Shown here: positions 1 to 42,621 of the stretch, one piece after another
How positions within the stretch are numbered: position 1 is the stretch's first letter
How the letters are laid out: each line of letters begins with the position of its first letter
Source: Candidatus Coprousia avicola
GTDB lineage: Bacteria; Actinomycetota; Coriobacteriia; Coriobacteriales; Coriobacteriaceae
DNA: 42,621 nucleotides
Direction of reading: 5' to 3'
NCBI GenBank assembly: GCA_018715125.1
Contig: DVMF01000087.1
Span: forward strand, 1-42,621
The notes under the pieces: model-generated
What the model saw: only the letters and a program-made list of their open reading frames with translations
Database searches by the model: none
What the model was told of the DNA's origin: nothing
Program-made: the position numbers and the translations under genes

Positions 1-360
1 GGCATCCTGCTCCGCGGCATCAAGCGCGAGGACATCGAGCGCGGCCAGGTTCTCTGCAAGCCCGGCTCGGTGCACCCGCACACCAAGTTCACCGGCGAGG
101 TCTACGTCCTCACCAAGGAGGAGGGCGGCCGTCACACCCCGTTCTTCGATGGTTACCGTCCGCAGTTCTACTTCCGTACCACTGACGTGACCGGCACCGT
201 CAAGCTCCCCGAGGGCACCGAGATGGCCATGCCTGGTGACCACATCACCATCGAGGGCGAGCTCATCCACCCGATCGCCATGGAGGAGGGCCTGCGCTTC
301 GCTATCCGCGAGGGTGGCCACACCGTCGGCTCGGGCGTTGTCTCCACGATCATCGAGTAA
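1..360 (+). CDS. tuf: Elongation factor Tu, C-terminal part (5' end outside window)
   Basis: EF-Tu is the GTPase that carries aminoacyl-tRNA to the ribosomal A site. Only the last 119 codons are present, read in frame from base 1 and ending in TAA. They cover the end of domain 2 and nearly all of domain 3, with the family landmarks [25 protein letters not shown] and [15 protein letters not shown], and they end in the expected hydrophobic VVSTIIE. The GTPase domain lies to the left of the window. A strong intrinsic terminator follows 31 bases after the stop, so tuf ends its own transcript here. The identity is not in doubt; only the length and upstream context are unknown. Confidence 0.98.
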
Positions 361-391
361 CTTCCGTTATTCGGTAATCTAGAGCTTGTGC

Positions 392-425
392 AACCCGGTT
401 CCCTCACGGGGGAGCCGGGTTTTTC
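392..425 (+). terminator. Intrinsic terminator of tuf
   Basis: A 12-bp stem (392-403 with 410-421, one G-T pair) with a six-base loop is followed directly by a T run. It sits just after the tuf stop codon. Confidence 0.9.
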
Positions 426-554
426 TGTCGCTGTCCGTTGATTATCCGTCTGCCGGTCATGACGATCCCTACAGAGGGCATGTAGCCTTTACTATTAGGG
501 TGGGATTAGGTTATGTACCGTTTTTGCAGACACACCGCCCGGCGCAACTGACCG

Positions 555-583
555 TTGACGTACCATCTTCGAGATGATAATGT
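555..583 (+). promoter_or_regulatory. Probable promoter for rpmG-trnW
   Basis: TTGACG (555-560) and TAATGT (578-583) are separated by 17 bases, which is a good vegetative-sigma spacing, and lie 45 bases before the rpmG start. The region between the tuf terminator and this promoter (426-554) shows no gene. Confidence 0.5.
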
Positions 584-627
584 ATTCCACCGTGCCCGTC
601 CGGGCGGTATTGGAGGTAATAAGTTTC

Positions 628-777
628 ATGCGTACCCTAGTCACCCTTGCATGCACCGAGTGCAAGCGTCGCAACTACACGACGACCAAGAACAAGGCCA
701 CCATGCCTGACCGCATGGAGATCAAGAAGTATTGCCCCTGGTGCCACCGTCATACGGTCCACAAGGAGACCCGCTAG
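628..777 (+). CDS. rpmG: 50S ribosomal protein L33
   Basis: Small protein of the large ribosomal subunit, 49 residues, the normal length for L33. The sequence begins [19 protein letters not shown] and contains two CxxC pairs (TECK context CTEC, and CPWC), so this is the zinc-binding form of L33. I chose the ATG at 628 because GGAGGT lies 10 bases upstream; an in-frame start at 574 would add 18 residues that L33 lacks. It is followed within 12 bases by tRNA-Trp and then secE, the usual bacterial order rpmG-trnW-secE-nusG. Confidence 0.97.
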
Positions 778-788
778 TCTTCTGATAT

Positions 789-864
789 ACGCCAGTAGTT
801 CAATTGGTAGAGCATCGGTCTCCAAAACCGAGTGTTGAGGGTTCGAGTCCTTCCTGGCGTGCCA
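789..864 (+). tRNA. trnW: tRNA-Trp (anticodon CCA)
   Basis: A full cloverleaf can be drawn: a 7-bp acceptor stem (789-795 with 854-860), an anticodon stem TCGGT/ACCGA (815-819 with 827-831), a loop carrying CCA at 822-824, a T arm with TTCGAGT, discriminator G at 861 and an encoded CCA end at 862-864. The anticodon CCA reads UGG, tryptophan. It lies between rpmG and secE and is probably co-transcribed with rpmG. Confidence 0.96.
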
Positions 865-873
865 GTAATCAAT

Positions 874-906
874 CCGTAAGCCCCGAACGTTGGGGCTTAC
901 GGTTTT
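874..906 (+). terminator. Terminator or attenuator between trnW and secE
   Basis: A perfect 11-bp stem (874-884 with 892-902) with a seven-base loop is followed by TTTT at 903-906. It stands between the tRNA and secE, so it should end most rpmG-trnW transcripts and lower read-through into secE-nusG. No clear separate promoter for secE is visible in the short stretch that follows. Confidence 0.85.
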
Positions 907-942
907 CCCATGTTTGAGCGTGTTTTGCCGGAGGTATCACAT

Positions 943-1302
943 ATGGCAAACAAGAAGTCACCTAAGAAGGGCGCGGCCACTCAGACCGCTTCCTCCCAGG
1001 CTCATGGCAAGAAGGCCGATACCTCTCAGAAGGTTGTGAAGGCAAAGCAGAGCAAGGCTCCCGCTAAGGCCGCCAAGGGTAAGAACGGCAAGGCTGCCAA
1101 GCCCGGTGTCCTTACCCGCGTGAAGAAGTACTTCGCCTCGGTTCGCACCGAGATGAAGCGCGTCACCTGGCCCACCAAAGAGGAGCTCATTCGCTATTCC
1201 GTCGCGGTCTGCGTCTCCCTCGTGGTGGTGGGCGTGGTTATCGCCGCACTTGATTTTGTTATCGGCGAGGGCCTGGTCCTCTTCTCGGGTCTGAGGGGGT
1301 AA
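943..1302 (+). CDS. secE: Protein translocase subunit SecE
   Basis: SecE is the small essential membrane subunit of the SecYEG protein-export channel. The protein is 119 residues. The C-terminal half is typical, with the amphipathic helix motif RTEMKRVTWPTKEEL followed by one membrane segment of about 22 residues (SVAVCVSLVVVGVVIAALDF). The first roughly 55 residues are a Lys/Ala-rich low-complexity tail, common in actinobacterial SecE proteins. I chose ATG 943 because GGAGGT lies seven bases upstream; an earlier in-frame ATG at 910 has no ribosome-binding site and would begin inside the terminator region. nusG follows after three bases. Confidence 0.95.
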   Translation: MANKKSPKKGAATQTASSQAHGKKADTSQKVVKAKQSKAPAKAAKGKNGKAAKPGVLTRVKKYFASVRTEMKRVTWPTKEELIRYSVAVCVSLVVVGVVIAALDFVIGEGLVLFSGLRG

Positions 1303-1305
1303 AGC

Positions 1306-1842
1306 ATGACGAAGCGTTGGTATGTGGTTCATACGTACTCCGGCTACGAGAAGAGCGTTAAGACCGATCTCGAGCATCGTATCGAGACCATGGGGATGCA
1401 GGATCGCATCTTTGATATCGAGATCCCCATGGAGAGCGTGACCGAGATCAAAGAGGGCGGTAAGCGCGAGACCAAGGACGTCAAGATCTTCCCGGGCTAC
1501 GTGCTCGTGCGTATGGAGATGGACGACGATGCCTGGACGTGCGTCCGCAACACGCCGGGTGTCACCGGGTTCCTCGGTGCCAACGGCAAGCCCTCTCCGC
1601 TCTCGCGCGATGAGTACAACAAGATGATGCGCAAGTCGAAGAAGGGCGAAGCTCCCAAGCGCACCGCGGTCGGCTTGGAGGTCGGTACCTCGGTCCGCGT
1701 GACCTCGGGTCCGCTCGCCGACTTCGACGGCCAGGTCGCCGAGGTCGATGCGAACGCCGGTAAGGTCAAGGTCACCCTCGTGATCTTCGGCCGCGAGACG
1801 CCGGTCGAGCTCGGCTTCGACCAGGTGGCCGTCATCAGTTAA
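1306..1842 (+). CDS. nusG: Transcription termination/antitermination factor NusG
   Basis: NusG binds RNA polymerase, raises processivity and links transcription to Rho or to the leading ribosome. The 178-residue protein has the NGN domain at the N-terminus (RWYVVHTYSGYEKSV; IFPGYVLVRMEMDDDAW; VRNTPGVTGFLG) and a C-terminal KOW domain (VRVTSGPLADFDGQVAEVD, then KVKVTLVIFGRETPVEL). Length and domain order are those of ordinary bacterial NusG. The gene starts three bases after secE with GAGGGGG before the ATG, so the two are translated from one message. Confidence 0.97.
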   Translation: MTKRWYVVHTYSGYEKSVKTDLEHRIETMGMQDRIFDIEIPMESVTEIKEGGKRETKDVKIFPGYVLVRMEMDDDAWTCVRNTPGVTGFLGANGKPSPLSRDEYNKMMRKSKKGEAPKRTAVGLEVGTSVRVTSGPLADFDGQVAEVDANAGKVKVTLVIFGRETPVELGFDQVAVIS

Positions 1843-1892
1843 GTTCGTCCGTTCTCGAGCTTGTGTTCCCTTGCGGCCGCTCACCGCTCCGG

Positions 1893-1940
1893 GTGCTTCT
1901 AACACGGGCTCGTTAACGATATAGCTCATGTTAGAAGCAC
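1893..1940 (+). promoter_or_regulatory. Structured leader hairpin before rplK
   Basis: GTGCTTCTAAC (1893-1903) and its exact complement (1930-1940) form an 11-bp stem around a 26-base loop, and the loop can itself pair (GGGCT with AGCTC). There is no T run, so it is not a simple terminator. It ends 20 bases before the rplK start. A regulatory or mRNA-stability role is inferred from position only. Confidence 0.45.
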
Positions 1941-1960
1941 ACTGAAAGAAAGGTTTTGAG

Positions 1961-2389
1961 ATGGCTGAGAAGAAGGTTGCAACCGTCATCAAGTTGCAGA
2001 TCAACGCCGGTCAGGCCAACCCGGCTCCTCCCGTCGGCCCCGCCCTCGGTGCCGCCCAGGTGAACATCATGCAGTTCTGCCAGGCGTTCAACGCCGCCAC
2101 GCAGGACAAGATGGGCGACGTCATCCCCGTTGAGATCACCGTCTACGAGGATCGCTCGTTCACCTTCATCACCAAGACCCCGCCGGCGGCTCACCTCATC
2201 AAGAAGGAGCTCAAGCTCAAGAGCGGTTCCGCCGTGCCGCAGCGCGACAAGGTCGGCCAGCTCACCCAGGAGCAGCTCACCAAGATCGCCGAGATCAAGA
2301 TGCCCGACCTCAATGCCAACGACATCGAGGCCGCCAAGAAGATCGTCGCCGGTACCGCCCGCTCCATGGGCGTGACCATCGCCGAGTAA
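1961..2389 (+). CDS. rplK: 50S ribosomal protein L11
   Basis: L11 binds 23S rRNA at the GTPase-associated centre and is needed for factor-dependent GTP hydrolysis. The 142-residue protein is the standard length. It shows the N-terminal domain signature ([21 protein letters not shown], with the proline-rich switch segment) and the RNA-binding C-terminal domain ([12 protein letters not shown], then [10 protein letters not shown]). The ATG follows a purine-rich AAAGAAAGG. It heads the rplK-rplA pair; in most bacteria this pair is feedback-controlled by L1. Confidence 0.98.
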
Positions 2390-2458
2390 CTCTCGTGTAT
2401 TACGGGCGTCCTCAGGGGCGCCCGCAGGTAGGTTGCGCGCCTTACGCGCGCACATCGA

Positions 2459-2488
2459 TGTGGGAGGGCGTCCCGCCCGATGACCACA
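2459..2488 (+). promoter_or_regulatory. Probable L1-binding site controlling rplA translation
   Basis: The RNA folds as an outer stem TGTGG/CCACA (2459-2463 with 2484-2488), an asymmetric internal loop (GA opposite GATGA) and an inner stem GGGCG/CGCCC (2466-2470 with 2474-2478). This layout closely resembles the L1 target in 23S rRNA, where GUGGGAGG faces a CC-GA side ending CCAC. The outer stem ends at the edge of the rplA ribosome-binding site (AGGAGGT), as expected for translational repression by L1. Two more hairpins lie just upstream (2403-2424, 9 bp; 2434-2452, 7 bp). The assignment rests on structure and position only. Confidence 0.6.
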
Positions 2489-2500
2489 GGAGGTATTGAT

Positions 2501-3208
2501 ATGGCAAAGCATGGAAAGAATTTCCGCGCTGCGGCCGAGAAGGTCGACAGCCAGAAGCTCTACACCCCGCTTGCGGCGGTGAAGCTCGTCAAGGAGGTCG
2601 CTCCGGCCAAGTTCGACGAGACCGTTGAGGCTCACTTCCGTCTGGGCATCGACACTCGCAAGGCCGACCAGAACGTCCGCGGCTCCATCTCGCTGCCGCA
2701 CGGCACCGGTAAGTCGGTCCGTGTCGCCGTCTTCGCCGAGGGCGAGAAGGCTCGTGAGGCCGAGGAGGCCGGCGCCGACGTCATCGGTTCCGACGACCTC
2801 GTCGCTCAGATCCAGGCCGGCGAGATCAACTTCGACGCCGCCATCGCTACGCCCAACATGATGGCCAAGGTCGGCCGCATCGGTAAGATCCTCGGCCCCC
2901 GCGGTCTGATGCCGAACCCCAAGCTCGGCACGGTGACCATGGACGTCGCTAAGATGGTCGCCGAGCTCAAGGCCGGTCGTGTTGAGTACCGCGCCGACCG
3001 CTATGGTATCTGCCACGTGCCGGTGGGCAAGGTCTCCTTCGACGACCAGAAGCTCGTGGAGAACTACGCCGCTCTCTACACCGAGCTCCTGCGCGTCAAG
3101 CCGTCCTCCGCTAAGGGCCGCTACGTGAAGAGCATCTCGCTCTCCTCGACCATGGGCCCCGGCGTGAAGGTCGACTCCTCCATCCAGCGCGACTTCATGG
3201 CCGAGTAG
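2501..3208 (+). CDS. rplA: 50S ribosomal protein L1
   Basis: L1 forms the mobile stalk beside the ribosomal E site and represses its own operon. The protein is 235 residues, normal for L1, with the family core [14 protein letters not shown] near residue 67, [21 protein letters not shown] near residues 127-147 and the C-terminal [11 protein letters not shown]. The ATG at 2501 is preceded by AGGAGGT with good spacing; an in-frame ATG at 2480 lies inside the leader structure and is unlikely. A strong terminator follows, and rplJ and rplL do not come next as they do in most bacteria. Confidence 0.98.
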
Positions 3209-3255
3209 CCCGTCTGGCTCCATAGGCACTTGGCACAGCATAGCTTGTGCGACTC

Positions 3256-3288
3256 GCCCGGCTCCGTTTTGCGGAGCCGGGCTTTTTT
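3256..3288 (+). terminator. Intrinsic terminator of rplKA
   Basis: A perfect 11-bp GC-rich stem (3256-3266 with 3272-3282) is followed by six T residues at 3283-3288. It closes the rplK-rplA transcript. Confidence 0.95.
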
Positions 3289-3310
3289 GTGGCAAGAACC
3301 CGTGTGAAAA

Positions 3311-3347
3311 ATAGTACATCGACAGCCGAAGTACTATGTGATATGCT
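3311..3347 (+). promoter_or_regulatory. Promoter and probable operator of the padR operon
   Basis: TCGACA (3319-3324) and TATGCT (3342-3347) are 17 bases apart and make a good promoter 40 bases before padR. The perfect inverted repeat ATAGTAC (3311-3317) / GTACTAT (3331-3337) brackets the -35 box, so a dimer bound there would block RNA polymerase. PadR proteins commonly repress their own genes, so self-regulation is the natural inference. Confidence 0.55.
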
Positions 3348-3386
3348 CACCGTGACAGGATAAGCTGCCACCAAGGAGGTGACGGT

Positions 3387-3737
3387 ATGGCTGCCCGAGA
3401 TGCCGTGAGCGATCTGATTCGGGGGAACATCGACGCCATCATCCTGCACGTGCTGAGTCAGGGTGACAGCTATGGCTACGAGATTCTCAAAGAGATCGCG
3501 ACCGCGAGCCAAGGCGACTACGAGATGAAGGAGCCATCGCTCTACACAAGCCTGAAGCGTCTGGAGACGCAAGGGTTTGTATCGAGCTACTGGGGTGACG
3601 AGACCCAGGGCGCGCGACGCAAATATTACCGCATCTGCGATGCGGGTATCACCGAGTTACAGGAAGCCACCGAGCGCTGGATGCGCGTGAGGCGCATCAT
3701 CGACCGGTTGCTGGGCGCGAACGGGGGAGAGCGATGA
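3387..3737 (+). CDS. PadR-family transcriptional regulator
   Basis: A winged-helix repressor of 116 residues. The PadR DNA-binding fold is clear: the first helix with DAIILHVLSQGDSYGYEILKEI, the recognition region PSLYTSLKRLETQGFVSSYW, and the wing RRKYYRICDAGITEL. The C-terminal helix that forms the dimer is short, typical of subfamily-2 PadR proteins. The start has AAGGAGG upstream. The gene overlaps the next one by four bases (ATGA), so the two are translationally coupled. Such pairs in Gram-positive bacteria usually govern envelope-stress or transporter functions; the ligand is unknown. Confidence 0.92.
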   Translation: MAARDAVSDLIRGNIDAIILHVLSQGDSYGYEILKEIATASQGDYEMKEPSLYTSLKRLETQGFVSSYWGDETQGARRKYYRICDAGITELQEATERWMRVRRIIDRLLGANGGER

Positions 3738-4840
3738 GCGAACTGCGCATGTACGTCGAGCACCTATTTGAAGGCAAGGTGCTGACGCCCGAGATGATAG
3801 AGCTCAAGGAGGAGATCTACGGCAATCTCGTCGCGCGCTATGAGGACTACGTAGCGGGCGGTATGAGCGCCGAGGATGCCCTCGAGAAGACGAAGGCGAG
3901 CATGACGAGCCTCGATGACGTGCTCGAGGCCGGTCAAGACAGCCAGGCGGTTGCCGAGACGGTGGAAATGCCCGTTGCGGATTCTGCGGCTGAGGGCACC
4001 GGGTCCGCACGCGCTGAGGGCTCCCCGCAGCCCCCGGTGCAGCAGGGGGCGGAGACGGCCCCGGCGCGAAAGCGCCTGTCGCCGGTGGTCATCGCGATCA
4101 TCGCGCTGGCGGCGTTCTTTGTCATCGTGGTCCTCGGCTTTGTGGGCTGCAACATGTTTGTGGCGGATCGCGCGCATGAGTCGTATGAGAACGATCAGAC
4201 GGTCTCCTCCGTCGACCAGGCAACGGGCGTCGGGACGGGTCAGGGGACTTCTGCGGGAGACCAGCAGGGTGCGCAGAGCCAGGGGCAGGGCGCTTCTGGT
4301 CAGGCGACGCCCACCTTCAGCGACCCTGAGGACCAGGCGGAATACGAGGCGACGGTTGCCGTTGACGACGCCATCGCCAACCAAGATGTCGCCGTGCTGC
4401 AGCAGGCGGTGGGCAACGGCACCGATACCGCGACGTTCGTGGCCGAGCTGCCCCTCGGGGCGTATCTGGGATCGGCGAGCGCGCCGGAGGCGCAGACCTC
4501 CTTTGCGATCAGCTATGAGAACGTCTCCGATCTTATCGACGGTGACGCGGTCGAACGGGCGCTGCTCTACAACGCGGTGACGCTGATGAGCGTCTACCCC
4601 GCGCTTGACCGCGTTGACTTCACCGTGCAGGAGGAGTACGACAGCGCCTACGACGCCGATCAGTACGCCTTTGACCGTTCGACGCTCGAGCATGCCTTCA
4701 GCAGCGCAAGCAACGGGGCGATTGCGCAGCTGAACAGCTCGCTGTTTGAGAGCACCGAGGCGTGGGATCAGGTGCGCGACTACGTCTTTCGCGAGAACTT
4801 CCGCGAGCGGCAGGTGGAGTTTGCCGAAGTTGACCGGTAA
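3734..4840 (+). CDS. PadR-partner membrane protein, single membrane span
   Basis: 368 residues. The first roughly 55 residues (MYVEHLFEGKVLTPEMIELK; EEIYGNLVARYEDYVAGGMS) resemble the short helical prefix found on many membrane proteins that are encoded beside PadR genes. A proline/alanine-rich linker follows, then one membrane segment around residues 117-138 (VVIAIIALAAFFVIVVLGFV). The remaining 230 residues would face outside, beginning with a Gln/Gly-rich stretch. No catalytic motif is visible. The ATGA overlap with padR implies one regulatory unit, possibly with this protein sensing or answering envelope stress; that role is inference. Confidence 0.75.
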   Translation: MSELRMYVEHLFEGKVLTPEMIELKEEIYGNLVARYEDYVAGGMSAEDALEKTKASMTSLDDVLEAGQDSQAVAETVEMPVADSAAEGTGSARAEGSPQPPVQQGAETAPARKRLSPVVIAIIALAAFFVIVVLGFVGCNMFVADRAHESYENDQTVSSVDQATGVGTGQGTSAGDQQGAQSQGQGASGQATPTFSDPEDQAEYEATVAVDDAIANQDVAVLQQAVGNGTDTATFVAELPLGAYLGSASAPEAQTSFAISYENVSDLIDGDAVERALLYNAVTLMSVYPALDRVDFTVQEEYDSAYDADQYAFDRSTLEHAFSSASNGAIAQLNSSLFESTEAWDQVRDYVFRENFRERQVEFAEVDR

Positions 4841-4882
4841 CGGGTCGTCCAACATCTGAGAGCAATCTGTCTCCAAAGGCAA

Positions 4883-4917
4883 GGGGGTGCTGTCGCAACG
4901 GCGACGGCGCCCCCTTT
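4883..4917 (+). terminator. Probable terminator of the padR operon
   Basis: A 14-bp stem (4883-4896 with 4901-4914, two G-T pairs) with a four-base loop AACG is followed by only three T residues. The stem is strong; the short tail lowers confidence. Confidence 0.7.
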
Positions 4918-4982
4918 CGCATGCGCCCGCAACGGGGACTTAGGCGTTTCATAAGCGGATGGGGAGAAAGGATGAAAGCGGT

Positions 4983-5009
4983 TTGAGAGCCGCCCAAAGA
5001 AGGCATAAT
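4983..5009 (+). promoter_or_regulatory. Possible promoter of the 5075 gene
   Basis: CATAAT (5004-5009) is a good -10 box; TTGAGA (4983-4988) is a fair -35 box, with a short 15-base spacer. A small hairpin CTGTC/GACAG follows at 5017-5031 in the leader. Confidence 0.4.
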
Positions 5010-5074
5010 ACGGCGACTGTCTTCGAGACAGGGACGATACACGCGCGCAAGCGCCAAAGAGAAAGGTGCCAGTC

Positions 5075-5638
5075 ATGGCTGAGAATACGGTGGAGCACGG
5101 TACGGTGGAAGAAGCGCCGGCAGAGGTCCGCGACGGTCTCGTCCGCGCCGAGGAGGCGCGGCGCGTGCTCGTGGCGGAGCTGGCGGGTCTGGGCGTCACC
5201 ATGACCGCGGCGATGGACGCCCATCCGGGCTTTGTCCCCTGCGGGCATGCGTTTGCCGTGGTGATTGACGGGCTGGCGGGCGCTGCCACGGCGACGGCCG
5301 CCGCAGAGCTCGAGGCGCTCGCCGAGGCAGCCCGTGCGCGCAGCGAGCACGTGGCGGCGCATCGCGGCGTGTCGCAGGGCGATGCGGCGTATGTGCGCAC
5401 CGCCATGGGCAAGGCAGCGGGCGTGGCGACCATGCGCGCGCACCTGCTGGCAGAGCTCATGGGCATCGCCCTTGCCGCGCAGCGCGGAATGGCCATGGGC
5501 GCCATGTCCGACGAGGTGAACGTGTACCTCGTAAACAGCCTGGCAGCGCTCGCCGCCGGTGAGGACACCGAAAACGTGCACGAGTGCCTGATGCGCTCGA
5601 GTGCCGCGGCGGCGCAGGCCTTCTCGCTGGTTGCGTAA
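5075..5638 (+). CDS. Unknown Ala-rich protein
   Basis: 187 residues, strongly alanine-rich and predicted mostly helical. It has no signal peptide, membrane span or catalytic motif I recognise. The middle contains a more conserved-looking stretch around HPGFVPCGHAFAVVIDGLAG, and the second half has repeated helices (AKAAGVATMRAHLLAELMGI). The ATG at 5075 is preferred over the in-frame GTG at 5066 because GAAAGG lies eight bases before it. Codon bias (C or G in third positions) matches its neighbours, which supports a real gene. It converges on the LysR remnant. Function unknown. Confidence 0.7.
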   Translation: MAENTVEHGTVEEAPAEVRDGLVRAEEARRVLVAELAGLGVTMTAAMDAHPGFVPCGHAFAVVIDGLAGAATATAAAELEALAEAARARSEHVAAHRGVSQGDAAYVRTAMGKAAGVATMRAHLLAELMGIALAAQRGMAMGAMSDEVNVYLVNSLAALAAGEDTENVHECLMRSSAAAAQAFSLVA

Positions 5639-5653
5639 GGGCGGGTTCCCGCT

Positions 5654-6037
5654 TTAGGGGACGGCTTGCATGGCAAGCCGAAGGTCCCGCATGAACGCGT
5701 TCATGGCGGGCGTGACCCATTTCTGCTCGCGATAGAGCATCTGAACGGCCATGGCGGGCAGGGCGAGCGTCGTCGAAAGCGTAACGAGCGCGCCGCGCGC
5801 GATATCTCGGCTCGCCGAGAAGCGCGGTACGAGGGCGACGCCCGCCCCGCCCAGCGCGAGGCGAAGGAGCATCTCGGTGCTCCCGGTCTCGATGATCGGC
5901 GTGACGCCAAGGTTGTGCTCGGCGAGAGCGCGGTCGAAGTCCTGCCGGTGGCTCTCCCCGCGCTCCGTGAGGACGAAGGGGAGGCGCACGAGCTCCTCGG
6001 GTGTCAACGGCTCCTCGGCAGGGGGAACCACCAACGC
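5654..6037 (-). pseudogene. LysR-type regulator, C-terminal remnant
   Basis: About 128 codons on the minus strand encode the second half of a LysR substrate-binding domain: ALVVPPAEEPLTPEEL, LVRLPFVLTERGESH, GSTEMLLRLALGGAGVALVP and a normal C-terminus. A full LysR protein is about 300 residues; the whole DNA-binding domain and first effector subdomain are missing. Homology stops at about 6037, where the DNA becomes a decarboxylase gene read on the other strand. Reading further in the same frame gives an ATG at 6136, but that stretch is antisense decarboxylase sequence, so any product would be a chimera without DNA-binding ability. Confidence 0.85.
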
Positions 6038-6731
6038 CGGGTCGGTGGACCCGCTGCCCCAGATTGCGGACATCTGCCGGCGCGGGGGTCTCTGGATGCA
6101 CGTCGACGGCGCCTTTGGCGCGAGCGTGCTTCTCACGCGCTACCGGGACATGCTCAAGGGCATCGAGCGTGCGGACTCGCTCAGTTGGGACGCGCACAAG
6201 TGGCTGTTCCAGACGTACTCGTGCAGCATGCTTCTGGTCCGCGATGAGCGGACGCTGCTCAAGAGCTTCAGCGCGCACCCCGAGTATCTGGCCGATCTTG
6301 AGGGGGATGAGAGCCTGGTGAATCCGTGGGACCTCGGGCCGGAGCTCACGCGTCCCGCGCGCGGTCTCAAACTCTGGTTCACGTTGCAGGTGATGGGTGC
6401 CGACGGCATGGCCGATTGCATCGAGCACGGGTTTGCCTTGGCGCGCTGGGCCGAGGAGGAGCTGCGTGCGACGCCGGAGGTGGAGATCATCTCGCCCGCG
6501 CAGATGGCGATGGTGAACTTCCGCTTCGCCCCGGCGGGCACGTCTGAGGAGGAGCGCGACGAGCTCAACGCCCGTGCGGCGACCCGCATGCGCGCGAGCG
6601 GGTATGCCGGTGTGTTTACGACCGAGCTCTCGGGCAAAAAGGTGCTCAGGCTCTGCGCCATCCACCCCCGCGCCCATAAGGGGGAGATGCGCGAGGTGGT
6701 CCGGCGCCTCGCCGCCTTTGCGCGGGAGTAG
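6018..6731 (+). pseudogene. PLP-dependent aromatic amino acid decarboxylase, C-terminal remnant
   Basis: About 237 codons encode the second half of a group II pyridoxal-phosphate decarboxylase of the aromatic amino acid/glutamate type. Landmarks are GGTTNAGSVDPLPQIADI, MHVDGAFG, the cofactor lysine in SWDAHKWLFQTY, and RGLKLWFTLQVMGADG. Full-length enzymes have about 470-480 residues, so the N-terminal half, including the substrate-binding part, is gone. The upstream in-frame sequence is antisense LysR. The original enzyme could have made an amine such as tryptamine or tyramine, regulated by the divergent LysR; both genes lost their 5' ends in one event. Confidence 0.88.
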
Positions 6732-6911
6732 GCGCCCCTGCCCGTGGGCGCCTTCGCTTGACGGCGCCGGCGTTGCGGCAGCGGGACAGGGTGAGGTCAC
6801 GGGCCGACGGCTCTTTGAGGTGCTCGGCGGGCCCGCTCTCTGCGCGTCGGTAACCGGTTGGAAACAAGGCGACCGTTTGCGGGATTGTGGGCGGCGGCGG
6901 GGTTGTGCCTT

Positions 6912-6920
6912 TGCTACACT
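6912..6920 (+). promoter_or_regulatory. Possible extended -10 promoter of the leu operon
   Basis: TGCTACACT matches an extended -10 element (TG-N-TAnnnT) 56 bases before the leader peptide. No convincing -35 box is at the right distance. Confidence 0.35.
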
Positions 6921-6975
6921 TTATCCCAATGCAGCGCCGCGTGTGGCGCGCACGACGAGAGGACTTGAGGGCGCT

Positions 6976-7074
6976 ATGATGACGAGGGGCATCCATACGG
7001 TAGAGAAGGCCGCTTGGCCTGCTGCCGCCTGCTCGCTTCTAACCCTAGCGCTACTACGCGCCGATGCGCGCTAG
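6976..7074 (+). CDS. leuL: leu operon leader peptide
   Basis: A 32-codon reading frame that starts [14 protein letters not shown] and ends [13 protein letters not shown]. Near its end, five of seven consecutive residues are leucine, coded CTT, CTA, CTA, CTA, CTA. CTA is scarce in this GC-rich window, where leucine is nearly always CTC or CTG, so ribosomes should be very sensitive to the level of that leucyl-tRNA. GAGG precedes the ATG by five bases. The leucine codons and the stop lie inside the first hairpin of the attenuator that precedes leuA. The peptide itself is expected to have no function beyond its translation. Confidence 0.75.
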
Positions 7075-7190
7075 GGTCTTCTCGCCTTTGCGGCTCGCAG
7101 CCGCCCGTCTTTTCAGAAGCACCCCGACGCGCATCTACCCGACGCCTTGCAGGGCGTGACGCGCGACGGGGTGCTTCTTCCGTTTTCGGT
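7042..7190 (+). promoter_or_regulatory. Leucine attenuator (leader RNA switch)
   Basis: Alternative pairings are visible. Segment 1:2 is a perfect 10-bp stem, ACCCTAGCGC (7042-7051) with GCGCTAGGGT (7068-7077), overlapping the leucine codons and stop of the leader peptide. Segment 2:3 pairs GGGTCTTCT (7074-7082) with AGAAG-C-ACCC (7115-7124, one bulge) and would be the antiterminator. Segment 3:4 is the terminator described separately. Stalling at the leucine codons blocks 1:2, allows 2:3 and lets transcription enter leuA. This is the classical ribosome-mediated mechanism; no T-box motifs are present. Confidence 0.78.
7115..7186 (+). terminator. Attenuator terminator before leuA
   Basis: A perfect 12-bp outer stem (7115-7126 with 7167-7178) encloses a GC-rich inner region with further pairing (ACGCC/GGCGT), followed by TTCCGTTTTC. 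It is the 3:4 structure of the leucine attenuator. Confidence 0.82.
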
Positions 7191-7271
7191 TCTCATGCCA
7201 ACCGTCACCTCCTGCAACGCCTGACGTCACCCCGGCGGGCACAAGGACCGCCCCAAGAGCAGGAGGACCAC

Positions 7272-8807
7272 ATGACCAGAAAGATCGCCATCTTCGACAC
7301 CACGCTGCGCGACGGCGAGCAGTCGCCCGGCGCCAGCATGAACACCGAGGAGAAGCTCATCGTCGCGCGGCAGCTCATCCGCATGAACGTCGACGTGATC
7401 GAGGCTGGCTTCCCCATTTCGAGCCCGGGCGACTTCAAGAGCGTGGCCGAGATCGGTCGCCTCGCGGGCGACCGCTGCGTCGTGTGCGGCCTCACCCGCG
7501 CCGTCGATAAGGACATCGAGGTGGCGGCCGAGGCGCTCAAGTGTGCAAAGCGCCCCCGCATCCACACCGGCCTGGGCGTATCCCCGAGCCACCTGCGCGA
7601 CAAGCTGCATCTCACGGAGGACGAGGCCATCGAGCGCGCCGTCCGCGCCGTGAAGCTCGCGCGCAGCTTTGTGGATGACGTCGAGTTCTATGCGGAGGAC
7701 GCCGGCCGTGCCGACCAGGACTTCCTCTGCCGCATTGTGGAGGCGGCCGTCAAGGCGGGCGCCACGGTGGTGAACATCCCCGACACCACGGGCTACAACA
7801 TGCCGTGGGCCTTCGGCGCGCGCATCAAGGACCTGCGCGAGCGCGTGGCGGGCATCGAGGACGTGACGATCTCGGTCCACACGCACAACGACCTCGGCAT
7901 GGCGACGGCCCTTGCCATCGAGTCGGTGCGCAACGGCGCGACGCAGGTGGAGTGCACCATCAACGGCCTGGGCGAGCGGGCGGGCAACACGGCGCTCGAA
8001 GAGGTGGTCATGGCCATCAAGATGCACGCCGCCGAGCTCGACGCGCACACCGATATCGTCACGCAGGAGCTGACGCGCGCAAGCAAGCTCGTGAGCTCCA
8101 TCACCGGCATGACCGTGCAGGCCAACAAGGCGATCGTGGGCGCCAACGCGTTTGCCCACAGCTCGGGCATCCACCAGGACGGCGTGCTCAAGGCGCGCGA
8201 TACCTACGAGATCATCGACCCGGCCGACGTGGGCGCCGGCGGCTCGCAGATCATCCTCTCCGCGCGCTCCGGCCACGCGGCGCTGCGCCATCGCATGGCC
8301 GAGCTCGGCTACACGTTTGCCGATGAGGAGTTTGAGGGCATCTACCAGGCCTTCCTCGAGGTTGCGGACAAGAAGAAGGAAGTGTACGACGAGGACCTCG
8401 AGTCCATCGTGCACGAGCGCGAGCGCGAGACGAAGGCCATCTGGACGCTGGGCGCCGTGCAGGTGTCCTGCGGCTTCCCGCTCACCCCGACGGCTACCTT
8501 GACGCTTGTGGGCGAGGATGGCGAGGAGCACACGGTCGCCGCGTTTGGCACCGGCCCCGTCGACGCCGTCTACAAGGCCGTCAACCAGATCGTCTCGGTC
8601 GAAAACGACCTCTCGGAGTTCGCCATCAAGGCCATCACCCGCGGCATCGATGCGCTGGGCGAGGTCACCGTCCGCGTGACGGCGGGTTCGGGCCAGGTCT
8701 ACACGGGCCGCGGCTCCGACAACGACATCATCGTGTCTTCCACCAAGGCCTACATCAACGCGCTCAACCGTCTCATTTCCGATCAACGCGAAGCGAAGGA
8801 GAACTAG
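7272..8807 (+). CDS. leuA: 2-isopropylmalate synthase
   Basis: Condenses acetyl-CoA with 2-ketoisovalerate, the first committed step of leucine synthesis. The protein is 511 residues, the usual length of the long bacterial form. The catalytic TIM barrel begins at once ([16 protein letters not shown], residues 8-23), with the metal-site HTHNDLG near residue 205 and [14 protein letters not shown] near residues 292-305. The C-terminal third is the regulatory domain that binds leucine for feedback inhibition ([40 protein letters not shown]). ATG 7272 has AGGAGG upstream; the open frame extends left only through the leader. leuC starts one base after the stop. Confidence 0.96.
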
Positions 8808-8808
8808 G

Positions 8809-10077
8809 ATGCCACGTCCCATGACCGTTGCCGAGAAGATCTTGGCGGCCCATGCCGGGCTCGATGAGGTGCGCCCCGGCCAGCTCGTCGAATGCGACCT
8901 CGACATCGTGCTCGCCAACGACATCACCGCGCCTATTGCCATCGACGTCTTTCGCGAGCTCGGCGCGACCGAGGTCTTCGACCGCGAGCGCGTCTGCCTC
9001 GTGCCCGACCACTACGCGCCCAACAAGGACATTAAGAGCGCTGAGCAGACCAAGAAGATGCGCGACTTCGCCCACGAGCAGAAGATCGTGCACTACTGGG
9101 AGCAGGGCTGCGCGGGCATCGAGCATGCGCTGCTGCCGGAGCAGGGCGTCGTGGTGCCGGGCGACCTCATCATCGGCGCCGATAGCCACACGTGCACCTA
9201 CGGTGCCCTCGGCGCGTTTTCCACCGGTGTGGGGTCGACGGACGCCGGCGTGGGCCTCGCCACGGGGCGCGCGTGGTTCAAGGTGCCGCCCACCATCAAG
9301 TTCGTCATCGAGGGAGAGCTCGCCGACGGGGCCACCGCCAAGGATATTATCCTCCGCATCATCGGCCAGATCGGCGTCGACGGGGCTCTCTACCAGGCGA
9401 TGGAGTTTACCGGATCCACCATCGCGAGCCTCTCCATGGAGGGGCGCATGTGCATCTCCAACATGGCGATCGAGGCGGGCGGCAAGGCAGGCATCATGGA
9501 GGTCGACGATGTGACGCGCGCCTGGCTCGCGGGCCGCGGCGAGCGCCAGGGCGTGGAGTACCATGCCGACGCGGACGCGGAGTACGCCCAGGTCATCCAC
9601 ATCGATGCGGCCGACATCAAGCCCTGCGTCAGCTGGCCGCACCTTCCCTCCAACACGCATCCCGTGGAGGAGAGTCGCCACATCGCCATCGACCAGGCGG
9701 TTATCGGCAGCTGCACCAACGGCCGCATCGAGGATATGCGCGCCGCCGCCCAGGTGCTCCGGGGGCGTCGGGTTAACGAGCGCGTGCGCTGCATCGTGAT
9801 ACCGGCGACGCAGGCCGTCTTCAAGGCGTGCATGGCCGAGGGCCTCGCCGATATCTTTATCGACGCTGGCTGCGTGTTCTCGACGCCCACGTGCGGCCCG
9901 TGCCTGGGCGGCTACATGGGCATCCTCGCGGCGGGCGAGCGCTGCGTCTCGACCACCAACCGCAACTTCGTCGGGCGCATGGGCGATCCCACCTCTGAGG
10001 TCTACCTTGCGAGCCCCGCGGTGGCGGCGGCATCGGCCGTCGCCGGCCACATCGCCCTGCCGAGCGATCTGGAATAG
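8809..10077 (+). CDS. leuC: 3-isopropylmalate dehydratase, large subunit
   Basis: With LeuD, isomerises 2-isopropylmalate to 3-isopropylmalate through an aconitase-type iron-sulfur cluster. The 422-residue length points to the shorter LeuC group shared by archaea, clostridia and many anaerobes rather than the roughly 466-residue proteobacterial form. Seen in the sequence: DSHTCTYGALGAFSTGVGSTD near residue 125, the cluster cysteine in GSCTNGRIEDM, and the cluster pair in STPTCGPCLGG. The start lies one base after leuA, with GAAGGAGA ahead of it, so translation is coupled. Confidence 0.95.
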   Translation: MPRPMTVAEKILAAHAGLDEVRPGQLVECDLDIVLANDITAPIAIDVFRELGATEVFDRERVCLVPDHYAPNKDIKSAEQTKKMRDFAHEQKIVHYWEQGCAGIEHALLPEQGVVVPGDLIIGADSHTCTYGALGAFSTGVGSTDAGVGLATGRAWFKVPPTIKFVIEGELADGATAKDIILRIIGQIGVDGALYQAMEFTGSTIASLSMEGRMCISNMAIEAGGKAGIMEVDDVTRAWLAGRGERQGVEYHADADAEYAQVIHIDAADIKPCVSWPHLPSNTHPVEESRHIAIDQAVIGSCTNGRIEDMRAAAQVLRGRRVNERVRCIVIPATQAVFKACMAEGLADIFIDAGCVFSTPTCGPCLGGYMGILAAGERCVSTTNRNFVGRMGDPTSEVYLASPAVAAASAVAGHIALPSDLE

Positions 10078-10080
10078 GCT

Positions 10081-10142
10081 ATTTGGGGACGTGTTCGTTT
10101 CAGCCCATGTGACCCATTTGGGGACGTGTTCGTTTTAACCCA
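10081..10142 (+). repeat. Two tandem copies of a 27-base intergenic repeat
   Basis: Copies at 10081-10107 and 10116-10142 share ATTTGGGGACGTGTTCGTTT and then differ at two positions (C/T and G/A). They are spaced 35 bases apart and fill the leuC-leuD gap. Similar GGGGAC-type intergenic repeats are familiar to me from coriobacterial genomes; no function is evident and the operon continues across it. Confidence 0.85.
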
Positions 10143-10159
10143 TTGCGGAGGGATAACCC

Positions 10160-10675
10160 ATGCATTTTGAAGGCACCGTATTTCGCTATGGCCGAGACGT
10201 CGATACCGACGTGATCATTCCGGCGCGCTACCTCAACAGCTCCGACCATGCGCACTTGGCGGCGCACGCGATGGAGGACCTCGACCCCACGTTTGCCGCG
10301 CGGGTGCAGCCGGGCGACATCGTCGTTGCCGAGGAGAACTTCGGTTGCGGCTCGAGCCGTGAGCACGCGCCGGTCGCGCTCAAGGCGGCGGGCGTCTCCT
10401 GCGTCATCGCCAAGAGCTTTGCCCGCATCTTCTACCGCAACGCCATCAACGTCGGCCTCGCGATCCTCGAGTGCCCCGAGGCGGTCGACGCCATCGCCGA
10501 CGGCGCGCGCGTGGCGGTGGATACCGAGACCGGCACCATCTCGAATCTCGACACAGGCGCCACGTTTACCGCCGAGCCGTTCCCGCCCTTTATCGCCGAG
10601 ATCATCGAGGCGGGCGGCTTGGTCGAGCGCACGCGCAGGAAGCTGGCGGACGGAACGCAAGATGCCGCTCGATAA
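10160..10675 (+). CDS. leuD: 3-isopropylmalate dehydratase, small subunit
   Basis: Partner of LeuC; supplies the swivelling domain that closes over the substrate. 171 residues, matching the short LeuD that goes with the short LeuC class. Landmarks are [14 protein letters not shown] near the N-terminus and [11 protein letters not shown] near residues 58-68, the conserved substrate-binding loop. The ATG is preceded by GGAGGG. The C-terminus overlaps a possible early start of leuB, but the preferred leuB start lies 43 bases downstream. Confidence 0.95.
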
Positions 10676-10718
10676 CCCGTTTGCCGCCGGCCCCTCGTCA
10701 ATCGATTGGAGCTGTAAC

Positions 10719-11828
10719 GTGAAGAAGACCTATCAGATCTGCTGCCTGCCGGGAGACGGCATCGGCCCCGAGATCATCGCCGAGGGCAAGAAGGTGCTCG
10801 CCGCGGTGGGCGACAAGTACGGCTGCGCGTTTACCTGCGCCGATGCGCTCATCGGCGGCGCCGCCATCGATGCTGCCGGCGACCCCCTGCCCGACGAGAC
10901 GCTCGCCGCGGCGCGCGCCGCCGACGCCGTGCTGCTCGCCTCGGTCGGCGGGCCCAAATGGGACTCGACCGACCCCGCGGCGCCCCGCCCCGAGCAAGGG
11001 CTCCTGCGCATCCGCAAGGAGCTCGGCCTCTACACCAACCTGCGCCCCGTGCAGATCTTCGCGGCGCTGGCGGGCGCTTCGACGCTGCGCCCCGAGGTCA
11101 TCGACGGGGTGGACATGATGATCGTGCGCGAGCTCACGGGCGGCCTCTACTTCGGTCGCCGTGAGCGCTTCTACGGCGAGCCGGGCGCCGGGACGGACGG
11201 TAGGCCGGGCCAGCGCGCCTATGACACGCTTGAGTACCGCGAGTACGAGATCGAGCGCATCGCCCGGCAGGCGTTCGAGGCGGCGCGCAAACGGCGCGGC
11301 AAGGTGTCGAGCGTCGACAAGGCCAACGTGCTCGAGACGAGCCGCATGTGGCGCGAGATCGTCCACCGCATCGGCGCGGAGGAATACCCCGACGTGGAGC
11401 TCGAGGACGTGCTGGTGGACAACGCCGCCATGCAGCTCATCAACCGCCCGGCGACCTTTGATGTGGTGGTGACCGAGAACATGTTCGGCGACATCCTCTC
11501 CGATGAGGCGGCGCAGATCACCGGCTCGCTCGGCATGCTCGCCTCGGCGAGCTTAGGCGATGGCGTGGCGCTCTACGAGCCGAGTCACGGCAGCGCCCCG
11601 GACATCGCGGGGCAGGGTGTCGCGAACCCGCTCGCGCAGATCCTCTCGGTGGAGATGATGCTGCGCTACAGCTTCGACATGGCCGCGGCGGCCGACGACA
11701 TCCGCCGGGCGGTGACCGAGGTGCTCGACGAGGGCTGGCGCACGCGCGACATCGCCGACGCGACGACGCCCGCCGACCGGGTGCTCGGCACGGCAGCTAT
11801 GGGAGACCAGGTGGTGGCGCACCTGTAG
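10719..11828 (+). CDS. leuB: 3-isopropylmalate dehydrogenase
   Basis: NAD-dependent oxidative decarboxylation of 3-isopropylmalate, giving the keto acid precursor of leucine. The 369-residue protein starts [20 protein letters not shown] and shows [10 protein letters not shown], the metal-site segment [20 protein letters not shown] and the NAD-site [17 protein letters not shown] chose GTG 10719 because GGAGC lies six bases upstream and the protein then begins as the family normally does; ATG 10662, in frame and inside leuD, would add 19 unusual residues. It completes the order A-C-D-B. Forty-eight bases of this gene (11505-11552) recur in altered form at 19474-19521. Confidence 0.95.
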
Positions 11829-11991
11829 GCTCTCGTTTATCGAGGCATCCGCAATCGGGCGCCGGGGCGACCAAAGATACTGACGACTGATGTTCGGCTG
11901 GGTAGCCGATGGCGACTGATTTCTTGGCAAGAATCGGGGTATCGTTGACGTAAGCGTGACAATATGCCTCATGTTTGAGGAGTCTGAAGAT

Positions 11992-12318
11992 ATGGTTGCG
12001 CATGCAAGTGAGCTTTCCGCCATCGCAGCTGCAGCGGCGCCGGTGCTTCGCAGACACCCTGTGATTAAAGCCTATGTGTTCGGCTCACAGGCGCGAGGCG
12101 ACTGCGGACCGGACAGCGACGTCGATCTCTATTGTGAAATTGACCGCTCTGCACCTTTTGGACTTTTTGCCTTTGGTTCGCTCGTGCACGATTTGCAGAT
12201 CGCCTTGCAGAAATCGGTCGATGTGCTCACGGCGGACCATCTCGAGTCCTGTAATCCCCGTCTTTACCGCGAGGTCGAGCATGACAAGGTGATGATCTAT
12301 GAGCGCCCGACAAACTGA
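11992..12318 (+). CDS. MNT-type nucleotidyltransferase (antitoxin of a HEPN/MNT pair)
   Basis: A minimal nucleotidyltransferase of 108 residues. The catalytic signature FGSQARGDCGPDSDVDL (GS...R...D.D) is intact. In known HEPN/MNT systems the MNT protein neutralises the HEPN RNase, in characterised cases by adding AMP to a tyrosine of the toxin. I chose ATG 11992, which has GAGGAG nine bases upstream; ATG 11971 and GTG 11956 are in frame but lack a site. Its end overlaps the start of the HEPN frame by 20 bases, the usual arrangement. It follows the leu operon but is unrelated to it. Confidence 0.88.
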   Translation: MVAHASELSAIAAAAAPVLRRHPVIKAYVFGSQARGDCGPDSDVDLYCEIDRSAPFGLFAFGSLVHDLQIALQKSVDVLTADHLESCNPRLYREVEHDKVMIYERPTN

Positions 12319-12700
12319 TGAATTGAGAATCGTTGAGATATAAGAGGTCATCCAAGAGACGCGTCGCCGTCTAAACGAGCTCAATCTCAGCCGTGAGCAG
12401 TTCATAGATCCGAGGTCTGCCACGGCGCGCAACAGCGTCGACGGCATTCATTCGTGCGTGTATCGCGTTGCGGAAGAGGCGTCGAACCTCGACTATGCGA
12501 CCATGGCGCAGTTCCCCGATATTCCTTGGGATGCGGTACGCGGTATGCGCAATCGACTCGCTCATGATTACCGTGGGGTTGACAGTGCGTTCGTTTGGGA
12601 TGCAGCCCATGATGATTTCGACGAGCTCGAGCGCGTGTGCATCGCGTTTTGTGCTGACCGTGGCATCGAGCTTGAGGAGCGTGTGGTGCTGAACGAGTAG
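12299..12700 (+). pseudogene. HEPN-domain ribonuclease toxin with an early stop codon
   Basis: Read from ATG 12299, the frame gives 14 codons (MSARQTDELRIVEI), then TAA at 12341-12343, then continues open for 118 codons to the stop at 12698-12700. The combined product would be a normal DUF86-type HEPN protein of about 133 residues, with the active-site motif RNRLAHDY (R-x4-H) intact. The stop falls inside the first helix, and no good ATG with a ribosome-binding site follows before position 12458, which would omit a third of the protein. The likely outcome is an inactivated toxin beside an intact antitoxin. Read-through or a sequencing error are alternatives. Confidence 0.8.
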
Positions 12701-12808
12701 ACAGCGAGGGCATCCTTGTCGTCGTGCGTGGCGCACCTGTAGCGCCCCGCGCGTGCGTTGCCGCGCGCCACTCCGATGCGACCCCGCCTCGAATCCGCAG
12801 CCCTCGGC

Positions 12809-12866
12809 GAGTGGTTTTCTGCCATTCGGCGCTCCTTGAGGGGCCTCAAACAGCAGATAAGCACTC
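12809..12866. repeat. Dispersed palindromic element, decayed copy
   Basis: GAGTGGTTTTCTGC (12809-12822) faces an imperfect complement GCAGATAAGCACTC (12853-12866), followed by GCGGG. The same layout, with perfect arms, occurs at 29080-29179. A further half-arm (GAGGGGTTTTCTGCC) lies at 12892-12906. This is a small intergenic repeat family; the wider gap 12701-12972 holds no gene I can support. Confidence 0.75.
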
Positions 12867-12906
12867 GCGGGCCTGGCAAGGCATCGTTCGCGAGGGGTTT
12901 TCTGCC

Positions 12907-12915
12907 TGCTATAGT
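12907..12915 (+). promoter_or_regulatory. Extended -10 promoter of the 12973 operon
   Basis: TGCTATAGT is a good extended -10 element 58 bases before the ATG at 12973. The -35 region is weak (TTCGCG at 17 bases). Confidence 0.5.
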
Positions 12916-12972
12916 GGACCCAACGAAGAAGTTGCGGGGGCGGCGGCGCGCCTCGCGGGGAATGGGGGAGCT

Positions 12973-13977
12973 ATGGCGGATGTGAGCAGCGGTTCTCAGG
13001 GGCAGCTGGAGCCCACGGATACCTACGAGGCGGTTACGGTCGAGGTTTCTGCGGGCGACGGCCCGCTTATGCTGGGCGAGATATTGTCGCGCCATCGGCG
13101 CATCGTGGCGGCCGTCCTCGTCGTCGTCGCGCTCATCTCCTTCATCCCGCTGCGCATGGTGTTCTCCAACCCCGATACGTACGTGGGGCTCACGCAGACG
13201 CTCGACGCCAAGATCGATAACGTTATGGGGCTCACGGCGGCGTCTGCGGCGGCATCGGCCGGCCTCTCGGCCATACCCGGCGATGCGGGCACGCCCATCG
13301 CGGAGAAGCTCATCGAGCTGGCCGGTAACTTCGGCATCATTCTCGCCATCGTCTTTTTGGAGAAATACCTGCTCACGATCTTTGGCGCGACGGCGTTTGG
13401 GCTGTTGGTGCCCGTGGGGTGCGTCCTCGGCATCATCGCCGTCATGACGTACGGGCGCCTGACGCTCAGCAACGTCATGGCCAAGCTCGCCCTCAAGCTC
13501 GTGGTGCTTGCGGCGGTTTTGCTCTGCACGATCCCCACGAGCGTGTGGGTCACCAACACCATCGACGAAACGTATCAGACGTCGCTCGAGGCCTCGGTGG
13601 CGGCTGAGGCGGCCGAAGACGCGGCTGTCGCGGATGAGGCGCAACGGGGGGAGCCGGAGGGCGCGGGCAATCCCATCGACAGCCTCCTCGGCTTCTTCCA
13701 GGGGATTCCCGACGCGGTGGCGAGCGGTCTTGCGAGCGTGTCCGACGAGATCTTGGGTCAGCTCAACAACCTCATCGAGCAGTTTGCGGTCATGATCGTA
13801 ACGTCGTGCCTCATTCCCGTTCTCGTGCTGGTTTTCTACCTGTGGATGGCAAATCTCCTGCTCGGCATCAACATCGAGGCGCCGGCCGCCGCCCTGAAGG
13901 CGCGCGCGACCAGCCTCAAGACGCCGCCGCGCCGCCGCTCCCAGGGCGAGGGCATCACGCGCGCAGGCAGGGCGTGA
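12973..13977 (+). CDS. Polytopic membrane protein of unknown function
   Basis: 334 residues. Several membrane segments are evident: around residues 41-60 (VAAVLVVVALISFIPL), two or more between about 118 and 160 (FGIILAIVFLEKYLLTI; GLLVPVGCVLGIIAVM), one near 178-195 (LVVLAAVLLCTIPTSVWV), and one near 275-300 (VMIVTSCLIPVLVLVFYL). A charged Ala/Glu-rich loop sits between about 205 and 230. The C-terminal tail is basic. ATG 12973 has GGGGGAG upstream. It is the first gene of an operon with a helix-turn-helix protein and a Ser/Thr kinase, starting seven and few bases apart, so it may be a kinase target or sensor. No family name is secure. Confidence 0.75.
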   Translation: MADVSSGSQGQLEPTDTYEAVTVEVSAGDGPLMLGEILSRHRRIVAAVLVVVALISFIPLRMVFSNPDTYVGLTQTLDAKIDNVMGLTAASAAASAGLSAIPGDAGTPIAEKLIELAGNFGIILAIVFLEKYLLTIFGATAFGLLVPVGCVLGIIAVMTYGRLTLSNVMAKLALKLVVLAAVLLCTIPTSVWVTNTIDETYQTSLEASVAAEAAEDAAVADEAQRGEPEGAGNPIDSLLGFFQGIPDAVASGLASVSDEILGQLNNLIEQFAVMIVTSCLIPVLVLVFYLWMANLLLGINIEAPAAALKARATSLKTPPRRRSQGEGITRAGRA

Positions 13978-13983
13978 GGGCGT

Positions 13984-14442
13984 ATGAAACAGGAGCGTCT
14001 GACCGAGGACCTGCTCGAGCGCCTGCTCGCCGCCGAGGCGCCCGAGGCGTATCTGGGCGAGCGCGACGCCTTGATCGACCGCGCGCTTACCGATTACCTG
14101 CGCGAGCTGTTGGCCGACCGCGGCATCAACCGCTCCGAGCTATCGCGTCGATCGGGCGTCAACATCACGTTCGTGTACGACATCTTCAAGGGTAAGAGCA
14201 TGCCGGGGCGCGATAACGCCATCATGCTCGCGCTGGGGCTCTCCTGCGACGTGCGCGAGACCCAGCGCCTACTGCGGCTCGCCGGGGTTTCCGAGCTGTG
14301 GCCCAAGCGCCGGCGCGACGCCATCATCCTCTGGTGCATCGAGCGCGGCATGACGCGCGTGGCGTGCGATGACGAACTCTACCGCTTGGGCGAGAGGCCC
14401 CTGTTCGATCCCAAAGACGACGCCGACGGCGGCCGCGCGTGA
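13984..14442 (+). CDS. Helix-turn-helix DNA-binding protein
   Basis: 152 residues with an XRE/lambda-repressor-like helix-turn-helix at about residues 35-85: LRELLADRGINRSELSRRSG, then VNITFVYDIFKGKSMPGRDN. The C-terminal 65 residues contain a second helical part (RLLRLAGVSELWPKRRRDAI) resembling the extension seen on kinase-linked HTH proteins. It sits between a membrane protein and a Ser/Thr kinase with almost no spacing and is probably co-translated with both. It could be a regulator whose activity is set by the kinase; this is inference from the operon alone. Confidence 0.8.
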   Translation: MKQERLTEDLLERLLAAEAPEAYLGERDALIDRALTDYLRELLADRGINRSELSRRSGVNITFVYDIFKGKSMPGRDNAIMLALGLSCDVRETQRLLRLAGVSELWPKRRRDAIILWCIERGMTRVACDDELYRLGERPLFDPKDDADGGRA

Positions 14443-14459
14443 GAGGTGGGCGATTTGCG

Positions 14460-16199
14460 ATGGACGAGCGCGCAACGCTTCACGGCATGAATATCGACGA
14501 CGCCTACGTGGTCGAGCGGAGACTGGCGCACGGTCCGGCGGGCACGACGGAGCTCGTGACGCTGGGCGACGCGGGTCCCTTTGTGCGCAAGCGCCTGCCG
14601 CGCGAGCGGGCCCACCGCGTGGTGTGGGCGGTACTCTCGCAATGCGAGAGCCCGCGTTTGCCGAGGATTCGAACGACCTATGAGCTGCCGGATGAGTTTG
14701 TGGTGGTATGCGACTATGTGCCGGGGGACACCTTGGCCGAGGTCGTGGAGCGCGATGGAGCGCTTGCCCCCGAGCGGGCGCGTGCCCTGGCGCACGATCT
14801 GTGCGAGGCGCTTGCCGACCTGCATGCGCACGGCGCGGTGCACCGGGACGTCGCGCCCGCCAACATCGTGCTGGCTAAAGACGGGGCGCATCTTATCGAC
14901 TTCGGGTGCGCGGGCGTGCCGGCGCTTGAGGACGATAGCCAAGAGAATCCGCAGGGGACATGGGGTTTTGCGGCGCCCGAGCAGCACGGGTTTACGATGG
15001 TGGATGCGCGGGCGGACCTGTATGCCGTGGGCCGTGTGGTTGCGTACGCGGCGACCGGGGCGCCGCCCGAGGGCAACTCTGCCCGGGAGCTTCGTGCGCA
15101 CATTGCGGGGTTGCCCGAGGGTTTGCGCGCGGTGATTGAGCGCGCATGCGCCTTTGAGCCGAGTGCGCGCTATCAGACGGCGGCAGACCTCGGCGCGGCT
15201 TTTGCCGGGGCAGCGCCCGATGTGGGTGCGGGGAGCCAGGCTGCCTCGGGGCAGCAGGCGGCCGAAGTGCAGACCGTTGCCAGTGCGGCGGCGTCCGGCA
15301 ACGTTCCCGCGCCTGCCGCCGCGCTGGCGTCCGGCGGCGCACCGTCGCCTACGGTGCCCCCAGACTTCGCGAGCTATCGCCCTCGGCGGTCACTGCGCCG
15401 CCCGCTGCTTGCGGTGGCGACGCTGGTGCTCGTGGCGGCAATCGCCTGCGGGGCGTGGTTGGCGGCAGGCGGCCTCTTCGCCTCTGCGGACCCTGCGGGC
15501 GACCGTGGCGGGGACGCTCAGCAAGGTGCCGTGCAGCAGCAGGATCGCGTGCCATCAGGCGGTCAGACGACCGTCGGCGCCGGTGCTTCTACTGACGAGC
15601 TGGTGGAGGAGGCGGCGAAAGCCCTCACGATTACCGAGAGCTCGTGGTATGTAAGCTCTGGGGGCTTCGTGCGCTATGCGGTCGGTATCGCCAACGCGGA
15701 TGATGATGTGACGGCGCTTTTTCCCACCGTTCTGATTACAGGGCGCGATGCCGACGGCAACGTCCTCTTTTCAGATACGCAGGTGCTGAACAGCCTGTTT
15801 CCCGGTGAGACGCACTATTGGGGAGGGCAGGCCGGCAATGGGGCCGCACCCGCAAGCGTTGAGTTTAGCATCGCGCGTCCTGGCGATTGGGAGGTCGAGC
15901 GGGGGTCGGGCGCATCGAGCTCCTATACCGTATCGGGCGTGACGACCTCGCAGGACCTGCTGGGCGGAACGGTAGTGACGGGGGAGCTGACGTTCGATGC
16001 GCCCGGGGACGAGGCGTACGGGGGCAACCAAGTGGCGATCGTGGCGATTGGTCGCGATGCACAGGGACAGATGGCATGGGGCGAGGTTGGCTTTGTGTCC
16101 GAGCCCGCGGTGGGCGCAACCGTTCCGTTCGAGGTGACGTCGCTCGGGAGTGACGTGCCTGCCTACACGACCGTGGAGGTCCACGCGTACCCGTGGTAG
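14460..16199 (+). CDS. Membrane Ser/Thr protein kinase with extracellular domain
   Basis: 579 residues. The N-terminal 260 residues are a PknB-like kinase: catalytic loop HRDVAPANIVL (residues 128-138), metal-binding DFG at 147-149, activation segment GTWGFAAPEQ. The usual glycine-rich loop is weak (LAHGPAGTT) and the ATP lysine is likely in FVRKRL. An Ala/Pro-rich linker leads to one membrane span near residues 312-337, and the outer part (about 240 residues) contains a beta-rich FxLYD-like domain (SSWYVSSGGFVRYAVGIANA; LFPGETHYWGG). ATG 14460 is preferred for its GAGGTGGG site; GTG 14439 is also in frame. The preceding HTH gene and membrane protein form one operon with it. The external signal is unknown. 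Confidence 0.88.
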   Translation: MDERATLHGMNIDDAYVVERRLAHGPAGTTELVTLGDAGPFVRKRLPRERAHRVVWAVLSQCESPRLPRIRTTYELPDEFVVVCDYVPGDTLAEVVERDGALAPERARALAHDLCEALADLHAHGAVHRDVAPANIVLAKDGAHLIDFGCAGVPALEDDSQENPQGTWGFAAPEQHGFTMVDARADLYAVGRVVAYAATGAPPEGNSARELRAHIAGLPEGLRAVIERACAFEPSARYQTAADLGAAFAGAAPDVGAGSQAASGQQAAEVQTVASAAASGNVPAPAAALASGGAPSPTVPPDFASYRPRRSLRRPLLAVATLVLVAAIACGAWLAAGGLFASADPAGDRGGDAQQGAVQQQDRVPSGGQTTVGAGASTDELVEEAAKALTITESSWYVSSGGFVRYAVGIANADDDVTALFPTVLITGRDADGNVLFSDTQVLNSLFPGETHYWGGQAGNGAAPASVEFSIARPGDWEVERGSGASSSYTVSGVTTSQDLLGGTVVTGELTFDAPGDEAYGGNQVAIVAIGRDAQGQMAWGEVGFVSEPAVGATVPFEVTSLGSDVPAYTTVEVHAYPW

Positions 16200-16682
16200 C
16201 AGACAGAAGAGGTGCATCAACAGGGCTGTAGGCTGACGGCGCCTCCCGACGGGTGAGCCCTCGCTTATCCATCGTTTTACTAGTTTGAGACCTCTTCACA
16301 ATCAATAACAACTTGAATACGGCGGCAAGCCTACCGTTCATCCCGCATAACCTGCCGGCTGCCGGACCGTTGTGCGTCGGCGGCCCAAATTCAGTTGGCA
16401 GCTGAGGTGCGCTCGCACGGTCCTCGCAAAAATAACAAGGCCTTTACTGGAAGGGCGACGCGCTACATGCGCTCGCCGGGTCGATGCCAGAAGGGATGAG
16501 CGATGAGGCGAGGCAGAGATGCAGGGTGCACCTCAAAGGAGGCGACGTCGATAAAGGCGAGGGGCCATGTGCCCGATGCGACGTCGGAGCGTAAAGGCGG
16601 CCAATGTCTGAGGGTCAACCTCCGTCAGAGTCTTGCCGCCCGGTTACCGGGCGGTACAGCATGGTGGGGAGGGGAGGCGCTG
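16200..16682. other. Gene-free stretch with one strong hairpin
   Basis: No gene with convincing codon bias or a start site is visible in these 483 bases. A perfect 8-bp hairpin CCGCCCGG/CCGGGCGG with a three-base loop lies at 16636-16654, 28 bases before the next gene; it has no T run and might be an operator or an RNA structure near the ribosome-binding site. The part from about 16270 to 16320 is A+T-rich compared with the flanks. Confidence 0.55.
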
Positions 16683-17564
16683 ATGTGGAAACGGTCGGAA
16701 GTCGAACAGCTTACCGGGCTCAGCCGACATATGATCCAAGACCTGTGCAACCAGAACACGGCGGGAGATGGCTTGGCGTTCTGGGTGCCCGCGGTCTCCA
16801 AGCCGGGGTTTGCCCGTTACGACGAGGGCGACCTTATGGCCTTTTATCTCGTAAAGCAGTTGAGTAAAGCAGGGTTTCCCCTGGCTGAGGTCGAGGCGGC
16901 GGTGATGGATATGCTGGAGGATGACGATTCGTTTGCCGCACGCATCGACGGCAACGTAAGGAGACTTCAGTCGGAGCGTGCGCGTATCGACGCACGCTTG
17001 CGGGCTGCGGAGGTGCTGCGCGGCGCGGCGGCGTACGATCCGTCGCAGCGTCTCTACGCCATCATGGCTGCAGCCTTGTTGGATGGGGTGCAGCGTTCAA
17101 TTGAGAATGTGGCGCGCGCGGGTTCGTTGCCGCCCGAGAGCGTCAGCCGCTTGAACCGCGCATGCCAGCGGGCGATTCCTCCTCTGCTTGAGGCGGTTGA
17201 TTGGGGTACTGGCTCAAAAGTGCTTACGGTGAGCGTGCCGGGCGCTGCTGTGTCCGAGATTCGTGATCGGGTGCAACGCTTCGCCCGTGCACTGGCTGAT
17301 TTGCGGAAGCGCGAGGTTGACCCGACAGATGAGGAGGCCTTGCGACTCGTATACTCCGCTGCGAAATCATTTTGGCGCCTCTGGGGCACGGGCGCTTCTG
17401 CAGAGTCTGCGGGCGAGAGCGATGCGATGCCCGTATTGGTAATCCGGACGGCTGCGAGGTTTCTCGCAGAGGCAGACAACGGCGTGCCCGTGGAGCTTGC
17501 GCTTGGAAAGGGCTCGTTTACCTTTCTCGCTCAGGCCACCAAAGCCTACGCGGGAATCGCGTAA
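16683..17564 (+). CDS. MerR-like DNA-binding regulator
   Basis: 293 residues. The N-terminal 75 residues look like a MerR winged helix: MWKRSEVEQLTGLSRHMIQD, then the wing FARYDEGDLMAFYLVKQLSK, and AGFPLAEVEAAVMDML. The rest is helical and carries no Cys-rich metal site or drug-binding domain that I recognise. ATG 16683 is chosen because GGGGAGG precedes it; the open frame extends left to 16503 but without MerR-like sequence. It heads an operon with a membrane protein (36 bases away) and a lipoprotein (38 bases further on), so it probably controls these envelope genes. Confidence 0.8.
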   Translation: MWKRSEVEQLTGLSRHMIQDLCNQNTAGDGLAFWVPAVSKPGFARYDEGDLMAFYLVKQLSKAGFPLAEVEAAVMDMLEDDDSFAARIDGNVRRLQSERARIDARLRAAEVLRGAAAYDPSQRLYAIMAAALLDGVQRSIENVARAGSLPPESVSRLNRACQRAIPPLLEAVDWGTGSKVLTVSVPGAAVSEIRDRVQRFARALADLRKREVDPTDEEALRLVYSAAKSFWRLWGTGASAESAGESDAMPVLVIRTAARFLAEADNGVPVELALGKGSFTFLAQATKAYAGIA

Positions 17565-17600
17565 CGCAAACGTTGCTCATATTCTGAAAGGAGCACCTCG

Positions 17601-18170
17601 ATGGAAACAGGGGCAGTGACTTCGCTAAAGGGGGCGGATCGTCTCCGTCAGATCCAATTGGCCGTGCGGTTGCTCATGGTTCTTGCAGCAGCGGTTGCCG
17701 TTGCGGCGTTCTTCCTGCCGTGGGGTACCGCGGATGAGGAATATCGTGAGGCGGCGGCACAGATGCCCGATGTGGTGTATTACGAGCCAACGGGCACGAC
17801 GGCTTCCGATGCGGTGGATCTATCACTTATGGAATATGCCGGGGTGTATCACTCCATGGGGTCGGTGTGGGAGGTCTATGCCGTGATCATGTACGCGACC
17901 CTGGCGGCCTCAGTGCTCGCGCTGCTGCTCGCCGCGATGGGAAAACCCATAGGCGCTGGGGTTTTCACAATCCTCACGCTGGCGGCTTCGCGCGTGCTGG
18001 TATGGGATTTCGAAGATCGCGGCGTGTTGCCCGGTTCCACCCATGTATGGGGAGCAGCCCCCACGGCGTATCTCGTTGCGAGCCTGGTGCTCATAGTCGC
18101 CGCAGTCGGGCTGTTTGTACTCAAAAGACGCGAGAAGGCCGCAGCAAAAGCAGTGGCTACGGTCGCATAG
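17601..18170 (+). CDS. Small polytopic membrane protein, unknown
   Basis: 189 residues with about four membrane segments: residues 20-42 (LLMVLAAAVAVAAFFLPWG), 92-115 (VIMYATLAASVLALLLAAMG), 118-133 (GAGVFTILTLAASRVL) and 155-177 (AYLVASLVLIVAAVGLFVL). A 50-residue outer loop after the first span contains YREAAAQMPDVVYYEPTGTT. The start has GAAAGGAG upstream. It lies between a MerR-like regulator and a lipoprotein in one apparent operon. No known family is recognised. Confidence 0.75.
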   Translation: METGAVTSLKGADRLRQIQLAVRLLMVLAAAVAVAAFFLPWGTADEEYREAAAQMPDVVYYEPTGTTASDAVDLSLMEYAGVYHSMGSVWEVYAVIMYATLAASVLALLLAAMGKPIGAGVFTILTLAASRVLVWDFEDRGVLPGSTHVWGAAPTAYLVASLVLIVAAVGLFVLKRREKAAAKAVATVA

Positions 18171-18208
18171 AACGCGCAGTAAAACCGTATTCGAGTCAGG
18201 AGGAGATT

Positions 18209-19252
18209 ATGAAGCGGTTTTGGATGGTTGCAGTGACAGGTGTGCTCGCGATTGCACTCGCAGGGTGCAGTGGTGGGGATACGTCTGTCGCGGGGGAGAA
18301 AGGTGCGGTGAAGTCCACGTCCGATAATCCCCTCGAGGCTATCATCCTTGAGAGTCAGACGGATTTTTCCGATACGAGCAAGAAGATTCTCGATGAGCAG
18401 CAGAAGATGTTCTCCGAAGTTGGGGAGACTTATGAGAGCTATCTCGAGAATATCGATAAGGTCCAAGCTTGGTATGATCTCGCCGTGAATGAGACGAAGG
18501 CTTTGGGTGAGCGTGCCGTAGCTTACGGACGAGAGTATTATCAGGCGGTGGTGGATAACGTTGATGTGACGGATGATCGCGCATGGGAGAAGGCTACCGA
18601 GGACTTTTACGACGCGATATATGACGACGCGTTCGGCGATTATTACGATGCGGTATATGACGATGCCTTTGATGATGCTTATGACCAGTATTACGACGGT
18701 ATCATTTCGGATGCATATGACGTAACGCCGTATGATGAGTGGTCGGATGTCAGTAGCGATGCGTACGATGCCTACTCTGAAGCGCTCTCGGACGTCTATG
18801 AGGCTTATTCCGACGCACTTTCCGATGTATACGACGATTACTCTGATGTACGCAGCGCATTTTACAATAACGACTTCGACGTCGAGGGTATTTTTGCGCC
18901 TGTCGAACTCAAGGACGATGACAAGGACACTGCAAAGCAAGACGCCGATGTGGCAGAAGGCCAGGCATCGGGCGAAAGTGCAGCGGAAGCTTCAACTGTC
19001 TCGACGGACTTTAAAGCTGCTATGGATGCGTATGAGGCATTTTTCGACGAGTACGTTGCCTTTATGCAGTCATATAACGCCAACCCATCCTCTCCCGACT
19101 TGCTTGTCCAGTATCCAGATATGATGGCGCGATATGCCGATACTATGAGTGCGATGAACAATATCGATCCCGATAGCCTAACACCGGAGGACTATGCGTA
19201 CTACGCCGAGGTGACCGCGCGTATTACCGCTAAGGTGGCAGAGGTGGCCTAA
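18209..19252 (+). CDS. Tyr/Asp-rich lipoprotein
   Basis: 347 residues with a lipoprotein signal peptide: basic start MKRFW, hydrophobic core, and lipobox LAGC with the acceptor Cys at residue 20. Residues 130-215 form a low-complexity acidic tract built from YDAxYDDAF and YSDALSDVY units, nearly all Tyr, Asp, Ala and Ser. The C-terminal 80 residues (DFKAAMDAYEAFFDEYVAFM; QYPDMMARYADTMSAMN) resemble a helical domain seen in Gram-positive lipoproteins of unknown role, possibly DUF6591. Base composition is clearly lower in G+C and codon use is more relaxed (GAT, TAT, GAC mixed) than in neighbouring genes, which suggests transfer or repeat expansion. Confidence 0.82.
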   Translation: MKRFWMVAVTGVLAIALAGCSGGDTSVAGEKGAVKSTSDNPLEAIILESQTDFSDTSKKILDEQQKMFSEVGETYESYLENIDKVQAWYDLAVNETKALGERAVAYGREYYQAVVDNVDVTDDRAWEKATEDFYDAIYDDAFGDYYDAVYDDAFDDAYDQYYDGIISDAYDVTPYDEWSDVSSDAYDAYSEALSDVYEAYSDALSDVYDDYSDVRSAFYNNDFDVEGIFAPVELKDDDKDTAKQDADVAEGQASGESAAEASTVSTDFKAAMDAYEAFFDEYVAFMQSYNANPSSPDLLVQYPDMMARYADTMSAMNNIDPDSLTPEDYAYYAEVTARITAKVAEVA

Positions 19253-19342
19253 CAACTAGGGCGTACAGCGCTCAAAGTGTGCGCCGGGCCGATTAGCGGC
19301 GCTCGTTTGCATATCTGCCTAGGGCTCTGCAGCGCGTTTCGG

Positions 19343-19470
19343 CTAGAACTCGATGAGGTCCCCCACGCTTACATCAAGCGCCCGTGCGATTTTGATAAGC
19401 ACATCGATGCCGATATCAGCCGTTCCTGTCTCGATCTTCCAGAGGTGGGAGCGGCTGATACCTGTTTTTC
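19343..19470 (-). pseudogene. XRE-family helix-turn-helix gene, 3' remnant
   Basis: About 42 codons on the minus strand encode the second half of an XRE domain, TGISRSHLWKIETGTADIG then DVLIKIARALDVSVGDLIEF, and end in TAG. The first helices and any start codon are missing: further upstream in the same frame the sequence turns into a leuB-like scrap and reaches a TGA. It lies downstream of the RelE/Phd pair on the same strand and may once have belonged to that locus. Confidence 0.75.
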
Positions 19471-19473
19471 GGC

Positions 19474-19521
19474 GAGGCGGCGCAGGTCGCCGGTTCGCTC
19501 AGCATGCTCGCCTCGGCGAGC
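19474..19521 (+). other. 48-bp scrap resembling leuB
   Basis: Matches leuB positions 11505-11552 at 44 of 48 bases without gaps; three of the four differences change the encoded residue (Ile to Val, Thr to Ala, Gly to Ser). It reads EAAQVAGSLSMLASAS in the leuB frame, then similarity ends. It lies exactly at the broken edge of the XRE remnant. Confidence 0.7.
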
Positions 19522-19541
19522 CCGGGGCGCCACGATTGCCG

Positions 19542-19874
19542 CTACGGCAGCTGCCGCTCCGCTTCGGCAAGGCGCTTGCTAATGTCCGCTTTTGCGTACA
19601 GGATGCGTGCGACCGTGACTGTCTTGCAATCCTCTTCGACCCAGTAGAAGGCCACATAGCTTTTGTACCGAATGGTCCGGAACTCATGGGAGAGGGGCAA
19701 GATGGGCGCATAGACGGCTCGGCGATACGGCATGGTGCCGAGCCGTTCTATCGCCGCGACGATTCCCTCGGCGGTTTGCATCGCCGCGGTAGGGTTGTGC
19801 AACGAGTCCGCGATATAGCGAACGATTCCTTGAAGGTCGCGCAGAGCGATCGGGAGATATGCGACGCTATACAT
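19542..19874 (-). CDS. RelE/ParE-family toxin
   Basis: 110 residues with the RelE/ParE fold: MYSVAYLPIALRDLQGIVRY at the N-terminus, the central AAIERLGTMPYRRAVYAP, and the core strand segment EFRTIRYKSYVAFYWVEEDC followed by VTVARILYAKAD. Members either cut mRNA in the ribosome (RelE) or block gyrase (ParE); the sequence does not decide between them. Its start overlaps the end of the antitoxin gene by eight bases, the usual order antitoxin then toxin. The gene appears intact. Confidence 0.9.
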   Translation of the reverse strand: MYSVAYLPIALRDLQGIVRYIADSLHNPTAAMQTAEGIVAAIERLGTMPYRRAVYAPILPLSHEFRTIRYKSYVAFYWVEEDCKTVTVARILYAKADISKRLAEAERQLP

Positions 19875-20217
19875 GAGCTGTTGTTTTGACGTCGGCCGTG
19901 CGCGATTCGACGCCTGAGGGTGAGGGAGCTGTGGGCGGAGTGCCGATAACCGGGGGCTCCAGTGTTTCGCGAAGTGTTGCTAAGACCTCTGCCGATGAAT
20001 AGCGCGTTGCGGTGGCCTCGGCCTCACGCTCTGCCTCCTGCAGCTTGGCGAAAACCGTGCTATCAAATTCGAGGGCTGCAAACGATTCCATGCTCATGAC
20101 CACCATGTCGCCCACGCCGTTCTTGGTGAGAAACACCGGCTCGTTCGTTTCATGAACATCGCGAGAGACTTCCGCAAACTTGTTGCGTAAATCCGAGATA
20201 GGTCGAATCTGTTGCAT
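19867..20217 (-). CDS. Phd/YefM-family antitoxin
   Basis: 116 residues. The N-terminal Phd/YefM DNA-binding domain is clear: IRPISDLRNKFAEVSRDVHE, then NEPVFLTKNGVGDMVVMS. The acidic, Ala/Glu-rich middle and a Pro/Thr-rich tail (SGVESRTADVKTTAHV) would bind and mask the toxin; the tail is longer than in most YefM proteins. GGAGG precedes the ATG. The palindrome at 20250-20265 just upstream is the probable operator for self-repression by the toxin-antitoxin complex. Confidence 0.9.
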   Translation of the reverse strand: MQQIRPISDLRNKFAEVSRDVHETNEPVFLTKNGVGDMVVMSMESFAALEFDSTVFAKLQEAEREAEATATRYSSAEVLATLRETLEPPVIGTPPTAPSPSGVESRTADVKTTAHV

Positions 20218-20249
20218 CGCGCACCTCCGTACCTTGTTTGCTTAGACAC

Positions 20250-20265
20250 TATCATAATTATGATA
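20250..20265 (-). promoter_or_regulatory. Operator of the Phd/RelE pair
   Basis: TATCATAATTATGATA is a perfect 16-base palindrome in an otherwise GC-rich setting, 32 bases before the antitoxin start on the minus strand. It contains -10-like hexamers (CATAAT, TATGAT), so binding would cover the promoter. Confidence 0.7.
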
Positions 20266-20612
20266 AATTCGCTAGGCCGTGGAGAACCAGGCATGCCTAC
20301 TAGAGTGTACATGCGGTTACGATATGCCGCGCAAGGTGGGAACCGCCCATTGCGGAGTGTCTATCAGGCGGACGAGATTATCGATGTACTGGAGGATATC
20401 TCTGCGTGCGTAATTGGTTGATGGGGGTGCGAACCACGGTGTGCTCTGCGCAACCCTTTCGATACGGCAAGAGTCAATGTTACTACTCGAATCTCCGTCT
20501 GTTTATTTGAGCCCACTCCAAGGGAATAAGGAGCCTGATCACCGTACGTCCGCGGTGGATATGCGGGGCGCGTCGCCGGCAAGCGCCTGCCGGCGAAAAG
20601 AAAGGGGAGAAC
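20266..20612. other. Gene-free stretch before the aldo/keto reductase
   Basis: I see no supported gene. The plus strand has an open stretch ending at 20421 with some acidic codons, possibly a gene scrap. A hairpin CGCCGGC/GCCGGCG (20574-20580 with 20589-20595) lies just before the ribosome-binding site of the next gene and has no T run. Confidence 0.5.
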
Positions 20613-21746
20613 ATGGACCGCTATCTCGGAGAATCCACGCCCAAGCTCGGCTTTGGCTTCATGCGTCTGCCAAAGCTCGCCGACGGGACCATCGACATCG
20701 ATGAGACCAAGCAGATGGTCGACCGGTTTATGGGCGCGGGCCTCACGTACTTCGACACCGCCTTCGTCTACGACAACGGCGAGTCGGAGAAGGCCCTCAA
20801 GGCCGCCCTCATCGACCGCTACCCGCGCGACTCGTTTACCGTTGCCACCAAACTCAACGCGTGGATGCAGGCGCCCAACAAAGAGGCGGCGCACCAGCAG
20901 TTCTTTACGAGCCTCGAGCGCACGGGCGCGGGGTACTTCGACTTCTACCTGCTGCATGCGCTGCAGAAGGGCAATCTCGAGAAGTACGACGAGTACGACG
21001 CATGGAACTTTGTGAAGGAGCAGCGCGACGCCGGCCTCATCAAGCACTGGGGCTTCTCGTTCCACGATTCGCCCGAGCTGCTGGACCAGCTCTTGACCGA
21101 GCACCCCGATGTCGACTTTATCCAGCTGCAGATCAACTATGCCGACTGGGAGGACCCCAAGCAGGCGTCGCGCGCCAACTGGGAGGTCGCGCGCAAGCAC
21201 CAGGTGCCCGTGGTGGTGATGGAGCCCGTCAAGGGAGGGCTGCTCGCCAACCCGGTGCCGCAGGTGGCGGATATCCTGCGTGAGGCGGATCCCGCCGCGT
21301 CCTGCGCGTCGTGGGCCATCCGCTTCGCCGCGTCGCTCGACGGCATCATCACGGTGCTTTCCGGCATGTCGACGCTCGCACAGGTGGAGGACAACGTCTC
21401 CTACATGCGCGACTTCAAGCCGTTGACGGACAGTGAGCGCGCCGTTATCGAACAGGTGCAGCAGGAGCTCGCCGCCATCGACTCCATCCCGTGCACGGGG
21501 TGCCACTACTGCACCGACGGCTGCCCCATGCACATTCCCATACCGGATATCTTCTCGGCCTACAACCGCAAGCTCGTGTGGGACGATGCCGAGGGCGCGC
21601 GTCGCCGCTACGAGGATGCCGTCTCTGCCGAGGGTGCGGGTCGAGCGGGCGACTGCATCGCCTGCGGCCAGTGCGAGAGCGCCTGCCCGCAGAACCTGCC
21701 GATCATCGAGCTGCTGCAGCGCTGCGCCGAGGCGTTCGACGCGTAG
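20613..21746 (+). CDS. Aldo/keto reductase with C-terminal 4Fe-4S domain
   Basis: 377 residues. The aldo/keto reductase barrel carries the full catalytic tetrad D48, Y53, K80 and H115 (THYFDTAFVYD-type context LTYFDTAFVYD; VATKLN; LLHAL). The C-terminal 100 residues add two ferredoxin-like cysteine clusters, CTGCHYCTDGCP and CIACGQCESACP, each CxxCxxCxxxCP. This architecture is common in gut anaerobes and suggests electron transfer between ferredoxin and a carbonyl substrate, but the substrate is unknown. GGGGAG precedes the ATG. It converges on the MFS gene with only 32 bases between them. Confidence 0.93.
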   Translation: MDRYLGESTPKLGFGFMRLPKLADGTIDIDETKQMVDRFMGAGLTYFDTAFVYDNGESEKALKAALIDRYPRDSFTVATKLNAWMQAPNKEAAHQQFFTSLERTGAGYFDFYLLHALQKGNLEKYDEYDAWNFVKEQRDAGLIKHWGFSFHDSPELLDQLLTEHPDVDFIQLQINYADWEDPKQASRANWEVARKHQVPVVVMEPVKGGLLANPVPQVADILREADPAASCASWAIRFAASLDGIITVLSGMSTLAQVEDNVSYMRDFKPLTDSERAVIEQVQQELAAIDSIPCTGCHYCTDGCPMHIPIPDIFSAYNRKLVWDDAEGARRRYEDAVSAEGAGRAGDCIACGQCESACPQNLPIIELLQRCAEAFDA

Positions 21747-21778
21747 GCGCACGGGCGCTTGCGCGGAAAAGGCTGGCG

Positions 21779-23014
21779 CTACGCCCGCTCGACGCTCCGG
21801 CGCCGGTCGAGCACCAGGGTGATACCGGTGAGGGCGAACGCGACGAGCGAGAACGCCGCGCCCACGAGGCCCGCGTGCGCGATGCCGATGCCGCCCACCA
21901 CGGCACCGCCCACCGCGGTGCCAAAGGCGATGCCGGTGTTGAACGCCGTCGGCTCGAGCGAGCTCGCAAGGGTGAGCGCCTTGGGATGCCAGCGGCGCGC
22001 CGCCTTCATAAAGACGGAGATGCACGGCACCGAGACGATGTACATCGAGAGCCCCACCGCGAGGATGCTCGCGATGGCGGCCACCGGCGAGGGGCCGGCG
22101 AGCCAGACGAGCGCGAGCAGCGCTGCCTGGATGGGGAAGCTCACCATGAGCGCCCGCAGGCCAAAGCGCCCGTCCGCCCATCCGGAGAGCAGGTTGGAGA
22201 AGAAGCACGCTACGCCATAGGCCATGAGCACAGTGCTCGCGCTCATGGCGTCGAGCCCCACGACCGTCTCGAGATAGGGTGTGATGTAGCCGTAGAGCAC
22301 GTAGACCGAGCCCACGCCAAACACAAAGATGAGCGCACCGGTGAGCACCTGAGGCTCCGTTAAGAGCGACGCCTGCTCGCGCATGGTGGCGGGCTCGTCG
22401 GTGGAGCCCGAGCGGGGGAGGACGGCGAGCAGCGCCGCGCTCGTCGCGACGGCGAGTGCGAGCGAGGCGACCATCACCAGGTGCCAGTCGAGGGTGTGGG
22501 CGATCATCTTGCCGGCAGAGGTGATGAACACCATGGCGACGGAGAACGCCGCGTAGACCACCGAGATGGTCATCGACGTACGCTCGACCCCCACGAGCTC
22601 GGGGATGTAGGTGACGCCGAGGGCGAGGAGCGCACCCGAGACCGCACCCAGCAGCACGCGCGCGGCGAGCAGGATCTCAAACGTCGGCGCAAACGTCATG
22701 GCGACGTTGCCGAGGCAGAAGAGCGCCACGTACACCGCGAGCAGCGGGTAGCGGCGAAAGCGCCCGGTGGTGATGGCGAGCGTGGGGGTGAGCACGGCAT
22801 AGGCGACCGAGAAAAAGCTGATGAGCTCGCCCACGCGCGAGAGCGTGACGCCAAAGGCGTCGGCAAGCTCGGTCTCGATGCCGATGACGACAAACTCCGA
22901 GCAACCGAGCGAGAAGCCGAGGGCGACCAGAAGGGCGATGGAGAGACGCGCGCGCCACGGCGAGGGCGCGGTGGCGGATGCGGGCGTGATGCGGGGCGTG
23001 CCGGTGGTGCTCAT
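21779..23014 (-). CDS. MFS transporter, DHA1 (AraJ-like) family
   Basis: 411 residues with about 12 membrane segments. The first span (ALLVALGFSLGCSEFVVIGI) and the following LADAFGVTLSRVGELISFF are typical of the AraJ/sugar-efflux/drug:H+ antiporter DHA1 group. The cytoplasmic central loop (PRSGSTDEPATMREQASLLT) divides the two six-helix halves. Likely an exporter of small molecules; substrate cannot be read from sequence. AAAGGA lies before the ATG on the minus strand. The gene stands alone and is convergent with the aldo/keto reductase. Confidence 0.92.
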   Translation of the reverse strand: MSTTGTPRITPASATAPSPWRARLSIALLVALGFSLGCSEFVVIGIETELADAFGVTLSRVGELISFFSVAYAVLTPTLAITTGRFRRYPLLAVYVALFCLGNVAMTFAPTFEILLAARVLLGAVSGALLALGVTYIPELVGVERTSMTISVVYAAFSVAMVFITSAGKMIAHTLDWHLVMVASLALAVATSAALLAVLPRSGSTDEPATMREQASLLTEPQVLTGALIFVFGVGSVYVLYGYITPYLETVVGLDAMSASTVLMAYGVACFFSNLLSGWADGRFGLRALMVSFPIQAALLALVWLAGPSPVAAIASILAVGLSMYIVSVPCISVFMKAARRWHPKALTLASSLEPTAFNTGIAFGTAVGGAVVGGIGIAHAGLVGAAFSLVAFALTGITLVLDRRRSVERA

Positions 23015-23043
23015 ACATTCCTTTCAAACGGGCAAACGCGGTG

Positions 23044-23052
23044 ATTGTAGCA
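23044..23052 (-). promoter_or_regulatory. Extended -10 promoter of the MFS gene
   Basis: On the minus strand TGCTACAAT is an extended -10 element 30 bases before the ATG. No clear -35 box. The rest of the gap up to 23241 contains a 14-base palindrome GCGGCCCGGGCCGC near 23090 but no gene. Confidence 0.5.
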
Positions 23053-23241
23053 GGTATGGGCTGCATAGGGGAGCACGTGCGGCGCGCGTGGCGGCCCGGG
23101 CCGCTCTCCTTGGGGTTACGGGCGCGCCGCGGCGAGCCCGTACGTAAAGCGGCCGTCTGGGGGCGGTAAGGGTACGGTCTCGTTTGGAGCGGCAGGCCAT
23201 GGGCGGCCGACTCGCGCTCTACGCTATCCAAAAGAGGCGGG

Positions 23242-23898
23242 ATGCCGCGCATCGACGTCCGCCGCCGCGCCGTCCGGTGCGGTCGTCTGCCGAAGATGGG
23301 AGGCCCCCTGTCCCCTGAAAACCCGTATCGAGAGCGCCCCCATCGGGAGCAAGGGAGCCCCATCGCCTTTCCGCTGCCCGTCGCAAAGATCGCGCTCGGG
23401 GTGCTCGCGGCGGTGCTTATCGCCATCGGTTTCTTCTTCTTGATGCAGCGCGGGGAGGGCAACTTCGTCATGGGCGCGCCGGGTGCCGCCGCCCAGTACT
23501 TCGTGGCGGTGGCGGCGCTTTTCATCGTCGGGTATGCGGGCGGCGTCTTGGGCCGAGGGGCCGTCTCGCTGGCCTCGTGGCCCAAGCGCATCGCGGCGGT
23601 GCTCGCCTTGGCGGCCGCCGCGGTCCTTTTGCTGTGGATCTTTGTGGCGGCGCCGATACTCGACATCCCGTATCTCGCCCGCCCATCCACCGTCACGCTC
23701 AGCGAGGTCGAGACCATGGTGGATGATGGATACGAGTATTCGGTCTTCTATACGCTGCAGGGTGTGGATGCTGCGGGCGAGCTCCACATCTTCTCAATCG
23801 ACCGCGCCGCATATGAGGGGTGGGACCCGGCCGTGAGGCGGGCCTCAGTCGCGTATCTGCCGCATTCTAAGACCGTGCTCGCCATCGAGCCGCTCTGA
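23242..23898 (+). CDS. Small membrane protein, unknown
   Basis: Up to 218 residues. Three membrane segments are evident: about residues 49-70 (IALGVLAAVLIAIGFFFLM), 84-103 (YFVAVAALFIVGYAGGVL) and 115-140 (IAAVLALAAAAVLLLWIFVA). The C-terminal 80 residues (STVTLSEVETMVDDGYEYSV; HIFSIDRAAYEGWDPAVRRA) form a soluble domain. The start is uncertain: ATG 23242 has a weak GAGGCGGG site, ATG 23296 has none, and the first 45 residues are basic and may not be translated. No family recognised. Confidence 0.65.
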   Translation: MPRIDVRRRAVRCGRLPKMGGPLSPENPYRERPHREQGSPIAFPLPVAKIALGVLAAVLIAIGFFFLMQRGEGNFVMGAPGAAAQYFVAVAALFIVGYAGGVLGRGAVSLASWPKRIAAVLALAAAAVLLLWIFVAAPILDIPYLARPSTVTLSEVETMVDDGYEYSVFYTLQGVDAAGELHIFSIDRAAYEGWDPAVRRASVAYLPHSKTVLAIEPL

Positions 23899-23971
23899 GG
23901 ACGCGCGACGCCGTGCCCCTCAACGGCACCTTGAATCCGTGACCGGGCGCTACCGCGCGCGGGAATCCGCA

Positions 23972-23980
23972 TGTGATAAT
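23972..23980 (+). promoter_or_regulatory. Extended -10 promoter of the HerA-like gene
   Basis: TGTGATAAT fits an extended -10 element 56 bases before the ATG at 24036. The -35 region is GC-rich and not recognisable. Confidence 0.45.
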
Positions 23981-24035
23981 GCGGCTATGTGCGCCGCTCG
24001 CGCATGAGCGGCTGACCTGCGGTCAAGGAGTTTCC

Positions 24036-25610
24036 ATGATTCAAGATAACGCCATCTGGATGGGCGTGGGCGCCGAGCCCGCGTGCAAGCATGTCAACCT
24101 GCTTCTCGGGCAGGCGAATCGCCACGGCCTCATTGCGGGCGCCTCGGGCACGGGCAAGACGGTCACGCTCAAGGTTATGGCCGAGGGCTTCTCCCATGCG
24201 GGCGTCCCGGTTTTCATGGCCGACGTCAAGGGAGACATCACGGGTATGGCCGTACCGGGTAAGGATTCCGCTGACATGCAGGAGCGCATCGAGCGCTTCG
24301 GCATCGAGGGCTTCGCGTTCGAGGGGTGCCCCGTGCGCATCTGGGACATGCTCGGCGGCGCGGGCGTGCCCGTGCGCATCACCATCTCCGATATGGGCCC
24401 GGCGCTGTTGGCGCGCCTGCTCGGCCTCACCGACGTGCAGCAGGGTGTGCTCAACATCGTCTTTCGCATCGCAGACGATAAGAACCTCCTGCTTATCGAC
24501 CTCAAGGACCTGCGCGCTATGCTGTCCTACGTTGCAGAGCACGCCGACGAGTACGAGACCACCTACGGCAAGGTGTCCTCGCAGTCGACGGGCGCCATTC
24601 TGCGCGCGCTCATCGCGATTGAGGACGAGGGCGGGGACGTGTTCTTTGGGGAGCCGGCGCTCGACCTCGCCGATTGGTTCCAGTGCGCACCCGACGGCCG
24701 GGGCTACGTCAACATCCTCAACGCCGCCAAGCTCATCCAGAGCCCGCAGATCTACGCCATGTTCTTGCTCTGGATGCTCTCCGAGCTGTTCGATACGCTC
24801 CCCGAGGAGGGCGATCTTGAGAAGCCCAAGTTCGTGTTCTTCTTCGACGAGGCCCATCTGCTCTTCGATGATATGCCGGGCGAGCTCGTCGACAAGATCG
24901 TGCAGGTCGTAAAGCTCATCCGCTCCAAGGGCGTGGGCGTGTACTTTATCACGCAGAGCCCGGGCGATATCCCTGACGAGGTGCTGGCGCAGCTTTCCAA
25001 CCGCATTCAGCACGGCCTGCGCGCCTACACCCCGGCCAAGCAGAAGGCGGTGCGCGCCGCAGCACAGTCCTTCCGTGCAAATCCGGCGTTCAAGAGCGAG
25101 GAGGCCCTGCTGGAGCTGGGCACCGGCGAGGCCCTCGTCTCCTTTTTGAACGAGGACGGCCAGCCGGAGGTGGTCGAGCGCGCCAAGATCTTGCCGCCGC
25201 AGTGCCTGATGGGCGCCGCGCCGGGCGACGCGCTTGAGGGCGCGCTGGATGCGCAGGCGGACCTCATGGAGAAGTACGGCGAGACGGTCGACCGCAAGAG
25301 CGCCTTCGAGCTGCTCGGCGAGGCGTCCGAGCAGGAGGCCGAGGCAGAGCGGCTCGCCGCGGAGCGAGCCGAGCTCGAGCGCGAGAAGGCAAAGCTCGAA
25401 AAGGAGAAGCAGAAGGCCGCCGAGAAAGCCGCGGCGAAGGCGGTGCGCGAGGCGGAGCGCGCGGCTGAGCGTGCGGCGCGCGAGCGCGAAAAGCAGCAGG
25501 AGCAGATGATCAAGGGCATCGGCAAAGTGGCGAGCAGCATCTTCGGCACGTTCGGTCGCGAGGCGACGCGTCAGATCACCCGCAACCTCTTTGGTGGCCG
25601 CCGTCGGTAG
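24036..25610 (+). CDS. HerA-like P-loop ATPase (DUF853 family)
   Basis: 524 residues. Walker A is GASGTGKT at residues 35-42, Walker B is FVFFFDEAHLLF near residue 266-277, and an arginine-finger-type region follows in SNRIQHGLRAYTPAKQKAV. The DUF853 group is related to the HerA/FtsK DNA-pumping ATPases. The last 110 residues form a highly charged helical tail (long runs of Glu, Lys, Ala, Arg, probably a coiled coil) ending in a basic GRRR, typical of the family. ATG 24036 has AAGGAG upstream. The gene stands alone, so its role in DNA processing is known only from the family. Confidence 0.92.
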   Translation: MIQDNAIWMGVGAEPACKHVNLLLGQANRHGLIAGASGTGKTVTLKVMAEGFSHAGVPVFMADVKGDITGMAVPGKDSADMQERIERFGIEGFAFEGCPVRIWDMLGGAGVPVRITISDMGPALLARLLGLTDVQQGVLNIVFRIADDKNLLLIDLKDLRAMLSYVAEHADEYETTYGKVSSQSTGAILRALIAIEDEGGDVFFGEPALDLADWFQCAPDGRGYVNILNAAKLIQSPQIYAMFLLWMLSELFDTLPEEGDLEKPKFVFFFDEAHLLFDDMPGELVDKIVQVVKLIRSKGVGVYFITQSPGDIPDEVLAQLSNRIQHGLRAYTPAKQKAVRAAAQSFRANPAFKSEEALLELGTGEALVSFLNEDGQPEVVERAKILPPQCLMGAAPGDALEGALDAQADLMEKYGETVDRKSAFELLGEASEQEAEAERLAAERAELEREKAKLEKEKQKAAEKAAAKAVREAERAAERAAREREKQQEQMIKGIGKVASSIFGTFGREATRQITRNLFGGRRR

Positions 25611-25674
25611 CGCCGGCTGATACGGCGGGCGCCCATGATGGGCGTGCCGGGCGCGCACACGAGGTAGATGAGAG

Positions 25675-25705
25675 CGGGCCCCGCATCTAAGCGATGCGGG
25701 GCCCG
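25675..25705. terminator. Hairpin between convergent genes
   Basis: A perfect 13-bp GC-rich stem (25675-25687 with 25693-25705) with a five-base loop lies between the HerA-like gene and the acetyltransferase. It lacks a T run on either strand but its strength and place suggest a shared terminator. Confidence 0.6.
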
Positions 25706-25763
25706 TGTGGTACCGGGGTGCCGGAAGCAGTGCGCCGCCGCGGCGCGGGTGCTCGCGAGGGGG

Positions 25764-26054
25764 TTAGGCGACGAGCTCGGCCCATTCAGGATGGCGCTCA
25801 AACCAGCCTACCGCATAGGAGCAGGTGGGGCGCGCCTTGCGGTGGGTTTCCTTGAGCTCGCGCGCCGCCTGCTCGAGTAGCATGCCGGCGACGCCCTGGC
25901 CGCGTAGCGACTCGTCGACAAACGTGTGGTCGATCTCGACCACGCCGGGCTCCCGGTCGGGGAAGGTCACCTCCCCGAGCGTGGTGCCGTCGGGTGCGAC
26001 GTAGCGGACGGCATGCGAATGGATCTCTATCTGATTGTGGGCTATACGAGTCAT
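25764..26054 (-). CDS. Small GNAT-type N-acetyltransferase
   Basis: 96 residues, the size of the YjdJ/Gcn5-related minimal acetyltransferases. The acetyl-CoA loop is DESLRGQGVAGMLLEQA, preceded by the beta strands GEVTFPDREPGVVEIDHTFV; the end is CSYAVGWFERHPEWAELV. Members acetylate small amines or proteins; the substrate is unknown. ATG 26054 has AAAGGCG before it; the frame runs on to 26159 but the extra residues are unlike the family. Upstream (26055-26233) I see no other gene. Confidence 0.9.
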   Translation of the reverse strand: MTRIAHNQIEIHSHAVRYVAPDGTTLGEVTFPDREPGVVEIDHTFVDESLRGQGVAGMLLEQAARELKETHRKARPTCSYAVGWFERHPEWAELVA

Positions 26055-26233
26055 GGTTCGCCTTTCGAATGGGCGCCCTCGGGGCGCATGTGGATACGCG
26101 AAACGCATCCATCGTGTACCCGCCGACACCCGTCTGCCGATGCCGCGGACCGTTTGCAACGCATCGGTAACACTCCCCGGTCCGCCGGCACCGCTCGCCG
26201 GACAAAGCGGGTCGTTCGCCGTTTACCGTTCGG

Positions 26234-26926
26234 TTACCCCATGAGCGAGCCGTTGAAGTAGATGATGAACCCGAGCATGCCGGCGAGCGCTCCGGTGAAG
26301 AGCACCGCTCCGAGGCACATAAGTGCCTTTGCCCAGAGCGGCATCGGCCGCCGCAGCATGCCGGCGCCCGCAACCACGCAGCAGAACAGCGCGATGCCGA
26401 GCGCGATCATGCACGCCCCCTCGCACGTTGCGAGCCGCGGGAGGTCGGCAGGGGCGACATGGGCGTAATGATAGCTGTGGAGCGATCCCACGTCGCCCGT
26501 TGCGATCATCTGCGCGCCCGGAACGATGCCGACGAGCGAGAGCACTGCGCCCAGGCAGACGGCGAGTGCCATACGGATGCCGGGGTGCATGCTGGCAAAG
26601 AGTCCGGGTCGCGTGTCACCGGGAAAGGTCGCGAGGCCGCCGTTGCGCCGGATGATGGCGATGAGCATCTCGGCGATCGAGGCGACCAGGAGCACCGCGC
26701 CCAGGATACTCAGCCAATCGGGCAGAAAGCTCGGCACGAGAAAGGCGAAGCTCGCCCCACAGCCGATGAGCCCCGCGCCGGTCTCTCTCGCAAGCTGCGG
26801 GCGCTCGCTTTCGGGCGTCGTGGCGTAATGGTAACCGTGGAGCAGGCGCACGTCGCCCGTCACGCACATGTAGATGCCAAGGCCTGCGATGATGAGCCCA
26901 ACGCCCAGCCCGATGATGTTCTCCAT
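26234..26926 (-). CDS. Membrane protein with internal duplication
   Basis: 230 residues built from two similar halves. Each half has a membrane helix leading into TGDVRLLHGYHYATTPESER or TGDVGSLHSYHYAHVAPADL, then PxLAxxxGAxxIxxG and two more helices. About six membrane segments in total. The repeated His-Tyr-His motif after TGDV is the hallmark of a family I have seen only as uncharacterised in Coriobacteriia and Firmicutes. GGAGAGGAG precedes the ATG. It is transcribed away from the ECF sigma gene. Confidence 0.75.
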   Translation of the reverse strand: MENIIGLGVGLIIAGLGIYMCVTGDVRLLHGYHYATTPESERPQLARETGAGLIGCGASFAFLVPSFLPDWLSILGAVLLVASIAEMLIAIIRRNGGLATFPGDTRPGLFASMHPGIRMALAVCLGAVLSLVGIVPGAQMIATGDVGSLHSYHYAHVAPADLPRLATCEGACMIALGIALFCCVVAGAGMLRRPMPLWAKALMCLGAVLFTGALAGMLGFIIYFNGSLMG

Positions 26927-26999
26927 GCCGGCTCCTCTCCGATGCGGGCGCGCGGCTGACTTGCGTGGACAGTCGGGGCCCGAATGCAAGGACGCTGCC

Positions 27000-27005
27000 A
27001 TTATA
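27000..27005 (-). promoter_or_regulatory. -10 box of the duplicated membrane protein gene
   Basis: A perfect TATAAT on the minus strand, 74 bases before the ATG at 26926. No convincing -35 box. Confidence 0.45.
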
Positions 27006-27141
27006 GGATTGCGCTTCCTTTCGAGCGGTATCGTTTGATGAGAAATCGCGCGTTCCGGCCACGGCTTTCGTCGAGATGTACCGCTCGACGTATCCCACCG
27101 AAGTCCAGCGGCGCCGCGGCTTAAAAAAGCTTTCGAACGCC

Positions 27142-27170
27142 TGAAACAATACACTCCTGGCATGCGTATA
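27142..27170 (+). promoter_or_regulatory. Candidate ECF-sigma autoregulated promoter
   Basis: TGAAAC (27142-27147) and CGTATA (27165-27170) with a 17-base spacer match the bipartite form of ECF-sigma promoters (TGAAAC/GGAAC then CGT). It precedes the ECF sigma gene by about 150 bases, as expected for self-activation. The leader between it and 27320 holds no gene. Confidence 0.55.
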
Positions 27171-27319
27171 TCAGGTAGAGAGCCACTCGGGCTCGTCGCG
27201 AGTCCAGAAGCTGCCACGCGCCGCAACGCAGCGTCAGGGTTCAGTCGCGGCGTCCGCCCGAACGGTCCTCTCGGGACACCCGGGCCCCGTAACGATCGAC
27301 AGCCGAGGGGAGGGAAGAG

Positions 27320-27796
27320 ATGCGCGATGAGGAGCAGTTCAGCGCTGCCATGGTGCGCTACCGCGATACGGTCTTTCGCGTGGCGTACACCTACCTGCGC
27401 GACGCGGCTGACGCCGACGATGTGACGCAGGACGTTTTCATCAAGCTCTACCGCACCGCCACGTGCTTTGAGAGTGACGAACATCTGCGCCGTTGGCTCA
27501 TCCACGTGGCAATCAACACATGCAAATCTCTCTTTCGCACGCCATGGCGGCGCGTGGAGGACATCGAATCTTACGCCGATAAGTTGGCTATGCCCACGTG
27601 CGAGCACCGCCGCATCTTTGTGGATGTTATGCGTCTGCCCGAGCGTTACCGCGTGCCGCTGATGCTCTACTACTACTGCGGTTTTACGACGGACGAGACC
27701 GCGCACTTGCTGCATGTGCCAGCGGCTACGGTGCGCACGCGCATGGCGCGCGGCCGCCGTCGGCTCAAGGAGCTTATGGAGGGTGAGAACGCATGA
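27320..27796 (+). CDS. ECF-type RNA polymerase sigma factor
   Basis: 158 residues. Region 2 shows FRVAYTYLRDAADADDVTQDVFIKLYR-type sequence (FRVAYTYLRDAADADDVTQD), which binds the polymerase and the -10 element, and region 4 shows LPERYRVPLMLYYYCGFTTDET followed by the helix-turn-helix VPAATVRTRMARGRRRLKEL, which reads the -35. Short length and two-domain form are those of extracytoplasmic-function sigma factors. GGGAAG lies before the ATG. It overlaps its membrane partner by four bases (ATGA), the common sigma/anti-sigma arrangement. Confidence 0.95.
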   Translation: MRDEEQFSAAMVRYRDTVFRVAYTYLRDAADADDVTQDVFIKLYRTATCFESDEHLRRWLIHVAINTCKSLFRTPWRRVEDIESYADKLAMPTCEHRRIFVDVMRLPERYRVPLMLYYYCGFTTDETAHLLHVPAATVRTRMARGRRRLKELMEGENA

Positions 27797-29052
27797 TGCG
27801 AGACATGAGACAACCCGATGCCACCGATACCGTCTTGACCGACTTCGCCGAGGCGCTTGACTGCCTGCATGCCTCAAACGCTTGGGAGGACGAGGTTCGA
27901 GTACGAGCCGCGAAGTCCGGCCGGCGCCCCCGTCGGCGGGGGGCGGCGGTGCCCCTTGCGCTCGCGGTGGCGCTCGCGCTTGTGGTGGTGGCGGCAACGG
28001 GAGGCGTGGCATATGCCGTCGCGTCCAACCCGTTTTTCCAGGAGGCGTTTGGCGGGCACGGCCTATCGGGCCGACAACGCGTGGGCGGCACGGATGAGGC
28101 GTCCGTCTACACCGATTTTGAGCCGGTCGACCCGGCGGCGATCTCGGATGATGTTGCCGGTGCGGTGGAGGACGTCAACCTCTCAGTGGAGGGTAACGGT
28201 TTTACGCTCACGCTCGGCCAGATGATTGTGGATGAGAACGGCTGCGGCTCGGTAACCTTCAAGCTCACCAATCCTGACGGCATCGCGGGCGTGTTGGAGT
28301 ATGGTGGCAACGGGGCGTTTGTGCCCACGTCGGACAAGGGAGGGCCGGGCACGCTCGATCTCGTGACGATGCAGGTGCCCGACCCGGCGTACTGGGATTC
28401 CGAATGGTCGCTGTATGGGAACTCGATCAGCGAGCGCAGCTACTACGACGTCGACTCCGTCACCGATACCTCGCTCAACGGCACGATGTACTTCAACCTC
28501 ATTCCGCCGCGCACCGAGGCAAACCAGGGTGCCGTGGGCCCTTGGGCGCCGGGCGAGGCCATCGCGATGCTGCGGCATTCCGGCGTGCGGTGGCGCCTCT
28601 GCTGGCACGACGGGGACGAGCAGGGCAACACCGTCGAGCACGAGGCGCTCTCGGACGTTTTCAAGCCGAGTTCGTTTGTGTCGGCCCGCACCTTTACCGC
28701 AGGCGATCAGGCCACGGTGAGCGTGAGCCCGTTCTCGATGGTGGTGACGCTTGGCGACGGCCCTACCGGCGGCTCTCGGGACGAATGGCTTGTCGATCGT
28801 CTGGTTCTCACCATGGCCGACGGTTCGACGGAGGTCGTTGAGGACGACGTGCCTGGCACGAGTGAGCGCGTGTTCAACACCTACTACTCCTTCGGGAGCA
28901 ACGTCGGCAATCAGATAACGTACCTGTTCGTCAACCTGCTTGATGCCTCGCAGGTGGTTTCGGTTGACATCGCCGGCCGCTCGCCCGACGCGTCTGACAA
29001 CCCTGAGGGCGACGAGGGGGCGTTTTCCCTCACGCTGACGCCCGAAGGCTGA
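27793..29052 (+). CDS. Membrane-anchored probable anti-sigma factor (DUF4179-like)
   Basis: 419 residues. A short cytoplasmic part of 50 residues ends in a basic stretch (GRRPRRR), followed by one membrane span at about 51-76 (VPLALAVALALVVVAATGGV) and a large outer domain. The outer domain looks beta-rich (VNLSVEGNGFTLTLGQMIVD; FKLTNPDGIAGVLEYGG) and resembles the DUF4179 proteins that are encoded next to ECF sigma factors in Gram-positive bacteria. By position and topology it should hold the sigma factor inactive until an envelope signal arrives. No zinc anti-sigma motif is seen in the short inner part. Confidence 0.82.
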   Translation: MMRDMRQPDATDTVLTDFAEALDCLHASNAWEDEVRVRAAKSGRRPRRRGAAVPLALAVALALVVVAATGGVAYAVASNPFFQEAFGGHGLSGRQRVGGTDEASVYTDFEPVDPAAISDDVAGAVEDVNLSVEGNGFTLTLGQMIVDENGCGSVTFKLTNPDGIAGVLEYGGNGAFVPTSDKGGPGTLDLVTMQVPDPAYWDSEWSLYGNSISERSYYDVDSVTDTSLNGTMYFNLIPPRTEANQGAVGPWAPGEAIAMLRHSGVRWRLCWHDGDEQGNTVEHEALSDVFKPSSFVSARTFTAGDQATVSVSPFSMVVTLGDGPTGGSRDEWLVDRLVLTMADGSTEVVEDDVPGTSERVFNTYYSFGSNVGNQITYLFVNLLDASQVVSVDIAGRSPDASDNPEGDEGAFSLTLTPEG

Positions 29053-29079
29053 TAGCGTTCAGACGCGGGATGCCAAGCA

Positions 29080-29179
29080 ATGGCAGAAAACCACTCCTCA
29101 GCACCGCGCGCGTGTACTGAGGAGTGGTTTTCTGCCATATCAGGGGCTCCGTAGGCCCCGGAACAGCAGAAAACCACTC
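29080..29179. repeat. Dispersed palindromic element, intact copy
   Basis: Three arms. The first two form a perfect 22-bp palindrome (29080-29101 with 29117-29138, 15-base loop). The second arm also pairs with a third one: GAGTGGTTTTCTGC (29122-29135) with GCAGAAAACCACTC (29166-29179), with GGGGC/GCCCC inside. The T run within the arms would let the element act as a terminator on both strands. A decayed relative lies at 12809-12866. Confidence 0.88.
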
Positions 29180-29348
29180 GCGGGCGGGGGCGGGTGGCGG
29201 GGGATGCAAAACGCGAGGCGTCATGCCAGCCGAGCAACCCGCCCACCGTCGCGCGCCCAGCCTCCGGCGCGAAACGCCGTTTCGCACCCGGTCGCCCCGC
29301 GTCGTGCTACCGTAATCCCCGGACAACATCGGCAGGGAAGGATGAGCC

Positions 29349-31937
29349 ATGGAGCAGAGCGAGACGAGCATCCAGCGGCAGCTCCAGCACGGCGCCGCGA
29401 CGGGCGACAACCCGACGGCAACCGCCATGACGACCGGCCGCCACTACGACGCGCCCACGCACATCGAGGTGCGCGGCGCGCGCGTGCACAACCTCAAGAA
29501 CATCGATATCGATATCCCGCTCGGGTGCCTCGTGGGCATCGCGGGGGTTTCCGGCTCTGGCAAGAGCTCCCTTGCGCTCGGCACGCTCTACGCCGAGGGA
29601 AGCCGCCGCTACCTTGACGCGCTCTCCACCTACACGCGCCGGCGCATCAGCCAGACTGCGCGCGCCACGGTGGACGAGGTCCGGCATGTGCCGGCCGCAC
29701 TCGCCCTGCGCCAGCGCCCGGGCATCCCCGGGGTGCACTCCACGTTTGGCACCTCGACCGAGCTCCTCAACTACCTGCGCCTTCTCTTCTCGCGTCTGGG
29801 GAGCCACCGGTGCCCTCACTGCGGTGCGCACGTTCCGCCCTCCATGGACGTGGCCCTCATGGTACCGACGCGCTGCCCGGTGTGCGGCGGGGAGTTCATG
29901 GGCCCCGGCGCCGAGGACCTCGCCTTCAACAGCGGGGGCGCCTGTCCCACGTGCGGCGGGACGGGCATCGTGCGCACCGTCGACGAGGCGACGCTCGTGC
30001 CGGACGAGTCGAAATCCATCAACGAGGGCGCCGTGCTGCCCTGGGGCTCACTCATGTGGGACCTCATGAAGCAGGTGTGCGCCGCGATGGGCGTGCGCTG
30101 CGACGTGCCGTTTGCCGAGCTTACGCCCGAGGAGCGCGACATCGTCTTTCACGGTCCCGCCGAGAAGAAGCATATTCTGTACCGTGCGAAGAACGGGGAG
30201 TTCGCCGAGCTCGACTTCACGTACTACAACGCGGTCTACACGGTGGAGAACGCGCTCGCCAAGGCCAAGGATGAGAAGGGGCTCGCACGGGTGGCGCGTT
30301 TTCTGCGCGAGGACGTCTGCCCGGACTGCGGGGGCACCCGACTCTCGGCGCGGGCGCGCGGCCCTGTGGTGGACGGCATGAATCTGGGCGAGGCCTCGCG
30401 CATGACGCTGGATGAGCTGGCCGCCTGGGTGCCTACGGTGCCCGACCTCATGCCCGAGGAGATGCGCCCCATGGCAGCGACCATCGTGGCCGAGATGGCC
30501 GAGCCCGTCTGCCGCCTGCAGCAGCTGGGCTTGGGGTATCTCGCCCTCGATCGCGCGAGCTCGACCCTCTCTACCGGCGAGCGCCAGCGCGTTCAGCTCG
30601 CCCGCGCGGTGCGCAACCGCACCTGCGGCGTGCTCTACGTGCTCGACGAGCCCTCCATCGGGCTGCATCCCTCCAACGTCGAGGGGCTCCTCGGCGTGGT
30701 CGACGACCTGCTGGCTGACGGAAACTCCGTGGTGCTGGTCGACCATGACGTGCGGGTGCTGCGCCATGCGGACCATCTGGTAGAGATCGGGCCCGGCTCG
30801 GGCGCGGCGGGCGGTCAGGTTATCGCGCAGGGTACGGTTGCCGAGGTGGAGGCGACGCCGGCGACGCGCATCGGCCCCTTCCTCTCGGGCGCGTGCCGGG
30901 TGCGCACGCGCGAGCGCAGCGCGGCGGACGACGTGTTTGCGGAGGGGGCGCTCGAGCTCGCGACAGGGGCGATCCATACGGTCAAACCGCTCGAGGTGCG
31001 CATTCCCCGGGGGCGTCTCACCGCGGTGACGGGCGTCTCCGGCTCCGGCAAGACGACGCTCGTGCTCGAGAGCCTCATTCCTGCGCTCGCGGCAACCGTT
31101 GCCGGCGACCCGCTTCCGGCGCATGTGCTGAGCGTTGCGGCGGCGGGAATCAGGCGCGTGAACCTTATCGACGCCACGCCCATCGGCGCCAACGTGCGCT
31201 CCACGGTGGCAACCTACTCCGGCGTGCTCGACGACCTGCGGCGCGCGTTCGCCAAGCTGCCCGTCGCGCGCGAGCGCGGCCTCAAGCCCGGCGCGTTCTC
31301 CTACAACACCGGGTCGCTCCGGTGCCCCACGTGCGACGGCACAGGGCAGATCTCTCTTGACGTGCAGTTTCTGCCCGATGTGGACATCCCCTGTCCCGAC
31401 TGCGGCGGCACGCGGTACGGTCGGGACGCCTCTGCCATCAAGCTCGCCGGCGACCTGAGCCTGCCCGAGATCCTCGGCTACACCGTCGACCAGGCGCGCG
31501 AGGCGCTCGCGGGCTCCGGCATGCGCTCCGCCCTCGCCAAGCTCCGCACGCTCTCCGACCTCGGCCTCGGCTACCTTACCCTGGGCGAGGCGACGCCGGC
31601 GCTCTCGGGCGGCGAGGCGCAGCGCCTAAAGCTGGCGAGCGAGCTCACGCGCAGCCAAGACGACGCGCTCTTTGTGTTTGACGAGCCCACCATCGGGTTG
31701 CACCCCCTTGATGTGGAGGTGCTGCTCGGTGTGCTCCAGCGCCTGATCGACCATGGGGCGACCGTGGTGGTGATCGAGCACGACCTCGACATGATCGCCA
31801 ACGCCGACTATGTGATCGATCTGGGGCCGGGCGGCGGCGAAGCGGGCGGTCGCGTGGTGGCGACGGGCACACCCGAGGAGGTCGCCGCCTGCCCCGAGAG
31901 CATCACGGGCCGCTACATCGCCGAGGAGCTCGCCTAG
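29349..31937 (+). CDS. UvrA-like tandem ABC ATPase
   Basis: 862 residues, shorter than true UvrA (about 940-960). Two ABC units: Walker A GVSGSGKS at residues 66-73 with signature LSTGERQRVQLA, and Walker A GVSGSGKTTL near residue 563 with signature LSGGEAQRLKLA. UvrA-type zinc modules are present (CPHCG...CPVCG, CPTCGGTG, CPDCGGTR, and in the second half CPTCDGTG...CPDCGGTR). The short form resembles the UvrA paralogues linked to drug resistance or to accessory repair, with a reduced DNA-binding insert. No uvrB or uvrC lies nearby. GGAAGG precedes the ATG; an alternative in-frame ATG is at 29427. Confidence 0.92.
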   Translation: MEQSETSIQRQLQHGAATGDNPTATAMTTGRHYDAPTHIEVRGARVHNLKNIDIDIPLGCLVGIAGVSGSGKSSLALGTLYAEGSRRYLDALSTYTRRRISQTARATVDEVRHVPAALALRQRPGIPGVHSTFGTSTELLNYLRLLFSRLGSHRCPHCGAHVPPSMDVALMVPTRCPVCGGEFMGPGAEDLAFNSGGACPTCGGTGIVRTVDEATLVPDESKSINEGAVLPWGSLMWDLMKQVCAAMGVRCDVPFAELTPEERDIVFHGPAEKKHILYRAKNGEFAELDFTYYNAVYTVENALAKAKDEKGLARVARFLREDVCPDCGGTRLSARARGPVVDGMNLGEASRMTLDELAAWVPTVPDLMPEEMRPMAATIVAEMAEPVCRLQQLGLGYLALDRASSTLSTGERQRVQLARAVRNRTCGVLYVLDEPSIGLHPSNVEGLLGVVDDLLADGNSVVLVDHDVRVLRHADHLVEIGPGSGAAGGQVIAQGTVAEVEATPATRIGPFLSGACRVRTRERSAADDVFAEGALELATGAIHTVKPLEVRIPRGRLTAVTGVSGSGKTTLVLESLIPALAATVAGDPLPAHVLSVAAAGIRRVNLIDATPIGANVRSTVATYSGVLDDLRRAFAKLPVARERGLKPGAFSYNTGSLRCPTCDGTGQISLDVQFLPDVDIPCPDCGGTRYGRDASAIKLAGDLSLPEILGYTVDQAREALAGSGMRSALAKLRTLSDLGLGYLTLGEATPALSGGEAQRLKLASELTRSQDDALFVFDEPTIGLHPLDVEVLLGVLQRLIDHGATVVVIEHDLDMIANADYVIDLGPGGGEAGGRVVATGTPEEVAACPESITGRYIAEELA

Positions 31938-32045
31938 GGCGGTTCGGAATATCTGTCGCCTGCGGGGCGGGAAAGTTCCGGTATGCTAGGTGGACCGTAC
32001 CGACACCGAACGTCCCGTCCCGCGGGCGTCAAGAGGGAGAGAACC

Positions 32046-32462
32046 ATGATCAAGGAGATCGTCAAGGACCGTGAGTTTCTGAGCAAGCCGGCCGAGGAGG
32101 CCACGGCGGCCGACACGCAGGTCATCGAGGACCTGCGCGACACGCTCGCCTCGCTCGAGGATGCCGTGTGCCTCGCGGCGAACCAGATCGGCTCCACCAA
32201 GGCCGTCATCGCCTACCGCGACGGCGACCGCATCGCCGTCATGCTCAACCCCAAGATCAAGCGCGGCGCGCAGCCGTATAAGACGCAGGAGAGCTGCCTG
32301 TCGCTCGAGGACCTCTCGGAGGTGCGCCGGTTCCAGATGGTCACCGTCGCCTACCAGGTCCTCGCGGGCGAGAACTTGGTTTCGCGCACCAAGCGCCTCT
32401 CCGGCTGGACGGCCGAGGTCGTCCAGCACGCTATCGACCACTGCGCCGGCAAACTGGTGTAG
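32046..32462 (+). CDS. Peptide-deformylase-like protein lacking the catalytic Glu
   Basis: 138 residues, about 20-30 shorter than classical peptide deformylases. The three motifs are recognisable but altered: CLAANQIG in place of GxGxAAxQ, ESCLS in place of EGCLS (metal Cys kept), and HAIDH in place of HExDH (both metal His kept, Glu replaced by Ala, codon GCT). In active enzymes that Glu is the general base/acid for deformylation, so catalysis is doubtful unless another residue substitutes. Short relatives of this type occur in Gram-positive bacteria as second copies. GAGGGAG precedes ATG 32046. Confidence 0.85.
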   Translation: MIKEIVKDREFLSKPAEEATAADTQVIEDLRDTLASLEDAVCLAANQIGSTKAVIAYRDGDRIAVMLNPKIKRGAQPYKTQESCLSLEDLSEVRRFQMVTVAYQVLAGENLVSRTKRLSGWTAEVVQHAIDHCAGKLV

Positions 32463-32573
32463 GGCCGGCAGCAGCAGCTGGCCCTGCGCGCAGGCGAGGC
32501 GCCGCGGCGGGCGCGGCATGTCCCGGTAAACGGGCAGCCCCAGGTAGTGCGAACGTGGCGAGGAGGACGTCCC

Positions 32574-33230
32574 ATGGCCCAGCAAGAAGCCCAGAACGAT
32601 GCGCAGCGCCCTGCCGACTGCGCAGAGACGAAGGTTATGGCGGAGGCGCCAGCCGAAGAGCGGCCCACGACCGTGCTGGCAGATGACGCGGGAGACGCCC
32701 GCGTGCCGCAGGCAGGTACCGCGCCGCTTCCCCAACCCGCGGCCCCGTCCGCTCCGGGCGCCGGTGCCTCCGTACCCGGTGCGGACGCAGGCGACACCGC
32801 GCTCGGCCGCCGCATCGTCCGGCTCCGCCGTGTCGTGGTCGCGCTCGCCGTCGTGCTCGTGGCTCTGGGCGCCGGGCTCGGCGTGCTCGCCTGGCAGGTG
32901 CACACGCTCAGTACCGAGGTCTCCGGCCTGCATGCGCAGATCGCGACGATTCGAACGTCGATAAGCGAGATGGCGGCACAGGACCGCGATGACGAGGATG
33001 CCTCCGACCTGCGCGCCGCAGACCTTATCGACATCATCGGTGAGAGCTGGGCAAACGCGCAGCGCATCTTGACGGCAAGAGACATCGATCCGGCCGACCT
33101 GACGCTTATCACCGATGACGGCGGGACGGTGATCAACCCCGCCAACTGGACGGTCACGCTCGTCGCCGATCTAGACGAGCCGGGCCAGGTCGCCGTGTAC
33201 TTGCGGCACGATTCGTGGAGCTTCTTCTAA
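32574..33230 (+). CDS. Single-span membrane protein, unknown
   Basis: 218 residues: an 80-residue Ala/Pro/Glu-rich cytoplasmic tail, one membrane span around residues 85-105 (VVVALAVVLVALGAGLGVLA), a short coiled-coil-like stretch (VHTLSTEVSGLHAQIATIRT), then a small soluble domain ending LRHDSWSFF. ATG 32574 has GAGGAGG upstream. The gap between the deformylase-like gene and this one (32463-32573) holds no gene. No family recognised. Confidence 0.72.
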   Translation: MAQQEAQNDAQRPADCAETKVMAEAPAEERPTTVLADDAGDARVPQAGTAPLPQPAAPSAPGAGASVPGADAGDTALGRRIVRLRRVVVALAVVLVALGAGLGVLAWQVHTLSTEVSGLHAQIATIRTSISEMAAQDRDDEDASDLRAADLIDIIGESWANAQRILTARDIDPADLTLITDDGGTVINPANWTVTLVADLDEPGQVAVYLRHDSWSFF

Positions 33231-33283
33231 CAGGGTGGCCCGCACGCGCCCGCACGGTGGTGGGACGTGAGCAAAGAGAGCGA

Positions 33284-33317
33284 AAGCGGCCGGAGCGCAT
33301 GTGCGTTCCGGCCGCTT
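33284..33317. terminator. Bidirectional terminator hairpin
   Basis: A 16-bp stem (33284-33299 with 33302-33317, one G-T pair) lies between convergent genes. On the minus strand it is followed by a T-rich stretch (CTTTCGCTCTCTTTG); on the plus strand the tail is weak. Confidence 0.75.
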
Positions 33318-33344
33318 GCTGTCAGGTGACTCTATCGGGCGTCG

Positions 33345-33662
33345 CTACTTCTTGCCAAAAAGGCTGCCGATGCCGCCCATGATGCCGCCGAGCGGACCGT
33401 CGCCGCCCAGAAGGCCGCCGATCTGCGAGAGGTCGATCTGCGAGAGGTCGATTTGCGACAGATCGATCTGAGACAGGTCGATGCCGCCCGAGGCGATGCG
33501 CTCCTTAACGCCGTCGATGATCTGGCTGAGGTCGCCCTCGCCGATCGTCTGGCCGGTGATGTTCTCGATGGCGCCCTTGGGGTCGGCGAGGATCTCGCCC
33601 GCCTTCTCGGGCGCGTTGCCGACGGCGGTCATAACCTGGTCGATGATGGCCTGGATGTCCAT
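33345..33662 (-). CDS. Small protein with four IDLSQ repeats
   Basis: 105 residues. The first 60 are helical (MDIQAIIDQVMTAVGNAPEK; ENITGQTIGEGDLSQIIDGV). Then comes (IDLSQ)x4, followed by a Gly-rich tail GGLLGGDGPLGGIMGGIGSL ending FGKK. ATG 33662 is preceded by AAAGGAG on the minus strand; the frame extends left to 33761 without a site. The repeats are coded by four near-identical 15-base units (33420-33479). Function unknown; the Gly-rich end and lack of a signal peptide suggest a small cytoplasmic or aggregating protein. Confidence 0.8.
   Translation of the reverse strand: MDIQAIIDQVMTAVGNAPEKAGEILADPKGAIENITGQTIGEGDLSQIIDGVKERIASGGIDLSQIDLSQIDLSQIDLSQIGGLLGGDGPLGGIMGGIGSLFGKK
33420..33479 (-). 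repeat. 15-bp tandem repeat inside a gene (4 units)
   Basis: Units start at 33420, 33435, 33450 and 33465; the first two are identical and the others differ at a few bases. Each encodes IDLSQ on the minus strand. Unit length is a multiple of three, so copy changes would keep the frame. Confidence 0.9.
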
Positions 33663-33727
33663 GGGTCTCCTTTCGGTGGGGGCAGATGCCCCGTGCACGG
33701 ACGGGCGCCCTGCGCACCCGTGCGCCC

Positions 33728-33733
33728 ATTGTA
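33728..33733 (-). promoter_or_regulatory. Possible -10 box of the IDLSQ gene
   Basis: TACAAT on the minus strand 66 bases before the ATG at 33662. No clear -35 box. Confidence 0.4.
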
Positions 33734-33788
33734 ACCGTCTTCCTTCCGTTAATTTCCGCACGGTGGCGCCTCGACGCGCCCGTCCTTC

Positions 33789-33794
33789 TATAAT
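33789..33794 (+). promoter_or_regulatory. -10 box of the PurF-like gene
   Basis: A perfect TATAAT, 36 bases before the ATG at 33830. The -35 region is not recognisable. Confidence 0.5.
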
Positions 33795-33829
33795 GACCGC
33801 GTAGGATACTTCGTGCGAGAAAGGTCCCT

Positions 33830-35260
33830 ATGGGCGGTTTCTTTGGGGCGGCTTCGCGCCGCGACGTGGTACTCGATGTGTTTTTTGGCGTCGACTACCA
33901 TTCGCATCTGGGCACGCGTCGAGCGGGCATGGTGTTCTGCGAGGGGACGGGCGGGTTTCAAAAAGAAATTCACTCCATCGAGAACACGCCGTTCCGCTCG
34001 CGCTTCGACAAGGATCTCGAGCGCTTTCACGGCACGAGCGGTATCGGGTGCATCAGCGACACCGACCCGCAGCCGCTTCTGGTGCGCGGCAAGCACGGGA
34101 CGTTCGCCATCACCACGGTCGGCATCATCAATAACGCCGACGAGCTGATTGAGGCGTATTTCGAGCAGGGCGGCGCGCAGTTTATGGCGATGAGCTCGGG
34201 TGCGGTCAACGGCACCGAGCTCGTGGCGGCCCTCATCAACCAGAAGGACGATCTGGTCGAGGGCATCAAGTTTGCCCAGCAGGCGGTCGAGGGCTCGCTC
34301 ACCCTGCTCGTCATGACCGAGGACGGCGTCATCTTCGCCGCCCGCGACCGGATGGGCCGCCTCCCCGTCCTTATCGGCCGCGATGCGGCGGGCGAGGGGT
34401 ACTGCATCTCCTTTGAGAGCTTCGTCTACCACAAGCTCGGGTACGAGGACGCCTACGAGTTCGGGTCCGGCGAGATCGTGCGCATCACGCCCGAGGGCTT
34501 TGAGACCGTGGCGCCCGCCGGCGACCAGATGAAGATCTGCGCGTTCCTCTGGGTGTACTACGGGTACCCCAACTCGAATTACGAGGGCAAAAACGTCGAG
34601 GTCATGCGCTATCGCAACGGCGCCGTCATGGCGCGCGACGAGCGCGCCGCCGGGACGCTGCCCGAGGTCGACTACGTGGCCGGCGTGCCCGACTCCGGCG
34701 TGCCGCACGCCATCGGCTACGCCAACGAGGCGGGCGCCACGTTTGCGCGTCCCTTCATCAAGTACACGCCCACGTGGTCGCGCTCGTTCATGCCCACCAA
34801 CCAGGAGGTGCGCGACCGCATCGCTGAGATGAAGCAGATTCCCGTGCCCGAGCTGATCGAGGGCAAGAAGCTTCTGCTGGTGGACGACTCCATCGTGCGG
34901 GGCACGCAGCTTGGCAACACGGTCGACTTCCTCTACAGCGCCGGCGCCACCGAGGTGCATATGCGCTCCGCGTGCCCGCCCATCATGTACAGCTGCAAGT
35001 ACCTGAGCTTCTCGCGCGGCAAGTCCGATCAGGACCTGATCGCGCGCCGCGTGGTGCGCGAGCTCGAGGGGCCTGAGGGCGATGAGCATCTCGACGAGTA
35101 TGCCGACAGCACGACCGAGCGCGGTCAGTGCATGCTGAAAAAGATCTGCGAGCAGCTCGGCTTCGACAGCCTGGGCTACCAGAGCCTGCCCGGCATGCTC
35201 GAGGCAATCGGCATCGATCCCACGAAGGTCTGCACCTACTGCTGGGACGGTCGCGAGTAA
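33830..35260 (+). CDS. PurF-like amidophosphoribosyltransferase paralogue without the nucleophile Cys
   Basis: 476 residues. The C-terminal part has the PRPP-binding loop LLLVDDSIVRGTQLGNTVDF near residues 348-367 and the typical ACPPIMYSCKY, so it is homologous to glutamine-PRPP amidotransferase. The N-terminal amidotransferase domain starts MGGFFGAASRRDVVLDVFFG, where true PurF has MCGxFG: the catalytic Cys is Gly. The following HRGQESAG motif is replaced by HLGTRRAG. Glutamine hydrolysis by the usual route is therefore impossible; the protein may use ammonia or do something else. Similar MGGFFG proteins are, as far as I recall, common in Bacteroidota and Clostridia. AGAAAGG precedes the ATG. 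Confidence 0.9.
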   Translation: MGGFFGAASRRDVVLDVFFGVDYHSHLGTRRAGMVFCEGTGGFQKEIHSIENTPFRSRFDKDLERFHGTSGIGCISDTDPQPLLVRGKHGTFAITTVGIINNADELIEAYFEQGGAQFMAMSSGAVNGTELVAALINQKDDLVEGIKFAQQAVEGSLTLLVMTEDGVIFAARDRMGRLPVLIGRDAAGEGYCISFESFVYHKLGYEDAYEFGSGEIVRITPEGFETVAPAGDQMKICAFLWVYYGYPNSNYEGKNVEVMRYRNGAVMARDERAAGTLPEVDYVAGVPDSGVPHAIGYANEAGATFARPFIKYTPTWSRSFMPTNQEVRDRIAEMKQIPVPELIEGKKLLLVDDSIVRGTQLGNTVDFLYSAGATEVHMRSACPPIMYSCKYLSFSRGKSDQDLIARRVVRELEGPEGDEHLDEYADSTTERGQCMLKKICEQLGFDSLGYQSLPGMLEAIGIDPTKVCTYCWDGRE

Positions 35261-35385
35261 TATGCCGTTGCGGCAGGGGGCTTTGCGTGTGACATAGGCA
35301 GGGGGCGGACGGGCGCAGCTGCACGGTCCTTCGCCGCCCTGCCACCGCAGCGGCCCCGCGGCACGGTCGCAGGGAAGGGGGAGCC

Positions 35386-36780
35386 ATGTTCTGCTCGGCA
35401 TGTGGAACAGAGGTTGAGGAGCATGCCCGGTACTGCTGGAAATGCGGTGCACCCATCACGCAGGCCCCGCGCCGCGGCAAAGCGGACGCTGCCCAAGCGG
35501 GCGCTGCCCAAGCGGGCGCTCGCAAAGCTGACGGCGACGACGGCGCGCGTGCGGCCGACAGCCATGGCGCGCGTGCGGTCGATTGGCGGGGGAGCGCAAG
35601 CGAAGCGGTGAAGGCGGCGCCCGACCGTACGATCTCGCACGGAGGCACCAACATCACTGTCGGTCGCGATGGCACCATCCACGTCGAGAACAAGGCGGCG
35701 GATGCGAAGGACGATGCCGCCCGCGAGGAGAGCGCGTCCTCGCGGGCAAAGGCTGCTCCTGCATTGGGTGCTGATGCGGGACGGGATGCGACGCCCGCCG
35801 AGGCCGCGCCCGAAGTCGCCCCCACATCTGAACCGAGGCGCGAGCCGCCCGCTACTGTCGATGCAACGCCCGGTGCCAGGCCCGCATCTGCATCGGTACT
35901 CGAGCCGCCCACTTTTACTTCAACCAAAACAACCGGCTCTCTCGGCGGATTGCCCTTTAAAGAATACGGCAGGGTCGCCGTCTACGGCCTCTTGGCTTTT
36001 GTCGTGCTGGTTGCTGTGATCGCGGCGGTGTCTTCTGTTTTCTCAAGTCAGAACGATGGAATCACGTCTTCGATCGACGATGCCGTCGAGGAAGATGCCG
36101 CGCAAAGCCAGATCCCCTCGAGCGAGGCCTACACCTATCCCGTCGTGGGGAGCGGTGTGGACGATGAGGTACTGCAGCCTACCTTCTACGATGGAACGTT
36201 CGGCGAGGTTCTCGAGCGGCTCGAGGCACACGGCTTCGAGCTAGACTTCGTGGCGGGGGATAACGAAAAGCCTGAGACCGCTACCGTTTTCCTTGAGGGG
36301 TATCCCGATTGGGGTGTTGAGACGAGTGGGAATTCGGTGACACTTGTTATCGAAACATATGCTCCTGACGGTTACAAACCCGATGAGGTGACCGCTATCG
36401 AGGACCTGTCGGTCATTGAGGGCGATGCGGAGATTTTGAACGTTGATATTAGGTATAGCGGACCGGTTGGCATGAGCGTCTATCAGGCGGCGTTGGGTGT
36501 TTGGGAACTTATGAACGCGGATGATGCGAGCCTGTATGTAACGTGGGCGCGTGCAGGCGATGAGGAGATGGCTGAGGCGGTTGAGGGCTCATGGGGCTTC
36601 GACAGAGAAGATATATACATATTGTCGTACGACAACGCGAATCTCTCTCTAAATGGTGCAGGGTTTGAGATTCTGGGGGAACCGTGGACATGGTCGATTA
36701 GGGTGACGGAATACGACATCGGGGACGGTCCGTATCCCAGCGTGGACATTTCGTTCTATCCAGAAGATTACTTCGACTGA
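35386..36780 (+). CDS. Zinc-ribbon membrane protein
   Basis: 464 residues. The first 25 residues are a zinc ribbon (CSACGTEVEEHARYCWKCGA, two CxxC pairs). An Ala-rich low-complexity linker with repeated AQAGA units and a small SHGGTNITVGRDGTIHVENK segment follows, then one membrane span near residues 204-225 (VAVYGLLAFVVLVAVIAAVS) and an outer domain of about 230 residues containing possible PASTA-like repeats (GTFGEVLERLEAHGFELDFV). The ending has codons with more A and T than its start. GGAAGGGGGAG precedes the ATG. Such proteins are often called zinc-ribbon domain-containing; the function is unknown. Confidence 0.78.
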   Translation: MFCSACGTEVEEHARYCWKCGAPITQAPRRGKADAAQAGAAQAGARKADGDDGARAADSHGARAVDWRGSASEAVKAAPDRTISHGGTNITVGRDGTIHVENKAADAKDDAAREESASSRAKAAPALGADAGRDATPAEAAPEVAPTSEPRREPPATVDATPGARPASASVLEPPTFTSTKTTGSLGGLPFKEYGRVAVYGLLAFVVLVAVIAAVSSVFSSQNDGITSSIDDAVEEDAAQSQIPSSEAYTYPVVGSGVDDEVLQPTFYDGTFGEVLERLEAHGFELDFVAGDNEKPETATVFLEGYPDWGVETSGNSVTLVIETYAPDGYKPDEVTAIEDLSVIEGDAEILNVDIRYSGPVGMSVYQAALGVWELMNADDASLYVTWARAGDEEMAEAVEGSWGFDREDIYILSYDNANLSLNGAGFEILGEPWTWSIRVTEYDIGDGPYPSVDISFYPEDYFD

Positions 36781-37030
36781 TCTCATGCCGGCAGGTGCGT
36801 CCTGCGCTGACGCGTGGTAATAGGGCTGTCTTGGAAACACGGGTTGACAGTTGTGGGGCAGCTGTCAGCTCGCGTTTTCTGCGCAAGGGTACAGATTGGT
36901 GTCTTGGGCTATGACGGGCCCTGCTCCATGGTGGGCATACGCAACTTCGCCCTTTCGGGCACCTGTCGACATCATGCAAGCCCTGTACCTGCGGGAACTA
37001 TTTGGCGAGATAGAAATAACCCCCATGTAA

Positions 37031-37080
37031 GGTATACACAACGTGCTGAGGTGTACACGACTCGGTTGTTTGTGTATACC
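37031..37080. promoter_or_regulatory. Cluster of three GTRTAYAC sites
   Basis: GGTATACACAA (37031-37041) and its exact complement (37070-37080) flank a central palindrome GTGTACAC (37051-37058). Read as 8-mers, GTATACAC, GTGTACAC and GTGTATAC are spaced 19 and 22 bases apart, about two helical turns, as for a cooperatively bound repressor. No gene start is close by; the whole gap 36781-37324 contains no protein gene I can support. Confidence 0.5.
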
Positions 37081-37240
37081 AAACGGGAAGGGGTGTCGTG
37101 CGCGCGGCAAGGGCTCGGTAAGCGTGCGGCAAGTAAGTGGTCGCTTGCATTCCAACGGTGGGTGCAGCTTGGCGCATCGCCCCGGCAGAGTGGTCCCCTT
37201 GCCAGAGCCCGTGTATGAGCACGCGATGTTGGAATCCAAA

Positions 37241-37311
37241 AGTTCAAAATAAATTGAACTTTGAACTCAATTTGTGCCATACTGGCACGAAGCGTTCAAT
37301 TTAAATTGAAC
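37241..37311 (+). promoter_or_regulatory. Operator-promoter region of the HTH-aminotransferase gene
   Basis: Two sites of the form GTTCAA-N6-TTGAAC: AGTTCAA...TTGAACT at 37241-37260 and the perfect 18-base palindrome GTTCAATTTAAATTGAAC at 37294-37311. Between them lies GTGCCA-N3-TGGCAC (37274-37288), overlapping a possible -10 CATACT (37279-37284) with TTGAAC 19 bases upstream. The second palindrome ends 14 bases before the start codon, touching the ribosome-binding site GAGGAGG. The most likely ligand is the HTH domain of the downstream gene itself. Confidence 0.7.
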
Positions 37312-37324
37312 TTGAGGAGGACCG

Positions 37325-38911
37325 ATGCCTGACCGAACTCTGTTCTCGGAGCGTCTGAGCGAGGCGATGGCCCGCGCCGGCTTAAAGCAGGCGGACCTCA
37401 TCCACAGTGCCTCCCAGCGCGGAAAGAAGCTCGGCAAAAGCCAGGTCAGCCAGTATGTGAGCGGCAAAACGGTGCCGCGGCGCAACGTCGTCGCGCTTCT
37501 CGCGGATATCCTCGCGGTTGACGAGGATTGGCTGGCAGATGGCGCCGCAATGCCGGCGGCGCATGCACCCGCAACGCCGGCGGCGCACGCGCCCGCAGCG
37601 CAACCGGCGCCCGCCGCGCGAGCTACCGCGCGGTCTGTGGCCGCTGCAACACCTGCCTCTTCTCAACAAGCTACCTCGCAAAGGAGTACCCCCATGCGTC
37701 AGTTCACCAAGTCTGCCAAGCTCGATAACGTTCTCTACGACGTCCGCGGTCCGGTGGCCGACGAGGCGGCCCGTATGGAAGACGAGGGCCTGCGCATCCT
37801 CAAGCTGAACATCGGCAACCCGGCGCCCTTCGGCTTCCGCACGCCCGACGAGGTGGTGACCGACATGCGCCAGCAGCTTCCCGAGTGCGAGGGCTACTCG
37901 GATTCCAAGGGTCTCTTCTCGGCGCGCAAGGCCATCATGCAGTACGCGCAGCTCAAGCACATCCCCAACGTGTCGATGGACGGCATCTACACGGGCAACG
38001 GCGTCTCCGAGCTCATTCAGCTGTGCATGAACGCCCTGCTCGACACCGGTGACGAGATCTTGATCCCCAGCCCAGATTACCCGCTGTGGACGGCCTGTGC
38101 CACGCTTGCCGGCGGCACGCCCGTGCATTACGTGTGCGACGAGGAGGCGGAGTGGAACCCCGACCTCGCCGACCTGGAGTCCAAGATCACGAGCAACACC
38201 AAGGCCATCGTCATCATCAACCCCAACAACCCCACGGGCGCCGTCTACCCGCGCGACGTGCTCGAGCAGATCGTCGAGATCGCGCGCAAGCACCAGCTCA
38301 TGATCTTCTCGGACGAGATCTACGACCGCCTCTGCATGGACGGCATCAAGCACATCTCCATCGCGAGCCTCGCGCCCGACCTGCCGTGCGTGACGTTCTC
38401 CGGTCTCTCCAAGAGCCACATGATCGCCGGCTACCGCATCGGCTGGATGATCCTCTCGGGCAACAAGCGCTGCATGCGCGACTTCATCTACGGCATCAAC
38501 ATGCTCTCCAACATGCGCCTGTGCTCCAACGTGCCGGCGCAGTCGATCGTGCAGACCGCGCTCGGCGGCTACCAGAGCGTGGAGCGCTACGTGGAGCCGG
38601 GCGGGCGCATCTACGAGCAGCGTGAGTACGTCTACAAGGCGCTGAACGAGATCCCTGGCATCACGGCCGTCAAGCCCAAGGCGGCGTTCTACATCTTCCC
38701 CAAGATGGACGTGGAGCGGTTCAACATCACCGACGACGAGCAGTTTGCGCTCGACCTGCTGCATGAGAAGCGCATCCTCATCACGCGCGGCGGCGGCTTC
38801 AACTGGAACAAGCCCGATCACTTCCGCATCGTCTACCTGCCGCGCATGGAGGTGCTGCGCGAGGCGCTCACCGACTTGGCCGACTTCTTCGCCCACTACC
38901 GCCAGGCATAG
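37325..38911 (+). CDS. XRE-type DNA-binding domain fused to an alanine-type aminotransferase
   Basis: 528 residues. Residues 1-75 form a helix-turn-helix (LFSERLSEAMARAGLKQADL; GKSQVSQYVSGKTVPRRNVV). Residues 76-122 are an Ala/Pro/Thr/Gln linker. From Met124 the protein is a complete class I aminotransferase close in pattern to AlaA/AlaT: LNIGNPAPFGF, NPNNPTGAVYP, DEIYDRL, the PLP lysine in SGLSKSHMIAGYRIGW, and RGGGFNW. GAGGAGG precedes ATG 37325. A second, textbook AAAGGAG lies seven bases before Met124, so two proteins are likely. The design recalls MocR/GabR regulators, but these use a GntR-type domain. Probable autoregulation by the palindromes upstream. Confidence 0.9.
   Translation: MPDRTLFSERLSEAMARAGLKQADLIHSASQRGKKLGKSQVSQYVSGKTVPRRNVVALLADILAVDEDWLADGAAMPAAHAPATPAAHAPAAQPAPAARATARSVAAATPASSQQATSQRSTPMRQFTKSAKLDNVLYDVRGPVADEAARMEDEGLRILKLNIGNPAPFGFRTPDEVVTDMRQQLPECEGYSDSKGLFSARKAIMQYAQLKHIPNVSMDGIYTGNGVSELIQLCMNALLDTGDEILIPSPDYPLWTACATLAGGTPVHYVCDEEAEWNPDLADLESKITSNTKAIVIINPNNPTGAVYPRDVLEQIVEIARKHQLMIFSDEIYDRLCMDGIKHISIASLAPDLPCVTFSGLSKSHMIAGYRIGWMILSGNKRCMRDFIYGINMLSNMRLCSNVPAQSIVQTALGGYQSVERYVEPGGRIYEQREYVYKALNEIPGITAVKPKAAFYIFPKMDVERFNITDDEQFALDLLHEKRILITRGGGFNWNKPDHFRIVYLPRMEVLREALTDLADFFAHYRQA
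37680..38911 (+). CDS. Internal start giving a free alanine-type aminotransferase
   Basis: AAAGGAG (37680-37686), seven bases, then ATG 37694 in the same frame as the fusion gene. Translation from here would give a 405-residue enzyme starting MRQFTKSAKLDNVLYDVRGP, the exact extent of ordinary AlaA/AlaT enzymes, which convert pyruvate and glutamate to alanine and 2-oxoglutarate. The bases just before the site are less GC-rich than the rest of the linker, as if this had been an intergenic region. I treat the short form as probable, not proven. Confidence 0.6.
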
Positions 38912-39013
38912 GGCGACACGCCGCCTGCCTGTGGGGCCCCTACCGCTTACCCGCGAGATGGCACCGCTCGCGGAGCGCGGGGGCGTTGAGGCATGGTGTT
39001 TGGTTGAGTTTTG

Positions 39014-39041
39014 TTGCCCGGTGAAGCCCGCGGGGTAATAT
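39014..39041 (+). promoter_or_regulatory. Probable promoter of galU
   Basis: TTGCCC (39014-39019), 16 bases, then TAATAT (39036-39041), 91 bases before galU. A hairpin CCGCCCG/CGGGCGG (39070-39076 with 39083-39089) lies in the leader without a T run. No gene is visible between 38912 and 39132. Confidence 0.4.
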
Positions 39042-39132
39042 GCCGTGATGTAGGATCACCTCTCACGCGCCGCCCGCTTTGTCGGGCGGTATCCGTGCGC
39101 ATCGCGCGCGGCCACCGAAAGGATCTCTGCCC

Positions 39133-40038
39133 ATGAAGGCCATCATCCCCGCCGCCGGTCTCGGCACCCGCTTCCTTCCCTCCACCAAGTGCACCCCCAA
39201 GGAGATGCTGCCGGTCCTCGACAAGCCGGTCATCCAGTACGTGGTCGAGGAGGCGCTCGAGCCCGACGAGGTCACCGACGCCATCATCGTCACCTCCCCC
39301 AACAAGCCCGAGCTCCTGAACTACTTCCAGCCCGACCTCTCGCTCGAGCAGCTGCTGCGCGCCCGCGGCAAGGACGCCTACGCCGACGCCGTCGCCGAGG
39401 CGGGCGGCCTGCCCGTGGACTTCCGCTTCCAGTACAAGCCCAAGGGCCTCGGGCACGCCATCCGCTCGGCGGCCGACGCCGTCGCCGGCGAGAGCTTCCT
39501 CGTGCTGCTCGGCGACTACGTGGTCCCCAACCGCGACATCTGCGACAAGATGCTCGAGGTCTCCTGCGCGCACGGCGGCGCGAGCGTGATCGCCGTCGCG
39601 CCCTGCGCACCCGAGGAGGTCAGCCGCTACGGCGTCATCGCCGGCGACCGCGCGGGCTCGCTCGCGGGCGCCGAGGGCGTGGCCGACGAGGAGCCCGGCG
39701 CGGTGTGGCGCGTCTCCGGCCTCGTGGAGAAGCCCGATGCGGCGGACGCCCCCTCCAACCTCTACATCGTGGGCCGCTACCTGCTGAGCCCCCTTGTCAT
39801 GGACCTGCTCGAGGACCAGGCGCCCGGCGCCGGCGGCGAGGTGCAGCTCACCGACGCCATGGCGCGCTCGCTCGACCGCGAGGCCATGTACGCCGTCGTC
39901 ATCGACCCGCTCTCGGGCTACGACACCGGCACCCCGTCCGGCTGGATGGCCACCAACGCCCTCATGGCGGCGGCGGACCCGCGCTTCTCCCAGGGCTTCT
40001 GGGACGCCATCGACGAGCGCGGCGGGCTCAAGCGCTAG
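39133..40038 (+). CDS. galU: UTP-glucose-1-phosphate uridylyltransferase
   Basis: Makes UDP-glucose, the donor for glycolipids, capsule and teichoic-type polymers. 301 residues, normal for GalU. The nucleotide-binding signature AAGLGTRFLPSTKCTPKEML lies at residues 7-26, followed by DKPVIQYVVEEAL, KGLGHAIRSA and LLGDYVVPN; the later motifs VEKPDAADAPSNLYIVGRYL and GGEVQLTDAM are also present. ATG 39133 has AAAGGA before it; the frame extends left to 39079 without family-like sequence. A glycosyltransferase follows with no gap, pointing to a shared role in envelope glycan or glycolipid synthesis. Confidence 0.95.
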   Translation: MKAIIPAAGLGTRFLPSTKCTPKEMLPVLDKPVIQYVVEEALEPDEVTDAIIVTSPNKPELLNYFQPDLSLEQLLRARGKDAYADAVAEAGGLPVDFRFQYKPKGLGHAIRSAADAVAGESFLVLLGDYVVPNRDICDKMLEVSCAHGGASVIAVAPCAPEEVSRYGVIAGDRAGSLAGAEGVADEEPGAVWRVSGLVEKPDAADAPSNLYIVGRYLLSPLVMDLLEDQAPGAGGEVQLTDAMARSLDREAMYAVVIDPLSGYDTGTPSGWMATNALMAAADPRFSQGFWDAIDERGGLKR

Positions 40039-41082
40039 ATGACGACCGAGTCGACCGGCGCGGCTCTGTCGCCGTGCGCATCCACCGAGCGCCCCGCTCC
40101 GGTTCTCGCGCTCGTCATACCCTGTTTTAACGAGGCGACCGTGCTTGCCGGCACGGCGCCTCTTCTTTTGGATGCGATGGCGCGCCTCGTGACCGCGGGC
40201 TCTGCGGCGCCCGAGAGCTATCTGGTGCTGGTGGACGACGGGTCGGTCGACGACACGTGGGCGGTCATCGGCGCGCTCGCCGCCGCGGACCGGCGCGTAC
40301 GGGGCGTGCGGCTCAGCCGCAACTGCGGGCAGCAGGCCGCGCTCATGGCGGGAATCGACGAGGTGCGCGGTGCCTGCGACGCCGCCGTGACGCTCGATGC
40401 CGACGGGCAGGACGACCCTGCCGCCCTCGCCGAGATGGTCGCGCGGTACCGGGAGGGCTACGACGTGGTCTTTGGCGTGCGCTCCGACCGCTCCTGTGAC
40501 GGCGCTCCCAAGCGCATGACGGCCCGCGCGTTCTATCGCCTCTTGGCGCTCCTCGGCGCCGAGGTCGTGCCCGACCATGCCGACTTCCGCCTTATGGCGG
40601 CGCCGGTCATCGCCGGCATCGCGTCGTTTCAGGAAGTGAACCTCTACCTCAGGGGCCTTGTGCCCCTCGTGGGGTTTCGCAGCTGCGAGGTGCGCTACCG
40701 CCGTCTGCCCCGCCGGGCGGGGCGCTCCCATTACGGTGCGGGGCGCATGGTCGGGCTTGCCCTCGACGGCGTGACGTCGCTCACCATCCGGCCCATCCGC
40801 ATCATCACGCTCGTCGGCCTCGTCATCGCCCTCGGCAGCGCCCTCGGCATCCTCTGGGCCGTCGCCACGGCGCTTTCCGGACGCGCGGTCTCGGGGTGGG
40901 CGAGCATGATCGTGGCCATCTTCTTCTTGGGCGGCGTGCAGCTGGTGAGCCTGGGTGTCATCGGCGAGTACGTGGGCAAGACGTATCTGGAGGCCAAGCG
41001 GCGCCCGCGGTACCTGGTTGCGGAGCGCACGCAGGGGGACGCAAAAGACGCGTCGAGCCACCGGTCCACACAAAACGCATGA
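40039..41082 (+). CDS. Family 2 glycosyltransferase, membrane-anchored (GtrB/dolichol-P-sugar synthase-like)
   Basis: 347 residues. The GT-A catalytic domain has VIPCFNEATVL, the nucleotide-sugar VDDGSVDDTW, LSRNCGQQAALMAGID, and the metal-binding DADGQDDP. Two membrane helices near the C-terminus (residues about 255-280 and 290-318: IITLVGLVIALGSALGIL; MIVAIFFLGGVQLVSLGV) match the GtrB/DPM type that loads a sugar onto undecaprenyl phosphate. It starts directly after the galU stop codon with no gap and no separate ribosome-binding site, so translation is coupled; its sugar may come from UDP-glucose. No terminator is evident after it. Confidence 0.93.
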   Translation: MTTESTGAALSPCASTERPAPVLALVIPCFNEATVLAGTAPLLLDAMARLVTAGSAAPESYLVLVDDGSVDDTWAVIGALAAADRRVRGVRLSRNCGQQAALMAGIDEVRGACDAAVTLDADGQDDPAALAEMVARYREGYDVVFGVRSDRSCDGAPKRMTARAFYRLLALLGAEVVPDHADFRLMAAPVIAGIASFQEVNLYLRGLVPLVGFRSCEVRYRRLPRRAGRSHYGAGRMVGLALDGVTSLTIRPIRIITLVGLVIALGSALGILWAVATALSGRAVSGWASMIVAIFFLGGVQLVSLGVIGEYVGKTYLEAKRRPRYLVAERTQGDAKDASSHRSTQNA

Positions 41083-41169
41083 ACATGTGTTCTATTTAAG
41101 CTCTCTACCAGCAGGATATGCAGAAACTAATTTTGCTACCCCAAATGGAGCCTCACGTCAAGAACTAAC

Positions 41170-41198
41170 TTGCCGAGCGGTAGGTGCCCCAGTAAACT
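41170..41198 (+). promoter_or_regulatory. Probable promoter of rpoB
   Basis: TTGCCG (41170-41175), 17 bases, then TAAACT (41193-41198). The leader to the start codon is about 115 bases and contains a 12-base palindrome GCCTCGCGAGGC near 41262. The stretch 41083-41169 is A+T-rich with no gene. Confidence 0.5.
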
Positions 41199-41317
41199 AT
41201 TAGGTTGCGATAGTTGGCCCTCTCTGCCTCGACGTGCCGGACGCGGCGCTCATGCCGCGGCCTCGCGAGGCGACGGGGACCTCAAGGACAGCGCTTCCCA
41301 GAAGGAGGAAACACCTG

Positions 41318-42621
41318 GTGTCAACCGCAACGTATATCCCGGAAGCAACACCCACGGAGCGCGGGCGCTTCAGCTTTGGCAAGATCGCCGATGCGATGGA
41401 GCTCCCCAACCTCATCTCGGTGCAGAAGGAGTCGTTCGAGCGCTTCATGACCGAAGGGCTTCGCGAGGCCTTCCGCGAGTCCAGCCCCATCCGCAGCCAG
41501 AACCACGTGCTCGAGGTCACCTTCGGCGAGCACCAGTTCGGCGACCCCGCGCACGATGTGGACGAGTGCCGCGAGAAGGACATGACCTATCAGGCCCCGC
41601 TTCTGACCGACGTGCGCCTCACCAACCGTGAGACGGGCGAGATCAAAGAGCAGCTCGTCTTCATGGGCGACTTCCCCATGATGACCGATCGGGGCACCTT
41701 CATCATCAACGGCACGGAGCGCATCGTCGTCTCCCAGCTCGTGCGCTCGCCGGGCGTGTACTACTCCCAGGAGATGGACGGCGGCAAGCAGGTCTACAAG
41801 GCCCAGGTCATCCCGGCCCGCGGCGCGTGGCTCGAGTTTGAGGTCGACAAGCGCGACCAGCTCGTGGTCTCCATCGACCGCAAGCGCAAGCAGTCCGCCA
41901 CCATGTTCCTGCGCGCCCTCGGCATCGCCGTCACCAACGACGACATCTTCGAGCTCCTCGGCGACTCCGACGTGGTGAAGCGCACCATCGAGCGCGACAC
42001 GGCGCTTACCCGCGAGGACGCCCTCATCGAGATCTACCGCCGCCTGCGCCCGGGCGAGCCGCCCACCGTGGACGCCTCCCGCAGCCTCCTCGAGGGCCTG
42101 TTCTTCAACCAGCAGCGCTACGACCTCGCGCGCGTGGGCCGCTACAAGGTCAACAAGAAGCTCGGCCTCACCACGGCCGAGGAGGTCTCGATTCTCACCG
42201 ACGAGGACATCGTCGCGACGCTGCGCTACCTGCTCTCGCTCGCCGCGGGCGAGCCCGGCTTCAAGACCGACGACATCGACCACTTCGGCAACCGTCGCGT
42301 CCGCACCGTCGGCGAGCTCGTCGCCAACCAGTTCCGCATCGGCATGAGCCGTATGGAGCGCGTCGTCCGTGAGCGCATGAGCTCGCAGGATATCGACGAG
42401 ATCACGCCGCAGTCGCTCATCAACATCCGCCCCATCGTGGCGGCCATCAAGGAGTTCTTCGGCTCCTCGCAGCTCTCGCAGTTCATGGACCAGTCCAACC
42501 CGCTCACGGGCCTGTCGCACAAGCGCACGCTCTCCGCGCTCGGCCCCGGCGGCCTTGCGGGCCACAAGTCCGGTTCCAGCCGCCGCACCAACGTGCCGAC
42601 GGCCGTCCGCGACGTCCACAA
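41318..42621 (+). CDS. rpoB: RNA polymerase beta subunit, N-terminal part (3' end outside window)
   Basis: The first 434 codons of the beta subunit. GTG 41318 has AAGGAGG nine bases upstream; the protein begins [20 protein letters not shown]. Conserved parts include [25 protein letters not shown] and the rifampicin-region core [20 protein letters not shown]. Two features differ from E. coli: Arg529 (E. coli numbering) is Thr (codon 42527-42529), and between GPGGL and VRDVH there are 16 residues ([16 protein letters not shown], 42557-42604) instead of 8, at fork loop 2 beside the active site. The frame is intact on both sides. rplJ and rplL, which usually precede rpoB, are absent here. Confidence 0.97.

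Follow-up and report, generated by a model that had tools for sequence, protein, structure and literature searches.

The leuA gene of Candidatus Coprousia avicola is preceded by a short reading frame with a run of CTA codons, overlapping potential hairpins. This raises the question of whether leucine controls the leu operon by attenuation, and whether such control ends at the terminator or extends to the Shine-Dalgarno sequence of leuA. We analyzed a stretch of 42,621 nucleotides (the window) together with the corresponding leaders of related genomes. All features of the window described below are located on the + strand.

Leader peptide and attenuator stems upstream of leuA

The leader is followed by leuA, leuC, leuD and leuB in a row. 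leuA encodes 2-isopropylmalate synthase (7272-8807; NCBIfam NF002086 and TIGR00973 over cut-off). The rest of the operon (8809-11828; NCBIfam TIGR02083 and TIGR00169 over cut-off) comprises leuC (8809-10077), leuD (10160-10675; TIGR02087 over cut-off, TIGR02084 just under) and leuB, which lies within an ORF at 10248-11828. A candidate extended -10 promoter, TTTGCTACACT, is present at 6910-6920 with the hexamer TACACT at 6915-6920, and a simple scan gave no -35 match for this element. The promoter-like TTTGCTACACT precedes most of the CTA-rich leader peptides, and most Coriobacteriaceae leaders carry TTGCTACACT or a close variant some 315-370 nt from leuA.

The leader peptide ORF (6976-7074) consists of 32 codons and is kept in the Coriobacteriaceae leaders. 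Its Shine-Dalgarno sequence may be the GAGGG that precedes it by a few bases. The control codons CTT CTA ACC CTA GCG CTA CTA (7036-7056) include the leucine codons CTT (7036-7038) and CTA (7039-7041, 7045-7047, 7051-7053 and 7054-7056), so that the initial annotation was right, including its coordinates, in describing a 32-codon leader with CTT and four CTA near the end. It had also called CTA rare in the window, and this was confirmed by codon usage in the window ORFs and in leuA genes: CTA accounts for about 1.2% of the leucine codons (13/1055) in the long window ORFs, counted on approximate gene calls, and for 1 of 794 in the leuA genes of those 24 of the 27 aligned loci where leuA could be counted. 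The last 22 codons of the 27 Coriobacteriaceae leaders contain 148 leucine codons, 109 of them CTA. From the usage in the window ORFs, the chance that at least four of the five leucine codons of the leader are CTA is 1e-7. All 27 aligned leaders have CTA as the leucine codon at 7051-7053, although neither its T nor its A belongs to a stem; selection thus appears to act on the codon as such and not on the RNA structure alone. The genome contains one tRNA-Leu gene each for the anticodons UAG, CAA, GAG, CAG and UAA, and it is plausible by analogy that a rare leucyl-tRNA serves as the sensor, which would match the leu leader of Salmonella. A genome pattern search for a second CTA-run element returned the leuA leader itself as the only exact match; matches elsewhere with one mismatch resemble TAC-rich coding repeats and were discarded.

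Hairpin 1:2 (7042-7077) is formed by the arms ACCCTAGCGC (7042-7051) and GCGCTAGGGT (7068-7077), the perfect 10-bp hairpin overlapping the leader that had been noticed before. It spans the last leucine codons and the stop codon TAG (7072-7074), which is located in its 3' arm and at the same time inside region 2. Region 2 (7063-7082) is the 5' arm of the antiterminator 2:3 and pairs with region 3 (7115-7135). This pairing had been called exact but for one bulge; it does exist, with 18 of 20 pairs, but besides the bulge it contains two mismatches and one G-U pair. Region 3 is common to the antiterminator and to the intrinsic terminator 3:4 (7115-7186), which consists of the stem 7115-7132/7161-7178 and the tail TTCTTCCGTTTT. 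The U tail is interrupted, and a simple terminator scan did not call this terminator. With stems 1:2, 2:3 and 3:4 all located, the earlier assignment of four attenuator segments holds. Folding of the leader was better than that of 200/200 shuffled sequences (z -3.88). The antiterminator loop contains an additional small hairpin, GCGGCTCGCAGCCGC (7090-7104), which is altered in several relatives and, judged by eye, still pairable. Together with the following CCGTCTTTTC it is similar to a weak second terminator or to a nucleating hairpin.

The anatomy of an attenuator is thus present, and from it we infer the switching. If charged Leu-tRNA(UAG) is ample, the ribosome would reach the stop codon inside region 2 and cover this region; region 3 would then pair with region 4, and transcription would end near 7186. 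If charged Leu-tRNA is short, the ribosome would stall on the CUA codons, region 2 would pair with region 3 and the polymerase would read on. Judged from sequence comparison, leuACDB is very probably controlled by such a ribosome-mediated transcription attenuator sensing rare CUA codons.

Conservation and covariation in the Coriobacteriaceae

Of 65 Coriobacteriaceae genomes, 31 yielded leuA. According to named records of the same or almost identical contigs, Collinsella ihumii, Collinsella massiliensis, Enorma and Candidatus Limicola belong to this family. A covariance model of regions 1-4 detected the full-length element upstream of leuA, once each, in 31/31 of the leuA-bearing genomes, and also in two genomes of genus g41 from another family of the order. 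Because 24 of the family sequences served to train the model, their detection is circular; independent tests are provided by the three g2 and the two g41 genomes. A direct search of the leuA upstream regions likewise yielded CTA-rich leader peptides, which end at the same position. No convincing copy away from leuA was detected in the genomes searched with the model: the other matches were weak or partial (E 1e-4 or worse, e.g. in G114, G011 and G277) or on the reverse strand, where they fall on the same palindromic terminators. A lack of conservation of the leader frame and of the stems had been set beforehand as the refuting outcome, and both were conserved, with CTA-rich peptides, covarying stems 2:3 and 3:4 and a distribution restricted to leuA.

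Covariation was determined from an alignment of 27 leaders, in which a two-sided cell is a change on both sides of a pair. Antiterminator 2:3 shows 24 two-sided cells compared with a shuffled mean of 11.1 (reached in 0/500 shuffles), and terminator 3:4 shows 21 compared with 6.4 (0/500). For hairpin 1:2 the covariation is weak, with 6 cells compared with 2.2 (6/500). Among the changes in 2:3 is a replacement of G-C by A-U at columns 64/137 of the alignment, seen in several lineages. The duplex energy of native partners was better than that of swapped partners in 20,000/20,000 permutations for both 2:3 and 3:4. Shuffles and permutations leave the relatedness of the sequences in; nonetheless, the control pairs R2:R5 and R3:R5 gave no native-versus-swapped signal in the same permutation test. 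When all antiparallel 7-bp windows were scanned without bias, at least 88% of the cells were paired in 11 of them. Six of these 11 are located in 2:3 and 3:4, two correspond to a helix between the terminator loop L4 and region 5 (L4:R5), one to a helix between region 5 and the Shine-Dalgarno sequence of leuA (R5:SD), and the remaining two show at most two two-sided changes.

Some loci deviate from the common arrangement. Leader L005 was excluded from the alignment of 27 leaders. In this leader (L005:1311-1509, on the same draft-genome contig as L031) about 70 nt are missing across the 3' arm of the terminator and region 5, and the leuA match on the contig also reports an internal TAA; the gap could stem from faulty assembly or be a genuine deregulating deletion. 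The leaders of genus g2 (L010, L015 and L024) are alike and have their stop codon several codons further downstream. Their leuA genes are scattered in the tree of leuA, a hint that leader and gene may have recombined. In genomes G031 and G052 (L129, L130 and L163) the leuA match covers residues 2-192 only, with a TGA inside, and the leader is intact; leuA looks broken or truncated there.

Other leuA leaders were observed outside the family. In genus g18, from another family of the order, leucine-rich peptides ending LPSAR or LTSAR precede leuA (L115, L116, L117, L119, L120 and L121), with mixed CTC, CTT and CTA codons. In several of these leaders the leucine codons (e.g. CTTCTC) fold onto the leuA Shine-Dalgarno sequence (GAGAAAGG), and L116 and L120 have no U tail. 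The g18 leaders recall the LEU element discussed below and suggest a shift between transcription and translation control. A different short ORF, mostly ending GLLGRL(M/I)QPAAV, is located about 90-230 nt upstream of leuA in deeper-branching Actinobacteria/Coriobacteriia MAGs (L066, L068, L069, L072, L074, L078, L080 and L083) and is a candidate for a separate leucine leader peptide.

The region between the terminator and the leuA Shine-Dalgarno sequence

The initial annotation ended at 7190. This span contains the anatomy of the attenuator, but it misses the region downstream, which the comparison of leaders links to it. The terminator loop L4 (7142-7160) carries an inner stem (7142-7146/7153-7157), and its segments TTGCAGG (7147-7153) and GTGAC (7156-7160) are complementary to region 5, GTCACCTCCTGCAA (7204-7217). 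Within region 5, CCTGCAA (7211-7217) pairs with L4 and overlaps CCTCCTGC (7208-7215), the complement of region 6, which is the leuA Shine-Dalgarno sequence GCAGGAGG (7259-7266). The R5:SD helix found by the scan consists of CCTCCTG paired with CAGGAGG of the Shine-Dalgarno sequence.

The pairing TTGCAGG:CCTGCAA covaries, with 7 two-sided cells compared with 1.9 after shuffling (0/500), and swapped partners were better than native ones in 0/20,000 permutations. About six lineages account for these changes: U-A is replaced by C-G in L008 and the g2 leaders, by A-U in L021 and L023 and by G-C in L025, whereas in L027/L129 a G-C pair has become U-A, as seen by eye at a gap in the MAFFT alignment. 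In the inner terminator hairpin the covarying positions remain unpaired, and in most species they lie outside the Shine-Dalgarno complement, so neither the hairpin nor the complement explains the covariation. A Shine-Dalgarno complement of 6-8 nt is retained in 25/27 leaders, with a mean length of 6.8 over all 27 compared with 4.2 in shuffled spacers, and it is absent or degraded in L015 and L030. No covariation of R5:SD was found in the alignment of 27 leaders because the Shine-Dalgarno sequence barely varies.

When 2:3 was forced in folding of RNA reaching only to region 5, L4:R5 formed in 27/27 leaders with a mean of 13.3 pairs, compared with 3.5 for shuffled tails. After addition of the Shine-Dalgarno sequence, region 5 returned to it at equilibrium in most species, under 2:3 and 3:4 alike, and L4:R5 was substantial in only about a third of the species. 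As equilibrium folding keeps the Shine-Dalgarno sequence paired in most species, a translational step must be kinetic, taking place during RNA synthesis, or weak. Taken together, the comparative evidence supports an extra L4:R5 helix well, and its role in the translation of leuA is a tentative proposal.

The following course of events can be envisaged. Region 5 could cover the leuA Shine-Dalgarno sequence, so that RNA from leaky read-through would stay untranslated. In antiterminated RNA the freed loop and arm of the terminator would capture region 5 instead, and leucine shortage would also favour translation of leuA. Most likely, as far as sequence comparison can tell, the attenuator chain continues in this way into a translational lock on leuA, although we hold this with less than even confidence. 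The complete reading is a six-segment attenuator (1:2, 2:3, 3:4, 4:5 and 5:6), in which a single ribosome stalled on CUA would set both transcription past the terminator and, through capture of the anti-Shine-Dalgarno segment, translation of leuA; we assign it a probability of roughly 0.4.

A quite possible, if somewhat doubtful, explanation is that the locus is a plain transcription attenuator with four segments, and that L4:R5 and R5:SD influence the stability of the mRNA or hold the spacer in a folded state. Everything that leucine control needs is contained in 6976-7186, the Shine-Dalgarno sequence is sequestered in both states in most species at equilibrium, and in L015 and L030 R5:SD is weak or missing. 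This explanation accounts neither for the joint changes of TTGCAGG and CCTGCAA in about six lineages nor for the complement of 6-8 nt kept in 25/27 leaders. It is unlikely that L4:R5 forms as a pseudoknot with the terminator hairpin left intact, providing constant basal translation of leuA from read-through RNA independently of leucine. In the window, the apical loop of the inner hairpin consists precisely of TTGCAG, so a core of 6 bp can form with the terminator unopened, and such a pseudoknot would be uncoupled from leucine. Against it, many species pair beyond the loop (GTGAC/GTCAC in the window; about 13 pairs with 2:3 formed), which requires opening of the inner stem.

Control of the type described for the LEU element, in which no terminator takes part, leucine codons pair with the leuA Shine-Dalgarno sequence and translation is governed by a protein or a structure, is very improbable here. 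It shares with our locus the leucine-rich leader peptide and the involvement of the Shine-Dalgarno sequence (PMC1262725), but the leucine codons pair with region 2 instead and a covarying terminator lies in between. An all-against-all helix scan of the leaders revealed no conserved helix between leucine codons and the Shine-Dalgarno sequence, and we rejected this reading for the Coriobacteriaceae. Short ORFs and hairpins are common in GC-rich DNA, but a chance combination of a leucine-rich ORF with GC-rich hairpins has a negligible probability in view of the codon statistics and covariation and is refuted by the conservation in relatives.

Comparison with known attenuators

A search of Rfam release 15 gave no match above the gathering cut-off, and relaxed thresholds yielded only chance matches. 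By anatomy, the element of Coriobacteriaceae is a classical amino acid attenuator with four of five defining features: a leader ORF rich in codons for the regulated amino acid; an intrinsic terminator between leader and first gene, with a covarying stem and an imperfect U tail; an antiterminator whose formation precludes the terminator, one of its arms adjoining the control codons and region 3 being shared; and a position upstream of the operon of the same amino acid (leuA, leuC, leuD and leuB). The fifth would be a read-through governed by translation of the leader and by the supply of the amino acid.

The initial annotation had referred to leucine attenuators known from enterics and from other Actinobacteria. 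The first part is correct for the leu leader of Salmonella, whereas the LEU element of actinobacterial leuA is different and lacks a terminator (PMC1262725). In this element the leucine codons pair with the Shine-Dalgarno sequence, a pseudoknot is formed and no terminator was reported (Seliverstov 2005, PMC1262725). Both systems have a leucine-rich leader peptide before leuA and a Shine-Dalgarno sequence in alternative pairing (PMC1262725), but in the Coriobacteriaceae a terminator is present, the leucine codons pair with region 2 and a separate segment pairs with the Shine-Dalgarno sequence. The base stem of the LEU element, formed by the leucine codon run and the leuA Shine-Dalgarno sequence, was absent from the Coriobacteriaceae leaders in the helix scan. 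The ilvBNC attenuators of Corynebacterium (PMC11857589; PMC1262725) likewise combine a leader peptide with a terminator in an actinobacterial branched-chain operon, and differ in gene, codons and structure.

Combined transcription and translation attenuation is known from the tlrB, vmlR and trp/TRAP leaders of Bacillus subtilis (PMC12288461). These leaders unite both levels in one RNA as proposed here, but they sense an antibiotic, or tryptophan via TRAP, and not a starved codon, and no sequence relation is known. Among openly licensed papers, whose silence is weak evidence of absence, we found neither a leucine leader described in Coriobacteriaceae nor combined transcription/translation attenuation in the leader of an amino acid operon sensing a starved codon. 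The locus is mostly a known kind of attenuator with an apparently undescribed extension past the terminator. A leucine attenuator is now well supported in the Coriobacteriaceae, a common gut family, and the use of CUA as leucine sensor in a GC-rich, distant lineage bears on the selective-charging theory of control codons.

The closest parallel is the leu attenuator (leuL) of Salmonella and E. coli (PMC1183508), which also has mutually exclusive antiterminator and terminator upstream of leuA. The control codons of the Salmonella leader are CUA, and their change to CUG lowered its sensitivity (Carter 1986, as cited in PMC1183508). Compared with leuL as described there, the control codons of the Coriobacteriaceae leader are interrupted by Ala and Thr and adjoin a stop codon sitting in region 2, and conserved pairing past the terminator reaches the leuA Shine-Dalgarno sequence. 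If the six-segment reading is true, two added helices would let a transcription attenuator also close translation of read-through mRNA in response to the same signal.

Follow-up and report, generated by a model that had tools for sequence, protein, structure and literature searches.

Gene and promoter elements at the locus

The window, by which we mean the whole stretch of 42,621 nucleotides analyzed, encodes a protein in which an HTH domain is followed by a linker and an aminotransferase domain. The gene, its promoter elements and a proposed second start within it are as follows.

37242–37259, no strand: site 1, GTTCAAAATAAATTGAAC (GTTCAA-N6-TTGAAC, two inverted half-sites), exact match
37254–37259: possible −35, TTGAAC, coinciding with the right-hand arm of site 1 and spaced 18 bp from the −10, placed by eye
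37261–37266, plus strand: TTGAAC, a further half-site (the fifth), following the right half of site 1 at a 7-bp tandem distance, read from the sequence
37274–37288: palindrome GTGCCA-TAC-TGGCAC, covering the probable −10 box
37278–37283, plus strand: CATACT, probable −10 box of the extended type, a TG standing one base before it, placed by eye
37294–37311, no strand: site 2, GTTCAATTTAAATTGAAC, a perfect 18-bp palindrome just past the expected transcription start, exact match
37314–37320, plus strand: Shine-Dalgarno sequence of the long form, GAGGAGG, read from the sequence
37325–38911, plus strand: gene for the 528-aa HTH-aminotransferase (long form)
37340–37540, plus strand: HTH domain (residues 6–72), a relative of the N-terminal domain of TP901-1 CI
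37556–37693, plus strand: Ala/Pro-rich linker, predicted to be disordered, its length varying among orthologues
37680–37686, plus strand: internal Shine-Dalgarno sequence, AAAGGAG, with an in-frame ATG at 37694–37696, the start of a proposed short form
37694–38908, plus strand: alanine-type aminotransferase domain

With the −10 box placed at CATACT, the possible −35 is overlapped by site 1, and the expected transcription start falls shortly before site 2. An earlier reading made from the sequence only had proposed two GTTCAA-N6-TTGAAC sites, one of them a perfect 18-bp palindrome, and exact matching confirmed both; the fifth half-site goes unmentioned there. The separation of 53 bases given there has to be corrected to a start-to-start distance of 52 bp, and site 2, which was said to touch the ribosome-binding site, adjoins it with no overlap, ending 2 bp short of the Shine-Dalgarno sequence.

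The genome-wide search that the same reading had suggested was carried out for the GTTCAA-N6-TTGAAC pattern, which was found at exactly two places in the 2.42-Mb genome, both in the HTH-aminotransferase promoter, with no match for the reversed pattern. At up to two mismatches, 26 places were obtained in the genome vs. 15 for the reversed control, and 7 out of 100 shuffles of the window reached its own two matches, which leaves the exact sites as the only informative ones. The exact motif was present in two of the nine genomes of the genus searched, which counts against the pair as such.

The encoded protein comprises the Pfam domains HTH_31 and then Aminotran_1_2. In the AlphaFold model, linker residues 78–141 are below pLDDT 50, and the full-length model is weak in the aminotransferase part, with several stretches below the same value. 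The closest solved relative of the aminotransferase domain is E. coli AlaA (4cvq, E 4.7e-162), which has this whole domain in common with the protein but is itself devoid of a DNA-binding domain. K363, aligned within LSK, is invariant in 40 orthologues, and the NCBIfam alanine aminotransferase model gave 359 bits, below its 534-bit cut-off. Judged by sequence and fold, the enzyme part is of the AlaA type, with the catalytic lysine kept. As for the HTH, its solved relatives at E <1e-6 are four TP901-1 CI sequences, and its fold matches at E <0.001 are four TP901-1 CI structures, one of them complexed with an operator half-site. The recognition-helix residues K38, S39, Q40, S42, Q43 and Y44 do not vary across the 35 HTHs compared.

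Half-sites upstream of orthologous genes

Orthologous loci were collected from one public-genome scan (80 loci) and from a class-wide search with a match in 124 of 246 genomes (40 loci), which together with the window amounted to 121 loci: 112 fused, eight unfused and one dropped. The latter, L145, was considered as a split HTH gene and rejected, the linker there being an assembly gap of N, and was left out of the 112. The 40 genomes picked for reading included every match without the N-terminal part, apart from G056, together with diverse others; the genomes being hand-picked in this way, the ratio of fused to unfused genes is no census. At least six records occur twice among the 112 loci (L157/L047, L158/L006, L159/L019, L160/L023, L161/L015 and L166/L050), and 77 distinct arrangements and 23 diverse loci were used on this account; related species among the 112 are likewise non-independent. 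Start codons were chosen by a scripted Shine-Dalgarno rule, which for L150 selected the codon one before the ATG. The hosts of the fused loci are Collinsella-related gut bacteria. When 198 genomes from across the phylum were sampled, 26 gave a match; the HTH-enzyme fusion was seen in none of the 17 that lie outside the class, their matches starting only at residue 76 or later.

Within the 200 bp upstream of the gene, all 112 fused loci carry two to seven exact copies of the half-site TTGAAC/GTTCAA (two in 2 loci, three in 6, four in 63, five in 31, six in 8 and seven in 2), with the consensus AAATTGAACTT in the orthologous promoters. In the first 81 loci, 362 half-sites were counted in 16,200 upstream bases vs. 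268 in 602,733 bases in the remainder of these loci. Among the 102 hexamers of the same composition (complements merged), GTTCAA/TTGAAC came first with 491 occurrences in the 112 regions, followed by AGTTCA (366) and AAGTTC (236), both of which overlap GTTCAA in a shifted frame; the next hexamer was found 39 times. Half-site orientation and spacing differ from species to species. The conservation upstream of orthologues that the sequence-only reading had set as a check therefore holds for the half-site (112/112) and not for the N6 palindrome, which is exact in 5 of 112 loci, with two copies in 4, and was rejected as the conserved unit. The third palindrome, GTGCCA-N3-TGGCAC, is indeed present between the two sites, as had been noted, but is not conserved: it occurs in 2 of 112 promoters, those of the window and its near-copy L005, and was discarded as an element. 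Both palindromes are local features, and the half-site is the conserved unit.

Distances between neighboring half-sites cluster at 11–12, 19–22, 31–33 and 41–42 bp, in addition to a 7-bp tandem that appears in 15 of 56 distinct arrangements (81 loci). At a period of 10.5 bp, the distances of 9–45 bp in the 77 distinct arrangements gave a mean vector of 0.51, compared with a 99.9th percentile of 0.23 for random sets; in the 23 diverse loci it was 0.38, with p 0.001 at 10.5 bp and 0.007 when the best period was taken from 8–14 bp. This 10.5-bp phasing is compatible with binding on one face of the helix, in line with the cooperative geometry that the sequence-only reading had suggested.

The half-sites were also positioned relative to the −10 by a heuristic scan, in which 100 of 110 loci scored at least 7.5 and which misplaces the −10 in the subgroup of the window, where a different, probably wrong, choice was made in the near-identical L005. 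In the scored loci, reverse half-sites lie 18–19 bp upstream of the first base of the −10 (39 times), and forward half-sites lie 26 bp upstream (20 times) and 13–16 bp past it (74 times). Half-sites thus often bracket the −10, which is the layout of a repressor covering both sides of the polymerase site.

The internal start is located where unfused genes begin, or two to four codons earlier in five loci. An ATG or GTG was found at this point in 109 of 112 fused genes, L149, L165 and L168 being the exceptions. A core Shine-Dalgarno five-mer precedes it in 90 of the 109, compared with 12.7 ± 2.4 when these peptides are recoded at random with synonymous codons, with 150 of 1601 other in-frame ATGs and with 84 of 112 main starts; these numbers are inflated by relatedness, and the count is slightly favored because, where two internal starts were candidates, the one bearing a Shine-Dalgarno sequence was preferred. 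The internal Shine-Dalgarno sequence occurs in all three reading registers, over differing peptides (QRST, KEEP, EELP and REVP), so what is kept seems to be the nucleotide signal. The start and its Shine-Dalgarno sequence suggest a second product, an enzyme without the HTH. The start may merely have been inherited from before the HTH was joined, but its upkeep within a variable linker argues for use.

Half-sites elsewhere and in unfused orthologues

In the window's genome, AATTGAAC occurs 20 times: three times in this promoter, twice in the promoter of a mobile element and 15 times singly. The pair on the mobile element (C45:8368–8395) lies in a promoter that separates an integrase-like gene from an unrelated XRE gene, and was not included among the targets. 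A different palindrome, ATTGAACGGTCAATATATACCGTTCAAT, is located at the same mobile-element promoter (L093 1503–1528, corresponding to G000:C45:8368–8395).

Across 40 genomes, AAATTGAACTT was found at 50 places, 38 upstream of the gene, two within its frame (G183 and G038) and 10 elsewhere, while its reversed control gave six. Exact AAATTGAACTT is absent from 11 of the 40; five of these are fused and have no copy even at the promoter of the gene. Inverted pairs, GTTCAAT-N4-34-ATTGAAC, were detected at 38 places in 41 genomes; by hand count 27 of these belong to the gene and 11 lie elsewhere, and the reversed control gave one place. Nine of the 11 were read: three are coding, three fall within longer inverted repeats, two share an orthologous intergenic region in G205/G076 and one is intergenic elsewhere. 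Pairs in the opposite orientation occupied 23 places, 14 at the gene and nine elsewhere (hand count), with two for the reversed control. No large regulon was found by these half-site and pair scans in the window's genome and the 40–41 genomes. The half-sites are essentially confined to their own promoter, which leaves one main target; off-gene pairs outnumber the reversed controls, so a few extra targets are possible in some species. A three-box arrangement, GTTCAATAATGTAAATTGAATAT.GTAATTGAAC, lies in the orthologous intergenic region of G205/G076 (L195 1291–1324 and L196 1272–1305); this region, upstream of a lipoprotein-like gene, is a possible second target in that genus.

No half-site was found within 250 bp of any of the eight unfused orthologues, and a search of these eight genomes for the HTH yielded none at E 1e-4. 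The HTH was found exactly once in each of the four fused genomes searched. In a midpoint-rooted tree of 55 aminotransferase domains, five unfused rows group together outside the fused group and three lie within it. The tree needs three changes between fused and unfused states, and well-supported branches force at least two losses. As an example, the unfused G220, with no sites, is sister to the fused G239, which has five sites within 250 bp.

Candidate autoregulation, alternatives and related systems

The proposal of the sequence-only reading that the encoded HTH-aminotransferase regulates its own gene is well supported by the presence of half-sites in 112 of 112 fused and none of the eight unfused loci, and further by the disappearance of the HTH from the unfused genomes, the near-confinement of the sites and an AGTTCA core common with the TP901-1 operator. 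Site conservation, joint loss with the HTH, homology with TP901-1 CI and confinement make autorepression by the encoded protein, as predicted here, likely. We consider it probable that the sites form an autoregulatory operator array, at which the long form is predicted to repress its own promoter and the short form to loosen this repression.

Each HTH would grip one AAGTTCAATTT half-site. Fold-type I PLP enzymes on their own are homodimers or tetramers, according to PMC3870968, and the aminotransferase part is expected to dimerise; a long-form dimer would thus present two tethered HTHs. Such a dimer could bridge two half-sites on the same helix face at variable spacing, and several dimers might fill the array. 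Occupation of half-sites over the −35 region and just past the −10 would exclude the polymerase and thereby hold down the gene. The short form made from the second start would supply enzyme, and mixed dimers, with their weaker DNA binding, would loosen repression. Much more tentatively, the locus could be a one-gene homeostat, in which a repressor-enzyme made from the first start and a bare enzyme made from the internal one meet as mixed dimers and their ratio, together with the active-site state (PLP/amino form, alanine/pyruvate bound), would set the number of HTHs that reach the phased half-sites; it would be a MocR-like regulator of independent origin, combining the head of a phage CI with a functional AlaA-type enzyme, and would have essentially one target, itself.

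Activation would make use of the same contacts, if the long form bound the sites and switched the promoter on, or did both by ligand, like some aminotransferase-like regulators. MocR-type regulators are described in PMC5320631 as changing their DNA-binding mode with PLP, and half-sites lie upstream in many loci; however, those over the −35 region and 13–16 bp past the first base of the −10 fit polymerase exclusion, and we regard activation as unlikely. The half-sites might also be bound by a separate regulator of amino-acid or nitrogen metabolism, with the fused HTH acting elsewhere or not at all. Half-site binding by the encoded HTH is a step that we infer, and the divergent XRE promoter on the mobile element of the same genome has two copies of AATTGAAC, both of which speak for a regulator of this kind. 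Yet the sites vanish with the HTH in all eight unfused cases though the enzyme gene stays, they are nearly confined to one promoter, unlike those of a wider regulator, and the closest solved relative of the HTH uses an AGTTCA core too, which renders a separate regulator quite unlikely.

That the palindromes act as RNA, with a leader hairpin beside the Shine-Dalgarno sequence, GUUCAAUUUAAAUUGAAC, controlling translation, is very improbable. The leader of the window is able to fold into this hairpin (−8.9 kcal/mol for 56 bases), but half-sites also lie upstream of the −10, their orientation and spacing vary by species, the hairpin requires the N6 arrangement present in 5 of 112 loci, and the sole Rfam match in the window is a tRNA at 789–861. 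We give next to no credence to the sites being LexA/SOS boxes, GAAC-N4-GTTC: this pattern occurs upstream in 21 of 112 loci, chiefly in the C. aerofaciens group, but neither in the other 91 nor in the promoter of the window, whose sole copy is at 41081, so an SOS box at this promoter is refuted. In the promoters of the C. aerofaciens group (L057–L076), it is the half-site spacing that yields the SOS-like pattern, which could mislead annotation.

Autorepression through a fused aminotransferase invites comparison with the MocR/GabR/PdxR regulators, which likewise consist of an N-terminal DNA-binding domain, a linker and a C-terminal part of aminotransferase fold, here of fold type I. MocR operators, according to PMC5320631, consist of two to four boxes of mixed orientation, in which direct repeats are separated by two or three turns of the helix, and the promoters studied here have a similar multi-box, mixed-orientation and helically spaced design of two to seven half-sites. 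In place of the GntR-type winged HTH, however, the protein has a phage-CI-type XRE HTH (Pfam HTH_31) and is therefore not a MocR; it differs further in being an AlaA relative with the conserved lysine and in having an internal start. By analogy, it may work like a MocR regulator.

The CI repressors of TP901-1 and phi13 resemble the protein in an HTH homologous by sequence and fold, of the CI N-terminal type, a flexible linker and the AGTTCA core. They differ behind the linker, where they have an oligomerisation domain and the fusion has an aminotransferase instead. The TP901-1 CI half-site consensus is given as AGTTCAYR (PMC8516035), OL as AGTTCATGAAACGTGAACT (PMC4941734) and the OR half-site as AGTTCACG (PMC7250872). 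The core amounts to six bases in common, the next position being Y in the phage and A here; phage OL is AGTTCA-N7-TGAACT, whereas the window has N8 between the AGTTCA arms and other species vary widely.

No description of such an HTH-aminotransferase fusion was found in a literature search of open-licence papers. Trigger enzymes such as PutA are metabolic enzymes with a DNA-binding domain that repress their own gene. Both the enzyme and the DNA-binding fold of PutA are different, and in the HTH-aminotransferase a catalytic control of the predicted self-repression would be putative. If the proposed autoregulation is true, it would represent a second, independent evolutionary route from aminotransferase to transcription factor, in a protein whose catalytic residues are conserved and whose DNA-binding head has a phage relative of which the operator is known. 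This rule can be tested directly in Coriobacteriia; PMC9734109 describes transformation, reporters and genome editing for them. The natural HTH losses, matched by losses of the sites, are ready-made comparisons, and the two-start design clearly predicts mixed-dimer behavior.

Upstream of the promoter, the stretch at 37031–37080 contains two members of a repeat family, GGTATACACAA and the complementary sequence. This family has 49 exact genome matches on 11 contigs, with none for the reversed control, and is arrayed at intervals of about 39, 42 and 100 bp; four further copies were inspected. When the 37020–37240 stretch was searched in 20 relatives, it matched in G002 only. An inverted repeat, ATTCCAAC (37149–37156) and GTTGGAAT (37228–37235), encloses 71 bases. 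Its left arm reads ATTCTAGC in L005, where pairing is kept via G-U wobbles. The 37149–37235 inverted repeat might form a structured RNA or mark where a small element ends on either side.
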